Below are positions 1 to 51,587 of a stretch of 51,587 nt of DNA, one piece after another. The first letter of the stretch is position 1; every line of letters starts with the position of its first letter. The DNA is taken from the NCBI GenBank assembly GCA_021299335.1, contig JAJTGF010000003.1, positions 17,574-69,160 of the forward strand, read 5' to 3'. The DNA comes from Cryomorphaceae bacterium (GTDB lineage Bacteria; Bacteroidota; Bacteroidia; Flavobacteriales_D; Crocinitomicaceae). The notes below the pieces were generated by a model, which did not search any database, was not told the origin of the DNA, and saw only the letters and a program-made list of their open reading frames with translations. The translations under genes and the position numbers were made by a program.

Positions 1-840
1 GCGCGCTATATTAATGTACATCAAGATTTTACCTACGCTCAAACCACTAAAAAGAAATTTCAAAAGCTCTTCAGGTCCAAAACAAACCCCCTCACAATTT
101 ACCCCTACGAGGGAACGGGTTCGTTTGCGATAGGGGCAAAAGACAGCTTGCAATTTTCTTTGATGCTGCGCGACATCAATGGCAACGAAAGTTTACACCA
201 ACTTTGGGTACACAACCCTTATCCAATCACGCCCGCTAAAGTGACCTACACCGATCAAACGCATTGGCTACCCAATTTGGCTTACAGTTACACGGCCGGA
301 TCTTGGCATGTTCAGATCGATTCGCTTACTTTTTTTGAACCCGTGCGCAAGAGCATTGACCTCAATGCCAAAAGCATCGGAACGAGTCGCATGCAAATCG
401 CTCGACCAATTCATATCAGTTATGATTTCAAGGACAGTATTGCTGCGGCAAATTATATCCTTACAATGAATGGCGTCGCACTTCCAACAAAGCGTGTGGG
501 GTCAAGTTTATTTGCTGAATCAAAGTCCCTTGGCGTGCTGGGAATGCGCAAAGATGAAATGGCACCTACAATACAAGAGCAAGCAAATAACAAATTAGAC
601 AGCCTCAATAACGGCAAATGGACCTGGCTACTCAAGGATGATTTTTCGGGTGTAAGTAGCTATAGCTGTTGGCAAAATGGCCAGTGGATTCCTGCTTATT
701 ACGACGCTAAAAATCAGCAATTAAAGGCCAATTTTCAAGTTCCTTTCTCAAATGACACCAAGATTGAGCTGAGACTCAAGGATGCTGTAGGCAACGAACG
801 GGTGTATCAAAGGAGCACGCCATTGGCACCTTTCAAATAA
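1..840 (+). CDS. C-terminal part of a secreted M23-type peptidase (partial, 5' end off window)
   Basis: The reading frame is open from the first base, so this is the 3' end of a longer gene; the ATG at 148 is internal. The visible 279 residues are a beta-rich region with no catalytic HxH zinc motif. They resemble the long C-terminal extension of Bacteroidota M23 (LysM/lysostaphin-like) peptidases: an Ig-like segment mentioning 'DINGNES', then a late block with 'DDFSGVSSY', 'GQWIPAYYDAKN' and 'LKDAVGNE'. The catalytic domain would lie upstream of the window. By family knowledge these are periplasmic or surface murein endopeptidases. The gene converges on tsaB with only 24 bases between them. 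The assignment rests on recollection of the tail pattern, so the peptidase call is moderate. Confidence 0.6.
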   Translation, partial: ARYINVHQDFTYAQTTKKKFQKLFRSKTNPLTIYPYEGTGSFAIGAKDSLQFSLMLRDINGNESLHQLWVHNPYPITPAKVTYTDQTHWLPNLAYSYTAGSWHVQIDSLTFFEPVRKSIDLNAKSIGTSRMQIARPIHISYDFKDSIAAANYILTMNGVALPTKRVGSSLFAESKSLGVLGMRKDEMAPTIQEQANNKLDSLNNGKWTWLLKDDFSGVSSYSCWQNGQWIPAYYDAKNQQLKANFQVPFSNDTKIELRLKDAVGNERVYQRSTPLAPFK

Positions 841-864
841 ATGGGGCTGCAGTAGGCGAGGTCT

Positions 865-1476
865 TCAAAAGCTTTTTTTTTCAAAAGCCTTGAAGGCTAG
901 AGTAGCTTGATATTTTGCGCAAATAGGTTGGTCAAACCATTGAATGGATGGGTCTGTCCAAAAAGTTTTTGCTTTCTCATTGGCGTCGCCAACGACGATC
1001 GCAGGTAAATAGGTGTCTATGTTTATTTGTTCTAAAAGCGCACAATGCAGCTCATTTTCACTCCCGCCTTGGCAATCAAATACTTGCATATAGACTTCTG
1101 TTCTTCTGGCATCAAGCAAGGCAATCACTTTTTTTGCGTTTTTGAAGTCATTAGCGAGGGCTAGCTCAAGTAATATGTGATGCGTAGGCAGTGCAATTAA
1201 TGGAATTGAAAGTGCAAAACAGAGTCCTTTTGCGGTAGAGAGCCCAATGCGCAAACCGGTGTAAGATCCTGGCCCGGAACTATAACTTATTGCCGAAATA
1301 TTTTGAAGATTGAGATTTGTTTGACGAAGTATAGCTTGTATCATCAAAGTGAGCTCCTCTCCATGGATGTAAGCTTCTCCGGTTTGGTCTTGGTATGCGA
1401 GCAAGACACCGTTTTGTGAAATAGCAACACTGCAGATTTTGGTGCTCGTTTCGAGGTGAAGGATGTAGGCGCTCAT
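865..1476 (-). CDS. tsaB: tRNA t6A biosynthesis protein TsaB
   Basis: TsaB is the actin-like (ASKHA fold) scaffold that dimerises with TsaD and, with TsaC and TsaE, makes N6-threonylcarbamoyladenosine at position 37 of ANN-decoding tRNAs in the cytoplasm. The 203-residue product shows the N-terminal phosphate-loop-like 'LHLETSTKICSVAIS' and the family signature 'YSSGPGSYTGLRIG', followed by 'KGLCFALSIPLIALPT'. The length fits the 200-230 residue family. I place the start at 1476 rather than 1485 because ATG 1476-1474 overlaps the upstream regulator stop (1475-1473) as ATGA, which implies translational coupling to that response regulator. The TsaD, TsaC and TsaE genes are not in the window. 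Confidence 0.9.
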   Translation of the reverse strand: MSAYILHLETSTKICSVAISQNGVLLAYQDQTGEAYIHGEELTLMIQAILRQTNLNLQNISAISYSSGPGSYTGLRIGLSTAKGLCFALSIPLIALPTHHILLELALANDFKNAKKVIALLDARRTEVYMQVFDCQGGSENELHCALLEQINIDTYLPAIVVGDANEKAKTFWTDPSIQWFDQPICAKYQATLAFKAFEKKSF

Positions 1477-2162
1477 TCTTGGCATTCGAACTTAAAGCCC
1501 ACTCCGTGAACATTATTGATTTGAATACTGCTGTCTTCCTTTAAGTATTTGCGCAACTTCGTGATAAAGACATCTAGGCTGCGCCCGACAAAATAATCGT
1601 CTTGACCCCATACGGAGTTGAGGATGACATCGCGCGGGATCAGTTGATTTTTAAATTTGAATAGCGTCCTTAAGATCATGGCCTCTTTTTTAGTGAGCGT
1701 GATCAGTTGCGTTGGCGATTGAAGGGTAAAGTTTTCGGTGTCAAAAGTGTAGAGGCCAATTTTGACCACCTTTTGCTCTGGGGTGTCTGGCTGTAATTTG
1801 ACGCGCTTGAGTAGTGCTTTGACCCTTAATTGTAATTCTTCGGCACTAAATGGTTTGGTGAGGTAGTCGTCGGCACCTGCGTTGAAGCCTTCTATTTTGT
1901 CTTCGGTGCGAGAACGCGCCGATAAAAATAAAATGGGAATCTCGCTGTTTTGCTTTCGGATGTCTCGGGCAAGTGTGAAGCCGTCTTTAACTGGCAGCAT
2001 GACGTCGAAAATACAGAGGTGGTAGGGCTCCTCTTGAAAGCGCCGCAGGGCTTCGGCCCCGTTTTCACAAAGCGTAACAGCATAGCCGTCGGCTCTTAGC
2101 TGATCTGAAACGACGATACCAAGGCTGATATCGTCCTCTACCATAAGGATTTTGATTTTCAT
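1473..2162 (-). CDS. OmpR/PhoB-family response regulator (RprY-like)
   Basis: A 229-residue two-component response regulator. Receiver domain at residues 4-115: acidic pair 'EDD' at 9-11, phospho-acceptor Asp53 in 'FDVMLP', Thr/Ser switch in 'FLSA', and Lys103 in 'LTKPF'. A winged-helix DNA-binding domain occupies residues 130-227, including 'LTKKEAMILRTLF' and 'FVGRSLDVFITKLRKYL'. It would regulate transcription on phosphorylation by a cognate sensor kinase, but no kinase gene lies beside it, so it is an orphan here. It heads a two-gene unit with tsaB (ATGA overlap). A TAACTTTG box lies upstream on the same strand. It resembles the RprY-type regulators of Bacteroidota; the target genes cannot be read from the sequence. 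Confidence 0.88.
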   Translation of the reverse strand: MKIKILMVEDDISLGIVVSDQLRADGYAVTLCENGAEALRRFQEEPYHLCIFDVMLPVKDGFTLARDIRKQNSEIPILFLSARSRTEDKIEGFNAGADDYLTKPFSAEELQLRVKALLKRVKLQPDTPEQKVVKIGLYTFDTENFTLQSPTQLITLTKKEAMILRTLFKFKNQLIPRDVILNSVWGQDDYFVGRSLDVFITKLRKYLKEDSSIQINNVHGVGFKFECQE

Positions 2163-2236
2163 GAGCGTCTATAAAAGCCAAGAGCCTTGGTAAACCAAAG
2201 CTCCTGACTATTAACCTAAACCTACTACTAGTCCTG

Positions 2237-2244
2237 CAAAGTTA
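2237..2244 (-). promoter_or_regulatory. Candidate -7 box TAACTTTG for regulator-tsaB unit
   Basis: Read on the minus strand, this matches the Bacteroidota TAnnTTTG -7 consensus perfectly. It lies 74 bases before the ATG at 2162. No TTG is found at the usual 17-23 base spacing upstream, so the -33 element is weak or absent. Confidence 0.4.
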
Positions 2245-2331
2245 AGCGCTTTTTTTATATACGGTTACGCACAATTGTTAATTTTTTCATAAAAATATTT
2301 TGTGCTGACTTTTTGCCAAATTTAGAATAAC

Positions 2332-2339
2332 TAACTTTA
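2332..2339 (+). promoter_or_regulatory. Candidate -7 box TAACTTTA for the second response regulator
   Basis: One mismatch to TAnnTTTG. A TTG at 2313-2315 lies 16 bases upstream. Only four bases separate the box from the ATG at 2344, so transcription would begin at or next to the start codon and give a leaderless or nearly leaderless mRNA. Confidence 0.4.
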
Positions 2340-2343
2340 CTCA

Positions 2344-3018
2344 ATGAATCCAATTCACATTCTCGTTGTAGACGACGAAGAAGACATCCGTATGTTGCTT
2401 CAGTACAATCTGCAAAAAGAAGGTTATCATGTCGATACCGTTGCAGATGGTATGGCCTGTATGGAATTTATCCAAAAACAAAAACCGACACTCATTTTGC
2501 TGGATGTCATGATGCCAGTGCTCGACGGCATCGAAGTCTGTGAGCGCATCAAAGCCGACGAACAATTTCAAGATATCCTCATTTGTTTTTTGACTGCTCG
2601 CAACGAAGACTACAGTCAGATAGCTGGCTTAGATGCTGGCGCCGACGACTACATTGCCAAGCCCATCAAAACAAAAGTACTCTTGTCTCGCATTCAAGCG
2701 ATGTTGCGACGCAGTAAGCTCAATAAACCCATTGTTGCGCCAACCCAGCATAATTTTCACATCAATCGCGAAAAATACCTCATTGAAAAAGACGGCGTAG
2801 AGCTCCAGCTACCCCGCAAAGAATTTGAGCTACTTGCGCTGCTCGCTTCTCGCCCTAATTTTGTCTTTAAGCGCGAACAAATCCTCGAGAAAGTCTGGGG
2901 CACCGACATCATCGTCGGCGACCGCACTATCGATGTCCATATCCGTAAAATCCGCGAAAAAATCGGTGACAACTATATTTCCACCATTAAAGGCATCGGT
3001 TACAAATTCAACGCTTAA
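2344..3018 (+). CDS. OmpR/PhoB-family response regulator
   Basis: A 224-residue response regulator. The receiver domain has the acidic cluster 'DDEED' at residues 10-14, phospho-acceptor Asp54 in 'LLDVMMP', the switch Thr in 'FLTAR' and conserved Lys106 in 'IAKPI'. The C-terminal winged helix (about 125-223) contains 'LPRKEFELLALLASRP', 'KVWGTD', 'DRTIDVHIRKIREKIG' and the terminal 'IKGIGYKF' wing. This is the PhoB/PhoP-like type widespread in Bacteroidota. No histidine kinase follows, so its sensor is encoded elsewhere. It is divergent from the other response regulator across a 181-base intergenic region. A VWD protein gene follows 44 bases downstream and might be co-transcribed. Confidence 0.9.
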   Translation: MNPIHILVVDDEEDIRMLLQYNLQKEGYHVDTVADGMACMEFIQKQKPTLILLDVMMPVLDGIEVCERIKADEQFQDILICFLTARNEDYSQIAGLDAGADDYIAKPIKTKVLLSRIQAMLRRSKLNKPIVAPTQHNFHINREKYLIEKDGVELQLPRKEFELLALLASRPNFVFKREQILEKVWGTDIIVGDRTIDVHIRKIREKIGDNYISTIKGIGYKFNA

Positions 3019-3062
3019 TTTTGGCCCGAATCTTGCATACTGCCAAACATAAATCAACAGCT

Positions 3063-3809
3063 ATGAAAAAATCACTACTTATAAAGGTAGGCTTTTGTCT
3101 ACTTGTCAATCAACATTTTGCCCAGGCTCCTAGTGCGGCGTTTGCTCCCGTTAAAGATCGTTTAGAACGCTGGGATGACATCCGTGGCGCTTGGCTTGCT
3201 GCGGCTATTCAAGCACTTGCTATGAACCGAAACGTTCCAGACCGCACTTTCCCGGAAGATTTCACTCCGTATGAAATGCTTTCCATGATTCCCGTTAGTG
3301 AACGACAAGACCTGCGTCAGATGGTTATAGAAAACCAAAGAGTGGCTACATCTAATGGCGCGCCACTTACCGATTTCGGTTTATTCTCGGCCATGCTTGA
3401 ACACAGTTTTTGCAACCGCATCTTCGGCCGTACATATGGTGATCCACACCTCAAATCTTATGACCGCGCCACCTATTCCTTCCAAACAGTTGGTGAATTT
3501 GTATTGTCTAAAAATACCAATGGTTTGTTTGAAGTACAAACGCGTCAACGCGCCCAAGATGACAATTTCTCTCTCAATGCGGCTGTTGCCATGAACATCG
3601 CTGGCGATCGCTTGTGTTTTTATGCTGCAGATAAGCCAGACGACATCCAGCAAACGCCATTGCGCCTCAATGGTCAGCCGATTCAACTTCAAGGCCGCTC
3701 TTTTTACCTTCCACATGGTGGGGTCATTCGCTTAGATGGCCGCAATTATACCATAGCTTGGCCTTTCTGGGTCAAGAGGATTTGTCAACGTCACTGTTGG
3801 CGTCTTTGA
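3063..3809 (+). CDS. Secreted VWD-domain protein, N-terminal piece (frameshifted)
   Basis: This is the upstream reading frame of what is almost certainly one gene, 3063-4617. I start it at ATG 3063 because it gives a clean signal peptide, 'MKKSLLIKVGFCLLVNQHFA', which an upstream start at 3021 would bury. An alpha-helical region ('RLERWDDIRGAWLAAAIQAL') follows. From about residue 120 there is a von Willebrand factor type D domain with 'FGRTYGDPHLKSYDRATYSF' and 'GEFVLSKNTNGLFEVQTR'. The frame then breaks: after 'YTIAWPF' the codons read nonsense to a stop at 3807-3809, while the VWD domain continues in the +1 frame. Removing one base near 3768 restores the domain. Confidence 0.75.
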   Translation: MKKSLLIKVGFCLLVNQHFAQAPSAAFAPVKDRLERWDDIRGAWLAAAIQALAMNRNVPDRTFPEDFTPYEMLSMIPVSERQDLRQMVIENQRVATSNGAPLTDFGLFSAMLEHSFCNRIFGRTYGDPHLKSYDRATYSFQTVGEFVLSKNTNGLFEVQTRQRAQDDNFSLNAAVAMNIAGDRLCFYAADKPDDIQQTPLRLNGQPIQLQGRSFYLPHGGVIRLDGRNYTIAWPFWVKRICQRHCWRL

Positions 3810-4617
3810 TTGCGATCGCAATTTATACGAAGGGCTTCTTGGTAACAACAACGGTTTTGCCGATGACGACTTCAACTCTCGGACCAACATGCCGCGCCCG
3901 AATAACATCGCTGCCTTATCTATTGCATCTGCCTACGCTTTTGATTCCCGAGACGCCTCGCAGATGAACAACTTAGCAGAGCAAGAATTTCAAGCCTATT
4001 TAGCCAAGAACTTCGCCGAAGATTGGCGCGTAACAGACCTCAATACCCTTTTTGATTACCGTCCAGGTTCGAGCACCGCATCTTACACCGACAGAAGCTT
4101 TCCGCGTGTTCATATGAATATCTCACAAATGAACGCACAGAGCCGAGAGCAGGCGCGCCAGCGTTGTTTGCAAATGGGTGTTCCAGCAGATGAGCTCGGT
4201 GGCTGCATCTTTGACCAAGGTTATTTGAATATCCCGCCTAACGTACCTCCAACTCCGAACGTGCCCAATCCAACAGGTACAGTCCTCAACAAAGTGGAGC
4301 GCCCAGCGCTCAATAACAATTCCCATACCTTTTCAGAAGGAAAACACCCGTCTAATCGTCCACAAACCATAGATAAGCCAGGTGCTAATAGTGAGAAACC
4401 CAACTCTCAAGACAAGGATAATTCAATTACCAAGCCTGTAGAGCCTAGAGAAACAGTTTCGCCAAGACCATCTGCACCAGTGGCTCCAAAGCCAACAGTT
4501 CCATCTTCAAAGCCAACAGTTCCATCATCACCAAAGCCAAGTAATCCGGTAACTCCAAAACCCTCAGCGCCTGCACCAAAACCAAGTATTCCAGCTGTTA
4601 AGTCAGGCAAAGGTTAA
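3769..4617 (+). CDS. Secreted VWD-domain protein, C-terminal piece (frameshifted, proline-rich tail)
   Basis: This continues the VWD domain in the other frame: 'GSRGFVNVTVGVFDCD' and the family hallmark 'GLLGNNNGFADDDF' are encoded from about 3769 to 3870, upstream of the first ATG in this frame (3889). A 516-517 residue product would result if the two frames were joined. After the VWD domain comes 'DWRVTDLNTLFDYRPG', then a cysteine pair region, then a low-complexity Pro/Lys/Ser tail (about 4440-4610) that may span or contact the cell wall or surface. There is no T9SS sorting domain. A strong terminator follows at 4647. Either the strain carries an inactivated gene or the break is a base-calling error. 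Confidence 0.7.
   Translation, partial: GSRGFVNVTVGVFDCDRNLYEGLLGNNNGFADDDFNSRTNMPRPNNIAALSIASAYAFDSRDASQMNNLAEQEFQAYLAKNFAEDWRVTDLNTLFDYRPGSSTASYTDRSFPRVHMNISQMNAQSREQARQRCLQMGVPADELGGCIFDQGYLNIPPNVPPTPNVPNPTGTVLNKVERPALNNNSHTFSEGKHPSNRPQTIDKPGANSEKPNSQDKDNSITKPVEPRETVSPRPSAPVAPKPTVPSSKPTVPSSPKPSNPVTPKPSAPAPKPSIPAVKSGKG
4440..4612 (+). repeat. Proline-rich coding repeat tract
   Basis: This tract encodes repeated P-K-P/S-x-P units ('APKPTVPSSKPTVPSSPKP'). It includes a 19-base tandem direct repeat, CAAAGCCAACAGTTCCATC, at about 4487-4505 and 4508-4526. Such tracts vary in copy number by slippage. Confidence 0.7.
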
Positions 4618-4646
4618 CTTATCTTAACAACGACATTTAGCATAAA

Positions 4647-4674
4647 AAAAGGGCCCGCACAGCGGGCCCTTTTC
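4647..4674. terminator. Bidirectional Rho-independent terminator
   Basis: A GC-rich perfect stem GGGCCCGC/GCGGGCCC (4651-4658 with 4662-4669) has a three-base loop and is flanked by an A-run on the left and a T-run on the right. It lies between the convergent VWD gene and the T9SS-substrate gene and can serve both strands. Confidence 0.9.
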
Positions 4675-4703
4675 ATTGGAGAGCGTTTCTAGTTTCTGAA
4701 CGC

Positions 4704-5852
4704 TTATTGATGCATTTTAATAAACGGAAGCATTTGCCCGTTGAGTTGTAAGAAATAGCTACCGTTTGCTAAATTGCTTACATTGATTTGGGCATTGAAA
4801 TTTCCGGCCTGAAGAACTTGCCCTGCCTGATTATAGATTGCGTATGCTCCGCTGTTCATTCCTTGAATAGTCAGAACGTCCTTTACAGGATTGGGAGACA
4901 ACACAAGGGACATTGGCTTGTTGGAAGAAATGCCTGCCGTTAAGACGTCAAACTGAGCAATGATATTGTAGTAGATTGGCGTAGATTTGATAGGGCAGTA
5001 AACTTGCAATACCAAGTTATAGACGCCGAGAGCGTTCGGAACATAGTAAGTGTAATTGATGTATGTAAATGCACCTGTTGTGTCTGCTAAATACCAAACT
5101 GTATATAATGAATCTTGATTGGCGGGGTTGTTGCCAAATGTGGCAGAAACCATGTAGGCGGTATCTAACATTGACATTTCAATATCGCAGTTATATACCC
5201 AACCTGAAGTGAGTGTACCCGTGATGTTGGATCCTGTTCCAGGTGCGCTACAATCGGTTACTGTTACTACTGGTGAAAAACCTGCGCAAGGATTGGTTGT
5301 TGTGGTGTCGTAAAATACGGTGCTAGCGCCGTTCCAGCTGCAACCATTGGCATCGGTTACGGTTACAGAATAGGTTCCAACACACAGATTGGTAGCGTTT
5401 TGGGTAGTCATGCTACCACCGATATTCCAGGCATAAGTGTATGGTGCAGTACCTCCATAGACACTCGCTGAAATAGAGCCGTCACAGGCTGTTTGCGTGC
5501 TTGTTGGTGTAGAAGAAAGTGTCACTCCGAAGTTCGCGCAAGGGTTTGGCGTACTTGTTCCGATTGTAAAAGGGGAAGTAAGTACCATTCCGCCACCCAT
5601 CGCATTTACTGAGTAGTTACCTGGACACAAATTGTTGATGGAAGTACCGCCATTTTGAATGATGGTGCCATTCATGTACCAAGTAATCGATGAAAAGTTA
5701 AGTGTGTTGGTAGAATCGATTGAGGCAGAACCATCGCAAATGGCAGGGCCGCTGCAATCGACTACATTGACGGTAAAAACAAATTGGGAATGTGCATTGT
5801 TGAGGCTAAAAAAGCTCAGTGTTAGCAAAATGAGGGGTAAAAAATGTTTCAT
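4704..5852 (-). CDS. T9SS-secreted surface protein with SprB-like repeats and type A sorting domain
   Basis: A 382-residue secreted protein. It has a signal peptide ('MKHFLPLILLTLSFFSLNNA', cleavage after Ala-His-Ser), then two or three SprB-like repeats of the form 'C-G-S-A..YGGTAPYTYAW..' (residues about 30-190, clearest at 'YGGTAPYTYAWNIGG' and 'LCVGTYSVTVTDANGC'). A beta-rich middle follows, and the final 75 residues have the T9SS type A pattern ('LSPNPVKDVLTI', 'YNQAGQVL', 'NLANGSYFLQL'). By family knowledge the C-terminal domain directs export through the type IX system and is then removed. The ligand or role at the surface is unknown; SprB-like repeats occur in gliding adhesins. It is convergent with the VWD gene and divergent from the phosphatase gene. 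Confidence 0.82.
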   Translation of the reverse strand: MKHFLPLILLTLSFFSLNNAHSQFVFTVNVVDCSGPAICDGSASIDSTNTLNFSSITWYMNGTIIQNGGTSINNLCPGNYSVNAMGGGMVLTSPFTIGTSTPNPCANFGVTLSSTPTSTQTACDGSISASVYGGTAPYTYAWNIGGSMTTQNATNLCVGTYSVTVTDANGCSWNGASTVFYDTTTTNPCAGFSPVVTVTDCSAPGTGSNITGTLTSGWVYNCDIEMSMLDTAYMVSATFGNNPANQDSLYTVWYLADTTGAFTYINYTYYVPNALGVYNLVLQVYCPIKSTPIYYNIIAQFDVLTAGISSNKPMSLVLSPNPVKDVLTIQGMNSGAYAIYNQAGQVLQAGNFNAQINVSNLANGSYFLQLNGQMLPFIKMHQ

Positions 5853-5900
5853 AAAGAGGTATAAGTTTCCGTTAAGACGTAAAAATGTTTAAAAAGTTGC

Positions 5901-5932
5901 TTTGCTCTGCCAAAACGGAATGCGTATTTTTG
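5901..5932 (+). promoter_or_regulatory. Promoter of phosphatase operon (TTTG-N20-TATTTTTG)
   Basis: A -33 TTTG at 5901-5904 and a perfect TAnnTTTG -7 box at 5925-5932 are spaced by 20 bases. The ATG at 5937 is only four bases beyond the box, so the predicted start of transcription coincides with the start codon. Confidence 0.6.
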
Positions 5933-5936
5933 AACT

Positions 5937-7586
5937 ATGAAAAATAGAATTATTTGCACGCTCGCTTCTATATGTTTTATGGGAAGTTTTTTTTCTCAAA
6001 AAATGGAGCCGCAACCCAAAATCATGGTCGGAATTGTCATCGATCAAATGTGCTATGATTACCTCTATCGCTTTCAACATTTATATACCACAGGTGGTTT
6101 CAATCGCCTGCTGACCAAAGGCACCAATTGCCGCAATGCGCAATACAATTATGTCCCTACCTATACCGCTCCGGGTCATGCGTCTATTTATACAGGCACC
6201 ACCCCATCTAATCATGGCATTGTAGGCAACGATTGGTATGTACGCGATACAAAAAAAATGGTCACAAGTGTTTCAGATGAGCGTTACCAAACAGTCGGCA
6301 GTGCAACCGGAGGGCAAGCCTCGCCAATGAACTTACTCACTTACACTATTACCGACCAACTCAAATTGGCCTCACCTCAATCGAAAGTGATTTCGATTTC
6401 TATCAAAGACCGAGGAGCCATTTTGCCTGGCGGGCATTTGTCGAACGGATCCTATTGGTATGATTACACTACAGGAGATTTCGTCACCAGTACTTTTTAC
6501 AAAGAAAAATTACCAGATTGGGTAAGTCGAATGAACGCCAAATTTGATCCTGCCAAAGACCTCCGTTTATGGAAGCTCTTTTTGCCCGAAAGCACCTATC
6601 AAATGAAAGACGAAAGCCCTTTTGAGGTAGTACTCACAGGCAAAACAACGGCAACCTTCCCCTATGATTTCCCAGCCATGATTGCAGCTGGCGCCTCGGC
6701 GAATTCTCTTTTCACCATTTCGCCTCAAGCCAATGAATTACTGACCGACTTAGCCATCTCGGCCCTTGAGCAAGAAAATCTAGGCCAAGATCAATTCACC
6801 GATTTTTTGTGTATTTCTTATTCCACTCCTGATATTGCGGGCCACGCGTTTGGGCCTTATTCAAGAGAACTCGAAGATATGTATGCACGCCTAGACCGCG
6901 AACTACAACGCTTATTCGCCAGCCTCGAAACGCGTTACGGAAAAGATGGTTTTGTCGTCTTTTTAACCGCTGATCATGCCGTTGTCCCAGTACCCGAGAT
7001 GTTGGTCAAGATGAACCTCCCGGGTGGTTACTTCTTTATGCAAGATCGCTTGCAGGTATTGCGCGATGATTTCATCATGAAATACAACGCAGATTTACTC
7101 GAATACGAAGCGAATCAGAATATTTACCTGAACCTCAAAAAAATAGATTCCCTGCGCCTTGATATCGATGAGGTTGCGCGCTTTGCAGCAGAGGAGTTGC
7201 GCAAATGGCCTGAAGTAAAAACCGTCCTGACGCGCGAGCAATTGCATTCGGGTTCTGGGAGCACTGATTATTGGGGAGAGCTTTTGCGAAATGGCTACGA
7301 CCCGAGCAGAAGCGGCGAAGTCATTTTTCTATTGCAGCCAGGTTACTTAGCCAAAGACCTCGACGAGCCCAAAGCACATCAAGGAACCTCGCATGGTTCG
7401 GCTTTTAATTACGACACCCACGTGCCCTTGTTGTGGTACGGCAAAGGAATACCTCAGGGGCTCTCGCTGTATGAGCCCATTCAGATTACCGATATTTCTG
7501 CTACATTGGTACACATGCTCAATCTTCAACGTCCTGGCTCCATGACAGGCACCCCTATACTTCCGCTGTTGCAACCTAAAAAATGA
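5937..7586 (+). CDS. pafA: PafA-type alkaline phosphatase
   Basis: A secreted phosphomonoesterase of the alkaline phosphatase superfamily, closely matching the PafA group of Bacteroidota, which liberates phosphate from organic phosphomonoesters in the periplasm. Signal peptide at 1-20 ('ICTLASICFMGSFFS'). The catalytic residues are all present at nearly PafA numbering: zinc ligand Asp36, nucleophile Thr77 in 'TYTAPGHAS', Asn98 in 'GNDW', the Lys157-x-Arg159 pair in 'SIKDRG', zinc ligands Asp299/His303 ('TPDIAGH'), Asp346/His347 ('TADH') and His486 ('GTSHGS'). The 549-residue length is typical. The start has a promoter box four bases upstream. It overlaps the next gene by ATGA, so the two are translationally coupled. 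Confidence 0.92.
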   Translation: MKNRIICTLASICFMGSFFSQKMEPQPKIMVGIVIDQMCYDYLYRFQHLYTTGGFNRLLTKGTNCRNAQYNYVPTYTAPGHASIYTGTTPSNHGIVGNDWYVRDTKKMVTSVSDERYQTVGSATGGQASPMNLLTYTITDQLKLASPQSKVISISIKDRGAILPGGHLSNGSYWYDYTTGDFVTSTFYKEKLPDWVSRMNAKFDPAKDLRLWKLFLPESTYQMKDESPFEVVLTGKTTATFPYDFPAMIAAGASANSLFTISPQANELLTDLAISALEQENLGQDQFTDFLCISYSTPDIAGHAFGPYSRELEDMYARLDRELQRLFASLETRYGKDGFVVFLTADHAVVPVPEMLVKMNLPGGYFFMQDRLQVLRDDFIMKYNADLLEYEANQNIYLNLKKIDSLRLDIDEVARFAAEELRKWPEVKTVLTREQLHSGSGSTDYWGELLRNGYDPSRSGEVIFLLQPGYLAKDLDEPKAHQGTSHGSAFNYDTHVPLLWYGKGIPQGLSLYEPIQITDISATLVHMLNLQRPGSMTGTPILPLLQPKK

Positions 7587-8770
7587 CCCACGAAAGCCAA
7601 TTTTTTTTAGATCATTTGGGGCAAACCAGCCCGTTTCCTTTTTTGATTGAAGTAGACCGTGCTGAAGGCGCTTATATTTTCGACAAGCAAGGTAAAGCAT
7701 ACCTCGATATGATTGCCGGAGTTGCAGTCAATAATATCGGTCATCGCCACCCGAAAGTCATTGCTGCTTTAAAAACCCAACTGGATAAGCATTTGCATGT
7801 CATGGTATATGGCGAGTTTATCCAAGACGCACAACAGCAATTAGTACGTGAATTACTCACGGTATTACCCGTAAATTTGAATGGGGTTTATGTCGTGAAT
7901 TCGGGTACTGAAGCCATTGAAGCAGCACTCAAGTTGGCCAAACGCGTAACGGGTAGAACAGAACTCGTAGCATTCAAAGGTAGTTACCATGGCAGCACCC
8001 ACGGCGCAATGAGTGTTTCTGCAAATGAAGTCAAGAAAATCGCATTTCGCCCGCTTTTACCCGATGTGCGGTTTCTGCCGCACAACGAAATTGCCGCGCT
8101 TGAGCAAATCACCACCCGAACAGCCGGCGTGATCATCGAGACCATTCAGGGCGATGCCGGGGTTCGGCGGCCTTCGGCCGCCTTTATGCATGCGCTTCGA
8201 GCGCGTTGCACCGAAGTGGGCGCTTTGCTCATTTTTGATGAAATCCAGTGTGGCATGGGCCGCGCAGGCACCATGTTTGCTTTTGAACAATTCGATGTCG
8301 TGCCCGACATACTCACCCTAGGCAAAGCGCTCGGAGGTGGCATGCCAATTGGTGCACTTGTGGCTGCGCAGCAACACCTCAAGACCTTTACCCACGCGCC
8401 AATGCTCGGACACATCACTACTTTTGGGGGGCATCCAATGGTTTGTGCTGCAGCTGCAGCCACTGTTCAGGTGCTGCGCACCGAAATTGATTGGTCGCTG
8501 CTTGAGCAGCGTGCTGCTGCATTTGCAGCGCAAATTACGGCGCATCCGGCCGTACAAAATCACCGCCGTGTTGGAGCCATGTTCGCATTTGATTTGAGTT
8601 CAGCTGAGGCGGTTGAAAAAGTGGTGCAATTTTGTCTTGAGCAGGGCCTGATTACTTTCTGGTTTTTGTCTCACCCTTACAGTTTTAGATTGTCGCCACC
8701 TCTCAATTTAGCTCAAAAAGATTGGGATTTAGCAGCAAAAGTTATTATTTCGGCTTTGGATCGTCTATAA
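7583..8770 (+). CDS. Class III (acetylornithine/GABA-type) PLP aminotransferase
   Basis: A 395-residue fold-type I PLP enzyme of the class III aminotransferase family. Visible motifs are 'NSGTEAIEAALKLAK' (107-120, phosphate and substrate loop), 'FKGSYHGST' (131-139), 'LIFDEIQCGMGRAG' with PLP-ring Asp219, and the Schiff-base Lys248 in 'LTLGKALGGGMPIGA'. The family moves an omega-amino group to 2-oxoglutarate; members act on acetylornithine, ornithine, GABA or lysine, and the substrate is not determinable here. No arginine-biosynthesis genes are adjacent. The ATG overlaps the pafA stop (ATGA). Bacteroidota genomes often label this protein only 'aspartate aminotransferase family'. Confidence 0.85.
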   Translation: MTHESQFFLDHLGQTSPFPFLIEVDRAEGAYIFDKQGKAYLDMIAGVAVNNIGHRHPKVIAALKTQLDKHLHVMVYGEFIQDAQQQLVRELLTVLPVNLNGVYVVNSGTEAIEAALKLAKRVTGRTELVAFKGSYHGSTHGAMSVSANEVKKIAFRPLLPDVRFLPHNEIAALEQITTRTAGVIIETIQGDAGVRRPSAAFMHALRARCTEVGALLIFDEIQCGMGRAGTMFAFEQFDVVPDILTLGKALGGGMPIGALVAAQQHLKTFTHAPMLGHITTFGGHPMVCAAAAATVQVLRTEIDWSLLEQRAAAFAAQITAHPAVQNHRRVGAMFAFDLSSAEAVEKVVQFCLEQGLITFWFLSHPYSFRLSPPLNLAQKDWDLAAKVIISALDRL

Positions 8771-8794
8771 AACGTATAATCATCAGCAATCACT

Positions 8795-8802
8795 TATCTT
8801 TG
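8795..8802 (+). promoter_or_regulatory. Candidate -7 box TATCTTTG for metF
   Basis: A perfect TAnnTTTG match in the 48-base gap before metF, 16 bases from its ATG. No clear TTG sits at the -33 position. The gap is too short for a cobalamin or SAM riboswitch. Confidence 0.45.
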
Positions 8803-8818
8803 TACGCTAATTGAAATT

Positions 8819-9769
8819 ATGAAGGTTACCGATCACTTGGCTGCAGCCCAAGACACCCTGTTTTCTTTTGAAATTTTGCCACCTCTAAAGGGCAAGAGCA
8901 TCGCTTCTATTTACGCAGGTATTGATCCGCTCATGGAGTTCAAACCCAAGTTCATCAACGTCACCTACCACCGAGAAGAATACGTTTATATCGAGCGCGA
9001 ACACGGCCTACTTGAGAAAAAAGCGGTGCGCAAGCGCCCAGGTACAGTCGGTATCTGTGCGGCTATCATGCACAAATATGATGTCGATGCCATACCTCAC
9101 CTCATTTGTGGCGGGTTCAGCAAAGAGGAAACCGAAAATGCGCTTATAGATCTTCATTTCTTAGGGATTGATAACGTTTTGGCCTTGCGCGGCGATGCCG
9201 TCAAGTCTGAGGCAAATTTTAGAGCACATCCCGAAGGACACGCTTACGCTGTAGAGCTCATCAATCAAGTGCAGGGCATGAACAACGGCAACTATTTTAC
9301 AGAAGGCGAGGGCCAAGACCCTACTCATTTTTGTATTGGTGCAGCTGCATACCCCGAAAAGCATTTCGAAGCCATGAACCTCGAGACCGATTTGCAATAC
9401 CTCAAAGCAAAGGTTGATGCTGGGGCCAGTTACCTCGTGACACAAATGTTTTTTGATAATCAAAAGTACTTTGACTTCGTTGCAGCTTGTCGAGCAGCTG
9501 GTATTACCATTCCAATTATTCCTGGTCTGAAGCCTATTAAATCATTGGCACACATCAGTTTTCTACCCAAGTTTTTTCACATTGATTACCCCACTGAGCT
9601 GTCTAAAGAATTACTTAAATGTAAAAGCAATGCCCAAGTAGAAGCCTTGGGAATAGAGTGGGGTATCGCCCAATCTAAAGAACTCAAGGCAGCAGGTGTG
9701 CCTTGTATTCATTACTACACCATGTCCAATTCTACTTCTGTGAAGCAAATTGCAACAGAAGTTTTTTAA
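8819..9769 (+). CDS. metF: 5,10-methylenetetrahydrofolate reductase
   Basis: A cytoplasmic FAD enzyme that reduces 5,10-methylene-THF to 5-methyl-THF for methionine synthase. The 316 residues form the standard TIM barrel: N-terminal 'FSFEILPPLKGK' with the conserved catalytic Glu, 'FINVTYHRE', 'PHLICGGFSKEE', 'NVLALRGDAV' (the GDxP-like loop), 'FCIGAAAYPEKH', 'LKAKVDAGASYLVTQMFFD' and 'IPIIPGLKPI'. The length and motif order fit bacterial MetF. The ATG at 8819 follows a -7 box. A small secreted-protein gene begins 8 bases after the stop and may share the transcript. The methionine synthase genes are not in the window. Confidence 0.96.
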   Translation: MKVTDHLAAAQDTLFSFEILPPLKGKSIASIYAGIDPLMEFKPKFINVTYHREEYVYIEREHGLLEKKAVRKRPGTVGICAAIMHKYDVDAIPHLICGGFSKEETENALIDLHFLGIDNVLALRGDAVKSEANFRAHPEGHAYAVELINQVQGMNNGNYFTEGEGQDPTHFCIGAAAYPEKHFEAMNLETDLQYLKAKVDAGASYLVTQMFFDNQKYFDFVAACRAAGITIPIIPGLKPIKSLAHISFLPKFFHIDYPTELSKELLKCKSNAQVEALGIEWGIAQSKELKAAGVPCIHYYTMSNSTSVKQIATEVF

Positions 9770-9777
9770 CTTAGCGC

Positions 9778-10311
9778 ATGAAGTATCTCTTGTTTTTTGG
9801 ATCTTTCCTTCTCTTTCAACAACTGCAAGCACAGCAAGTTAAACTGACCAATGCAGTCGTCATTTCACAATTTGACAAAGAAGAAGATCGCTACGCCATG
9901 CAAGCTCTCATGGCCGACTTACTCAAAAGTTACCAGATCAAGGCACTTCCCGTTATGAATGTCTTGAAGCAGGGAGAAGACCTCCAGCACTTGCTCCAAG
10001 ATTCTATCCAAAAAATGTTGGTTCAGAAAGGTTTTGATACCTATTTGGTCGTAAATGTTCGTGGTTATGACCGCACTTTTAAACCAAGTGATGATTCCCA
10101 AACCCTTGCAGAATTACTGGAAACCACAAGTATTTATCAAATTTATCGCGACGAAGCGACCTCCGTTTCTTTTGAATTCTCCATTTACAGAGACGGAAAA
10201 CTTATTTCTAGGGAGGTGTTGCGTTGCGGAAATGTTTCGGACAGAGATTCAGTCTTGAAAAGACTGCGCAAAAGGTTGCCAAAAAAGGTCATCCCAATCT
10301 GGTTAGCCTAG
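9778..10311 (+). CDS. Hypothetical secreted protein
   Basis: A 177-residue protein with a clear N-terminal signal peptide ('MKYLLFFGSFLLFQQLQAQ'), so it is exported to the periplasm or beyond. The mature part alternates short strands and helices: 'VVISQFDKEEDRYAMQALMADLL', then 'FDTYLVVNVRGYD', then 'SVSFEFSIYRDGKLI' and a very basic end ('KRLRKRLPKK'). I do not recognise a catalytic motif, lipobox or sorting domain. It lies 8 bases downstream of metF and is probably co-transcribed, but nothing links it functionally to folate metabolism. Its stop is 7 bases from the convergent outer-membrane protein gene. Confidence 0.65.
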   Translation: MKYLLFFGSFLLFQQLQAQQVKLTNAVVISQFDKEEDRYAMQALMADLLKSYQIKALPVMNVLKQGEDLQHLLQDSIQKMLVQKGFDTYLVVNVRGYDRTFKPSDDSQTLAELLETTSIYQIYRDEATSVSFEFSIYRDGKLISREVLRCGNVSDRDSVLKRLRKRLPKKVIPIWLA

Positions 10312-10318
10312 CGCTGAA

Positions 10319-11212
10319 CTAGTTCTCCATTCGGTATTGTTTCTCCATTTCTCGGTCTTCTGGCGTGCTGTACACCCCGCATTTGGGTGGCGCTTCGAAT
10401 AACTTGATGACCTTAAATTGCGCCTGGATGGGCCAATAGGTAGAGCTGAACCAATGGATATTTGCGTTGAAACCTTGCCAAGGTGCGAGGGTTACAATTG
10501 GAACCGAAACTCCGGGAATCAAAATCCAGGCTTTATTCAAGCGAATACCAATGCCAATTTGGTAATTGAATTGAAACATTCCGGCAGCTAAATTAGGTTG
10601 AAATAATTGAGGTGCTTGATAAGCCGTAAATTGATTTTGGTAACCAAGTGTATCTTGTCGAATCTGAAAGTCATAATTGAGGCCTAAACTTTGGTCTAAA
10701 AAGTGCTTTCGCACTTTAACCACCACTTTTTTTCCAAAATAAATAAGGGAGTGCGCGCGGATACTACCATACAGATAACCGGTACGCAATTGACCTTCTC
10801 CTGTACTGCTGCTGTAAATTTCACCAAGCGCATTTTGGTTTTCTAAAAGTGTTGTCTCGAGGCCGTTGATCTGACGGTAACCGATCCCCCAGTCGAAGTA
10901 GTCCATGATGCGGCTTTTGCCAAGTGCTTTGATGGGCGTGCCCTTCCATTTTGGAAAATGAGCCAAACCAAATTCGGCATAAAACCCGAGTTTGGCTTCG
11001 GGAGTAATCGTGAAGTCTCCGCGGTCTACTTGGTTTTCGAAAATATCGCCTCTCAGTGGTTGATTGACAAAAGAGTAGGTAGGGCCCAAAGAGAATTGGT
11101 AGCCATGATTTCTGACTTGAAGGTAGTCGTTGCCTTTTTTCTTTGATTTTTCAAAGCCACCCTGAGACCACGCCCAAGTAGAAAAACAAAGGAAGAATAT
11201 CAGTATTCTCAT
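10319..11212 (-). CDS. Hypothetical outer-membrane beta-barrel-like protein
   Basis: A 297-residue exported protein. The signal peptide ('MRILIFFLCFSTWAWSQ') is followed by many alternating amphipathic segments with aromatic girdles ('YQFSLGPTYSFV', 'LGFYAEFGLAHF', 'YFDWGIGYRQI', 'RTGYLYGSIRAHSLIYF', 'MFQFNYQIGIGIRLNKAWILIPGVSVPI'), the usual look of an outer-membrane barrel. There is no SprF/PorP signature and no catalytic motif that I recognise. Its ATG overlaps the stop of kynurenine monooxygenase (ATGA), so it is translated in coupling with that gene, though no functional link is evident. The C-terminus is unusually charged and ends 'DREMEKQYRMEN'. Confidence 0.65.
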   Translation of the reverse strand: MRILIFFLCFSTWAWSQGGFEKSKKKGNDYLQVRNHGYQFSLGPTYSFVNQPLRGDIFENQVDRGDFTITPEAKLGFYAEFGLAHFPKWKGTPIKALGKSRIMDYFDWGIGYRQINGLETTLLENQNALGEIYSSSTGEGQLRTGYLYGSIRAHSLIYFGKKVVVKVRKHFLDQSLGLNYDFQIRQDTLGYQNQFTAYQAPQLFQPNLAAGMFQFNYQIGIGIRLNKAWILIPGVSVPIVTLAPWQGFNANIHWFSSTYWPIQAQFKVIKLFEAPPKCGVYSTPEDREMEKQYRMEN

Positions 11213-12576
11213 GTTTGAAAGTTAAATGTACTGCATTCGTTTAGAATGGCTTGCATGATTTCAGGGCTATCCCAATTGGTTTCGATATCGGGTTGAGCCA
11301 TGATGACATCCATGATGTTGCGTTGTTTTTTACCTTGTTCATAAGCCACCGAATAGGGGATATTGCTAAAGGTGACTTGGCTGTACAACGGCAACCATTT
11401 GTTTGGATACAGTTGGTTGAATTTAGCTTCTATTTTCTTGCGCAATAAGAAGGAAGGATCGGCAACGAGGTCGCGCATTTCGATGTAATTATCTAAAGAA
11501 AGGTCTTGAAGTGCGTCGCCGTTGGGTTTGCGCAAGGGGCTGTATTCGGCCCAAATGGCATCCCAGTCGTGGTTGTGCTTGAGCATGAGTTCGTTGAGCA
11601 CCCGACAGTCTTCAAAGCCAGCGTTCATACCTTGTCCGTAGAAAGGAACAGTGGCGTGCGCTGCATCGCCCATAAGACCTACCTTTCCTGCGGCCCATGG
11701 GTAGCAACGTATAATCGCTAAATTAGAGAGTGGGTGATCTTCCCATTTATCGGCGATGTCTGGCATCATGTCGTGAAAATCTGGGAAGATGGTTCGAAAA
11801 AAGCGATCGACATCTGCTTTGGAATTGAGTTTGTCGAAGGCGAATTCGTGATTTTCGTGAGGCATGAAGAGCGTACAGGTAAATGAGCCGTCTTCGTTGG
11901 CGAGTGCAATCATCATGAAGCGGCCGCGCGGCCAGATATGCAAAGCATTTTTATCCATGGGGTAGCTCCCATCGGGCAATGCAGGCAAAAGGATCTCGCG
12001 GTAGCCATCGGCAATGTAGTTCTGGCTGTATTGAAAGCGGTTGAGTTTCTGCATGGAGTTGTAACGCACTGCAGAAAAAGCACCGTCGGCCGCAAAAATG
12101 ACATCTGTTTTGGCCTTAAAAGTTTGCCCCGTTTCTGTATTTCTCAAATAAGCAATGGCGTTTTGCAGATCGACGCGCAGGCATTCGGTATTGTAATGAA
12201 TAGTTGCTTTTCCGTGTGTCTCTGCGATGTCCATCATGGTGGCATTAACCTTTCCTCTTGAGACCGAGTATATGGCCTGGCCTTCTTTGCCATATTGCTG
12301 ATAGGTAAGTTTACCACTGAGGTCGTGCATCATGCGGCCGTGCATCGGGATGGCAATCTTGCGTACTTCGTCGCCGACGCCGACGGCATCGAGGGCGGTC
12401 CAGCCGCGAACCGAAAGGGCAAGGTTGATGGATTTTCCGGCGCTGATTTCAGCTTTTCGGATATCTGGTCGACGTTCAAAGATGGTAACTTTGTAACCTG
12501 CTTTTGCCAAATAAACGGCCCAAAGCGACCCAACTAATCCTGCTCCGATAATGATGGCCTCTCTATTTTGTGTCAT
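11209..12576 (-). CDS. kmo: Kynurenine 3-monooxygenase
   Basis: An FAD- and NADPH-dependent hydroxylase converting L-kynurenine to 3-hydroxykynurenine in tryptophan catabolism and the eukaryotic-type quinolinate/NAD route found in some Bacteroidota. The Rossmann FAD motif 'IIGAGLVGSLWAVYLAKAGY' is at residues 8-27, followed by 'IFERRPDIRK', 'GKSINLALSVRGWTAL' (the KMO-typical segment), 'HGRMMHDLSG', 'FAADGAFSAVRY' (DG motif) and 'GLMGDAAHATVPFYGQGMNAGFEDC' around 310-335 (GD motif). The 455-residue length matches the family. Kynureninase, 3-hydroxyanthranilate dioxygenase and tryptophan dioxygenase genes are not in the window. A TACCTTTG box precedes the gene. Confidence 0.95.
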   Translation of the reverse strand: MTQNREAIIIGAGLVGSLWAVYLAKAGYKVTIFERRPDIRKAEISAGKSINLALSVRGWTALDAVGVGDEVRKIAIPMHGRMMHDLSGKLTYQQYGKEGQAIYSVSRGKVNATMMDIAETHGKATIHYNTECLRVDLQNAIAYLRNTETGQTFKAKTDVIFAADGAFSAVRYNSMQKLNRFQYSQNYIADGYREILLPALPDGSYPMDKNALHIWPRGRFMMIALANEDGSFTCTLFMPHENHEFAFDKLNSKADVDRFFRTIFPDFHDMMPDIADKWEDHPLSNLAIIRCYPWAAGKVGLMGDAAHATVPFYGQGMNAGFEDCRVLNELMLKHNHDWDAIWAEYSPLRKPNGDALQDLSLDNYIEMRDLVADPSFLLRKKIEAKFNQLYPNKWLPLYSQVTFSNIPYSVAYEQGKKQRNIMDVIMAQPDIETNWDSPEIMQAILNECSTFNFQT

Positions 12577-12611
12577 GTTGTATTGCGCTTAAATGCAGTT
12601 TTGCTATATAA

Positions 12612-12619
12612 CAAAGGTA
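12612..12619 (-). promoter_or_regulatory. Candidate -7 box TACCTTTG for kmo
   Basis: A perfect TAnnTTTG on the minus strand, 35 bases before the kmo ATG. A TTG (12637-12635) lies 15 bases upstream, slightly tighter than the usual 17-23. Confidence 0.45.
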
Positions 12620-12644
12620 AGCACTAAGGGTTTTCAAAAAACGC

Positions 12645-13577
12645 CTAGTTGTGCTTTTTTAAGAACTGAATGTTTCTTTGTATTCCTTCAAATTTGGTTC
12701 GTTTGATCGCACTTTTGCCGAAAAGTTTTTGAAAGCTCTCTTTGCTCAGTGCTTCCCATTCGTCAGCGCCTAAATTTAAGAATTCTGGATGTGCTTCGAA
12801 TGCGGCTTCTTGCTGCAACTTTGAGAATCGATTCCATGGACAGACATCCTGACAAATATCGCAACCGAAGGCCCAGTTTTCCATTTTTCCTTTGAATTCA
12901 CTTGGTAAATCGGCATCTTTTAGCTCGATGGTAAGGTAAGAGATGCATTTGGTCGCATCAATGACATATGGCGTAGCAAGTGCATCTGTAGGGCAAGCGT
13001 CTATGCAGCGTGTGCAGGTGCCACAATAATCTTTGATAGGACCATCTGGGCTGATTTCAAGATCGACAAAAAGTTCGGCAATAAAGAAGAAACTGCCGTT
13101 TTTGGGATGGATCAGATTGGTGTTTTTGCCCATCCAGCCGAGTCCTGCTTTTTTGGCCCAAACTTTATCCATAACGGGAGCCGAATCCACAAAAGCACGT
13201 CCTTGGATATCGCCGATTTGTTCGCGAAGTGCAAAAAGCAAATCTTTTAATTTGTCTTTGATCACGTAGTGGTAATCTTGACCATAAGCATATTTGGCAA
13301 TTTTCGGGGCTTCTGGATCTTTTTGTGTCTGTTCGGGATAATAATTCAGCAAAAACGAGATGATTGTTTTGGTGCCAGGTTCGAGAAGTCTGGGGTCTAG
13401 CCGCTTGTCGAAGTGGTTGGACATGTAGGCCATTTTGCCATGGTAGTTTTGCTTGAGCCAAGCATCTAGTCGTGGCGCCTCTTCTTCTAGGAAAACAGCG
13501 CTCGAAAAACCAACATGGAAGAATCCGAGCTCTTGGGCTTTTTGGATGATGAACGCTTTATAGGAGTCGTGTTTCAT
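12645..13577 (-). CDS. queG: Epoxyqueuosine reductase
   Basis: A cobalamin- and [4Fe-4S]-dependent enzyme that reduces epoxyqueuosine to queuosine in the wobble position of GUN tRNAs. The 310-residue product has the N-terminal DUF1730-type region ('GFSSAVFLEEEAPRLDAWLK', 'MSNHFDKRLDPRLL'), the active-site 'FVDSAPVMDKVWAKKAGLGW', and two ferredoxin-like clusters, 'CGTCTRCIDACP' and 'CDICQDVCPWN'. It lacks the C-terminal HEAT extension seen in longer QueG proteins, which is normal in Bacteroidota. I start it at ATG 13577 ('MKHDSYKAF'), one base after the ruvB stop. The in-frame start at 13607 would run inside ruvB and adds residues without family similarity. Confidence 0.94.
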   Translation of the reverse strand: MKHDSYKAFIIQKAQELGFFHVGFSSAVFLEEEAPRLDAWLKQNYHGKMAYMSNHFDKRLDPRLLEPGTKTIISFLLNYYPEQTQKDPEAPKIAKYAYGQDYHYVIKDKLKDLLFALREQIGDIQGRAFVDSAPVMDKVWAKKAGLGWMGKNTNLIHPKNGSFFFIAELFVDLEISPDGPIKDYCGTCTRCIDACPTDALATPYVIDATKCISYLTIELKDADLPSEFKGKMENWAFGCDICQDVCPWNRFSKLQQEAAFEAHPEFLNLGADEWEALSKESFQKLFGKSAIKRTKFEGIQRNIQFLKKHN

Positions 13578-13578
13578 T

Positions 13579-14601
13579 TCAGAATAAACCGCCCTGTCCC
13601 CAACCAAGGTCCTTGCCGAGGTGTTTGTAGCTTTTTTCGGTGGCTTTTCTGCCGCGCGGAGTGCGCATTAAAAAGCCCTCTTGGATCAGGAATGGTTCGT
13701 ATACTTCTTCTAGCGTTCCGGCGTTTTCTCCGATAGCTGTAGCAATTGTACTGAGCCCAACCGGGCCGCCATTGAATTTATCAATCAGTACCTTAAGGAT
13801 CCGGATATCCATTTCGTCGAGCCCGTTGGCGTCTACATTGAGCGCTTTGAGCGCCACTTCTGTGATGTCGTCATCTATTCGGCCCGAACCTTTAATTTGC
13901 GCAAAATCGCGCACCCTACGCAGCAATGCATTGGCAATTCGGGGAGTGCCGCGGCTGCGACTCGCAATCTTGAAGGCGGCTGTTTCTTCGATGCCGATGT
14001 GCAAGAGCGAAGCAGAACGTTCTACAATAGCGGTCAGGGTTTTGGAATCGTAGTATTCAAGGCGCGCATTGATGCCAAAACGGGCGCGCAGCGGAGAAGT
14101 GAGCAAGCCAGAGCGGGTAGTGGCCCCAATGAGCGTAAACGGATTGAGGTTGATTTGAATGCTGCGCGCATTGGCCCCAGAATCGAGCATGATATCGATA
14201 ACGTAGTCTTCCATGGCCGAATACAAGTACTCTTCAATGACCGGGCTGAGGCGGTGAATTTCGTCGATGAACAAAACATCTCCTTCGCCAAGGTTGGTGA
14301 GCAAACCTGCGAGGTCTCCGGCTTTGTCGAGTACTGGGCCTGAAGTCACCTTGAAACCCACGCCAAGTTCATTTGCAATAATATTGGCTAATGTAGTTTT
14401 ACCCAGGCCGGGAGGGCCGTGAAGCAGTACGTGATCTAGGGGTTCTTTGCGGAGTTGCGCAGCCCGAACAAAAACTTCGAGGTTTTCTACCACAGCTGGC
14501 TGTCCTGCAAAATCTTGCAGTGATTTGGGGCGCAAAACTTTGTCGAGTTCTTGCTCGTTTTGGCCTGATGTTTCAGCTCTGTAGTCGAATGAATCCTCCA
14601 T
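13579..14601 (-). CDS. ruvB: Holliday junction branch migration helicase RuvB
   Basis: The AAA+ motor of the RuvABC complex; it pumps DNA through RuvA at Holliday junctions during recombinational repair. The 340 residues show '[12 protein letters not shown]', Walker A 'GPPGLGKTT' (62-70), Walker B '[10 protein letters not shown]', sensor 1 '[19 protein letters not shown]' with the arginine finger, and the C-terminal winged helix ending '[19 protein letters not shown]'. The length is typical. A TATTTTTG box ends six bases before its ATG, suggesting an internal, almost leaderless promoter between the HAD gene and ruvB. queG follows one base after the stop. ruvA and ruvC are not in the window. 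Confidence 0.97.
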
Positions 14602-14607
14602 TGCTTA

Positions 14608-14615
14608 CAAAAATA
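14608..14615 (-). promoter_or_regulatory. Candidate -7 box TATTTTTG for ruvB
   Basis: A perfect TAnnTTTG in the 32-base HAD-ruvB gap, six bases from the ruvB ATG. The nearest upstream TTG is 25 bases away, so a -33 element is doubtful. Confidence 0.35.
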
Positions 14616-14633
14616 ACAAATTGTGGTTGGGTC

Positions 14634-15311
14634 TTAGCGCCAAGTTGCAAGTAATTGCTCAAGGTCGGGATATTCGAAATCGGCAACAGCTAGTCTTGGG
14701 TTGGGAAAATGTGTTTTTTCAGGTATGCAGCAGACTTTCATTTTGGCAGCCAAGCCAGCCACTACACCATTAAAGGAGTCTTCGATGACCAGACATTTTT
14801 GAACAGGTACCTTTAATTCTTCTGCTACTTTGAGGTAAACGCCTGGGTGTGGCTTGCCGTAGGGTTCAAATTCTGCAGAATAAGTAAAATCAAAGTAAGA
14901 GCGAATCCCGAGGTTTTTTAAAACCGTATCGATGAGTTTTTGGGAAGAGGAAGTGGCTAAACCAATTTTTTTGTGTTGTGCTTGCAGAAAATCGAGCGTG
15001 TCGAGCACGCCAAGCAGCGGTTGAGGGTGTTGTTCAATCAGCGAAATGAGTTGGTTGATGATTTGATCTTCTACCATTTGTAGGTTTTGGAGCCCCCAAC
15101 TTTCGTGTGCGTTCCAAAAAGCGATGACTTCATCGATGCGTAATCCTACGGTTTTTTGGAAGTCTTGATGGGTGAGTGTAGAGCCGTATTGTCCAAAAAC
15201 GGTTTCCATGGCGATTTTCCAAAGGGGCTCTGAATCGATGAGCACGCCGTCCATGTCAAAGATAATGGCTTCGAAATCTTGGAGTAGAGGAGCAGGTTTA
15301 GTTGTCGACAT
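14634..15311 (-). CDS. HAD-family phosphatase (phosphoglucomutase/YniC-like)
   Basis: A 225-residue haloacid dehalogenase superfamily hydrolase, subfamily I (helical cap). Motif I 'FDMDGVLIDSEP' carries the nucleophile and acid Asp residues, motif II is 'LATSSS', motif III the Lys in 'PYGKPHPGVYLKVAEEL', and motif IV 'CLVIEDSFNGVVAG' the Mg-binding acids. Relatives include beta-phosphoglucomutase and the 2-deoxyglucose-6-phosphate phosphatase YniC; the substrate cannot be deduced. I choose ATG 15311 ('MSTTKPAP'), overlapping the preceding CNNM gene by 14 bases. The longer frame from 15344 adds eleven residues with no family similarity. It sits between the CNNM gene and ruvB on the minus strand. 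Confidence 0.85.
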   Translation of the reverse strand: MSTTKPAPLLQDFEAIIFDMDGVLIDSEPLWKIAMETVFGQYGSTLTHQDFQKTVGLRIDEVIAFWNAHESWGLQNLQMVEDQIINQLISLIEQHPQPLLGVLDTLDFLQAQHKKIGLATSSSQKLIDTVLKNLGIRSYFDFTYSAEFEPYGKPHPGVYLKVAEELKVPVQKCLVIEDSFNGVVAGLAAKMKVCCIPEKTHFPNPRLAVADFEYPDLEQLLATWR

Positions 15312-16557
15312 GATAAAAGCGGATGGTTTCGATTTTTCGCTCACTCATTTTTTCAACGACCAGCTTAAAATGCTCGATTTGTACTTCGTCACCTTCTGAG
15401 GGAAGTCTTTCTAATTGACTGAGGATCAGGCCAGCAAGGGTATCATACGACTCTGATTCTGGCAAATTGAACCCGTAATTTTCATTGAGGTAATCGATGT
15501 CGATGCGCGCCGAGAATAGGAACTCTGATGCTGAGACCTGTTGTTCGGTAAGGGCTTCTTTATCGTGTTCGTCTTGGATTTCGCCAAAGATTTCTTCAAT
15601 GACGTCTTCTAGGGTTATGATACCTGCCGTACCGCCGTATTCGTCGGTGACCACCGCAAAGTTGCCCACTTGATTGGTGAATTTTTCGAGGAGTTCTTTG
15701 CCGCTCATGACCGTCGGGACAAACGAGATGGGCTTGAGAATTTGTTTGATCGAGTCCGGTTTCTTGAAAAGATCAAAAGAGTGAATATACCCAATGATGT
15801 TGTCGATGTCATTGCGGTAAATAATGAGTTTGGAGAGCCCTTTTGCTATCATGAGCGCTCTTGCTTCTTCGATGGGATCTTTGATGTCAACGGCTATAAT
15901 TTCGGGTCTCGGGATCATGCAATCGCGCGCCTTGACATTAGAAAAATCAAGGGCATTGCGCAAGAGCAGCATATCGTTGCCGAGCTCTTCTTCGTCGCCT
16001 AAGTTTGCACTGAGTTCGTCGACGTAATTTTCGAGGTCAATTTTTGAGAAAACGCGTTGCTGTTGCTCCTTTTCTGCGCCGATTAGCTTCAGAAAGCCAG
16101 TGCTGATCAAGACGATGAGTTGGGTGGGCAGATACAGCAAAATATACAAAATGAGCAATGGATAGAGGCCGAGGTCTAAAGCGCGGTTTGGATTGAGTTG
16201 CACAAGTGCTTTGGGTAAGAACTCTGCGGTGATCAGGACCAGCAACGTGGAGAGTAAAGTTTGCAAGATGAGTAAAATACCTTGGTCGTGAATACCGAAT
16301 TGCTCTAGCATGGGGCTAAGTTTGGCGCCTGCTACAATACCGTAAACAACCAAAGCTACATTGTTGCCGAGCAACAAAAGAGCGATCATGTTGCTTTCTT
16401 TGCGATAGAAAAGTCCTAAGATTTTAGCTTGTAAAGTGTTGTTTTTCTTGACGACTTCTATGCGTAGGCGATTGGCCGAGATGTAGGCCAACTCCATTGC
16501 TGAAAAGTAGGCTGAGCAAATTAACGAAGCGATGATCAGCACTAAATTGGAATCCAT
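15298..16557 (-). CDS. CNNM/CorC (HlyC-like) membrane protein with CBS pair
   Basis: A 419-residue inner-membrane protein. The N-terminal CNNM/DUF21 domain has about four membrane segments: 'LVLIIASLICSAYFSAMELAY' with the conserved small-residue/Glu helix, 'MIALLLLGNNVALVVYGIVAG', 'ILLILQTLLSTLLVLITAEF' and 'LYPLLILYILLYLPTQLIVL'. A CBS pair follows (about 205-320, 'CMIPRPEIIAVD', 'GYIHSFDLFK', 'AVVTDEYGGTAGIITLEDVIEEIFGE' in part), and then a C-terminal CorC_HlyC domain. Family members are implicated in Mg2+/cation export; the GldE gliding protein belongs to the same superfamily, but its usual neighbours (gldD, ssb) are absent, so I do not call GldE. It lies 5 bases after purD. Confidence 0.85.
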   Translation of the reverse strand: MDSNLVLIIASLICSAYFSAMELAYISANRLRIEVVKKNNTLQAKILGLFYRKESNMIALLLLGNNVALVVYGIVAGAKLSPMLEQFGIHDQGILLILQTLLSTLLVLITAEFLPKALVQLNPNRALDLGLYPLLILYILLYLPTQLIVLISTGFLKLIGAEKEQQQRVFSKIDLENYVDELSANLGDEEELGNDMLLLRNALDFSNVKARDCMIPRPEIIAVDIKDPIEEARALMIAKGLSKLIIYRNDIDNIIGYIHSFDLFKKPDSIKQILKPISFVPTVMSGKELLEKFTNQVGNFAVVTDEYGGTAGIITLEDVIEEIFGEIQDEHDKEALTEQQVSASEFLFSARIDIDYLNENYGFNLPESESYDTLAGLILSQLERLPSEGDEVQIEHFKLVVEKMSERKIETIRFYHVDN

Positions 16558-16562
16558 GTGGC

Positions 16563-17843
16563 TTATTTTTCGATGACGTCTTTTCCGATGTCAGTACGGA
16601 AGTAAGCGTCTTCAAAGGTGATTTTAGCGATTGATTCGTAGCTGCGTTCGAGCGCGCTTTCGAGATTTTTACCGTAGGAGGTGACGGCTAAAACGCGCCC
16701 GCCGTTGGACACCACAGACGGACCATCGGGAAGTGTTCCGGCATGGAAAACCAAGCTGTCGGTAATGCTATTGAGTCCGTAGATGGTTTTGCCTTTTTGG
16801 TAATCTCCAGGGTAGCCACCCGCAACCATCATGACGGTAGCAGCGCTTTTGTCGTGGAATTGGATGTCGCGCTCGGAAAGGGTATGGGTTGCAACACCCT
16901 CGAATAGATCGAGGATATCGCTTTTGATGCGCGGCATCACGACCTCGGTTTCGGGATCGCCCATGCGGCAGTTGTATTCGATGACGTATGGGTCTCCTTT
17001 GACGTTGATCAGGCCAAAAAATACAAATCCGTTGTAGGTGATGTTTTCAGCTTTTAATCCTTTGATGGTAGGAATAACGACCCGATTGAGGACTTTATCC
17101 ATGAAGGCAGCGTCGGCAAAAGGGACGGGAGAAATAGCACCCATTCCACCGGTATTCAGGCCGGTATCGCCTTCGCCAATTCTTTTGTAGTCTTTGGCTT
17201 CTGGCAAGAGCTTGAAAGATTCGCCGTCGGTAATGGCAAAGACAGAAAGCTCAATACCTGCTAAAAATTGTTCGATGACCACTTTTGCGCTGGCTTGTCC
17301 GAATTTGGCACCAACGAGCATTTCTTCGAGTTCGCGCTTGGCTTCATTGAGGTCATCGATGATCAGGACGCCTTTTCCAGCAGCCAAACCGTCTGCTTTC
17401 AGGACATAAGGGCCTTTCATGGCGTCGAGAAAACGCAAGCCTTCGGTGAGTGTTTGGGCATCAAAAGTGCCGTATTTGGCAGTGGGGATGCGGTGACGCG
17501 ACATAAACGCTTTTGCAAAGTCTTTGCTGCCTTCTAATTGTGCACCTTCTTTGCTTGGGCCGATAAGCGCTACGTTTTTGAGTTCGGGGTCTTGTTGGAA
17601 GTAATCGTAAATACCTAAAACGAGAGGTTCTTCTGGACCGACAACTACCATGTCAATGGCGTGTTGCAAAACAGCCTGTTTGATGGCTTCGAAATCCGTG
17701 AGCTTCAGGTCAAGATTTTTGCCGTGTTTTTTGGTTCCGGCGTTGCCGGGTGCAATAAAGAGTTCGTCGAGGATTGAACTTTGGGAGATTTTCCAAGCGA
17801 TAGCGTGTTCGCGACCACCGGATCCGAGTAAGAGAACTCTCAT
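16563..17843 (-). CDS. purD: Phosphoribosylamine-glycine ligase
   Basis: The second step of de novo purine synthesis: ATP-dependent ligation of glycine to phosphoribosylamine. The 426 residues show 'LLLGSGGREHAIAWKI' at the N-terminus, 'VVVGPEEPLVLGIYDYF', 'GPSKEGAQLEGSKDFAK', the ATP-grasp lid 'KADGLAAGKGVLI', 'KRIGEGDTGLNTGGMGAISP' and 'EYNCRMGDPETEVVMPR', a complete GARS signature set. The start at 17843 gives the canonical 'MRVLLLGSGG' and overlaps the purQ stop as ATGA, favouring it over the ATG at 17849. It is translationally coupled to purQ, so these two purine genes form the core of the operon. Confidence 0.97.
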   Translation of the reverse strand: MRVLLLGSGGREHAIAWKISQSSILDELFIAPGNAGTKKHGKNLDLKLTDFEAIKQAVLQHAIDMVVVGPEEPLVLGIYDYFQQDPELKNVALIGPSKEGAQLEGSKDFAKAFMSRHRIPTAKYGTFDAQTLTEGLRFLDAMKGPYVLKADGLAAGKGVLIIDDLNEAKRELEEMLVGAKFGQASAKVVIEQFLAGIELSVFAITDGESFKLLPEAKDYKRIGEGDTGLNTGGMGAISPVPFADAAFMDKVLNRVVIPTIKGLKAENITYNGFVFFGLINVKGDPYVIEYNCRMGDPETEVVMPRIKSDILDLFEGVATHTLSERDIQFHDKSAATVMMVAGGYPGDYQKGKTIYGLNSITDSLVFHAGTLPDGPSVVSNGGRVLAVTSYGKNLESALERSYESIAKITFEDAYFRTDIGKDVIEK

Positions 17844-18529
17844 GAACAATGCGCTAAAATAGATTCAAAAATACGAAGACCGTCGGTGTTGTTGAGGTGT
17901 TTATCGGCAGCGCGCTCAGGATGCGGCATCATGCCAAAAACGTTTTTGTTGCGGTTGGTAATGCCGGCAATATGCTGAAGAGAACCGTTGGGATTGGTGC
18001 TCGCATCTTGACTTCCGTCTGCCGCACAATAGGTAAATAGAATTTGATCGTTGGCCTGCAATGAAGCCATTGTGGCGTCGTCGGCATAAAAGCGCCCCTC
18101 GCCATGAGCAATCGGAATTTGATAGGCTTGGTCGGTGTGGAGGTCTTTGGTGGGCGCAGCTGTTTGGCTAACCGGTTTCAGGTACACATTTTTACAAATG
18201 AATTTCTGGGTATCGTTGTGTAGCAAAGCACCTTCTAAGAGCCCAGATTCAGTTAGAATTTGAAAACCGTTGCAAACGCCCATGACGTAACCACCATTGT
18301 TGGCATGTGCAATCACGGATTCCATAATAGGCGAAAACTTGGCGATTGCTCCGGAGCGCAGGTAATCTCCGTAGGAAAAACCACCTGGAATCACGATGAA
18401 ATCTGCGCCTTGAAGATCGGTGTCTTTGTGCCAGAGCTCAACAACCTCTTGCCCCATTAAGTCTTTGAGTACGTAGACCATGTCTTGGTCACAATTTGAT
18501 CCTGGAAAGGTAACAACGCCAAATTTCAT
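17840..18529 (-). CDS. purQ: Phosphoribosylformylglycinamidine synthase subunit PurQ
   Basis: The glutaminase subunit of FGAM synthase; it supplies ammonia to PurL (with PurS) for the fourth purine step. The 229-residue class I amidotransferase has 'VVTFPGSNCDQDM' at the N-terminus, oxyanion strand 'FIVIPGGFSYGDYLRSGAIAKF', nucleophile Cys in 'GVCNGFQILTESGLL', and the His/Glu pair in 'MMPHPERA'. The stand-alone PurQ implies a three-subunit FGAM synthase, whose PurL and PurS are outside the window. A TAACTTTG box in the 42-base gap upstream suggests its own promoter in addition to read-through from the DUF6427-like gene. Confidence 0.96.
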   Translation of the reverse strand: MKFGVVTFPGSNCDQDMVYVLKDLMGQEVVELWHKDTDLQGADFIVIPGGFSYGDYLRSGAIAKFSPIMESVIAHANNGGYVMGVCNGFQILTESGLLEGALLHNDTQKFICKNVYLKPVSQTAAPTKDLHTDQAYQIPIAHGEGRFYADDATMASLQANDQILFTYCAADGSQDASTNPNGSLQHIAGITNRNKNVFGMMPHPERAADKHLNNTDGLRIFESILAHCS

Positions 18530-18549
18530 TTTTGTTTTTTAAGATGGTT

Positions 18550-18557
18550 CAAAGTTA
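18550..18557 (-). promoter_or_regulatory. Candidate -7 box TAACTTTG for purQ-purD
   Basis: A perfect TAnnTTTG in the gap between the DUF6427-like gene and purQ, 20 bases from the ATG. A TTG (18575-18573) lies 15 bases upstream. Confidence 0.45.
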
Positions 18558-18571
18558 GTAAAAGTCTAGGC

Positions 18572-19546
18572 TCAAATTGTAAATAGCAGAAATTTTAGCA
18601 AGGAGAACCCAAATAGAATATAGAAAAAAAGATGCGAGCTGATGCCAAGACTACTGCTCAATAAGGCGTATGAAAAATAAAAGGAAAAAGGCAAAATAAC
18701 CAAGCTCAGCAAGCCTATTTGACCGAGTAGAAAAAAAGCGCTTAGACCGAGGGCTAAAATGAGAAATGTAAAGACAGTTAGAATTTGTGTTTGTTTTTTT
18801 AATTTCAAGGAAGCCTTGAGCAACCTGGCTCTCAATCCGAGTAAACTAAAAACCAAAACGACAATCAGCAGCCCAAGCAAAGTGAAATCTTGCCAATTTG
18901 GAGCGTAATAATGTAAGTCGGGGACAAACTTAAATTTGCTTTGTTGGTTGTTGAGCACCTCGAAACTGAGTAGGCCGCCTATCGGCATAAGAAAACCAAT
19001 GACCATCAGGAGCATTTCGCGCAAGAAGAAACCTCTCAAAACCCCAAACATGAGCAATAGAATGGGGAGGATGTAAATAAAGCTCGGTTCGAAAAAAACG
19101 CTCAAGCCAAAGGCAAAACTGGCATTGAATGCAGCCTTCTTTGAATTTTGTTGCGGCTTGACTCCAAAAAAAAGTCCCAACCCGAGTATGCAAAAAAGTT
19201 GCGCCACAAAAAGCCAACTAGGCTCTCCCCAAGTATGAAAAAAACTCGCAAAAATCAGGTAGTTCAGGCTGACGATAAAAGTGTTCTTTTCTAGGAATTC
19301 GCGGCTATTGAATACCCAGTTGAGGGCAATTGCGTTGAGCAAGAGCATGACAAAATGTGCCAAGACATTGGCAGTGGGCATTTTCGCTAAGTAGGGGATG
19401 AGTTGTGCTACTGTAGAATCTGGCCCAAAAGTAGAGTTGTAACCTAGGAAATAACCAATGAGATAAAGGGCGAGAATGGCAGGCAGCAAGAGCAAAACCC
19501 CAACGCGGTTATCAAGAAACAATCTGAGCACTTTCAAAAATACCAC
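18572..19546 (-). CDS. Polytopic membrane protein, DUF6427-like
   Basis: A 324-residue integral membrane protein with about ten hydrophobic segments ('VGVLLLLPAILALYLIGYFL', 'HFVMLLLNAIALNWVFNSRE', 'LIFASFFHTWGEPSWLFVAQ', 'FEPSFIYILPILLLMFGVLR', and a very hydrophobic C-terminus). The pattern, including 'NWVFNSREFLEKNTFI', matches the uncharacterised DUF6427 proteins that often sit next to purine genes in Flavobacteriia, as here (purQ, purD). The frame begins with GTG at 19546; I see no upstream in-frame ATG. A TTG a few codons later is an alternative. The function is unknown, and conservation of context is the only hint. It diverges from the dksA-like gene over a 146-base gap. Confidence 0.75.
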   Translation of the reverse strand: MVFLKVLRLFLDNRVGVLLLLPAILALYLIGYFLGYNSTFGPDSTVAQLIPYLAKMPTANVLAHFVMLLLNAIALNWVFNSREFLEKNTFIVSLNYLIFASFFHTWGEPSWLFVAQLFCILGLGLFFGVKPQQNSKKAAFNASFAFGLSVFFEPSFIYILPILLLMFGVLRGFFLREMLLMVIGFLMPIGGLLSFEVLNNQQSKFKFVPDLHYYAPNWQDFTLLGLLIVVLVFSLLGLRARLLKASLKLKKQTQILTVFTFLILALGLSAFFLLGQIGLLSLVILPFSFYFSYALLSSSLGISSHLFFYILFGFSLLKFLLFTI

Positions 19547-19635
19547 TAAAGTCTTTGTCCGACCGTACCTTGTGAATAAGTCAGGGCGATTGTTTAAAAA
19601 GAAACGAAGTTCTTGTTAAATCATGGTGCTTGGCC

Positions 19636-19665
19636 TTGTGTAAAACTTAAAAAATAATATATTTG
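19636..19665 (+). promoter_or_regulatory. Promoter of dksA-like gene and lspA (TTG-N19-TATATTTG)
   Basis: A -33 TTG at 19636-19638 and a perfect -7 box TATATTTG at 19658-19665, spaced by 19 bases as in Bacteroidota vegetative promoters. The leader to ATG 19693 is about 22 bases. A second TATTTTTG at 19672-19679 has no -33 partner. Confidence 0.65.
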
Positions 19666-19692
19666 CTCTCCTATTTTTGAAAATCGTATACC

Positions 19693-20073
19693 ATGGAAAA
19701 GCCAAAAAATCGTTACTCAGATGCAGATCTGGAAGAGTTCAAAGAACTGATTCAGCAGAAACTCAAAGAAGCGCATGAAGATTTCGACTTATTGAAGGGC
19801 TCGTTATCGCATACCGATGACCACGGCACCGACGACACCGGCCGCACCTTTAATATGATGGAAGACGGTTCAGAAACCCTTTCGAGAGAAGAAGTTGCTC
19901 AGTTGGCCGCTCGTCAGGAGAAATTCATTCAGAGTTTGAATGCTGCCCTTGTGCGCATCCAAAATAAAACCTATGGTGTTTGCCGTGTAACGGGTCTCCT
20001 GATCCCCAAAGAGCGTTTGCGTTTGGTACCACATGCCACCATGAGTATTGATGCCAAAAACGCCCAAAAATAA
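19693..20073 (+). CDS. TraR/DksA-family protein
   Basis: A 126-residue coiled-coil regulator of the DksA/TraR superfamily, which binds RNA polymerase in its secondary channel. An N-terminal helical hairpin is visible: 'DLEEFKELIQQKLKEAHEDF', then 'GSETLSREEVAQLAARQEKF'. The C-terminal zinc-finger region reads 'YGVCRVTGLLIPKERLRLVP': only one of the four canonical Cys residues remains, with 'PHAT' where the second CxxC would be. That is the usual Bacteroidota variant, so zinc binding is doubtful but the fold is probably kept. lspA starts with GTG three bases after the stop. This pairing is common in the phylum. Confidence 0.88.
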   Translation: MEKPKNRYSDADLEEFKELIQQKLKEAHEDFDLLKGSLSHTDDHGTDDTGRTFNMMEDGSETLSREEVAQLAARQEKFIQSLNAALVRIQNKTYGVCRVTGLLIPKERLRLVPHATMSIDAKNAQK

Positions 20074-20076
20074 CGC

Positions 20077-20742
20077 GTGAAGAAACCCTTGCTTCTGAGC
20101 GCCATTTTGGTAGCTAGCTTATTGCTGCTCGATCAATGGATTAAACTCACCATCAAAACCCAATTTACACCAGGAGAATTCAAACCCTTGGTCGGCAATT
20201 GGCTTCTTTTACACTACACCGAAAACCCCGGTATGGCCTTTGGCCAAACCTTTGGCGCCAGTATGTGGGCCAAATTATCCTTGAGTTTGTTTCGAATTGT
20301 CGCCATTGGGCTCATTATCCGATATTTAATCAAGCAAATCAAGCTCGGCACATCCCGAGAATTCATAATCGTTGTTTCTTTGGTTTTAGCGGGTGCAACC
20401 GGCAATCTGCTCGACTCCATGTTCTATGACTTGTTCTTTAGTATCGACCCGTGTGTGCCTTTCAATCAATTGGCTGGTAGTGGCAACAAAGCCATCTGCC
20501 ACGCCGGACACTTCAATTATGCAGTTGAACTCAGACACCAAGGTTTCTTATTTGGAAATGTCGTCGATATGTTCCAGTTCAATATCCGTTGGCCTCAAGG
20601 CATGCCATTGGTAGGAGGCTCAGATGTCTTTCCTGCTATTTGGAACTTAGCGGACTTCTGTATTTCTGTAGGTTTAATTTGGGCGATCATCCGCCAGAAA
20701 AAATTCTTCCCAAAAGAAAATAAGGTAAGCGAGGCAGAATAA
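20077..20742 (+). CDS. lspA: Lipoprotein signal peptidase
   Basis: The inner-membrane aspartyl protease that removes signal peptides from diacylglyceryl-modified prolipoproteins. The 221 residues contain four membrane helices: 'LLLSAILVASLLLLDQWIKL', 'LSLSLFRIVAIGLIIRYLI', 'EFIIVVSLVLAGATGNLLDS' and 'AIWNLADFCISVGLIWAII'. Signature elements are 'LLDQWIK', 'TENPGMAFG', the first catalytic Asp in 'GATGNLLD' and the second in 'FGNVVDMFQF...WNLAD'. It is longer than E. coli LspA because of a 40-residue periplasmic loop ('SIDPCVPFNQL...') typical of Bacteroidota. Translation starts at GTG 20077, forced by the adjacent dksA-like stop and the 'MKKPLLLSA' N-terminus. Confidence 0.95.
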   Translation: MKKPLLLSAILVASLLLLDQWIKLTIKTQFTPGEFKPLVGNWLLLHYTENPGMAFGQTFGASMWAKLSLSLFRIVAIGLIIRYLIKQIKLGTSREFIIVVSLVLAGATGNLLDSMFYDLFFSIDPCVPFNQLAGSGNKAICHAGHFNYAVELRHQGFLFGNVVDMFQFNIRWPQGMPLVGGSDVFPAIWNLADFCISVGLIWAIIRQKKFFPKENKVSEAE

Positions 20743-20746
20743 GCAA

Positions 20747-23203
20747 CTAGAAGTTCCACTTCATGCTGCGGTCGTCGAGCATGGCAAATGAAATTTTCCA
20801 AGCCGTGGTTGGTGTAATCTGATTGCCATCCGAAATGACACCATAAACACCAATGCGCAAGCGTCTTCTACTGAGTTTGAAATTGCGCTCTAAGCCCGCT
20901 AAGAGTTCGTAATGTTGCCAGTTGTGCTCTTTGATGTACATTGCACCGCCACCCACAACGAGCCCAACTCTTGTTTTCTTGAAATAAGGAATTTTGTTCA
21001 AAATAGCACCGTTGTCATGATGTACATAATGTGCTTGTAGTACGTAATCAATTGTGCGCAACGTGGTGTCAAATCCTTGGAAGGAATAGAGCGGATTTGA
21101 AAACCACAGAGGGTCGCTTCTGCGCTGAAATTTGTAATCGGGTTCAAAGACGGCACGTGCACTTAAAAACTTACCGACCGAGGCGCGATAAGAGGATGTT
21201 CCTATAGTGCCAATTTTAAAATTTTGCGTGATTTCAAATTGCAAGTAAGAATGATCAACCGCGCTATTGAACACTTTTGGTAAACCGCGCTCGTAGTGGA
21301 CTGAAAAAGTGGGATATGCAGATCCGAGTACTACTTTGCGGTAGGGCTCGCGCATGTAGCGTTGTTTTGGTGTATAGTACGCGCCAAAGTTGAGAATGAA
21401 TGCATCGTAAGGATCAAAAGCCAAGGGGTCATTGTTCGGAAGTGACGCATCGATTCCGTCTAGAAATTCATAGCCTTCAATACTTCTTCTTTTGGTAAAT
21501 TGTGAATTGGCGTAAGCATAAAAGCCATTGAAAAGCTCGTATTCTAAATTGATATTCAGCTTGGTTGATTCAAAGAAGTTGTCGCGTTTGTATATTTGAG
21601 TAATGGCATCAAAGCCTCGAATCACATCAAAGTCGTGGGTGAGTGCCACGCGCAAAAAGCCAAAATGGAAGGGGTCAAAACGGTATTTCCACCAGGTATC
21701 GCCTTTCCAATCTCCGTTGAGAATTCCGTAGGATAAGCGGGTATAGGAATCGAGTGTTCGCTCGTCTTTCCACTTCTTGAAATAATCAAAACTTGGCGCA
21801 ATCCGCGGCCCTGCAATATAAATGGGCTGTGCCGTTGAAGCAATGGATCCGATGGTCCATTGTTGTTTTTTCTCGCGATTGCGGTGATCAACCCCAAACC
21901 AAAGTACTTTGAGTGCAGTTACTTTATTGAAAACAGCATCTATGCTATCCAAATATTCTTTGCGATTGAGGTAATCTCTTATTGAGTCTTTCGCTCTGAT
22001 GTATTTGATTTCTTCGTCGGTAAGGGCAATTGCTCGTTTTTGGACCCAATAACTGCTGTCGCGTTCGTAGGCTTCTTGACTCGTAACGGCCACTTCTGAA
22101 TTGAAGTATTTTTTTGCAAACGCTGGCTCAAAGTTATAGTTGCTAAATAAGGCTTCCGTTTTGCACTGGCTGACTTCATTTTTATACTTGACGCCGTAGG
22201 TGAGGAGTTGTTTTTCAAGCACGCAAAGGCTGTCTCCTTGAATTTGGTAATCTTGCTGGATTCTGAAATAATCGTAAATGAGCAAATTGCCTTTATTCAT
22301 GGTGAGGTCTAGCTTCTGAACCAACCATAGCGAATCAATGACCCAGATGTAGCCCTCCATAGTAGAAGTGGCGGTATTGCGCGGACTGATCTTGATTTTA
22401 GAAATCATGTAGCCATTTTCCTCGTATTTTTCTTCAAGTTTGTACTTGTAAGCCACAATACCTGGTGCTGAGATGGGCGAGCTAACAGGTGTCTGGTGCA
22501 AATCATCTAGGTGTAATAGATTTTCAAAAAAATTGAAATTGGACTTTACCGTAGTGGTGTAATACAATTGAGAGACATCGCCAAACGCTTTGTATGCATT
22601 GCGAATTTCTTTGACTTGATTGGGCGGAGCAAAAGATCGGTGCAACTCTACCTCGACGAGTTGTAATTTAGAAAGCCATTCTGGTTCTTTTTTTTGCTGT
22701 TCGGTAGGGTCTTGGTCTGTTCGGGTATTTTGGTTTTTTTCTTTGGCTGTGTTTTCGCGTTGCTCGGTTGCCTTGATATAAACATCTACCTCGTGTGGAT
22801 ATGCCCATTGATTGAGTTGTTCGCGGTGCTCCACAACTTTCATGATTTTGTCGCGCCCAACGTTTGATTTTTTGGCAGTCACCCTCACATCTTGGACTTC
22901 TGACAGCTTCATTGGGAACAATTGGATGTCTTTTTTGGACTCGGCATCGCGCATCCCGAGATAGGCTTCTCGATCTTGGTAGCCATCAGCTGTAAAAACC
23001 AAATAGTATTCGCCGGGATTGAGATACATTTCGTAATAGCCATTGGCATCGGCTACTGTGCGCATTTCTGCTGCATTTTTGACGAAAATTTCTGCGCCGG
23101 CGAGTGGTAAGTTGGCTTCATTGGTGATCAGACCACTCAAGCGTTTTTGTCCAAACCCAAACCCCGAGCAAAAAATAAAGAGGAAAATAAGAGCAGTTCT
23201 CAC
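20747..23203 (-). CDS. DUF5686 outer-membrane protein with carboxypeptidase-like regulatory domain
   Basis: An 818-residue exported protein with a signal peptide ('MRTALIFLFIFCSGFGFGQ'). It has an N-terminal carboxypeptidase-D regulatory-like beta-sandwich (about 20-95: 'LSGLITNEANLPLAGAEIFV', 'ADANGYYEMYLNPGEYYLVF'). A long DUF5686 region then includes 'AYPHEVDVYIKATEQREN', 'GYIWVIDSLWLVQKLDLTMN' and a C-terminal barrel-like half rich in aromatic strands, ending in 'SMKWNF' with the terminal Phe typical of BamA-inserted barrels. Such proteins are widespread in Bacteroidota, and their cargo is unknown. It is the last gene of the coaX-lptC envelope operon, 29 bases after the 81-residue membrane protein, and converges on lspA with a 4-base gap. 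Confidence 0.85.
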   Translation of the reverse strand: MRTALIFLFIFCSGFGFGQKRLSGLITNEANLPLAGAEIFVKNAAEMRTVADANGYYEMYLNPGEYYLVFTADGYQDREAYLGMRDAESKKDIQLFPMKLSEVQDVRVTAKKSNVGRDKIMKVVEHREQLNQWAYPHEVDVYIKATEQRENTAKEKNQNTRTDQDPTEQQKKEPEWLSKLQLVEVELHRSFAPPNQVKEIRNAYKAFGDVSQLYYTTTVKSNFNFFENLLHLDDLHQTPVSSPISAPGIVAYKYKLEEKYEENGYMISKIKISPRNTATSTMEGYIWVIDSLWLVQKLDLTMNKGNLLIYDYFRIQQDYQIQGDSLCVLEKQLLTYGVKYKNEVSQCKTEALFSNYNFEPAFAKKYFNSEVAVTSQEAYERDSSYWVQKRAIALTDEEIKYIRAKDSIRDYLNRKEYLDSIDAVFNKVTALKVLWFGVDHRNREKKQQWTIGSIASTAQPIYIAGPRIAPSFDYFKKWKDERTLDSYTRLSYGILNGDWKGDTWWKYRFDPFHFGFLRVALTHDFDVIRGFDAITQIYKRDNFFESTKLNINLEYELFNGFYAYANSQFTKRRSIEGYEFLDGIDASLPNNDPLAFDPYDAFILNFGAYYTPKQRYMREPYRKVVLGSAYPTFSVHYERGLPKVFNSAVDHSYLQFEITQNFKIGTIGTSSYRASVGKFLSARAVFEPDYKFQRRSDPLWFSNPLYSFQGFDTTLRTIDYVLQAHYVHHDNGAILNKIPYFKKTRVGLVVGGGAMYIKEHNWQHYELLAGLERNFKLSRRRLRIGVYGVISDGNQITPTTAWKISFAMLDDRSMKWNF

Positions 23204-23232
23204 GTCAAAAAGACCAATAAATCGGCAAAAGG

Positions 23233-23478
23233 TTACACATTATCTTCCTTTTTATCTCGGGCCATTTCTTCCAGATGGCGTTGCATGCGCTTCATCATCC
23301 ATTTCTTTGTAAAGTACATCAGTAAGGCCATGACGGGTACAACATAATACGCGAGCCAAGTTTCAGGGCCTTCCGTAATGATTTTAAAGGTAATCCCTAT
23401 AAAGCTGAGGCCTGCAATGAGGAGCCAAAAATAACCTGAGAATTGGTTGTAACGGCTAATGAAATCTTTTTGTGCCAT
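23233..23478 (-). CDS. Small membrane protein (81 residues), unknown function
   Basis: An 81-residue protein with two predicted membrane segments ('YFWLLIAGLSFIGITFKII' about 17-35 and 'WLAYYVVPVMALLMYFTKKW' about 41-60) and a strongly charged cytoplasmic-type tail ('RMQRHLEEMARDKKEDNV'). It starts one base after the lptC stop and is followed closely by the DUF5686 gene, so it is embedded in the envelope operon and almost certainly translated. I recognise no family. By position it could be an accessory of LPS transport or of the DUF5686 protein, but that is inference from context only. Confidence 0.7.
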   Translation of the reverse strand: MAQKDFISRYNQFSGYFWLLIAGLSFIGITFKIITEGPETWLAYYVVPVMALLMYFTKKWMMKRMQRHLEEMARDKKEDNV

Positions 23479-24042
23479 TTATTGAATAGTTTGGTTTTTA
23501 TCTATTTGCCAAGAGCCGACGGGCTCTAGTAAAACGTACGAGCTGAAATCTTGTTTGGTGCGGATGCCCTTTCCAAAAAGTTTGCCTTTTGGAGAGCGAA
23601 CAATCACAGCAGAGCGGGTATAAATACTGCTGTCTTTTTGGTTCCAAAATAAGGCTTCGGTCTCGAGTGTTTGTTGTTTTTTGTGGTTGTACAAGCGCAC
23701 TGAATCTTTGACCATAAGCGCCCCCGTGCTGTAGTTGATTTCACCGTATAGGGCACTTAAGGTAGAAACAATAGCTCCAGTTTCATTGAAAAAATAAACT
23801 TTCAAGCTGTCTTTGATTTTGGTAATTTGTTTTTGACCTCGGTAGGTTTCGGCAAGTGCGGCATGGATTTCTACTCTTGCATAGCCGTCATCGGCATAGG
23901 TCAGGATCAGGTTTTTGGTACTTTCTGTAGGGGAGTCGGCCTCAAAGCTGATGCGCTGCACAACTGCGACGTCGTTCTCGCAAGCAAAGCCAACCAGCAA
24001 GCACAGGAGAAAAAAGCAGCTGCGATGAAGCCAGCTAAGCAT
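23479..24042 (-). CDS. lptC: LPS export ABC transporter periplasmic protein LptC
   Basis: LptC forms the periplasmic link between the LptBFG ABC transporter and LptA for lipopolysaccharide export. The 187-residue product begins 'MLSWLHRSCFFLLCLLVGFA' with a lipobox-like Cys21 ('GFAC'), so it is probably a lipoprotein as in other Bacteroidota. The body shows the LptC/OstA beta-jellyroll: 'FFNETGAIVSTLSALYGEIN', 'MVKDSVRLYNHKKQQTLETE', 'FWNQKDSSIYTRSAVIVRSP' and 'GKLFGKGIRTKQDFSSY'. The start at 24042 overlaps the stop of the upstream outer-membrane gene (TAATG); the frame from 24069 would hide the lipobox signal. lptA, lptB, lptF and lptG are elsewhere. Confidence 0.88.
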   Translation of the reverse strand: MLSWLHRSCFFLLCLLVGFACENDVAVVQRISFEADSPTESTKNLILTYADDGYARVEIHAALAETYRGQKQITKIKDSLKVYFFNETGAIVSTLSALYGEINYSTGALMVKDSVRLYNHKKQQTLETEALFWNQKDSSIYTRSAVIVRSPKGKLFGKGIRTKQDFSSYVLLEPVGSWQIDKNQTIQ

Positions 24043-25379
24043 TAGTCGAGTTGGCGTTTGCGGAACCACTTTTCGAAATTAGACGGTGCCATGATGAGGC
24101 TAACTCGCGCACCGATAAATTGTTCTTTCCAAACACCTGTGGCAATGGTGCGCTGTCCGAGGGTCAGGCCCACGTTGAGTGAAGACAAAGAAACCTGTGC
24201 CAAAAGTGGCAATCCGAAACCAAAGGTAACACCTTGTTCTTGGTACTGCAGACCGCTGTTGGTATAAGGCAAGCTTTGTTGGTAATAGCCCACTCTGTAG
24301 GTTAATTTTTCAAATGCTTTGAGCGTAGCAATGTTCTCTACTACCTTAAATTCTGGTTGGTATTGCATTCCAAAGCTCATGCGCTCATAATTTTTTTGAT
24401 CAAAGCCCGTCAAGAGATTTTGATTTTGTGATAGGGCGCCAAAAACGCTGTAGCTTGCAAATAACTGCAATTGCGGGTGTAATTCGCGCGTCTGACGTTT
24501 GTAGGTTGGGAGCTTCCAGGCGTAGTTGAAACCGAGTTGCATGCTTTGCGCCAATTGTGCAGAAAAGGATTGGCTGCTGTTGAGAATGGTGTCGTAGCTA
24601 TTTGGTGCGCCAATCGTTGCAGAGCTGTAGAGTTCGCGTTGGTAAGTGCCGCCAATGGTGAGATTGGGCTGAAACACTGCACTTAGGCCAACTGCGTGTT
24701 TCTTGCCAAGTTGTTGCCAGAAATAAGTGCCAATTTCTGTATGAAACGAGCGAATCACCAATGAATTGCGTTCGAGCCCTCCTGCTGACGACGATCCCGT
24801 TAACAAAACCGAACTGCGTTCATTGACAAGTGTTCCGAAAAGGTAGGAAGCGTTGGCGCCAATGGCAAGTTTGGTCTTGGGTTTTTCGATGAGGCCAAAA
24901 GAATATCCGGCATAAAGGTCTTGGATGGCGCCTTTACCCGAATAGTTGTAACGGATTGAATCGAGTCCGGTGAATTGTGTTTCGTTGATTTGGTATCCCC
25001 TTGCACTAAAGGGTCTGAGTCCAAATGAAAGCCCCATCTGCTTGCGAATTTTGAAGCCGAGGGTGAATTGCTCAACCATTGGCGTAGCGGCAAATTGTTG
25101 AGCAGTTGCATTGCTGTACCAAGATTGTCGGGAATGGATGCTGACGGTGTAGAGTGTAGCGCCTTTGCTGAGTCGGTTATAGCTAGCTGGATTATAGTGA
25201 TTGAGCATGCTGGAATCAAACACATTGATGGCATTTTTGCCGAGTGCATCAAAAATACCATGGCCTTTTGCGCTCATCTCGCCAAGCCCGTAAAAGCTTG
25301 CAGGTTCAGCAGTGATAGACTGCGCCTTAGAAAGAAAGCAAAAACTTGCAAAAAGGAGGAGAGCGAATAGTTTATTCAT
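24042..25379 (-). CDS. Outer-membrane protein, FadL/OMPP1-like barrel, unknown substrate
   Basis: A 445-residue exported protein. It has a signal peptide ('MNKLFALLLFASFCFLSKA') and then 'ASFYGLGEMSAKGHGIFDAL' and 'LNHYNPASYNRLSKGATLY', which resemble the N-terminal plug region of FadL-like or 'type IX secretion PorV-like' barrels, followed by many amphipathic strands ('LGFKIRKQMGLSFGLRPF', 'YAGYSFGLI', 'YRVGYYQQSLPYTN'). I choose ATG 25379, which overlaps the coaX stop by eight bases; the frame from 25397 adds six residues inside coaX. A homologous unnamed barrel between coaX and lptC is common in Flavobacteriales, suggesting an envelope role. The transported molecule is not known. Confidence 0.75.
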   Translation of the reverse strand: MNKLFALLLFASFCFLSKAQSITAEPASFYGLGEMSAKGHGIFDALGKNAINVFDSSMLNHYNPASYNRLSKGATLYTVSIHSRQSWYSNATAQQFAATPMVEQFTLGFKIRKQMGLSFGLRPFSARGYQINETQFTGLDSIRYNYSGKGAIQDLYAGYSFGLIEKPKTKLAIGANASYLFGTLVNERSSVLLTGSSSAGGLERNSLVIRSFHTEIGTYFWQQLGKKHAVGLSAVFQPNLTIGGTYQRELYSSATIGAPNSYDTILNSSQSFSAQLAQSMQLGFNYAWKLPTYKRQTRELHPQLQLFASYSVFGALSQNQNLLTGFDQKNYERMSFGMQYQPEFKVVENIATLKAFEKLTYRVGYYQQSLPYTNSGLQYQEQGVTFGFGLPLLAQVSLSSLNVGLTLGQRTIATGVWKEQFIGARVSLIMAPSNFEKWFRKRQLD

Positions 25380-26091
25380 TGGCTTGATAAAGGGCAAGAA
25401 TGCCTTCTAGGGTTAAATTTTCGTGTACAAAGATGCCATTTTTTTGGCCCAAATCAAAATGTCTTGTATCTCCACCCGTGAGTACAACCACGAGTTCTGG
25501 ATACCTTTCTCTATAAGCACTCATGAGACCTTCAATCTCCTTTTGCCAACCTAAATAGGTGCCAATTTCAAGACATTCTGTGCTGTTTTTCCCGATGAGC
25601 TCCTGTGTTCGTTTGCCCTCTACTTCTGGTAATTTGGCCGTAAAATGAGCCATTGCTTTAGCGCGCATTTGAAGTCCCGGGCTAATTGAACCTCCGATGT
25701 AGTGGTTCTTAGCATCTAAAAAATCGAATTTGATACACGTGCCAAGGTCAATGGCGAGGCGAGGTAAACCGCTATTTTGCCGAGCAAGCGCCGCCGCATT
25801 ACATAAGCGGTCTATCCCTAAAGTATGGGGACTCTGATAGGCCATTTGAAAAGGAAGCGAGATCATGGATGTAATTTCAAAAGTGCGGTCAAAATGAGCG
25901 CAAAGTAAGTTGCGCAAAGACTCATCAATGACAGACGAAAAGACAATGGGGATGTTACGCTGTAAGTTGGAAAATGGAAAGTCTTGTCGTGAAAAGCGTT
26001 CAACCTTCTGAAATACACCATCTTGAACGAGTGCTAGTTTGAGCAGGGTATTGCCAGCATCTAATAAATAAACTTCCTTTTGCGCACTCAT
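25372..26091 (-). CDS. coaX: Type III pantothenate kinase
   Basis: Catalyses the first step of coenzyme A synthesis, phosphorylation of pantothenate, in the cytoplasm. The type III form needs a monovalent cation and is not feedback inhibited. The 239 residues show the ASKHA motifs 'LLDAGNTLLKLALV' (phosphate 1), 'LGIDRLCNAAALARQN' (with catalytic Asp), 'LAIDLGTCIKFDFLD' (phosphate 2), 'YIGGSISPGLQMRAKAMAHF' and 'VVLTGGDTRHF' (adenosine). ATG 26091 ('MSAQKEVYL') is preferred over the TTG at 26097. A TAATTTTG box lies three bases upstream, suggesting a leaderless mRNA. It heads the operon coaX, outer-membrane protein, lptC, 81-residue protein and DUF5686 gene. panB lies far away, at 41.7 kb. 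Confidence 0.94.
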   Translation of the reverse strand: MSAQKEVYLLDAGNTLLKLALVQDGVFQKVERFSRQDFPFSNLQRNIPIVFSSVIDESLRNLLCAHFDRTFEITSMISLPFQMAYQSPHTLGIDRLCNAAALARQNSGLPRLAIDLGTCIKFDFLDAKNHYIGGSISPGLQMRAKAMAHFTAKLPEVEGKRTQELIGKNSTECLEIGTYLGWQKEIEGLMSAYRERYPELVVVLTGGDTRHFDLGQKNGIFVHENLTLEGILALYQANE

Positions 26092-26094
26092 GTT

Positions 26095-26102
26095 CAAAAT
26101 TA
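26095..26102 (-). promoter_or_regulatory. Candidate -7 box TAATTTTG for coaX operon
   Basis: A perfect TAnnTTTG read on the minus strand, separated from the coaX ATG by three bases. No TTG lies at the -33 position. Confidence 0.4.
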
Positions 26103-26134
26103 AGGAGCTTTTTTGAACTTTTTTGGTTTTTAGC

Positions 26135-26166
26135 TTGTGTAAAACAGCAAAAAAGTGTTAAATTTG
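26135..26166 (+). promoter_or_regulatory. Promoter of tRNA-Phe (TTG-N21-TAAATTTG)
   Basis: A -33 TTG at 26135-26137 and a perfect -7 TAAATTTG at 26159-26166, spaced by 21 bases. The mature tRNA begins 15 bases downstream, leaving a short 5' leader for RNase P. Confidence 0.6.
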
Positions 26167-26181
26167 CATCCACCAACGGCT

Positions 26182-26254
26182 GGTACCTTAGCTCAGTTGG
26201 TAGAGCAAAGGACTGAAAATCCTTGTGTCCCTGGTTCGATTCCTGGAGGTACCA
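26182..26254 (+). tRNA. tRNA-Phe (anticodon GAA)
   Basis: A complete 73-base cloverleaf. Acceptor GGTACCT pairs with AGGTACC (26182-26188 with 26247-26253), the D arm is GCTC/GAGC, and the anticodon stem AAGGA/TCCTT has loop CTGAAAA with anticodon GAA at 26215-26217. The T arm is CCTGG/CCTGG... closing around TTCGATT, and the discriminator base is A. The 3' CCA is not encoded and must be added. Fifteen bases of its 3' end are repeated exactly at 29473-29487. Confidence 0.97.
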
Positions 26255-26255
26255 C
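26241..26255 (+). repeat. Direct repeat copy 1 (att-like, inside tRNA-Phe 3' end)
   Basis: TCCTGGAGGTACCAC covers the 3' side of the T arm and acceptor stem of tRNA-Phe, the classical target core of tyrosine-recombinase integration. The same 15 bases recur in direct orientation at 29473-29487. Confidence 0.7.
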
Positions 26256-26258
26256 TAC

Positions 26259-26288
26259 AAAAACCCCGAAGTTCGCTTTGGGGTTTTT
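26259..26288 (+). terminator. Rho-independent terminator after tRNA-Phe
   Basis: The inverted repeat AAAACCCCGAAG/CTTTGGGGTTTT surrounds a TTCG tetraloop and is followed by a T-run, immediately 3' of the tRNA. Confidence 0.88.
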
Positions 26289-26343
26289 TGTTTTGCAAAA
26301 AGTAGTTTTTGATCAGTCCTCGCTGCGCTCCCAAATAATTTAC

Positions 26344-26613
26344 CTATTCCATTTCGCCATCCCAAACAATAGGTTCTTTTGGAATCGTAATTTGGCCTCT
26401 AGTCATCACAAAGACTTCAGCGAAGCGCTTTTTCTTTTCTGGGCTCCAGGTTGCCATTATTTTGGCATATTCCGCGGTAAATTGTTCAATTTGAGCTAAT
26501 GTCGAGTCAGCGTCGTTCATCGCCGCTTTTGGTACAGAATTTTGTCCAAAGCAAAGTGAAGAAAGTAGGAGACAAATAAAAAGTGTCTTGAGATCAAGTT
26601 TATTTTTAATCAC
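26344..26613 (-). CDS. Small secreted hypothetical protein (89 residues)
   Basis: An 89-residue product with an N-terminal signal sequence ('LKTLFICLLLSSLCFGQ') and a charged mature part of about 65 residues ('DSTLAQIEQFTAEYAKIMAT', then 'SPEKKKRFAEVFVMTRGQIT'). The frame begins at GTG 26613 with an in-frame TAG six bases upstream, so no longer form is possible. I recognise no family. It lies between tRNA-Phe and the CotH-type gene, inside the interval bounded by the 15-base direct repeat, with 74 bases separating it from the CotH stop. Expression is not certain, but the signal peptide argues for a real gene. Confidence 0.55.
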   Translation of the reverse strand: MIKNKLDLKTLFICLLLSSLCFGQNSVPKAAMNDADSTLAQIEQFTAEYAKIMATWSPEKKKRFAEVFVMTRGQITIPKEPIVWDGEME

Positions 26614-26687
26614 TAGCTATAGTTTTTATAGTTCATAGCAATTAATGCGCTAAATTGATTTGGTTACATGTTTAAGTTTTACAAGGA

Positions 26688-29312
26688 TTAAAGTTTAATG
26701 ATTCCTTTTGCGATTTTCTTTCCTTTGAAAACACATTGTAACCAATAGGTGCCATGCGCAAGCCCAATCGTTTCTAAACTAAATGGCGATGCAGGTTGGC
26801 TCAGTTCCATAAGTTTTCTGCCGGTTGCATCAAAAAGCATAAAAGTAAATGCTTCATCCTGAGGAATGTTGTGTGTTATTACTGGGTTATTCACCGATGG
26901 ATTGGGTATGATATTGACCTGAATTTCTCCCTCTGTAACATAAATTAAAGCAGATGACTTAGCTATACATCCCAATGAATCAGTCACAATCAAGTTCACT
27001 GTATAATTACCCGGCGAAGCATATACGTGGTTGACTTGTTCTCCCTCACCCGTAAGGGTTTGATCGCCAAAACTCCATGCATATTGACTAGTAGGACCAT
27101 TTAAACTAGAAAATGTGTAGTTAACATCGCCAGAAAGGTGTGTTTGCAAGAAGGTAGAATCGGGTATGGACAAAGCCACTTGCATTGGAAATGATGCAAA
27201 GCAGCCATACATATCATTGAGTTCTAAGGTATATAAACCAGCCGAGTCGAGCACAATCGCTGGGGTTTCAGGCCCTGGTTTCCAATTGTACGAATAAGCA
27301 GGATCGTACGGCGCTTCATATATTGTCTTCAGGCAAACTAAGGTGTCTTCCGGAATTAAAATGGTTGGAAGAGCAGCGCCAAAAGGTGCTAAGGTCGAAT
27401 CCATCCATGCCAAGCGATCCTCCAAAAAGTTTTTCATATTGGTGATTTGATTGGAATAGGTGGAGTTACCTAAGGTTTGCCACACCGCAAAATTGCGAGT
27501 CGCAGGCCCTTGCAAAAGCAACCCAGATAAGCTATCCACGAAACCAAAAAAATTAGCCGTTTTGAATTCATCCTGACGCAAGGTTAGCCATCGACAAGCC
27601 AATTCGTGGCGATAAATGCTATCCGTATATAACTTCGACCACCAAAACGGAAAGGGCCAATATGGGTGCGTATTTTCCCATACCCAGCCAGAAGTAGGAT
27701 CACTGTCCATGGCGCGATCATAATCCCATGGCGGACCAATACACAACTTACCGCCGTCAGTATCTTTCTCCTTGTACATGTAGGTGCTGCGCCCATAACT
27801 GTCGTAATTCATGCTGAATTCGTTCACGATGAGAAAATCAATAAACGTACTGACATCAATCCAATTCCGATAACCGAGCGTCCCATTCATAAAACTGGTG
27901 GCATTTAAGGCATTCTCGAAGGAATCCACATACGTTTTGATATAATTAGCTTGCACGGTTGTTATGGAATCAGCTTTGGGGTAAACGTATTTAAACTCAA
28001 CGGGGTTCGAAGTAGTAGCACTATTTATGGGAGCATAAATAGAATTCCAACTTCCAGGATCGCCGTTGATGTTCATTTCTATGATGTAACCACCTGTTAG
28101 ATCACTTCCCGTTAAATCAATGGAAGATAATTTGGCGATATCTAAGCGATTTTTATCTCGCTTTACTTTCTCGGTTAAGGTGTAAACTCCAATGTACGTT
28201 CCATCTAAAAAGATTTCACACAATTTAGTTCTAGGTGCATAACGCCCCATGCGCCGAGCAAATTCGTAGGTAACTGTATTAATCAGCAAGGAGTTATCCA
28301 AGTACTCCGCTTTAAATATCCAATCGTTTTCTGAAGGAAGTCCCAATAGTGTCGTGTCTATTTTAGTTCCATTTGCATCAATCAAATCGAAATCATAGTT
28401 TTTCTTTGGATACATCGGACCTGTAAATCCCTGAAGCTCAGTCATTATATCCCCTTCGTAAGCAAAATTGGTTTGGTTAACATAATTCAACTGACCTAGA
28501 CCATTGTCAATAATTTCCATGTGAACCGGGACTTTTACGTCATTATTGATGGGATTACCCAATGAAGTGAGTTTGATAATTGGTAGCACACTAGACAGCG
28601 GGCCATCGTATGAAATCACAAATGGAATACCACTAGAACAGGGATTATTTCCATTTAAGCCAACTCTAATTATGTAGGTCTCACCAGCAGTTAAGGTAGC
28701 GTCTAAATCCGCTTGTAAACCGCAATTATTATTATCATCGTTGAAGTACAAAGAACCTGCTCCACTTCCCGCAAAGTCTACGCTGGCACAATCACCATAC
28801 ACCCATATTTTCGTGTCACAGGTACTTAGGTTACAGGTACTAATGGAATAGATTCCAGTAGAATCAGGGATAAATGAATAAAAAGTATTGGCCTGAGAGG
28901 CGAGCATTGAACCCAATGTGGTGGGCAAGGGATTCTCACAAATACTTCCCTGCGGACAATTAAAGGAATGCGTAGCGATAGTTTGAAATGCGCCACCTGT
29001 AGTCATTTGGACCCCATTCCAAAAAATACTGTACGATCCATTTCCGTATCCACAGCAAATACCATCACCATAACTATCGTAAATTTCAAATCGAACACAT
29101 GATGATGAATCCAAACAAACAGTATCAGAATTAGTCGTTCCAATCGCGACTTGTATATTATTTGCAATCAAGCTCCAGCTTGTTTCTCCCGGATACGTAT
29201 CAGGAATAATGTTGATGACTACCGGCCATTGCCCTGAAGCACATTGAGCCAATGAAATCGTATAAACCATACAAAAAGTCCAAGCAAAGAGTAAACATTT
29301 CATCAGTTTCAT
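26688..29312 (-). CDS. CotH-kinase family T9SS protein with PKD domain
   Basis: An 874-residue secreted multidomain protein. It has a signal peptide ('MKLMKCLLFAWTFCMVYTIS'), then a cysteine-rich segment ('FEIYDSYGDGICCGYGNGSY'), a pre-peptidase-like beta domain (about 130-245, 'YSFIPDSTGIYSISTC'), and a CotH domain (about 260-640). The CotH domain shows 'RMGRYAPRTKLCEIFLDGTY', 'GVYTLTEKVKRDKNRLDI' and the active-site-like 'GPPWDYDRAMDSD'. A PKD domain follows (about 735-795, 'YAWSFGDQTLTGEG', 'SPGNYTVNLIVTDSLGC'), and a T9SS type A tail ('INIIPNPSVNNPVI', 'GTYWLQCVF') ends the protein. CotH proteins are atypical kinases that phosphorylate spore-coat proteins in Bacillus; the substrate here is unknown. 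The start at 29312 has a second Met three codons on. Confidence 0.87.
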   Translation of the reverse strand: MKLMKCLLFAWTFCMVYTISLAQCASGQWPVVINIIPDTYPGETSWSLIANNIQVAIGTTNSDTVCLDSSSCVRFEIYDSYGDGICCGYGNGSYSIFWNGVQMTTGGAFQTIATHSFNCPQGSICENPLPTTLGSMLASQANTFYSFIPDSTGIYSISTCNLSTCDTKIWVYGDCASVDFAGSGAGSLYFNDDNNNCGLQADLDATLTAGETYIIRVGLNGNNPCSSGIPFVISYDGPLSSVLPIIKLTSLGNPINNDVKVPVHMEIIDNGLGQLNYVNQTNFAYEGDIMTELQGFTGPMYPKKNYDFDLIDANGTKIDTTLLGLPSENDWIFKAEYLDNSLLINTVTYEFARRMGRYAPRTKLCEIFLDGTYIGVYTLTEKVKRDKNRLDIAKLSSIDLTGSDLTGGYIIEMNINGDPGSWNSIYAPINSATTSNPVEFKYVYPKADSITTVQANYIKTYVDSFENALNATSFMNGTLGYRNWIDVSTFIDFLIVNEFSMNYDSYGRSTYMYKEKDTDGGKLCIGPPWDYDRAMDSDPTSGWVWENTHPYWPFPFWWSKLYTDSIYRHELACRWLTLRQDEFKTANFFGFVDSLSGLLLQGPATRNFAVWQTLGNSTYSNQITNMKNFLEDRLAWMDSTLAPFGAALPTILIPEDTLVCLKTIYEAPYDPAYSYNWKPGPETPAIVLDSAGLYTLELNDMYGCFASFPMQVALSIPDSTFLQTHLSGDVNYTFSSLNGPTSQYAWSFGDQTLTGEGEQVNHVYASPGNYTVNLIVTDSLGCIAKSSALIYVTEGEIQVNIIPNPSVNNPVITHNIPQDEAFTFMLFDATGRKLMELSQPASPFSLETIGLAHGTYWLQCVFKGKKIAKGIIKL

Positions 29313-29557
29313 AAGCTAACACCTTGAAACGAAGTTAGTCAAAATAAATTCATTCTTACCTTTGAGTGGGAGTTCGAAAGACTCGTGAATTACATTCCTT
29401 TGCGACAGCAAAAAGAATCGCAGGAAGGCCTTAAATTGCAAAGTTTTTAACCCTTTAAAGTAATGTATAAAGTCCTGGAGGTACCACATAAATAACGCAC
29501 CATGTAACCAAACCCACAAAATTTCTTTTGAAAGGAGTACACTTTAATCCCTCTCCT
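29313..29557. other. 245-base intergenic region with att-like repeat
   Basis: A non-coding stretch between the divergent CotH and GldL-like genes. It holds the second copy of the tRNA-Phe 3' end (29473-29487). I found no perfect TAnnTTTG box in the part upstream of the CotH gene. Confidence 0.6.
29473..29487 (+). repeat. Direct repeat copy 2 of tRNA-Phe 3' end (att-like)
   Basis: TCCTGGAGGTACCAC is identical to 26241-26255 and in the same orientation. The flanking bases differ on both sides and no other tRNA arm is present, so this is not a decayed complete tRNA copy. Confidence 0.7.
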
Positions 29558-30793
29558 ATGAAAAAGTTATTTGCCCTCGCCTCAGTTTCCCTTTTGTTTT
29601 TAGCCCATATTTTTAAGGCACTTCATTGGCCGGGTGCAGACCAATTGTTCATTTTGACTTTAGCACTGTTCCTTCCACTTTTTTATGTGCTTGATTTCAT
29701 CGGTGAATGGAAGTCTGGGGTCTCGAAATTGAGGGCTTTGCTATATTTTTTCGGTGTTTTGACACTCTCCCAAGGTTTGTTTTTTAAGCTCATGCATTGG
29801 CCAGGGGGTGATCAACTGCTCTTGATTTCATTGGGGCTTATTATACCAGGTTATTTGGTATTAAAGGCGATCCTTCAACCAAAGTTCAATAAGCTTGCAA
29901 ATTTCAGCGTTTTGCTCTTTATTTCGTTGTGCTGGACGAGTTTATTTCTGCTGTTGCATTTTCCTGGTAATGAGGGCTTTTTTGCAATTACGCTCTTTTT
30001 GACCATGCTTGTCATCCTTTATGAACTTGTTAAAAAGGAAGGTCAGCCTATTTTTCAATTGGTGAAACACAGACATTTGGTCAATGCAAGCGGCATCATT
30101 ACGTTTTTACTCCTGATGAATGCCAATAGAATGCCAATTCGAGTGCTGGAAACCGAAATGACACGTCATTTGACGCTACAAGAGCAAATTGACAATGAAA
30201 TTGCATTGGGTTCTTCACTCATCTCTACGCGCAATCAAAAATTAACAGTTCAACTTGAAGAGCAAACTGCAGACTTACTCAGACAAATTGACGACGTCAA
30301 GTTTGAGCTCATCTCCCAAGTTAACGGAAGAACCTGTTTGGGAAGCGCTCGTCCGTTGGATAAAATGGCAGTGCTTTGGTCCAAAAAAACAAAAGGTCAA
30401 GTAGGGATTGCGACACTCAACTTAGCGGCACTTGAGCAAAAAATGGCAATTGATGCCACAATGCACCAAATGATTGGTAGTGATTTCAAAGTACTAGACC
30501 AACGCGGCGCGGGGGTTAAAATCTGGAGCAGTTGGCAGAAATATCAAAGAAATGTATTGGCAATGGTGCAGCGCCAAAACCCTGCAGATTCCATAGCGCA
30601 ACGAAACCCTGCACTTACCTTGCAATCGATCATTCGCCGATGGGCCGCCAAAGAATATGCCGATTACCACGAACTCCACAATATCCATTGGGTCTCCAGA
30701 ACTTTTGACCACGCCACACTCGTTCAAGCGCTCATTAGACTTACCGAATTGCAATATGAAGTTGTGCGTTATAGGACGCTAGCTTTGAGCTAA
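29558..30793 (+). CDS. Membrane protein with three GldL-like HxPG motifs
   Basis: A 411-residue protein with six or so N-terminal membrane helices and a soluble C-terminal half. Helix pairs carry three related motifs: 'FKALHWPGADQLFI' (19-32), 'FKLMHWPGGDQLLL' (76-89) and 'LLLHFPGNEGFF' (131-142). They are spaced about 55 residues apart and resemble the N-terminal motif of GldL, the T9SS motor protein. A coiled-coil-prone segment follows ('LTVQLEEQTADLLRQIDDVK'), with a unique C-terminal domain. I use ATG 29558; the frame extends to a TTG at 29528 but the extra ten residues look untranslated. It is not GldL itself: no GldM neighbour, different length and tail. The function is unknown, possibly ion or proton related by analogy. 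Confidence 0.65.
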   Translation: MKKLFALASVSLLFLAHIFKALHWPGADQLFILTLALFLPLFYVLDFIGEWKSGVSKLRALLYFFGVLTLSQGLFFKLMHWPGGDQLLLISLGLIIPGYLVLKAILQPKFNKLANFSVLLFISLCWTSLFLLLHFPGNEGFFAITLFLTMLVILYELVKKEGQPIFQLVKHRHLVNASGIITFLLLMNANRMPIRVLETEMTRHLTLQEQIDNEIALGSSLISTRNQKLTVQLEEQTADLLRQIDDVKFELISQVNGRTCLGSARPLDKMAVLWSKKTKGQVGIATLNLAALEQKMAIDATMHQMIGSDFKVLDQRGAGVKIWSSWQKYQRNVLAMVQRQNPADSIAQRNPALTLQSIIRRWAAKEYADYHELHNIHWVSRTFDHATLVQALIRLTELQYEVVRYRTLALS

Positions 30794-30800
30794 TATTCAA

Positions 30801-33800
30801 TCACTCCCCATCCACCAAATGGATGAACCCATGCTTGTCTATGAGCGTGCCGCCGAGCATTTCGCCGCGCAGGCGATAGAAGAACACGCCGTCGGTGTGG
30901 AGTTGTCCGTTGAAGTCGTAGCCGTCCCAGACGGCGATGCCGGTTTGGTCTTTGAGTTCAAAAACGAGGTTGCCCCAGCGGTTCAGGATTTGAATGTCGT
31001 AGCTTTTGAAAGATGGATAAGGAAGGGTGACGATATCATTGTAACCATCTCCGTTGGGCGTAAAGACATTCGGTACCCAAATATCCGGATCTGAAACAAA
31101 GATGGTAATGAGTGCGGTGTCTATGCAACCCAAATTATCAGTGATCACCAACCCAATTTGTTGGGGCCCGCCTTGCGAGAAAGCAATGCTTTGGGCTGTG
31201 TTTTGAAAATAAAGATTGCTGCTATCAGGGAATATCCAGGTCCAGGTGGCGATCGGATTAAGGCTTGTGCTAGCGTCTGTTAAATTGACAACCTGATTGA
31301 TATTCGCATAAACCGGCGACGCATTAATTTGAGCGTTCATGCCACTGACACTCGCTGTTAACGGGTCGAGTAAATACAAGATTTGGCAACCAGCGGTATC
31401 GTAGACCGTTACACTCGGGTTGTAAGTGCCAGTGTTGGGGTAAAAATACGGGAAAGACAAACTGTCGGCCACCCAAACACCATTGCCTAAGTTCCAGCTC
31501 ACGGAGTCAATGTTTGATGGGTTTTGAATGGTGAAAAGCGCCCCTTGCGCACAAATAGTATTGTCTTGAATCCAAATTGGGGTGCCGAGTGGCCCGCCTA
31601 TGGAGACATAATTAGCGACGGTGGTATCGTCGGTGCAGCCAAATTCATCGGTTACGCTCATGGACAGCGTAAAGGTGCCGCTGGTCACTAATGTATTATC
31701 GGGGTTTTGTAAAATAGAGTTATTGCCGTTTCCAAAAGACCAGTTCCAATTGGTGATTGTTCCCATACTGCTGGAGGCGTCCGTGAAGTCGCAGAATAGC
31801 GGAGGGCAGCTGTAGTTGCCATTTACGTCAATGGCGGCACCTGAGAAGGAATAAGTGGGTGCAGCATGTGGTTGAGATACATAAATAGTTTGTAGGGTGG
31901 TATCGTTGCAGCCATTGCCGTCCGTAACAATCAAACTTAAAAGATGCGTTGAAAATAAACCGTTGTTGTTGGAGGGAAGATCAAGAATACACAAACTATC
32001 GCTACCAATATTATTCCCATTGACTGACCAAGCGTATTGCAAAGCAGCTTCACCGGTACTTAAACTCGCAATTACACTGCTGTCCAAGACGCAAATAACC
32101 GTATCGGCGCTTATGAGTGCTGTTGGTTTGGTTAAGGTAATTTGAACCGAAACAGGATTGGAAACACAACCATTTATATCTGTTGCGGTCAAGGTTGCGG
32201 TATAAACGCCATTGCCAACAAAAGTATGGTTTATGGCTTGATTGACATTAGTGGTGGTGACACTGGTATTGTTGTCAGAGAAGGTGGTATTGAAGGTTGC
32301 CAGCGGTAAGCCATTGACAATGCTGTAGCTCGTATTCGTAAAGCTCACTGGAAAGGGCGAACAACCAGCATAGGATGGCGCTAAAAGGCCCGCAACAGGT
32401 TTGTTGGCTACGAGAATAGTTTGGCTAGAGGTTGAGGAGCAGCCCACTGAATTGAAAACCAATAGATTGATGTTGTAGGTGCCGCTTGCCGGGTAGACAT
32501 AATTGACATTGGGTCCGTTATTGATTTGCTGCCCGTTGCCAAATGTATAAATCCAGGTGTTGACAGGATGCGCAGACCAAGTAGTGCTCTGATTGAACAA
32601 ACCAATGGCATCGCCTTTACAGATGGTATCATCAGGTAAAAGAAACGCTGATTGCAACTGAGAAATGGTAATGGCTAGCGTGATGCTATCCGAACAACCC
32701 GTCGTATAATTATGTACCACCTGCTCAATTTGATAAGTCCCGTAGTTGGCAAAAGCGTGCGACGTATTTCCACCATTGGGTAAATCGAGTTGGGAATTAT
32801 TGAAGTAAGTATTGGGCGAGTTGTCATTCCATTCGTAATGTAGGGCAACGCTATCTGAATCTTCACCTTCAATGGCTGTATTCTGAAACTGAAAGGTAAC
32901 AGGCAAACTCGTTGGGTTGCAGACTAAATAGGTATTGGGATTGAACTGCGCAATTGGGGCAAGAACGTACAGCACCGAATCTAGTTCTAAGGAATCGATA
33001 CAGCCCCTGAAGTTAACGTAAAGCGTGACGTCAACCCACCCCGTATCTTGTGAAAACTGGAAGGTAGGGTCGTCTTGTGTACTGATGCCTTGAGAGAAAT
33101 CCCAGAGATAGGAAATCTCAGAGCTATCGTAAGGAACCGAGATATAAAATTCAGATTCGAATTCGACATCTGTATTGGCACAAGTGATGTTGGGATCCCA
33201 ACTGAAATCTACGGAATCGATAGACCCAACAGTAACATATGGCGTTTTGATTATGGTGTCTGTACAACCCGAAGCGGTGGTGATGATGAGCGAAACATTG
33301 TAAAGCCCCACGCCATAGGTTTGTGGTGGAGGGACCTGCCCACTGTAAGTTTGTCCGTTGCCAAAGTTCCATTGCCAAGAGACAATTGGGTTACTTGGTG
33401 TGTAGGAAGTATCGATGAACTGTACAGTAAAAGGTGCACAGCCGCCTGTGTCGAGCGCATAGAAACCAGCTTCTACAGGTGTAATTTCGATGTAATCTTG
33501 GAGTGTTTTGGTACCTGAACAACCCGCGCTCGAGGTGAAAGTGAGGCTGACATCAAATAGACCACTTGTCTGATATAAGTGAGCTGGTGGGTTAGGGCCT
33601 GTATAGGTTTGCCCATCTCCAAAATTCCAGACGTAGGTGCCGGCGAGGTTGGTGGTATTGAAAAATTGGATGCTACCTGGGGCGCAGTTGGCGGTGGGGT
33701 TTGCATAAAAAGAGGGGATGGTATTGGCTTGCACCACAATTTGTTGGGTGGTGCTTCCCGAACACCCAGAGTTGGTGTTTTGGGAAGTTAAGGAAACCGA

Positions 33801-34541
33801 ATATGTTCCGGGAGAATTATAAGTAACATTCGGATTTTCGGCATTGCTCTGTCCTGCACTGCCAAAATTCCAACTCCAGGCGTTTGCGCCGGCAGTGGAG
33901 TTGTCTTGAAAAGCAATAGGTTGGCCAACGCAGCCCACGGCCGGGGCGGTAATACCTGCCTGAAAGTTGGATACAACAATTGGTTGGGTGAGGGAATTGA
34001 TACAACCTGTGTTGTTGTTGGTTACGGTCAGGACAACCTGAAAAGTTCCTTGGCTGTTATAGGTAATACTCGGCGGGGTATATTGGCTGGACGTTTGTGA
34101 ATTTCCGAAGTTCCAAGCCTGCGAAAAATTAGCACCTTGTGACGACGAATTGCTGAAACTCAAGGTAAGCGGAACGGTACAGCCCAAGCCATTGGCGCTA
34201 AAATTGACATTTGGCAGTGGATTAACGGTGATGTAAGCCGGTTTGATTTCTGCATCGGCAACACCATTCGCATTGGTGGCTACAAGTGTGATGGTAAATG
34301 TTCCGGCCGTGCTAAATGCGTGGGTAGCGTTGGTGGTTGTGGCAGCGTTACCATCGCCAAAATCCCATTGATAAGAACTCAGGGCTGGGCCACCGTTGGC
34401 ACTAGAAGTATTGGTGAAATTGACGTTTTGTCCTACGCAAACCGTGAGCGGATTTGCCGTGAAGTTGGCAATCGGGCTTTGGGCATATAGATACGAAGCT
34501 AAGCAGCTGATGCTGACCAGCAAGATACGTAGGTAGGTCAT
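30801..34541 (-). CDS. Giant PKD-repeat T9SS protein with type B sorting domain
   Basis: A 1246-residue secreted surface protein. It has a signal peptide ('MTYLRILLVSISCLASYLYA'), then about 13 consecutive PKD-like Ig folds of 75-95 residues, recognisable by 'W-x-F-G-D/N-G' turns ('YQWDFGDGNA', 'YVWNFGDGQTY', 'WQWNFGNGQTY', 'WNWSFGNGNN') and 'GTYxVxLxV' strands. Several repeats are degenerate. The last 90 residues are a CHU_C/gliding-associated type B sorting domain ('VPNVFTPNGDGYNDIV', 'LNRWGNLVFE', 'WDGYDFNGQLHTDGVFFYRL'). Type B substrates are exported by T9SS and usually handled with SprF-like partners, none of which is adjacent. It is likely an adhesin or matrix protein. It follows the DUF4340-like gene by 39 bases, with an inverted repeat in the gap. 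Confidence 0.9.
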   Translation of the reverse strand: MTYLRILLVSISCLASYLYAQSPIANFTANPLTVCVGQNVNFTNTSSANGGPALSSYQWDFGDGNAATTTNATHAFSTAGTFTITLVATNANGVADAEIKPAYITVNPLPNVNFSANGLGCTVPLTLSFSNSSSQGANFSQAWNFGNSQTSSQYTPPSITYNSQGTFQVVLTVTNNNTGCINSLTQPIVVSNFQAGITAPAVGCVGQPIAFQDNSTAGANAWSWNFGSAGQSNAENPNVTYNSPGTYSVSLTSQNTNSGCSGSTTQQIVVQANTIPSFYANPTANCAPGSIQFFNTTNLAGTYVWNFGDGQTYTGPNPPAHLYQTSGLFDVSLTFTSSAGCSGTKTLQDYIEITPVEAGFYALDTGGCAPFTVQFIDTSYTPSNPIVSWQWNFGNGQTYSGQVPPPQTYGVGLYNVSLIITTASGCTDTIIKTPYVTVGSIDSVDFSWDPNITCANTDVEFESEFYISVPYDSSEISYLWDFSQGISTQDDPTFQFSQDTGWVDVTLYVNFRGCIDSLELDSVLYVLAPIAQFNPNTYLVCNPTSLPVTFQFQNTAIEGEDSDSVALHYEWNDNSPNTYFNNSQLDLPNGGNTSHAFANYGTYQIEQVVHNYTTGCSDSITLAITISQLQSAFLLPDDTICKGDAIGLFNQSTTWSAHPVNTWIYTFGNGQQINNGPNVNYVYPASGTYNINLLVFNSVGCSSTSSQTILVANKPVAGLLAPSYAGCSPFPVSFTNTSYSIVNGLPLATFNTTFSDNNTSVTTTNVNQAINHTFVGNGVYTATLTATDINGCVSNPVSVQITLTKPTALISADTVICVLDSSVIASLSTGEAALQYAWSVNGNNIGSDSLCILDLPSNNNGLFSTHLLSLIVTDGNGCNDTTLQTIYVSQPHAAPTYSFSGAAIDVNGNYSCPPLFCDFTDASSSMGTITNWNWSFGNGNNSILQNPDNTLVTSGTFTLSMSVTDEFGCTDDTTVANYVSIGGPLGTPIWIQDNTICAQGALFTIQNPSNIDSVSWNLGNGVWVADSLSFPYFYPNTGTYNPSVTVYDTAGCQILYLLDPLTASVSGMNAQINASPVYANINQVVNLTDASTSLNPIATWTWIFPDSSNLYFQNTAQSIAFSQGGPQQIGLVITDNLGCIDTALITIFVSDPDIWVPNVFTPNGDGYNDIVTLPYPSFKSYDIQILNRWGNLVFELKDQTGIAVWDGYDFNGQLHTDGVFFYRLRGEMLGGTLIDKHGFIHLVDGE

Positions 34542-34549
34542 CGTGAATC

Positions 34550-34572
34550 TTTAACGTTATACAAACGTTAAA
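34550..34572 (-). promoter_or_regulatory. Inverted repeat upstream of giant PKD gene
   Basis: TTTAACGTT (34550-34558) and AACGTTAAA (34564-34572) form a perfect 9-base inverted repeat with a 5-base spacer, ending eight bases before the PKD gene start. There is no T-run, so it looks like an operator or an mRNA hairpin at the start, not a terminator. Confidence 0.5.
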
Positions 34573-34580
34573 AGTTGCTT

Positions 34581-35630
34581 TTATAGGTTGCCACTGCGCA
34601 AATTTTCGGGGAATTTGGCTTCCATGGCCGGGAAGAATACATGGCCAAGAATGAGCGGGTTGAATACAAAATATTGGCAGCGCACCAGTTCTCCGTCGGG
34701 GAGTTGACACCAAAAGCTGTTCATGTCCATATTGACTAAATCTCCGAACTCATTGCGCTGTTCCTCTTTGCTTTTGATACGGAACATTTTCAAGGCAATT
34801 TTTTCGTGTCTGGTCTTGACCTCCAAAATACAGAAAGCTGTACTTTTTTTGACGCTATCTACTTGTTTGTCTGATAGGGTAAAGTTTTTTTGTTCGAAGT
34901 GAATTTTTTGAAAACCTTGTAAGTACCTGAAAACATTGGTGGTATCCAGACTCGCGAGCGGCTGTCCGTTTTGTGTCAGGCGAAATCGGTTGCCTTTATT
35001 GATCAATTCAAAATTGCGGTAAGCCTCGCCGTGGAATTTTGTTTTGACACTTAAGATATCTTCCATTTGTAAAGCCATGATCTCGGTGCAGGCCCACTGG
35101 CGCGGATCGGCAAAAAAGCGCGGGTCAATCAAGCCGTTCATACCGGCGAGTTTCATCATGACAGGGCTGGCGCTTTTGCCATCTTCAGCAGTTTCGAGCA
35201 ACATAATTTGACCGTAGTGATCTGGAGTTGCAGGGCCTAAATACCAGGTTTTGGTCCATTCGTCGTCTTGAAAAATTTCTACTTTGATGTGGGACGTAGA
35301 CATGAGCTCCGTAAAGCGTTTTTCAGATTTTTTCGGCAAATAACCTTTGAATTCAATTTTGTTGAGCGCTTCTAAAATAAGCGTCACATTGGTTTTAGAG
35401 ATGCAGGCTCCTTTGAGGTCAGTCCAGGAATCGTCTTTTTTGACCAAGGTAAATTGTTGTCCAAAGGCATCTGTAATCACAATCTTTGAAATGCTCGTGG
35501 TGTCTTCAATTTTGAAATTAAAGGCGCGTGCGTCAGAAGCATTTTGGCCATCTTGAAGGTCTAGCGCCCACCAAGTAAGTCCGCCTAAGAGGACAATAAA
35601 AATAACGAGGACAAGTCCTTTTTTCTTCAT
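34581..35630 (-). CDS. DUF4340-like membrane-anchored protein of the GldFG unit
   Basis: A 349-residue protein with one N-terminal membrane anchor ('GLVLVIFIVLLGGLTWWALD') and an extracytoplasmic body of repeated alpha/beta units: 'TTSISKIVITDAFGQQFTLV', 'DLKGACISKTNVTLILEALN', 'TWYLGPATPDHYGQI' and 'FADPRQWACTEIMALQMEDI'. The pattern and its place right after gldG (11 bases) match DUF4340 proteins that commonly accompany ABC-2/GldG-type transporters. Its role is unknown; it may stabilise or load the GldFG complex. The start at 35630 gives 'MKKKGLVLV' and is the only good start near the anchor. Confidence 0.75.
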   Translation of the reverse strand: MKKKGLVLVIFIVLLGGLTWWALDLQDGQNASDARAFNFKIEDTTSISKIVITDAFGQQFTLVKKDDSWTDLKGACISKTNVTLILEALNKIEFKGYLPKKSEKRFTELMSTSHIKVEIFQDDEWTKTWYLGPATPDHYGQIMLLETAEDGKSASPVMMKLAGMNGLIDPRFFADPRQWACTEIMALQMEDILSVKTKFHGEAYRNFELINKGNRFRLTQNGQPLASLDTTNVFRYLQGFQKIHFEQKNFTLSDKQVDSVKKSTAFCILEVKTRHEKIALKMFRIKSKEEQRNEFGDLVNMDMNSFWCQLPDGELVRCQYFVFNPLILGHVFFPAMEAKFPENLRSGNL

Positions 35631-35641
35631 GTGAGAGGGTA

Positions 35642-37429
35642 TTAGCGGGTGTATCTTTTTTGACGGATCCAGTTCATGATCAATGCCAGTGCCAATATGA
35701 GTAATAATGGAACGAGCATATTCATGCTTTTGTAAAACAACGAGGAGCTTTTGATTTTCTCTTTATCGATTTCTTTGATATCGATTTGGCGGCTGCGGAT
35801 ATCTAGTACGGAGTTGTCGCCCATCATGTAGTCGACCATGTTTTGGAAAAGTTCTTGATTGCCAAAAATGATAGGGATGCGTCTTTGGGCAAGTTCTGCA
35901 TCGACCTTGAGTTCATTGATGCCGATGGGTCGGTAGAGGTAGCTATTGATTTTTTTAGGGTCGAGAATAGAATCATAGCTATTGCGGATGAAAGTCCCAT
36001 TTCCAACTACTAAAATTTTAGTTTCTTGCTCGCTTTCCTCGAGGTAATTCGCATCTTTGCTTTCTGCAAATTCGGCCACTATGCGGTTCTTGAAGTGAGA
36101 TTGATAAAAACCTTCGGATAATCCAGCCACACAAAGTTTGTTGATGTCGTCTTCGGGGTTTTCTACGAGCTTTGGATTTTTTCCGTAATTGAGTGGTAGT
36201 GCCAAATTGATCAAGGGCTGTAAGCCGCTCGGGATCGCGTTGCTCGAACTTGTAAGAATCGGGGTAAGTTGGGCTTTTGGCACTTGTACAAACTCGATTT
36301 CATTGGCGTATTTGAGCGAAATAGGGTCGACGTTGCGCGTCATGGGATGCAAACTCGGTGTGGCGAGCATATGGTAAAACCAAGGTAAAAATGCCGTTTC
36401 AGCAAACGGGACAATTTTTGGAGCACAGTTGGCATCTAGCACATAATTTTCTTTGATTTTGATGCCGTAATCGAAAAGCAAGCGGTCGAGCAAGAGGTTT
36501 TTGCGCGTGGTGTGGGTCATGCCCGTCGTATTGAGGGTGTCTTCGTTGAGGGAAAGGGTATTCATGAAGCAAAGCAGTTTGCCGCCGCGCATCACAAACT
36601 GGTCAATCAGGTATAAATCTTTTTGAGAAAAGGGCGTTTGCGGATCTGCGATGATCAGGCCATCGACATCTTTAAGTGCGGCGATGCTGTCGTTGAGCGC
36701 TACATCCTTGATTTGGTAATAAGGAGAAATGAGTGCGCGGGCGCGCATAGTCTCAGCGGGGTTGAGTTCTCCGTGGCCCTGCAAGAATGCAATAGTTGGT
36801 TTACTTGTTTGGGTCAGGCGGCGCATGGCTGAAAGCAGGTTATATTCGAGGTTATTGAGCGCGTTTTCAATGATTTCGCTCATTTGTTCTAGCGCATAAG
36901 GACGCCCAGGTTGGGTGCCAGGCAAAAACTGCACGACGCCTTCTTTGGTGATGCCATTGACGCTATACGAAAGCAAAGCGCCCGGAAACAACAACATTTG
37001 GCTTTGGGTGCCGTCTTTGAGGTAGAGAATTTCCAGAGGTAAAATTCCCTTTCCGCGGTCATAGAGCTGTGCGCGCAAGGCATTGATTTCGTCTTCGGTA
37101 CCTACATTGGGGTCCGTGAATAAAAACTCGATGCGGGTGCCGGCAATGCGTTTGAAGTCTTTGAGTTTGTCTTTGAGTGCGTTCTGGAAATTCTTGAGTT
37201 CGGAAGGCATGTTGCCATCTAAGTATATCTGAATGCTGATACGGTTTTCAAAGTTCTTTTTGTCAGAAAGATAGTTGACGGTGCTTTGTGCCAAAGAATA
37301 GCGTTGGTCTTTGGTCATGTCTAGTTTGAGGTAGAGCATGGAGCCAATGAAGTTCAGCAAAACCAACACTGCAGCGAGCAATCCGAGGACGGTCCAGTTG
37401 TAAAGACCTTTGGTGAAGTTGAATTTCAT
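35642..37429 (-). CDS. gldG: Gliding-motility ABC transporter auxiliary protein GldG
   Basis: A 595-residue membrane protein of the GldG family (ABC-type 'uncharacterised transport system' fold). It has an N-terminal membrane helix ('WTVLGLLAAVLVLLNFIGSM'), 'LDMTKDQRYSLAQSTVNYL' (the strongly conserved entry to the periplasmic domain), 'QIYLDGNMPSELKNF', 'LQGHGELNPAETMRARALIS', 'VDGLIIADPQTPFSQKDLYL' and 'DQFVMRGGKLLCFMN', and a C-terminal helix ('MLVPLLLILALALIMNWIR'). In Flavobacterium johnsoniae GldA, GldF and GldG form an ABC transporter required for gliding. The ATG at 37429 lies three bases after the gldF stop. GldA, the ATPase, is not in this window. Confidence 0.92.
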   Translation of the reverse strand: MKFNFTKGLYNWTVLGLLAAVLVLLNFIGSMLYLKLDMTKDQRYSLAQSTVNYLSDKKNFENRISIQIYLDGNMPSELKNFQNALKDKLKDFKRIAGTRIEFLFTDPNVGTEDEINALRAQLYDRGKGILPLEILYLKDGTQSQMLLFPGALLSYSVNGITKEGVVQFLPGTQPGRPYALEQMSEIIENALNNLEYNLLSAMRRLTQTSKPTIAFLQGHGELNPAETMRARALISPYYQIKDVALNDSIAALKDVDGLIIADPQTPFSQKDLYLIDQFVMRGGKLLCFMNTLSLNEDTLNTTGMTHTTRKNLLLDRLLFDYGIKIKENYVLDANCAPKIVPFAETAFLPWFYHMLATPSLHPMTRNVDPISLKYANEIEFVQVPKAQLTPILTSSSNAIPSGLQPLINLALPLNYGKNPKLVENPEDDINKLCVAGLSEGFYQSHFKNRIVAEFAESKDANYLEESEQETKILVVGNGTFIRNSYDSILDPKKINSYLYRPIGINELKVDAELAQRRIPIIFGNQELFQNMVDYMMGDNSVLDIRSRQIDIKEIDKEKIKSSSLFYKSMNMLVPLLLILALALIMNWIRQKRYTR

Positions 37430-37432
37430 GCG

Positions 37433-38164
37433 TTACTTTTTGAGCGATTTGAGAACGGTGAGCGATGCGACCAAAAACAGGGCGTTGAGGCTGAAAAAAT
37501 AGAGGAGGTCACTGGTGTCGATGACGCCTTTTTTGATGGCTTCGTAATGAAAGGCAATGCCGATATATTTGATGAGGTAGTCGAGGCCGCCAATTTGACT
37601 GAAGTTTCCGAGTAACTCAAAGCCGTCGTAAAATACCCAACACAAGAACATGGCTAGTATAAACGCAACAATTTGACTGTGCGTGAGTGCCGAGGCAAAC
37701 ATACCGATAGAAACAAATGCGGCACCGAGCAGAAGCAGGCCGATATAAGAAGTAAAAGTGGCACCCAAATCGATGTTGCCGATCGGCTTGCCGAGAAAAT
37801 ACATACTGATCAGGTAAACAACCGTGGGCAAGATGGCCACAAAAACCAAAGCGACCCCAGCTAAATATTTGGCAAAAATGAGTTGAAAGTCCGAGATGGG
37901 GCGGGTGAGGAGCAGTTCGATGGTGCCTGTGCGGCGTTCTTCTGCAATTGAGCGCATGGTGATGGCTGGAATCAGGATCAGGAAGATCACCGGCGACATA
38001 TTGAAGAACGGAATGAGGTCTGCTGTAGACCCTTCGAGTAAATTGGTGTTATAGGAGAGTATCCAGTGGAAGAGTCCGCAAGCGATGAGGTAGATCAGGA
38101 TGAACACGTAACCGATAATGGAACTCAGGAAGCTCGATATTTCTTTTAGGAATAAGGCGCGCAT
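37433..38164 (-). CDS. gldF: Gliding-motility ABC transporter permease GldF
   Basis: A 243-residue ABC-2-type permease with six membrane helices. The N-terminus 'RALFLKEISSFLSSIIGYV' is typical of GldF. It is followed by 'FILIYLIACGLFHWIL', 'MSPVIFLILIPAITMRSIAE', the conserved 'EERRTGTIELLLTRPISDFQ' coupling segment, 'YLAGVALVFVAILPTVVYLI' and 'LLLGAAFVSIGMFASALTHS'. It would form the membrane channel with GldG and an ATPase encoded elsewhere. A TAAATTTG -7 box lies 17 bases upstream, just after the cold-shock gene terminator, so gldF heads the gldF-gldG-DUF4340-PKD unit. Confidence 0.92.
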   Translation of the reverse strand: MRALFLKEISSFLSSIIGYVFILIYLIACGLFHWILSYNTNLLEGSTADLIPFFNMSPVIFLILIPAITMRSIAEERRTGTIELLLTRPISDFQLIFAKYLAGVALVFVAILPTVVYLISMYFLGKPIGNIDLGATFTSYIGLLLLGAAFVSIGMFASALTHSQIVAFILAMFLCWVFYDGFELLGNFSQIGGLDYLIKYIGIAFHYEAIKKGVIDTSDLLYFFSLNALFLVASLTVLKSLKK

Positions 38165-38181
38165 AGTAAAAGTTGAGTTGT

Positions 38182-38189
38182 CAAATTTA
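38182..38189 (-). promoter_or_regulatory. Candidate -7 box TAAATTTG for gldFG unit
   Basis: A perfect TAnnTTTG on the minus strand, 17 bases from the gldF ATG. Its -33 region would overlap the terminator hairpin of the preceding gene, and no TTG is seen there. Confidence 0.4.
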
Positions 38190-38206
38190 ACAAATATCTA
38201 TAAACG

Positions 38207-38236
38207 AAAATTCCCGCCTTGTGGGGCGGGAATTTT
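38207..38236 (-). terminator. Terminator downstream of cold-shock gene
   Basis: A perfect 12-base stem AAAATTCCCGCC/GGCGGGAATTTT with a six-base loop lies 19 bases after the cold-shock stop. A-runs and T-runs on the two sides make it bidirectional. Confidence 0.88.
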
Positions 38237-38254
38237 AGATACACTCAATCTTTA

Positions 38255-38446
38255 TTATGCTTGTTTAACATTCACAGCGTTCAAGCCTTTACGGCCTTCT
38301 TGCAATTCGAATTCAACTTCGTCATTTTCTTTGATTTTGTCTACCAAACCGGTAACATGAACAAAATATTCTTTGTTCGTGTCTTCTTCAACAATAAATC
38401 CAAAACCTTTGGTTTCGTTGAAAAATTTTACATGTCCTTTACTCAT
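38255..38446 (-). CDS. Cold-shock domain protein (CspA family)
   Basis: A 63-residue single OB-fold RNA chaperone. RNP1 is 'KGFGFI' and RNP2 'FVHVT', preceded by 'MSKGHVKFFNETKG' and followed by the acidic 'EDTNKEYF' loop and 'EGRKGLNAVNVK'. It binds single-stranded RNA or DNA and melts secondary structure at low temperature. The length is the Bacteroidota norm (62-65). It is monocistronic, with its own terminator at 38207-38236. The 5' leader (about 38447-38500) is A/T-rich. No perfect -7 box is visible, although TACCTTTA occurs in it. Whether it is cold-inducible cannot be read from the sequence. Confidence 0.95.
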   Translation of the reverse strand: MSKGHVKFFNETKGFGFIVEEDTNKEYFVHVTGLVDKIKENDEVEFELQEGRKGLNAVNVKQA

Positions 38447-38504
38447 TCTAATAATATTAATTTCGGTAAAGGTAAGGACCTATTTGAGTTTTGCACTATA
38501 ATTC

Positions 38505-38804
38505 TCAAATAAATGCACTAAAATGTTGATTTAAGCTCCAAGCTTCGGGTTTTTGATCGAACCAAACCTTGATATTTGGCCAAATTGAGGCAAAAAGTGA
38601 GGAGTCTCTGTAGTTGTTCAGATCTTGTTCGGAATCCCAGATAGAGTACGTGAATACAAGACAAGGATCGTTTTGGTCTTGTAAAAGTTGCATGCCTCGA
38701 CAACCGGGAAATTGAGCCACTTGCCATTTGACGGTTTCAAAATGCGCAAAAAAAGCTTCTAAATGCGCCTCTGCAAAATGGAGCTTCACTACGCGGGTCA
38801 GCAT
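38505..38804 (-). CDS. ABM-fold (antibiotic biosynthesis monooxygenase-like) protein
   Basis: A 99-residue protein with the ferredoxin-like alpha/beta ABM dimer fold: 'LTRVVKLHFAEAHLEAFFAH', 'FPGCRGMQLLQDQNDPCLVF' and 'YSIWDSEQDLNNYRDSSLFA'. Family members include quinol monooxygenases and heme-degrading IsdG-like enzymes; the specific activity is not deducible. The start is ATG 38804, which overlaps the preceding SAM hydrolase stop (TGATG). The TTG one codon upstream is unnecessary. The two proteins are thus translationally coupled. The Bacteroidota SAM hydrolase-ABM pairing is suggestive, but I know no demonstrated link. Confidence 0.8.
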   Translation of the reverse strand: MLTRVVKLHFAEAHLEAFFAHFETVKWQVAQFPGCRGMQLLQDQNDPCLVFTYSIWDSEQDLNNYRDSSLFASIWPNIKVWFDQKPEAWSLNQHFSAFI

Positions 38805-39655
38805 CAAAATAGAGATTGGATGTTTTCTTTTGAGCCTTGCGGAGTGAACTCGACATGTACTGGATCGCCGATCCGCATGCCAAAAAGTTTGCTTGCCCCG
38901 CCAAAACCTTCGTTGGCACCTCTATTAATGGCAATCTCTAAACGCCCTGCGTTATTGAAGATAGCCACGCGCTCTCCTTGAGAAACTGCGTTGTAAGTGG
39001 CCGATATTTCGTCGATGAAATAGGCTTTCTTTTGGTATTTGATGATAAACGGAATATCGGTTCCGAAGCGCTCAAAGTCGGTCTTGGTGATGTTGGTGAT
39101 GAGATTGCCAAAGCTATCGATGTGTACCACAACACCCCTGATTTGAAGCTGATCGATGACCGGTTTTTGGTCAAATGCGCGGCGATAAGTGCGCGAAACT
39201 GTTGCGAAGCTAGAAAGCGCTTCTTTGTTGGCAATGCGCTGTGCGAGTGCGATAAAGCAATTTTTGGTCGTAAAGCGCCAAGCCTCAGGTTGGTCTTTGA
39301 TGGCGGTGTAGTGGTAGAATTCGTCTGGGAAGTCTTCTTCTAAGAAACTACCAAAGAAACCGTTGTCGTTGCAGATGAAGTACTGCTCCTTGAACTTCAA
39401 GATACCGGGGAAGCGTTCTTTTTGGTTCTCAAAAAGCGGCTCTGAATCGACGCCAATGATGTGAATGGTACCAGCTGGAAATTCGTCGAAACAGCAGCGG
39501 AGCTGAAATGCGGCTTCGCGGATGTTAAAAGGCGTAATGTGATGGCTGATGTCGATTACATGAGCCGTCGGGAACGCTTGAAAAAGCCTTCCTTTGATGG
39601 CTGCGACGTAGTAGTCTTGGTAGCCGTTATCTGTGGTGAGCGTAATGATTTGCAT
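38804..39655 (-). CDS. S-adenosyl-L-methionine hydrolase (adenosine-forming, DUF62)
   Basis: A 283-residue SAM hydroxide adenosyltransferase, which uses water or hydroxide to split S-adenosylmethionine into adenosine and methionine. The N-terminal domain has 'LTTDNGYQDYYVAAIKGRLF', 'VIDISHHITPFNIREAAFQL' and 'GTIHIIGVDSEP', and the catalytic-loop region 'FICNDNGFFGSFL'. The C-terminal beta-barrel has 'GVVVHIDSFGNLITNITKTD' and ends with 'RGANEGFGGASKLFGMRIGD'. The family is related to the chlorinase/fluorinase fold but lacks halide chemistry. A TTG-N22-TACTTTTG promoter lies upstream. It is divergent from phoH and coupled to the ABM-fold gene. Confidence 0.9.
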   Translation of the reverse strand: MQIITLTTDNGYQDYYVAAIKGRLFQAFPTAHVIDISHHITPFNIREAAFQLRCCFDEFPAGTIHIIGVDSEPLFENQKERFPGILKFKEQYFICNDNGFFGSFLEEDFPDEFYHYTAIKDQPEAWRFTTKNCFIALAQRIANKEALSSFATVSRTYRRAFDQKPVIDQLQIRGVVVHIDSFGNLITNITKTDFERFGTDIPFIIKYQKKAYFIDEISATYNAVSQGERVAIFNNAGRLEIAINRGANEGFGGASKLFGMRIGDPVHVEFTPQGSKENIQSLF

Positions 39656-39697
39656 AGCTGAGAAGGCAACTTTGTGCTCAGAAATTCATAATTTTAC

Positions 39698-39730
39698 CAA
39701 AAGTAATCGAATTCGTTAGAAACCCTTCAA
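39698..39730 (-). promoter_or_regulatory. Promoter of SAM hydrolase gene (TTG-N22-TACTTTTG)
   Basis: On the minus strand, TTG (39730-39728) lies 22 bases upstream of a perfect -7 box (39705-39698). The leader to the ATG at 39655 is about 38 bases. Confidence 0.5.
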
Positions 39731-39746
39731 AAAACACCCAAATAAA

Positions 39747-40730
39747 TTGAGTTCAGGTCAACGTCAGATCAGTATTGAAGGCCTTAATCCGGCCGAAATC
39801 TACGGCATCAACAATGCCAATCTCAAGCACATCAAGAGTTTTTTTCCAAAGCTTAAAGTGATGGCACGTGGCAATGAGCTCAGTTTGGCAGGCGACGACG
39901 AAGTCATGGACGAGTTCGAGCGCAAATTCAGCCTCATCATCCAGCACTACCAAACCTATAACAGCCTGACCGAAAACAACATCGACAACCTCATGTTGCA
40001 AGATGGCGCCAAGTTGCTCTCCCAAGACGACGGCTCGGAAACGCTAGTACACGGCAACGGCGGTGTAAAAATCAAAGCGCGCACAGTCAATCAAAAGAAA
40101 TTAGTGCAGGCCGTACTTGCTTCCGATATGGTTTTTGCGGTGGGCCCGGCTGGTACGGGAAAAACCTACACGGCAGTCGCCATGGCAGTGAGGGCACTCA
40201 AAGCTAAAGAAGTCAAGCGCATCATCCTGACGCGTCCAGCTGTTGAGGCAGGTGAGAACCTCGGTTTCTTGCCCGGTGACCTCAAAGAAAAACTCGATCC
40301 GTACCTCATGCCGCTCTACGACGCCCTCCGCGACATGATTCCAGCCGAAAAACTCGCCGACATGATCGAATTTGGCGTCATCGAAATTGCACCCCTCGCA
40401 TTTATGCGCGGACGCACCCTCGACAAAGCGTTTGTCATCCTCGACGAAGCCCAAAATACGACCCAAATGCAAATGAAGATGTTCCTTACCCGCATGGGCA
40501 TGACCGCCAAGTTTGTCATTACCGGCGATATGTCGCAGGTCGATCTACCTTCGCGTCAACGTTCGGGCTTGTCTTACGCACTAGATGTCTTGCAAGATAT
40601 CAACGACATCAAAATCGTCCGCCTAGGCCAATCAGACGTCATTCGACACCGTTTGGTCAAGCAAATTATCGAAGCTTTCGATGTAGCTGAGCAACAAGAA
40701 AAACTACAAAATCAAGAAAAAACCAAATAA
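39747..40730 (+). CDS. phoH: PhoH-like ATPase
   Basis: A 327-residue cytoplasmic protein with an N-terminal KH-like region ('[20 protein letters not shown]') and a P-loop ATPase domain: Walker A '[20 protein letters not shown]', '[20 protein letters not shown]', Walker B '[12 protein letters not shown]', '[20 protein letters not shown]' and '[12 protein letters not shown]'. PhoH proteins are linked to RNA metabolism; the exact role is unsettled. The start is a TTG at 39747: an in-frame stop at 39717-39719 leaves no ATG upstream, and the first downstream Met would remove the conserved N-terminus. It heads a tight run with purC (4-base gap), panB and the ABC importer. Confidence 0.93.
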
Positions 40731-40734
40731 AACT

Positions 40735-41679
40735 ATGCAAGCGCTTACCAACAACTCATTTCATTTTAAAGGCCAAACCAATGTCTACAACGGAAAGGTC
40801 CGAGATGTTTACACCCTTGATAATGGCTTGCTTGTGATGGTCGCCTCTGACCGCATCTCCGCTTTTGATCACATTTTACCAAAAGGGATCCCTTACAAAG
40901 GACAGGTACTCAATCAAGTGGCCACTATGTTTTTGAATGCAACCAAAGACATCGTTCCCAATTGGTTGCAAGCGACTCCTGACCCCGCAGTAGCTATCGG
41001 CGTGGCTTGTGAGCCCATTCGCATTGAAATGGTGATCCGAGGATATTTGGCTGGGCACGCAGCCCGTGAATACAAAGCGGGAAAGCGCATGCTCTGCGGA
41101 GTTCCACTTCCAGAAGGCCTCAAAGAAAATGACCGCTTGCCAGCACCTATTATCACGCCTGCCACCAAAGCAGACGAAGGTCACGACGAAGATATTTCCA
41201 GAGAAGATATTCTAGCTCGCCAACTAGTTGCCCCCGAAGTCTATGCACAAATGGAACAATATACCCATGCCTTGTTTCAAAGAGGAACCGAAATGGCCGC
41301 TGAGCGCGGGCTTATTCTGGTTGACACCAAATACGAATTTGGCTTGCACAATGGCGTGGTCACACTCATCGACGAAATCCATACCCCAGACTCCTCGCGT
41401 TATTTCTATGCCGATGGCTACGAAGATCGCCAGGCAAAAGGCGAAGCTCAAAAGCAACTGTCCAAAGAATTTGTGCGTCAGTGGCTCATCGAAAATGGCT
41501 TTCAAGGTTTAGACGGCCAACAAATGCCCTTCATGCCAGACGACTTCGTTCAAACCATTTCAGAGCGTTACATCGAACTTTATGAACGCATTACCGGCCT
41601 TACTTTTCAAAAATCAGACACCCAAAACATTATTGCACGCATCGAGCAAAATGTCAATGCTTATCTTCAAAAAAGCTAA
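40735..41679 (+). CDS. purC: SAICAR synthase (phosphoribosylaminoimidazole-succinocarboxamide synthase)
   Basis: ATP-dependent ligation of aspartate to CAIR in de novo purine synthesis. The 314 residues show '[20 protein letters not shown]' with the ATP-binding '[20 protein letters not shown]', '[20 protein letters not shown]' (the SAICAR_synth signature region), '[16 protein letters not shown]', and '[20 protein letters not shown]', with a Bacteroidota-typical length over 300 because of C-terminal additions. It is separated by 4 bases from phoH and 2 bases from panB. purD and purQ are at 16-18 kb, so purine genes are scattered in two operons. Confidence 0.97.
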
Positions 41680-41681
41680 TT

Positions 41682-42500
41682 ATGTCCGTTCACGCAGCCT
41701 CACCCAAAAAAATAACCACCCATACGCTTCAAGAAATGAAGCAAAATGGCCAAAAAATCTCGATGCTTACCGCATACGACTACTCGATGGCGCGCATTGT
41801 CGACGAAGCTGGTATAGATGTCATCCTTGTCGGTGATTCTGCCTCAAACGTCATGGCGGGTCACGAAACCACTTTGCCCATTACCCTTGATCAAATGATT
41901 TACCATGCTTCAAGTGTGGTGCGTGCTGTTCAGCGTTCATTGGTTGTTGTCGATATGCCATTTGGCTCTTACCAAGGCAACTCCAAAGAGGCCTTGTCTA
42001 GCGCCATCAAAATCATGAAAGAATCTGGCGGCCATGCCGTCAAAATGGAAGGCGGTCAAGAAATCTTAGAATCGATTCGCCGCATCCTTACCGCAGGCAT
42101 CCCCGTCATGGGGCACCTCGGCCTTACGCCACAATCCATCTATAGGTTTGGCACTTATGTGGTGCGGGCCAAAGAAGAGGAAGAAGCCGCAAGACTGATT
42201 GCCGATGCCAAAGCGCTAGAAGAAGTAGGTTGTTTTGCAATTGTCTTGGAGAAAATTCCAGCGGCCCTTGCTACACAAGTCGCTCAAATGGTACAAATTC
42301 CGGTTATTGGTATTGGTGCTGGCGCCGGCGTAGATGGCCAAGTCTTAGTGATCCACGACATGCTCGGCATCAACAACGAGTTCAATCCGCGTTTCTTGCG
42401 CAAATACAATAATTTGCACGCACACATGCTGCAAGCTTTTCAAGATTACAAAGCAGATGTACAATCCGGCGACTTTCCAAATGTTTCGGAGTCTTATTAG
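41682..42500 (+). CDS. panB: 3-methyl-2-oxobutanoate hydroxymethyltransferase
   Basis: The first committed step of pantothenate synthesis: transfer of a hydroxymethyl group from 5,10-methylene-THF to 2-oxoisovalerate, giving ketopantoate, with Mg2+. The 272 residues form the TIM barrel with '[20 protein letters not shown]', '[20 protein letters not shown]', '[17 protein letters not shown]', '[20 protein letters not shown]', '[17 protein letters not shown]', '[14 protein letters not shown]' with catalytic Glu, and '[20 protein letters not shown]'. Twenty bases of its 3' end overlap the following substrate-binding protein start. panC and panD are not in the window. Confidence 0.97.
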
Positions 42501-43536
42501 TTTTTTTGGTCTCGTCTTTTTCTTTTTACTACTCAGCTGTTCGGATCAAAAAACAGCCGAGCATTCAAAAAAAGAAAATTTGTGCCAGCACAGCCAGTAC
42601 CTGCGTATTTATAACTACCAAAAAGGATACAAGGTAGAAATCCTCGATCCAGATCAGCAACGCAAGCTGCACGTATTTCAAATCCAGAAGCCCTATGCGC
42701 GCATAGCGGTACTGAGTGCTACCCACGTGGGCATGCTTTCAGCGCTTGGACAGCAAGAAAAAATTTGTGCCATATCTAATGCTAAATACCTTCTAGACCC
42801 TCGTGTTAAACGACTTCTTCAACTCAAACGCATCGTAGATTTACAAACAGAGTTGGGTTTTTCAGCAGAGAAATTGCTCCAAAGAAAAGCCCAAGTAGTG
42901 GTTTATAGCGGTTTTGGCAATGAGAGTCAACAACTCAAAAGACTTCCTGCTCATATGCTCAAAATTGCCAATTTTGAATGGCGCGAAAAAACACCTTTAG
43001 CCCGAGCTGAGTGGGTGCTCTTATTTGGTGCTTTATGCGGTCAGTTTGCCGAAGCCCAGCAGTTGTTTGAAGAGATACAAGCCAATTACATCCGCATCCA
43101 AAAGGAAGTTCAACAAAACAACCATTCCAACCAACTTCCGATATTGCTCAGTGGAAACCTCTATGGCGACCAATGGATTGCACCAGCTGGGCAAAGTTTT
43201 GAGGCACATCTGTACAAAGACGCTGGTTTGGCCTATTTATTTAGCAAAGAGGAAGGCACGGGCAGTGTGTTCAAGAGTTTAGCAGAAATCCTTAGAAAAG
43301 GTCCAGCCGTTTGTATTTGGCTCAATCCAGGTTTGCCGAGCAGAAAAGCAATTTTAAAGCAATATCCGAAAGCACAATTTTTTCCATTTTTTAAGAAACC
43401 GATTTACTGCTACACCTCCAACACCAATAAATATTGGGAACAAGCTGCCGTCCATCCCGATTGGCTGCTCTCCGATTTGAGTCGAATCGCATCGGGTCAG
43501 ACAAAAAAGTTGCATTTTTATGCTTTATTGAAATGA
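42481..43536 (+). CDS. Substrate-binding lipoprotein of a BtuF/FecB-type ABC importer
   Basis: A 351-residue lipoprotein. It starts '[20 protein letters not shown]' with lipidated Cys20, followed by a class III helical-backbone substrate-binding fold: '[20 protein letters not shown]', '[20 protein letters not shown]', '[20 protein letters not shown]', '[20 protein letters not shown]' and a C-terminal lobe. Such proteins bind cobalamin, heme or ferric siderophores; the sequence does not say which. The start at 42481 overlaps panB by 20 bases; the frame from 42457 would give extra residues before the signal peptide. It is directly coupled to a FecCD permease and an ATPase gene, giving a complete importer lacking only an outer-membrane receptor. 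Confidence 0.85.
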
Positions 43537-44480
43537 AGCAGCGCAGTATTCAACTCCTTACAAGTACCGGAATTTTACTCCTTCTTTTGACTTGGGTGCA
43601 CCTTTTTGTGCTCCAACAAGAGGAGGGAGCGAACAGCACCCTGATTTTTTGGGAATTTCAAGTACCACGCTTGCTGAGTGCGCTCCTCGCGGGTGCCGGT
43701 CTTTCCTTGAGTGGCCTTTTGATGCAAAATCTATTTCAGAATCCGATGGCGGGCCCTTATGTCCTCGGGATCAATTCGGGCGCAAGTCTTTTGATATCCC
43801 TACTCATTTTGGGTGCTGCACCCACCTTTTTAAACGAGCTCAGTTACGTAAGCGCCGCCATGACAGGGGCGTTTTTGGCAGCCAGCTTTATGTTTGTAGT
43901 CTCCAAACGAGTTCAAAATATCCAATCGCTGCTGGTAATTGGATTAATGTTTGCAAGCTTTACGGGGGCTATTGAATCTGTATTGCAGTCGTTTGCGGCT
44001 CCAGAGCAAGTCAAACAGTTATTCATCTGGAACATGGGTTCGCTCCAACAAATGAGCGCGGCTCAAGCACCATGGTTAGGCACCATCATTGTTTTTGGCA
44101 TTGCAACAACCCTATTTTTAGTGAAAGGCCTGAATGCCATGGTGCTCGGTGATGCGCATGCAATCCAACTTGGCATCAAAGTCAGGCAACTCAAAATTGT
44201 TATTCTATTTGTGACCGCTCTACTCGCCGGAAGCATTACCGCCTATTGTGGGCCTATCGCCTTTGTGGGTTTAGCCATCCCAAATTTAGCGCGCGCGCTA
44301 CTCAAAACACAAGATCACCTCTTGCTCATTTTGTTTTCGGTATTTGCTGGAAGTTGTTTTCTAGTGGCTATAGATGTGCTCATTTTGCTACTAGATCCTT
44401 GGCTGAGCATTCCCGTTAATGTCCTAACTGCCGTAATTGGCGCACCTTATGTTGCTTACCTCATGTTACGTCAAAGATGA
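43533..44480 (+). CDS. FecCD/BtuC-family ABC permease
   Basis: A 315-residue inner-membrane permease of the iron/B12 (FecCD) family, with nine or ten membrane helices. Visible are the entry helix 'LLTSTGILLLLLTWVHLFVL', the conserved 'RLLSALLAGAGLSLSGLLMQ' and 'NPMAGPYVLGINSGASLLIS', 'LVIGLMFASFTGAIESVLQS', the coupling helix 'QLGIKVRQLKIVILFVTALL', 'GPIAFVGLAIPNLARALLKT', and a C-terminal helix ending 'IGAPYVAYLMLRQR'. The start is the ATG at 43533, overlapping the binding-protein stop as ATGA; the ORF extends 33 codons further upstream but those lack membrane character. It overlaps the ATPase start by ATGA too. The dimer would take up a cobalamin- or siderophore-like ligand. Confidence 0.9.
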   Translation: MKQRSIQLLTSTGILLLLLTWVHLFVLQQEEGANSTLIFWEFQVPRLLSALLAGAGLSLSGLLMQNLFQNPMAGPYVLGINSGASLLISLLILGAAPTFLNELSYVSAAMTGAFLAASFMFVVSKRVQNIQSLLVIGLMFASFTGAIESVLQSFAAPEQVKQLFIWNMGSLQQMSAAQAPWLGTIIVFGIATTLFLVKGLNAMVLGDAHAIQLGIKVRQLKIVILFVTALLAGSITAYCGPIAFVGLAIPNLARALLKTQDHLLLILFSVFAGSCFLVAIDVLILLLDPWLSIPVNVLTAVIGAPYVAYLMLRQR

Positions 44481-45190
44481 TCTCTATTCAACAGGCACAA
44501 GTCGGGTATCAAACTACGCTTATTGACATCGCGCAATTAGCGCTTCCTGCAGGTCAAATTTACGCGCTCATTGGCCGAAACGGATCTGGAAAATCAACGC
44601 TCCTGCAAACGCTGATTGGGCAATTGCCTTTGCGAGCGGGCAGCATTTCATTTGGTGCATTTTCACTGACAGAGCTGCAAAGAAATGCCGCACTGCGCGC
44701 AACGCAAGTGTCTTATGTAGCAAGTATGTTTACAGGGGTAGAGGCCTTGACGCTTCGTGCATATGTTTCGCTTGGGCGAGTCCCACACTTAGGTGCATTT
44801 GGCCGCCTACAAGCATCAGATTTACAATTTGTAGCTGAGGTACTCCACGCGCTCAACTTAAGCGACTTAGCCCAAAAAGATACGCGCAAATTAAGCGATG
44901 GCGAACGTCAACTGGCAAGTTTGGCGCGTGCGATTGTTCAGGATACACCATTGATGGTTCTAGACGAACCCGCCTCCTTTTTGGATTATTTCAATCGGGA
45001 TTTATTAATAGATCAACTCCAGCTATGGGTGCAGCAAAAAACAGAGCGCACTGCTGTTTTTTCAAGTCATGACATCGATTTATGCTTGCAAAAAGGCATT
45101 CCGATGTTGGTTTTGCATCAACAAAAACTGACGTTGTTAGCCAAACCAACCAAACAAGAAGTAATGGCCTTATTGAGCCAAAACTCTTGA
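44477..45190 (+). CDS. ABC importer ATPase (FecE/BtuD family)
   Basis: A 237-residue ABC ATPase. Walker A 'GRNGSGKSTLLQTLIGQLPL', Q-loop 'RATQVSYVASM' (the Gln lies near 'TQVSY'), signature 'LSDGERQLASLARAIVQDTP' (the canonical LSGGE has Asp in place of the second Gly, 'LSDGE'), Walker B 'LMVLDEPASFLD' and the switch His in 'FSSHDI'. It belongs with the adjacent binding protein and FecCD permease, overlapping the permease stop by ATGA (44477-44480). It converges on frr with one base between stops. Despite strong B12/iron-transport similarity, no riboswitch or Fur-like site was seen upstream of the operon. Confidence 0.9.
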   Translation: MISIQQAQVGYQTTLIDIAQLALPAGQIYALIGRNGSGKSTLLQTLIGQLPLRAGSISFGAFSLTELQRNAALRATQVSYVASMFTGVEALTLRAYVSLGRVPHLGAFGRLQASDLQFVAEVLHALNLSDLAQKDTRKLSDGERQLASLARAIVQDTPLMVLDEPASFLDYFNRDLLIDQLQLWVQQKTERTAVFSSHDIDLCLQKGIPMLVLHQQKLTLLAKPTKQEVMALLSQNS

Positions 45191-45191
45191 C

Positions 45192-45755
45192 TTATACGGT
45201 CATGATGTCTTTTTCCTTGAGTTCAAGGAGTTCATCCACTTTTTTGATGTAGCCGTTGGTAATTTTTTGCACTTCTTCTTCAGCATCTTTGTGCATGTCT
45301 TCAGATAAACCTTCGTTTTTAAGGTCTTTGATCATGTCCAAGGCGTCTTTGCGGTTGTTGCGCACACCAATTTTGGCGTTTTCAGCTTCTGATTTGGCAC
45401 GTTTTACTAAATCGCGGCGGCGTTCTTCTGTGAGGGGTGGTACGGCAATGATGAGTTGTTCGCCGTTATTTTGTGGGTTGAGGCCCAGGTTGGCATTAAT
45501 GATGCCTTTGGCGATGTCGTTTAGCAAGGGCTTCTCCCAAGGTTGCACAATAATAGTGCGAGCATCCATGGTATTGACATTGGCCACTTGTTGCAAGGGT
45601 GTCATGGAACCATAATACTCGACCATTACACTGTTGAGCATTGCTGGGCTCGCTTTTCCAGCGCGGATTTTGACAAGTTCGTTTTCGAGGTGATTCAAGG
45701 ACTTTTGATTGGCTTCCTTGAATTCGTCGTAGATCATTGAAAGTTCTTCGGTCAT
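45192..45755 (-). CDS. frr: Ribosome recycling factor
   Basis: Dissociates the post-termination ribosome together with EF-G. The 187 residues form the usual two-domain L-shape: helical '[20 protein letters not shown]', then the beta domain '[20 protein letters not shown]', '[20 protein letters not shown]', '[20 protein letters not shown]', then '[20 protein letters not shown]' and the C-terminal helix ending '[13 protein letters not shown]'. The start at 45755 overlaps the pyrH stop by ATGA; a start at the internal Met7 would be slightly shorter. pyrH-frr is a conserved bacterial pair. It converges on the ABC ATPase gene. Confidence 0.97.
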
Positions 45756-46462
45756 GATGCACTAACTAAAGTTCCGACAGGGGCTCCTTCCATTAATTTG
45801 CGTAAGTTTCCAGGAGTGTCCATGTCAAATACGATGATGGGTAAATTGTTTTCTTTGCAAAGCGTAAAGGCGGTCATGTCCATGACATTTAGGCCTCTGG
45901 CATATACTTCGTCGAATGAAATTTGATCAAATTTGGTGGCGCTGCTATCCTTGAGAGGGTCGGCGGTATAGATGCCGTCTACGCGGGTACCTTTTAAGAT
46001 GACCTCCGCATTGATTTCGATGGCGCGCAAAGATGCAGCAGAATCTGTGGTAAAGAATGGATTACCTGTGCCGGCTCCAAAAATAACCACTCTTCCTTTT
46101 TCTAAGTGGCGCATCGCGCGACGACGTACAAAGGGTTCGGCGATTTCTTTCATTTCTATCGCTGACTGCAAGCGCGTTGTCACGCCAACAGATTCTAATG
46201 CCGATTGTAAAGCCATGGAGTTGATCATGGTGGCGAGCATACCCATGTAATCACCGTGGGTGCGGTCCATGCCGCCTTGTTCGGCCTGAACACCTCGGAA
46301 TATATTGCCACCACCAATTACAATAGCAATCTCGACACCTGCAAGGTTGAGTTCTTTGATTTGCTGAGCATATAAGCTCAAACGAGTGTTGTCAATACCA
46401 AATTGTTTGTCTCCCATGAGAGACTCGCCTGACAGTTTGAGAAGGATGCGTTTGTATTTCAT
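45752..46462 (-). CDS. pyrH: UMP kinase
   Basis: A hexameric cytoplasmic nucleoside monophosphate kinase phosphorylating UMP to UDP, regulated by UTP and GTP. The 236 residues show '[19 protein letters not shown]', '[19 protein letters not shown]', '[20 protein letters not shown]', '[20 protein letters not shown]', '[20 protein letters not shown]', '[20 protein letters not shown]', and a C-terminus '[15 protein letters not shown]'. It lies downstream of tsf after a terminator and has its own TATATTTG -7 box eight bases from the ATG, so it may be made from a very short leader. It is coupled to frr. Confidence 0.97.
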
Positions 46463-46470
46463 ATGCGAGA

Positions 46471-46478
46471 CAAATATA
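46471..46478 (-). promoter_or_regulatory. Candidate -7 box TATATTTG for pyrH-frr
   Basis: A perfect TAnnTTTG on the minus strand, eight bases from the pyrH ATG and downstream of the tsf terminator. There is no TTG at 17-23 bases upstream. Confidence 0.45.
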
Positions 46479-46507
46479 CTATGAATCGGGTTTATTTGGA
46501 TTTCGGG

Positions 46508-46542
46508 TAAAAAAAAAGCTACCGGAATCGATAGCTTTTTTT
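46508..46542 (-). terminator. Terminator downstream of tsf
   Basis: On the minus strand AAAAAAGCTA pairs with TAGCTTTTTT around a 10-base loop and is followed by a long T-run, 17 bases after the tsf stop. It separates rplM-rpsI-rpsB-tsf from pyrH-frr. Confidence 0.8.
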
Positions 46543-46558
46543 CAAAATGGTGAGGCGT

Positions 46559-47389
46559 TTAGCTCAAAGAGAAACGCTTGAATTCAGAAACAGTAAGGCC
46601 TTTAGCAGTGCTGTTTAAGAATTGTTCTACTGTCAATTTGTTGTCGCGAACAAATGCTTGGCTCAACAATGTGTTTTCTTGGAAGAATTTGTTCAAGCGA
46701 CCCAAAGCGATTTTTTCAGCCATGTCAGCTGGTTTGCCTTCTTGGATAGCCAATTCTTTACCAATCTCGATTTCGCGCTCAATAGTGCGCTCGTCTACGC
46801 CGTTTTTGTCGATAGCGATAGGAGCCATTGCAGCTACTTGCATAGCCACTTGGCGGCCAGCTTCAGCAACTTCTTCTCCGGCAACTGTTAGGCCAACGAG
46901 TGTAGCCAATTGGTTACCTGGGTGGTTGTAAGCAACAACGTTTTCTCCGCGAACTACTGCGTATGCGGAAAGATCGAGTTTTTCACCGATGACACCAACT
47001 TGCTCTGTAATTTTTTCTTCTACAGAAAGTCTGTCGTCGTAAGCTAAGGCTTTTAATTCCTCTGCAGTCTCAGGAAGTTTGCTCAAGGCGAGGTCAACTA
47101 AAGATTGAACCAATGATACATAACCGTCGTTTTTGGCAACGAAGTCAGTTTCGCAGTTGAGGGTAAGAATGACACCAGCTTTGCCATCGGCAGTAGCTTG
47201 AGCGATAATCACACCTTCTTTAGCGTCGTTTCCACCGCGTTTTGCAGCGATTTTTTGACCTTTTTTACGAAGAATATCGATGGCTGCTTCGAAATCACCG
47301 TTGGCTTCTACCAAGGCATTTTTACAATCCATCATGCCTGCGCCTGTCTGTTGGCGCAATTTGTTTACATCTGCAGCTGTGATAGCCAT
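46559..47389 (-). CDS. tsf: Elongation factor Ts
   Basis: The nucleotide exchange factor for EF-Tu. The 276 residues show the N-terminal UBA-like helix 'ITAADVNKLRQQTGAGMMDC', 'KNALVEANGDFEAAIDILRK', the core 'LNCETDFVAKNDGYVSLVQS', and the C-terminal dimerisation or coiled-coil region ending 'SEFKRFSLS'. The family-specific 'TDFVAKN' contact with EF-Tu is intact. It lies 22 bases downstream of rpsB, as in most bacteria. It is followed by a terminator. Confidence 0.98.
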   Translation of the reverse strand: MAITAADVNKLRQQTGAGMMDCKNALVEANGDFEAAIDILRKKGQKIAAKRGGNDAKEGVIIAQATADGKAGVILTLNCETDFVAKNDGYVSLVQSLVDLALSKLPETAEELKALAYDDRLSVEEKITEQVGVIGEKLDLSAYAVVRGENVVAYNHPGNQLATLVGLTVAGEEVAEAGRQVAMQVAAMAPIAIDKNGVDERTIEREIEIGKELAIQEGKPADMAEKIALGRLNKFFQENTLLSQAFVRDNKLTVEQFLNSTAKGLTVSEFKRFSLS

Positions 47390-47411
47390 TTTATAAGAGT
47401 TTATGGGTGAA

Positions 47412-48188
47412 TTATTCTGCGCTTTCTGTTACGTCTGCAGCTACTTCTGTTTGCGCTTCAGCTTCAGCTGGAGCATCGTCTTTGTCTGTAGCTTTCAAGT
47501 TTTTGCGATCTTCTAAACCTTCTTTGATGGCGCCACAAATGGCATCGAGGATCAAGGTGATAGATTTAGTAGCGTCGTCGTTGGCAGGGATTGGGAAGTC
47601 TACCAATTTCGGATTTGAGTTGGTGTCTACCATTGCAAACGTAGGGATATTCAAACGACGTGCTTCTGCAAGAGCGATGTGCTCTTTGAGGATGTCGACG
47701 ATGAAAATTGCAGCTGGCTGACGGGTCATGTCGGCGATAGAACCAAAGTTTTTCTCGAGTTTCTCGCGTTGACGGCTTTTGAATAGTTTTTCGCGTTTGT
47801 TGAGGGTGTCCCAGGTACCGTCAGATTTCATTTTGTCGATGAGCGACATTTTGCGAATAGACTTGCGTGTGGTTTGGAAGTTGGTCAACATACCACCTGA
47901 CCAACGCTCCGTTACAAACGGCATGTTGACAGCTGCTACGCGCTCAGCAACGATTTCTTTAGCTTGTTTTTTCGTGGCAACGAAAAGGACTTTTTTACCT
48001 GACTTTGCGATTTGCTTCATTGCAGCACAAGCGTGGTCTAGGTGAACGAGTGTTTTGTTGAGGTCAATGATGTGAATTCCTTTCTTCTCTTCGAAGATAT
48101 AAGGAGCCATTGCTGGGTTCCACTTGCGCTTAAGGTGACCAAAATGTACACCTGCGTCGAGTAGGGTTTCAAAAGTTAATTTAGACAT
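47412..48188 (-). CDS. rpsB: Ribosomal protein S2
   Basis: A small-subunit ribosomal protein required for S1 docking. The 258 residues show 'TFETLLDAGVHFGHLKRKWN', 'MAPYIFEEKKGIHIIDLNKT', 'LFVATKKQAKEIVAERVAA', 'RWSGGMLTNFQTTRKSIRKM' and 'LNIPTFAMVDTNSNPKLVDF'. The C-terminus has an acidic Ala/Glu-rich tail ('DDAPAEAEAQTEVAADVTES'), as commonly seen in Bacteroidota S2. It starts 98 bases after rpsI; this structured spacer is discussed under findings. tsf follows 22 bases later. Confidence 0.98.
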   Translation of the reverse strand: MSKLTFETLLDAGVHFGHLKRKWNPAMAPYIFEEKKGIHIIDLNKTLVHLDHACAAMKQIAKSGKKVLFVATKKQAKEIVAERVAAVNMPFVTERWSGGMLTNFQTTRKSIRKMSLIDKMKSDGTWDTLNKREKLFKSRQREKLEKNFGSIADMTRQPAAIFIVDILKEHIALAEARRLNIPTFAMVDTNSNPKLVDFPIPANDDATKSITLILDAICGAIKEGLEDRKNLKATDKDDAPAEAEAQTEVAADVTESAE

Positions 48189-48286
48189 ATTTTGTTTTGT
48201 TTACGTTCCTAAATAATGCAGCAACATTGAAGGGGCCAGAGGGCAGGTACTCCAATGCTTGGATGCTAAACAGTCCAGTAGGCGGA
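48189..48286 (-). promoter_or_regulatory. rpsI-rpsB intergenic leader, candidate structured regulatory region
   Basis: A 98-base spacer, unusually long for this tightly packed operon. On the coding (minus) strand it contains TCCAAGCATTGGA (five-base stem, GCA loop) and then GCCCTCTGGC (three-base stem, CTCT loop), followed by an A-rich unstructured stretch before the S2 ATG. It could be an S2 autoregulatory leader; this is inferred from structure and place only. No -7 box was seen within it. Confidence 0.35.
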
Positions 48287-48673
48287 TTAACGCTTGGAGA
48301 ACTGGAATTTCTTTCTCGCTTTTGGTTGACCTGGCTTCTTACGCTCTACCATACGTGGGTCACGCGTCATGAGGCCTTCAACTTTGAGCATTGGTTTGTA
48401 GTCTGCAGATACTTCTACAAGTGCACGTGAGATACCCAAACGCACTGCCTCTGCCTGACCATTGATACCGCCACCAACAACGTTTACTTTAACGTCGTAC
48501 TGACCTTCTGTACCGGTAAGTGCAAAAGGTTGGTGAATTTTCGCTTGAAGAAAGTCAATTGGAAAAAACTCGTTCATCTCGCGTTTGTTGATCGAGATTT
48601 TACCTTTTCCTTTGGTTAAATAAACGCGGGCAACCGCAGTTTTTCTTCTTCCTAATGCATTAATGACTTCCAT
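48287..48673 (-). CDS. rpsI: Ribosomal protein S9
   Basis: A small-subunit protein whose C-terminal tail reaches the P-site tRNA. The 128 residues show '[20 protein letters not shown]', '[20 protein letters not shown]', '[20 protein letters not shown]', '[20 protein letters not shown]' and the canonical basic C-terminus '[20 protein letters not shown]', ending 'QFSKR'. It lies five bases after rplM, the universal rplM-rpsI pair. Confidence 0.98.
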
Positions 48674-48678
48674 ACGAT

Positions 48679-49134
48679 TTATTTGAGGGTATCAAGATTC
48701 AATAATTCTGGTTGCTGCGCATCGTGGTTGTGTGCTGCACCTTTGTATACTTTGAGGTTGGTGTAAAGTTTGCGACCAAGTGTGTTTTTTGGAAGCATCC
48801 CTTTGATTGCTTTTTCGATCAAACGCTCAGGATGGTTTTTGAGCATGTTCTCAGCAGAGGTGAAACGCTGACCACCTGGGTATCCAGAGAAACGAACGTA
48901 TTCTTTGTTCTGGAGTTTGGTTCCTGAAAAAGCAATTTTTTCTGCGTTGATGACGATCACATTGTCTCCACAGTCCGCATGCGGTGTGTAACAGGTTTTG
49001 TATTTTCCACGGATGACTTTGGCAACTTTACTCGCCAAACGTCCGACTGTTTGACCTTCTGCATCTACAACAAACCACTTTTTATCGGCAGTTTCGGTAT
49101 TACCAGCTAACGTTCTGTAACTTAATGTGTTCAC
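48679..49134 (-). CDS. rplM: Ribosomal protein L13
   Basis: A large-subunit assembly protein. The 151 residues have '[20 protein letters not shown]', '[20 protein letters not shown]', '[20 protein letters not shown]', '[20 protein letters not shown]' and '[20 protein letters not shown]'. The N-terminal extension '[19 protein letters not shown]' is a few residues longer than in E. coli, a common Bacteroidota form. It is the first gene of the rplM-rpsI-rpsB-tsf operon, with a strong promoter and a 14-base palindrome in its leader. Confidence 0.98.
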
Positions 49135-49165
49135 GGTTCTTTCTGTTAAATAAAAAACTTAATTT

Positions 49166-49179
49166 CCCTAAATTTAGGG
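49166..49179. promoter_or_regulatory. 14-base perfect palindrome at rplM transcription start
   Basis: CCCTAAATTTAGGG is a perfect palindrome just downstream of the -7 box (49183-49190 on the minus strand), so the predicted first transcribed bases fall inside it. It is a candidate operator site or an RNA hairpin at the 5' end. Confidence 0.5.
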
Positions 49180-49182
49180 GTG

Positions 49183-49212
49183 CAAAGATACAACTATTGT
49201 GTTTATTTACAA
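49183..49212 (-). promoter_or_regulatory. Promoter of ribosomal protein operon (TTG-N19-TATCTTTG)
   Basis: On the minus strand, TTG (49212-49210) and a perfect -7 box TATCTTTG (49190-49183) are spaced by 19 bases. The leader to the rplM ATG is about 44 bases and begins with the palindrome at 49166-49179. Confidence 0.68.
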
Positions 49213-49236
49213 ATGAAAAGCAGAAAAAATCTCAGT

Positions 49237-50010
49237 TTATTTTGCTTTAAAGGCAGAAATCGCTGCTCTTGTAAATTCACTAAGGACCAAACGACCACTT
49301 ATTGCGGCGCGTTCTAAGAGTAGCTTATCCCAATTTTCGGTGCCTTGCCAAAAGATTTGCTTGAGTTCTTGCATGGCTTCGGGGTTTGAATGAGCGAGTC
49401 TTTCACTTAGACTTTGGATGGCGGCATCTAGGTGCTGTTCATCTTCAAAAATCTCAGTGTAGAGTCCTTTGTCTTTGGCCCATTGGGCACTGCGCCATTC
49501 GGTTGCATTGATAGCGAGTTCGCTCATGGCAGAAAGGCCTATTTTGCGTTCCACTGCAGGCCCTACCACAAAAGGGCCGATGCCAACGGCTAGTTCTGAA
49601 AGTTTGACATCAGCTTTTGTAGTGGCAAAACAGTAGTCTGTGGCTGAGGCCAAGCCTACGCCGCCGCCGACTGCTTTTCCTTGAACGCGTCCGATGATGA
49701 GTTTCGGTGCTTTGCGACATGCGTTGATGACTTTTGCAAAGCCGGAGAAGAAGGCCAGGCCGGTCTCGAGATCTTGAATGTTAATGAGTTCATCAAAGCT
49801 TGCGCCGGCGCAAAATGCTTTACTGCCTTGAGATTGCAATACCAAAACTTTGGTGCGTTCATCTGCAGCAACTTCTGTGATGGTATCGGCAAGCGTTTGT
49901 AGGATGTGCCCTGGGAGGGAGTTGCTCATGGGGTGCCCGAAGGTGATGAGCCCTATGCCATTTGCTGTGATTTCGGCCAGTACAAAACCGTTTTCGTGTG
50001 TGTTGTCCAT
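49237..50010 (-). CDS. Enoyl-CoA hydratase/isomerase family protein
   Basis: A 257-residue crotonase-superfamily protein. 'LITFGHPMSNSLPGHILQTL' starts the family's first strand-helix unit, 'KAFCAGASFDELIN' forms the first oxyanion-hole region, 'VQGKAVGGGVGLASATDYCF' the GGG loop, and 'VKLSELAVGIGPFVVGP' the second. The Glu usually present as a general acid/base in the GGG loop is replaced by Gly-Leu-Ala; the Glu in 'SELAVG' could serve instead. It may be a methylglutaconyl-CoA-type hydratase, an isomerase, or another crotonase; the substrate is not evident. It starts two bases after the coiled-coil membrane protein gene, so the two are probably co-transcribed. Confidence 0.85.
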   Translation of the reverse strand: MDNTHENGFVLAEITANGIGLITFGHPMSNSLPGHILQTLADTITEVAADERTKVLVLQSQGSKAFCAGASFDELINIQDLETGLAFFSGFAKVINACRKAPKLIIGRVQGKAVGGGVGLASATDYCFATTKADVKLSELAVGIGPFVVGPAVERKIGLSAMSELAINATEWRSAQWAKDKGLYTEIFEDEQHLDAAIQSLSERLAHSNPEAMQELKQIFWQGTENWDKLLLERAAISGRLVLSEFTRAAISAFKAK

Positions 50011-50012
50011 AT

Positions 50013-50969
50013 TTATTTAAGCGTGAAACTGTCTGTGCCAATGAGGAGACCTTCGCAATAGATGCGTACTTTATAGGTGCCTTTTGCGGCTTCTTCTCCT
50101 TTGAGTTCGTAATAAATGGTGAGGTCGAGGGCCTGATTTTGGTAGTCGACTTCTTTGCGCTGAGAGTAGGCGGTGTTGCCGCTTTCCGTGTCGGTGACAA
50201 AGTTACTGCTTCCTTGAAGTACATTGCCGTTTGGCGCCGTAATTTGGAGATAGACAATTTTGCGTCCGGCTGCGGTAAGCACGTTTTCAGAGAGTGTAAA
50301 GCTACTTCGGAACTGAACGGCATTTTTGGCGCGATCCGTCACCTCCATGGTGTTGTTGAGGCGTTGCTTGAGCGCTTCGGATTGAATGCCGTAAGCTTGA
50401 AGTTTGCTGCCTTTTTTCACTTGTTGCTGCGATTCTTCAGCTTGTTTGCGGTAGGTGTCGCGTTCGCTTGTGGTGGTAGAGAGCCTGACATTTGTTTCTT
50501 CAAGGCGGCTACCTAAATCGATGTTGAGCGTATTGAGGGAGTCGATTGTGCGGGCGTAACTGCGCATGATGCCACGCAAAGTTTCGTTTTCTTTTCTGGC
50601 CTTTACCAGGTCGCGGGCAGTCATTTTAGAGCGCTCTAGTTTTTGGAGTAGTTGCGAAATCTGAGCTTTTTGCGCATTGAGGCTATCTGCTTTTGTCGCA
50701 TCTTTTTCTATGAGTTTGTTGTAGTTGCGCAACATTTGTTGGAGATCTTGCTTGAGGTCTTGTTTCATGCTGCCTGTGTAGCCCGAAAGTGCTGCCTCCA
50801 TGTCTGCCATGTCAGAGAGTAGTTCTGTATTTTGATTTTTGCAAGTGTTGAGTGCAGCACGTTGCCTAGACCAAGCCAAGGTGAGACCGGCAAGACCAGC
50901 CAAAAGGATGAAAATAAAAACGAAATAAAAACTATTCGATTTTTGAGGTGCTTGAGGTTGCGTTTCCAT
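50013..50969 (-). CDS. Membrane-anchored coiled-coil protein, unknown function
   Basis: A 318-residue protein with a single N-terminal membrane helix ('SFYFVFIFILLAGLAGLTLA', residues about 12-31) and then a long periplasmic coiled coil (about 32-195: 'LSDMADMEAALSGYTGSMKQ', 'QKAQISQLLQKLERSKM', 'DLGSRLEETNVRLSTTTSER'). A C-terminal beta-rich domain ('SSFTLSENVLTAAGRKIVYL', 'LTIYYELKGEEAAKGTYKVR') is about 100 residues long. There is no signal peptidase site and no enzymatic motif. A TATTTTTG box lies 19 bases upstream. Architecture suggests an envelope scaffold, but I recognise no named family. The following gene is a crotonase-family enzyme. Confidence 0.7.
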   Translation of the reverse strand: METQPQAPQKSNSFYFVFIFILLAGLAGLTLAWSRQRAALNTCKNQNTELLSDMADMEAALSGYTGSMKQDLKQDLQQMLRNYNKLIEKDATKADSLNAQKAQISQLLQKLERSKMTARDLVKARKENETLRGIMRSYARTIDSLNTLNIDLGSRLEETNVRLSTTTSERDTYRKQAEESQQQVKKGSKLQAYGIQSEALKQRLNNTMEVTDRAKNAVQFRSSFTLSENVLTAAGRKIVYLQITAPNGNVLQGSSNFVTDTESGNTAYSQRKEVDYQNQALDLTIYYELKGEEAAKGTYKVRIYCEGLLIGTDSFTLK

Positions 50970-50988
50970 AATGACAAAGTTTGATAAT

Positions 50989-50996
50989 CAAAAATA
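50989..50996 (-). promoter_or_regulatory. Candidate -7 box TATTTTTG for the coiled-coil/crotonase unit
   Basis: A perfect TAnnTTTG on the minus strand, 19 bases before the ATG at 50969. No TTG is seen at the -33 spacing. Confidence 0.4.
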
Positions 50997-51024
50997 CAAA
51001 AGATAATGTTGCTTTTTGTGGTTT

Positions 51025-51587
51025 TTATTGCGAATCGTGTTTTTGCCAACTGACTTCTTTGGTAAAGCGCAAAATACTGTCTGGGCCTACTGCTGTAAAT
51101 CGGGCATCGCTGCTTGCGGGATAAGGCCCACCATGGTGCATGGCTTCAGCCACACTCACGCCAGTAGGTACACTATTGATGATTACCCTTCCCACATTTT
51201 CAATGATCACCTGCTCTAGACTTACATCCAACGCGAGGTCTTCATTTTTAAAAATACTGCAGGTCAGCTGCCCGCCTAAAACATTTAAAATAGCCGGAAG
51301 TTCTGCTAGATTAGCGAAAGAACTGAGCATTGTAAACGGACCAAATACTTCTTCTCGGAGCGTAGCTTCCTCGATCAATTGCGAAATTTGGCATTGGGCC
51401 AGGCCCCAGCGGCCTATGATTCCGCTCTGGCTTTGTTGGGATTGATACGGAGTCATTCCTTTTACCTGAAAGACTTGTCGTTTCCGCGCTTCAAATTTCT
51501 GATAAATGTCTGGGTGCAACATCGGGACCGCAGCTTGTTGTTCAAGCGCGGTCAAGAGGGCTTTTTTAAAGTGCTCGAAATGGCTTT
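51025..51587 (-). CDS. Aldehyde dehydrogenase, 2,5-dioxovalerate/ketoglutarate-semialdehyde type (partial)
   Basis: The frame is open to the window edge, so only the C-terminal 187 residues of a gene starting beyond 51587 are visible; the TTG at 51555 is internal. The fragment carries the ALDH segment 'LREEVFGPFTMLSSFANLAE' (the conserved Glu-x-FGP), 'LALDVSLEQVIIENVGRVII', and 'NSVPTGVSVAEAMHHGGPYP', then 'ASSDARFTAVG', a signature of NADP-dependent alpha-ketoglutaric semialdehyde dehydrogenases, which form 2-oxoglutarate from sugar-acid or hydroxyproline catabolism. The catalytic Cys and the NADP-binding domain lie upstream of the window. It is followed by the coiled-coil membrane protein after 55 bases. 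Confidence 0.82.
   Translation of the reverse strand, partial: SHFEHFKKALLTALEQQAAVPMLHPDIYQKFEARKRQVFQVKGMTPYQSQQSQSGIIGRWGLAQCQISQLIEEATLREEVFGPFTMLSSFANLAELPAILNVLGGQLTCSIFKNEDLALDVSLEQVIIENVGRVIINSVPTGVSVAEAMHHGGPYPASSDARFTAVGPDSILRFTKEVSWQKHDSQ

What the first reader, a model, noticed from the sequence alone, without database searches (positions are those of the whole stretch)
26241..29487. 15-base direct repeat of tRNA-Phe 3' end bounds a possible mini genomic islet
Seen directly: TCCTGGAGGTACCAC at the 3' end of tRNA-Phe (26241-26255) recurs in direct orientation at 29473-29487, with unlike flanks. The 3.2-kb interval holds a small secreted protein and a CotH/PKD T9SS protein, while both outer flanks are housekeeping or conserved-type genes. 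Known: tyrosine recombinases integrate at tRNA 3' ends and leave exactly this kind of duplicated core. Inferred: the interval is a small or decayed integrated element that delivered a T9SS surface protein, and its integrase is lost or supplied in trans. By rough arithmetic, a chance 15-base match in a window this size is about 1 in 10,000.
Basis: partly seen in the sequence, partly recalled or inferred. Interest (0 to 1): 0.7.

Follow-up and report, generated by a model that had tools for sequence, protein, structure and literature searches.

The report
Borrowed surface-protein gene beside tRNA-Phe
In an uncultured lake bacterium, a surface-protein gene borrowed from a distant cousin sits in a small patchwork next to a tRNA gene, and the 15-letter repeat that was noticed is a scar near one end of the borrowed piece, not the mark of a simple insertion into the tRNA gene.

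Summary
The 15-mer repeat is real, occurs nowhere else in the 1.8-Mb assembly and is not chance (expected 1.9e-5 per window). Ten relatives have an empty site (next gene 39-59 bp after tRNA-Phe); the islet runs to about 30800. It has two layers: an older divergent pair (small secreted protein, GldL/GldM-like protein), present without CotH in G080 and G102, and a 2,830-bp insert, 26671-29500, that split the palindrome between them. The insert holds CotH plus upstream region, horizontally acquired: synonymous differences 0.15-0.28 per site, against 0.57 or more in neighbours. The second 15-mer lies 13 bp inside the insert's right end, 6 bp beyond donor homology. tRNA-Phe 3'-end copies lie downstream of the gene in 12 of 72 genus genomes, in 9 around a tiny GIY-YIG gene; small GIY-YIG genes sit at tRNAs elsewhere in the order (22 of 30 loci). 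Mechanism (cargo carrying a tRNA-end scar) is inferred.

The parts
26182..26255 (+). tRNA-Phe (gaa)
26241..26255 (+). 15-mer copy 1 = last 15 nt of tRNA-Phe
26259..26288 (+). terminator-like hairpin, resembling the one after tRNA-Phe in empty-site relatives
   Evidence: (I12)
26344..26613 (-). small secreted-looking protein 'sec89' (89 aa, GTG start); no Pfam family
26659..26670 (.). left half of the split sec89/GldL-like intergenic palindrome (TTTGGTTACATG)
   Evidence: I14
26671..29500 (.). younger insert (2,830 bp) carrying CotH and the second 15-mer
   Evidence: joined flanks align to intact intergenic regions of G102 and G080
26682..29466 (.). segment homologous to donor-type genomes (G075, G079 from 26682; G104 to 29466)
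26688..29312 (-). CotH-kinase/PKD/T9SS-tail protein, 874 aa
29473..29487 (+). 15-mer copy 2, 13 bp from the right edge of the insert
29501..29512 (.). right half of the split palindrome (CATGTAACCAAA)
   Evidence: I14
29558..30793 (+). accessory GldL/GldM-like protein (weak: GldL_N E 0.003, GldM_1st E 0.015)
30801..34541 (-). PKD/CHU_C protein that directly follows tRNA-Phe plus terminator in ten relatives

Best explanation
A small composite ('additive') flexible islet without a recombinase gene of its own, downstream of tRNA-Phe, built in at least two steps. SHOWN: (1) in a few lineages a divergent sec89 / GldL-GldM-like pair lies between tRNA-Phe and the PKD gene; ten relatives have nothing there. 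(2) In G000 and G020 a CotH gene, closest to those of a distant clade of the same genus, sits inside that pair; in G000 it split the intergenic palindrome (insert 26671-29500). (3) The insert's right end carries the last 15 nt of tRNA-Phe, starting 6 bp after homology to a donor-type genome stops. INFERRED: CotH travelled as cargo that had earlier been joined to a tRNA-Phe 3' end (as the cargo in G024 is) and reached its place by uptake and recombination or end-joining outside the tRNA, not by site-specific integration at this tRNA-Phe. The 15-mer is a scar carried with the cargo.
For: Empty site: PKD stop 39-59 bp after tRNA-Phe in 10 relatives. Same pair without CotH and with other cargo in G080 and G102. 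Joined flanks align to those intact intergenic regions, both halves of the palindrome recovered. HGT: CotH pS 0.15 (G020) and 0.20-0.28 (G075, G079, G104, G105), against 0.57-0.73 (G020) and 0.75 or more for lspA, DUF5686, lptC, OMP, coaX, PKD; the trees disagree. Donor homology runs to 29466 in G104 and 29462 in G105. tRNA-Phe 3'-end copies of 15-19 nt lie downstream on the same strand in 12 of 72 genomes, none of 10 nt or more on the reverse strand or upstream. G024: cargo, then an 18-nt tRNA end, then a terminator, no GIY-YIG between. G020's right junction keeps AAAAACCCC, which scores best (10.5; shuffled mean 3.4, s.d. 1.5) with G000's own sequence after tRNA-Phe.
Against: No genome was found in which CotH itself lies next to a tRNA-Phe 3' end outside this locus; in four donor-type genomes it is on another contig than tRNA-Phe. 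G020 shares the left junction but has a sec89-like fragment in place of the 15-mer, so the two right ends need a second event. The match in G020 is short and A/C-rich, and G029 ties with it. The right junction with the 15-mer rests on one draft assembly; no reads could be checked. CotH divergence between G000 and G020 (pS 0.15, neighbours 0.57-0.73) implies transfer after their split, so one shared insertion needs a later transfer between the lineages.
Confidence: 0.55

Rival explanations
1. One reading: a tyrosine recombinase, lost or acting in trans, integrated an element at the tRNA-Phe 3' end; the second 15-mer is attR.
For: Exact tRNA 3' end in direct orientation; no integrase in the interval but three PF00589 genes in the genome, one close to tRNA-Pro; similar copies downstream of tRNA-Phe in 11 other genomes.
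Against: sec89 left of CotH belongs to an older pair found without CotH in G080 and G102; insert edges are 26671/29500; the terminator is still at the tRNA; G020 has CotH here without the 15-mer.
Confidence: 0.15
2. Templated filler: when the CotH fragment was joined, repair copied 15 nt (perhaps up to 24 imperfect nt) from the tRNA-Phe end 3.2 kb away into the junction.
For: Copy sits exactly at a junction; the template is in the same locus; the repeat runs on imperfectly to 24 nt.
Against: The copy ends at the tRNA 3' terminus, as the copies in 11 other genomes do, which filler has no reason to do; possible trace of the same sequence type in G020 (weak).
Confidence: 0.2
3. The second 15-mer is the relic of a GIY-YIG mini-element at tRNA-Phe, like those in nine other genomes, that was later overwritten by CotH.
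For: Such elements end with the same tRNA-Phe 3' end; donor-type G075 has one and G104 a remnant.
Against: No palindrome before the copy; no small GIY-YIG in G000; none reported at E 1e-6 or better in G020, G022, G011 or G072; copy lies inside the CotH insert.
Confidence: 0.07
4. Chance match.
For: One chance copy does exist in the genus (G060, inside a 4081-aa ORF).
Against: Expected 5.5e-7 on this strand in 3.3 kb; 12 of 72 genomes have such copies downstream, none of 10 nt or more elsewhere.
Confidence: 0.01

Closest known systems
Additive flexible genomic islands at tRNA-Lys in freshwater 'Ca. Methylopumilus' (PMC10872708, passages read)
   Same: Variable cargo (330 bp-42 kb) next to a tRNA, with direct repeats of the tRNA's last 20 nt in varying number; freshwater, genome-reduced host.
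   Different: Different phylum and tRNA. Here the one extra copy sits inside a secondary insert rather than at the edge of the island, and in relatives most copies are tied to GIY-YIG mini-genes.
Tycheposons (described in passages of PMC10872708; original paper not seen)
   Same: tRNA-anchored cargo islands in aquatic bacteria.
   Different: The ones described there contain a tyrosine recombinase (xerD); none lies in this islet.
Classical tRNA-integrating elements leaving partial tRNA copies (PMC9897764, abstract and passages read)
   Same: A partial tRNA 3' end as a by-product.
   Different: No integrase here, and the geometry does not fit a single integration.
SegB-type free-standing GIY-YIG homing endonucleases at phage tRNA genes (PMC13096335 and PMC2988022, passages read)
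   Same: GIY-YIG gene beside tRNA genes; tandem amplification through short homologies at tRNA gene and endonuclease gene.
   Different: Chromosomal ORFs of mostly 75-110 aa in Flavobacteriales, several with a tRNA copy whose loop is a palindrome; no PHROG family matched two of them. This concerns the relatives: none was found in G000.

Membership tests
tRNA-integrated genomic islet (tyrosine-recombinase type) | direct repeat of the tRNA 3' end, same orientation | tested here: met
tRNA-integrated genomic islet (tyrosine-recombinase type) | repeats at both edges of the inserted unit; original downstream sequence follows the second repeat | tested here: not met
   insert edges 26671/29500, older islet to about 30800; terminator still at the tRNA
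tRNA-integrated genomic islet (tyrosine-recombinase type) | integrase gene in the element | tested here: not met
   the large ORFs of 26256-30800 are sec89, CotH and the GldL-like gene; the three PF00589 genes are on other contigs
tRNA-integrated genomic islet (tyrosine-recombinase type) | empty site in relatives | tested here: met
tRNA-integrated genomic islet (tyrosine-recombinase type) | excised circle or mobility | not testable with these tools
   needs cells or reads
additive flexible genomic island | variable cargo at the same site in related genomes | tested here: met
   CotH (G000, G020), GldM-like + 270 aa (G102), 196 aa + 705 aa (G080, contig break), small ORF (G028):
additive flexible genomic island | cargo acquired horizontally | tested here: met
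   shown for CotH only
additive flexible genomic island | recurring tRNA-end repeats between cargo units | tested here: inconclusive
   one extra copy here, at an insert end; clearer in G024
tRNA-linked GIY-YIG mini-element | small GIY-YIG ORF at the tRNA | tested here: not met
   none at this locus; G000's only PF01541 match is in a 452-aa frame on another contig (assembly 81.6% complete)
tRNA-linked GIY-YIG mini-element | palindrome before the tRNA-end copy | tested here: not met

The most novel reading that the evidence does not exclude
The tRNA-end scars in this genus, including this one, go back to an undescribed family of recombinase-free mini-elements: GIY-YIG endonucleases of mostly 75-110 aa that live at tRNA genes (Phe, Met, Arg, Asn, Asp, Ala, Leu) across Flavobacteriales, many paired with a copy of part of that tRNA (in the Phe, Asn and Arg types with a loop replaced by a palindrome), and able to move neighbouring cargo such as CotH by break-induced recombination at tRNA ends, even into genomes that do not hold the endonuclease.
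Probability: 0.15. Interest if true: 0.75.

Novelty: new variant of a known kind. Interest (0 to 1): 0.5.

Why it matters
A tRNA-end repeat, usually read as an integrase footprint, can ride inside transferred cargo and end up away from the edge of an island; repeat-based island callers would draw the wrong interval here. The case documents transfer of a surface (T9SS) protein gene between distant clades of a lake-bacterium genus. It also led to many small GIY-YIG genes at tRNA genes across an order, a pattern that my searches of the open-access library did not show described for bacterial chromosomes and that might explain how tRNA-end repeats arise without an integrase.

Tried and rejected
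Chance: rejected. A classical attL/attR islet: does not fit. A second copy in G060, 39 kb away: inside a 4081-aa ORF, chance. Extra copies in G023 and G080: at contig ends, read as assembly overlaps of one tRNA gene. CotH as a slowly evolving core gene: rejected by synonymous divergence. GIY-YIG relic at this locus: no ORF, no palindrome. Viral carriage of one GIY-YIG protein: no relative confirmed in viral contigs, no PHROG for two proteins. Tracing the nucleotides after copy 2 to one genome's tRNA-Phe flank: suggestive, not specific. Two MAFFT alignments of the junctions were too gappy and were replaced by local BLAST alignments. IQ-TREE gave no tree (thread setting); the trees quoted are FastTree. 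Rfam added nothing beyond the tRNA and one match far below its gathering score. Seven literature searches were answered; of four papers opened, three were seen in passages only and one in abstract and passages.

Names taken from memory and from no call: lspA, DUF5686, lptC and OMP for left-flank genes; 'sec89' is my own label; 'caspase-like' and 'collagen-like' in my notes for G102 and G080 cargo; att terminology.

Full report
OBSERVATION. ARAGORN places tRNA-Phe at 26182-26255. TCCTGGAGGTACCAC, its last 15 nt, is found exactly at 26241-26255 and 29473-29487 on the same strand, and no third site in the window has up to 3 mismatches (that relaxed search expects 0.49 matches by chance). In the genome that holds the window (G000: 1,805,076 bp, 107 contigs, 81.6% complete) it occurs exactly twice, both here; one further site has 2 mismatches. 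A first-order Markov estimate expects 1.9e-5 exact copies per window and 5.5e-7 on this strand in 3.3 kb. Across 86 genomes of the genus the exact 15-mer is found in 53, the exact reversed string in none.

EMPTY SITE AND TRUE EXTENT. I fetched tRNA-Phe loci from relatives and mapped the window's genes on them. In ten relatives (G008, G010, G011, G013, G016, G022, G027, G034, G062, G076) the C-terminal end of the PKD gene lies 39-59 bp after the tRNA 3' end, past a terminator-like hairpin where I looked. G028 has 443 bp there with another small ORF. Nine other genomes, with PKD at 58-60% identity (G002, G015, G031, G035, G077, G078, G084, G094, G101), have 277-3454 bp between tRNA-Phe and PKD.

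TWO LAYERS. The GldL-like protein has matches at 57-75% identity only in G080, G020 and G102 of 86 genomes; five more have 27-35%. In G102 and G080 it is paired divergently with a homologue of the small secreted protein (sec89; 106 bp between the starts in G102), with an intergenic palindrome GTTACAACTGTAAC. Neither genome has a match to the CotH block. Other cargo lies on the tRNA side: in G102 a 327-aa protein with a GldM second domain (E 9e-6) and a 270-aa protein; in G080 196-aa and 705-aa ORFs, with a contig break. In the window the two halves of the palindrome stand at 26659-26670 and 29501-29512 (I14), and the joined flanks align to the intact intergenic regions of G102 and G080. The younger insert is therefore 26671-29500, 2,830 bp. 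Its left edge is 415 bp from the tRNA. Whether CATG on both sides is a target duplication or just the split palindrome cannot be told.

CotH IS HORIZONTALLY ACQUIRED. The CotH block matches G020 at 94.6% and G075, G079, G104, G105 at 90-93%, and a G006 contig-end fragment at 93% (misbinning of that contig was not excluded). Of 86 genomes, 33, G000 included, have any match at E 1e-10 or better. Synonymous differences per site: CotH 0.15 to G020, 0.20 to G075 and G079, 0.26 and 0.28 to G104 and G105; lspA, DUF5686, lptC, OMP, coaX and PKD 0.57-0.73 to G020 and 0.75 or more to the others (PKD there is a poor, partial match); the GldL-like gene 0.75 to G020. A FastTree of CotH groups G000+G020 (0.999) with G075+G079 (0.952), inside the donor-type group; the tree of three flanking proteins puts that group far from G000 and G020, and does not join G000 with G020 (several supports in that part are 0.5-0.6). 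In G104, G105, G075 and G079 CotH lies on a different contig from tRNA-Phe. G079 shares CotH but not the upstream neighbour of G104, so the gene has changed place there too.

WHERE THE SECOND 15-MER SITS. Homology to G104 continues through the CotH upstream region to 29466 and to G105 to 29462; the 15-mer starts at 29473 and ends 13 bp before the insert's right edge. The copy thus belongs to the end of the imported piece. It is not followed by terminator plus PKD gene, as it would be after integration at the tRNA. AAAAACCCC scores best with the sequence after G000's own tRNA-Phe (10.5; shuffled mean 3.4, s.d. 1.5), but G029 ties and the mean over the genomes compared is 6.0, so the hint that the ancestor had a tRNA end plus terminator start there is weak.

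THE WIDER PATTERN. For 72 genus genomes with an ARAGORN tRNA-Phe (73 rows, G080 twice; G023 and G103 have under 25 bp of downstream sequence, several others under 1 kb) I looked for the genome's own tRNA-Phe 3' suffix in up to 5 kb downstream and up to 5 kb upstream (about 1 kb or less upstream in many). Copies of 15-19 nt downstream on the same strand are present in 12 of 72: G000, G015 (two), G024, G075, G077, G081, G084, G086, G087 (three), G093, G096, G104. Shorter downstream same-strand hits: 11 nt in G024 and G061, 10 in G034, 9 in G011. On the reverse strand there was one of 9 nt (G010), upstream none of 9 or more. In 9 of the 12 (all but G000, G024, G104) a small GIY-YIG ORF (81 aa where translated; PF01541, E 1e-17 for that of G096) lies between tRNA and copy, and just before the copy the T-loop of the tRNA sequence is replaced by a palindrome such as CCGCCGCGGCGG. 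G104 has the palindrome and the copy without an ORF. G024 is the closest parallel to the window: the copies are 839 bp apart, with a 132-aa ORF between them, an 18-nt tRNA end and a terminator, no GIY-YIG. G036 has a small GIY-YIG ORF after tRNA-Phe but no copy in the 950 bp available.

SMALL GIY-YIG GENES AT OTHER tRNAs. Of ten further small GIY-YIG loci that I had picked, partly because they were tandem or near a tRNA, eight have an ARAGORN tRNA in the fetched stretch and one more has tRNA-Asn-like pieces. A less selected set, 40 more small hits from the listed part (a capped list), gives 13 of 40 within 400 bp of a tRNA; of the 27 others, the 16 loci L254-L269 have no tRNA in the fetched stretch and look like a separate group. 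In a search of 199 genomes of the order with one tRNA-Phe-type protein, 83 matched; of the 30 loci returned (the best matches, so not a random sample) 22 have a tRNA within 400 bp, every tRNA call being on the ORF's strand; 7 of the 30 are from the window's genus (7 of 7 near a tRNA), 23 from others (15 of 23). In many of them a piece of sequence that looks like part of the tRNA is repeated across the ORF, and in Asn and Arg types the broken copy carries a palindrome in another loop. With about 50 tRNA genes per genome roughly 1% would be expected by position alone (my estimate, not computed). G000 itself shows no small GIY-YIG, so this is context and is not shown to be the cause here.

MECHANISM. 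Shown: composite islet, empty sites, HGT of CotH, insert edges, position of the scar. Inferred: the cargo was once joined to a tRNA-Phe end and came in by recombination or end-joining away from the tRNA. Not shown: which enzyme, if any. G000 has three tyrosine-recombinase genes (frames of 307, 308 and 444 aa); the third is close to a tRNA-Pro, so supply in trans remains possible.

LITERATURE. The nearest published architecture that I saw is the additive island of freshwater 'Ca. Methylopumilus', preceded by repeats of the last 20 nt of tRNA-Lys (PMC10872708, passages). SegB of T-even phages is a GIY-YIG enzyme at tRNA genes that drives tandem amplification (PMC13096335, passages; PMC2988022, passages). 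A paper on tRNA fragments in prokaryotes has no occurrence of 'endonuclease' in its main text (PMC9897764, abstract and passages). Searches listed no paper whose title or abstract start concerns GIY-YIG genes at chromosomal tRNA genes of Bacteroidota; the lists are capped and the library holds open-access papers only.

LIMITS. Most genomes used are draft assemblies, many incomplete; the exact right junction rests on one assembly. The identity of G020:C4 with record CAMDFN010000004.1, G104:C13 with CANHOA010000013.1, G105:C5 with CANJLG010000005.1 and G079:C56 with JAPLEV010000020.1 is inferred from equal contig lengths. The titles call these MAGs Flavobacteriales or Flavobacteriia, one bears a cultured species' name that I think implausible.

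Noticed in passing
L144, L145, L146, L147, L118, L230-L233 (downstream of tRNA-Phe): Mini-elements of about 310-380 bp: terminator, GIY-YIG ORF, palindrome in place of the T-loop, tRNA-Phe 3' end, then another terminator-like stretch; two copies in G015, three tRNA ends in G087.
   Followed up: yes
L220-L228, L254-L293, L303-L327: Small GIY-YIG ORFs next to tRNA-Met, Arg, Asn, Asp, Ala, Leu and Pro in this genus or elsewhere in the order, often with repeated tRNA pieces; exact direct repeats of 322 and 426 bp in two G071 loci.
   Followed up: partly
L225, L224: Broken tRNA copies with a palindrome in different loops: Asn anticodon arm TCCCGCACGTGCGGGA, Arg D-loop CCTGTCTACCGACAGG.
   Followed up: partly
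window 29558-30793: The 'GldL-like' protein looks like a GldL N-terminus joined to a GldM N-terminal domain (weak, E 0.003 and 0.015); G102 carries a GldM second-domain protein beside it. Possibly an accessory T9SS motor-like set.
   Followed up: partly
L254-L269: A group of small GIY-YIG ORFs (many with MYIL..C near the start) without a tRNA nearby, most with short repeats close by.
   Followed up: no
L333 354-1992: Tyrosine-recombinase ORF (438 aa) close to tRNA-Pro in G000, perhaps a separate tRNA-integrated element.
   Followed up: no
L129 1-540 (G006:C40): CotH C-terminal fragment at 93% on a contig end in another genome of the genus, in another context.
   Followed up: partly
L113 about 10490-10520, and L234 about 800 bp after tRNA-Phe: Altered tRNA-Phe ends (GATTCCCGGAGGTACCAC) after a near-palindrome in G024 and G061; G061 has a 119-aa ORF before it whose start resembles the ORF in G028.
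   Followed up: partly
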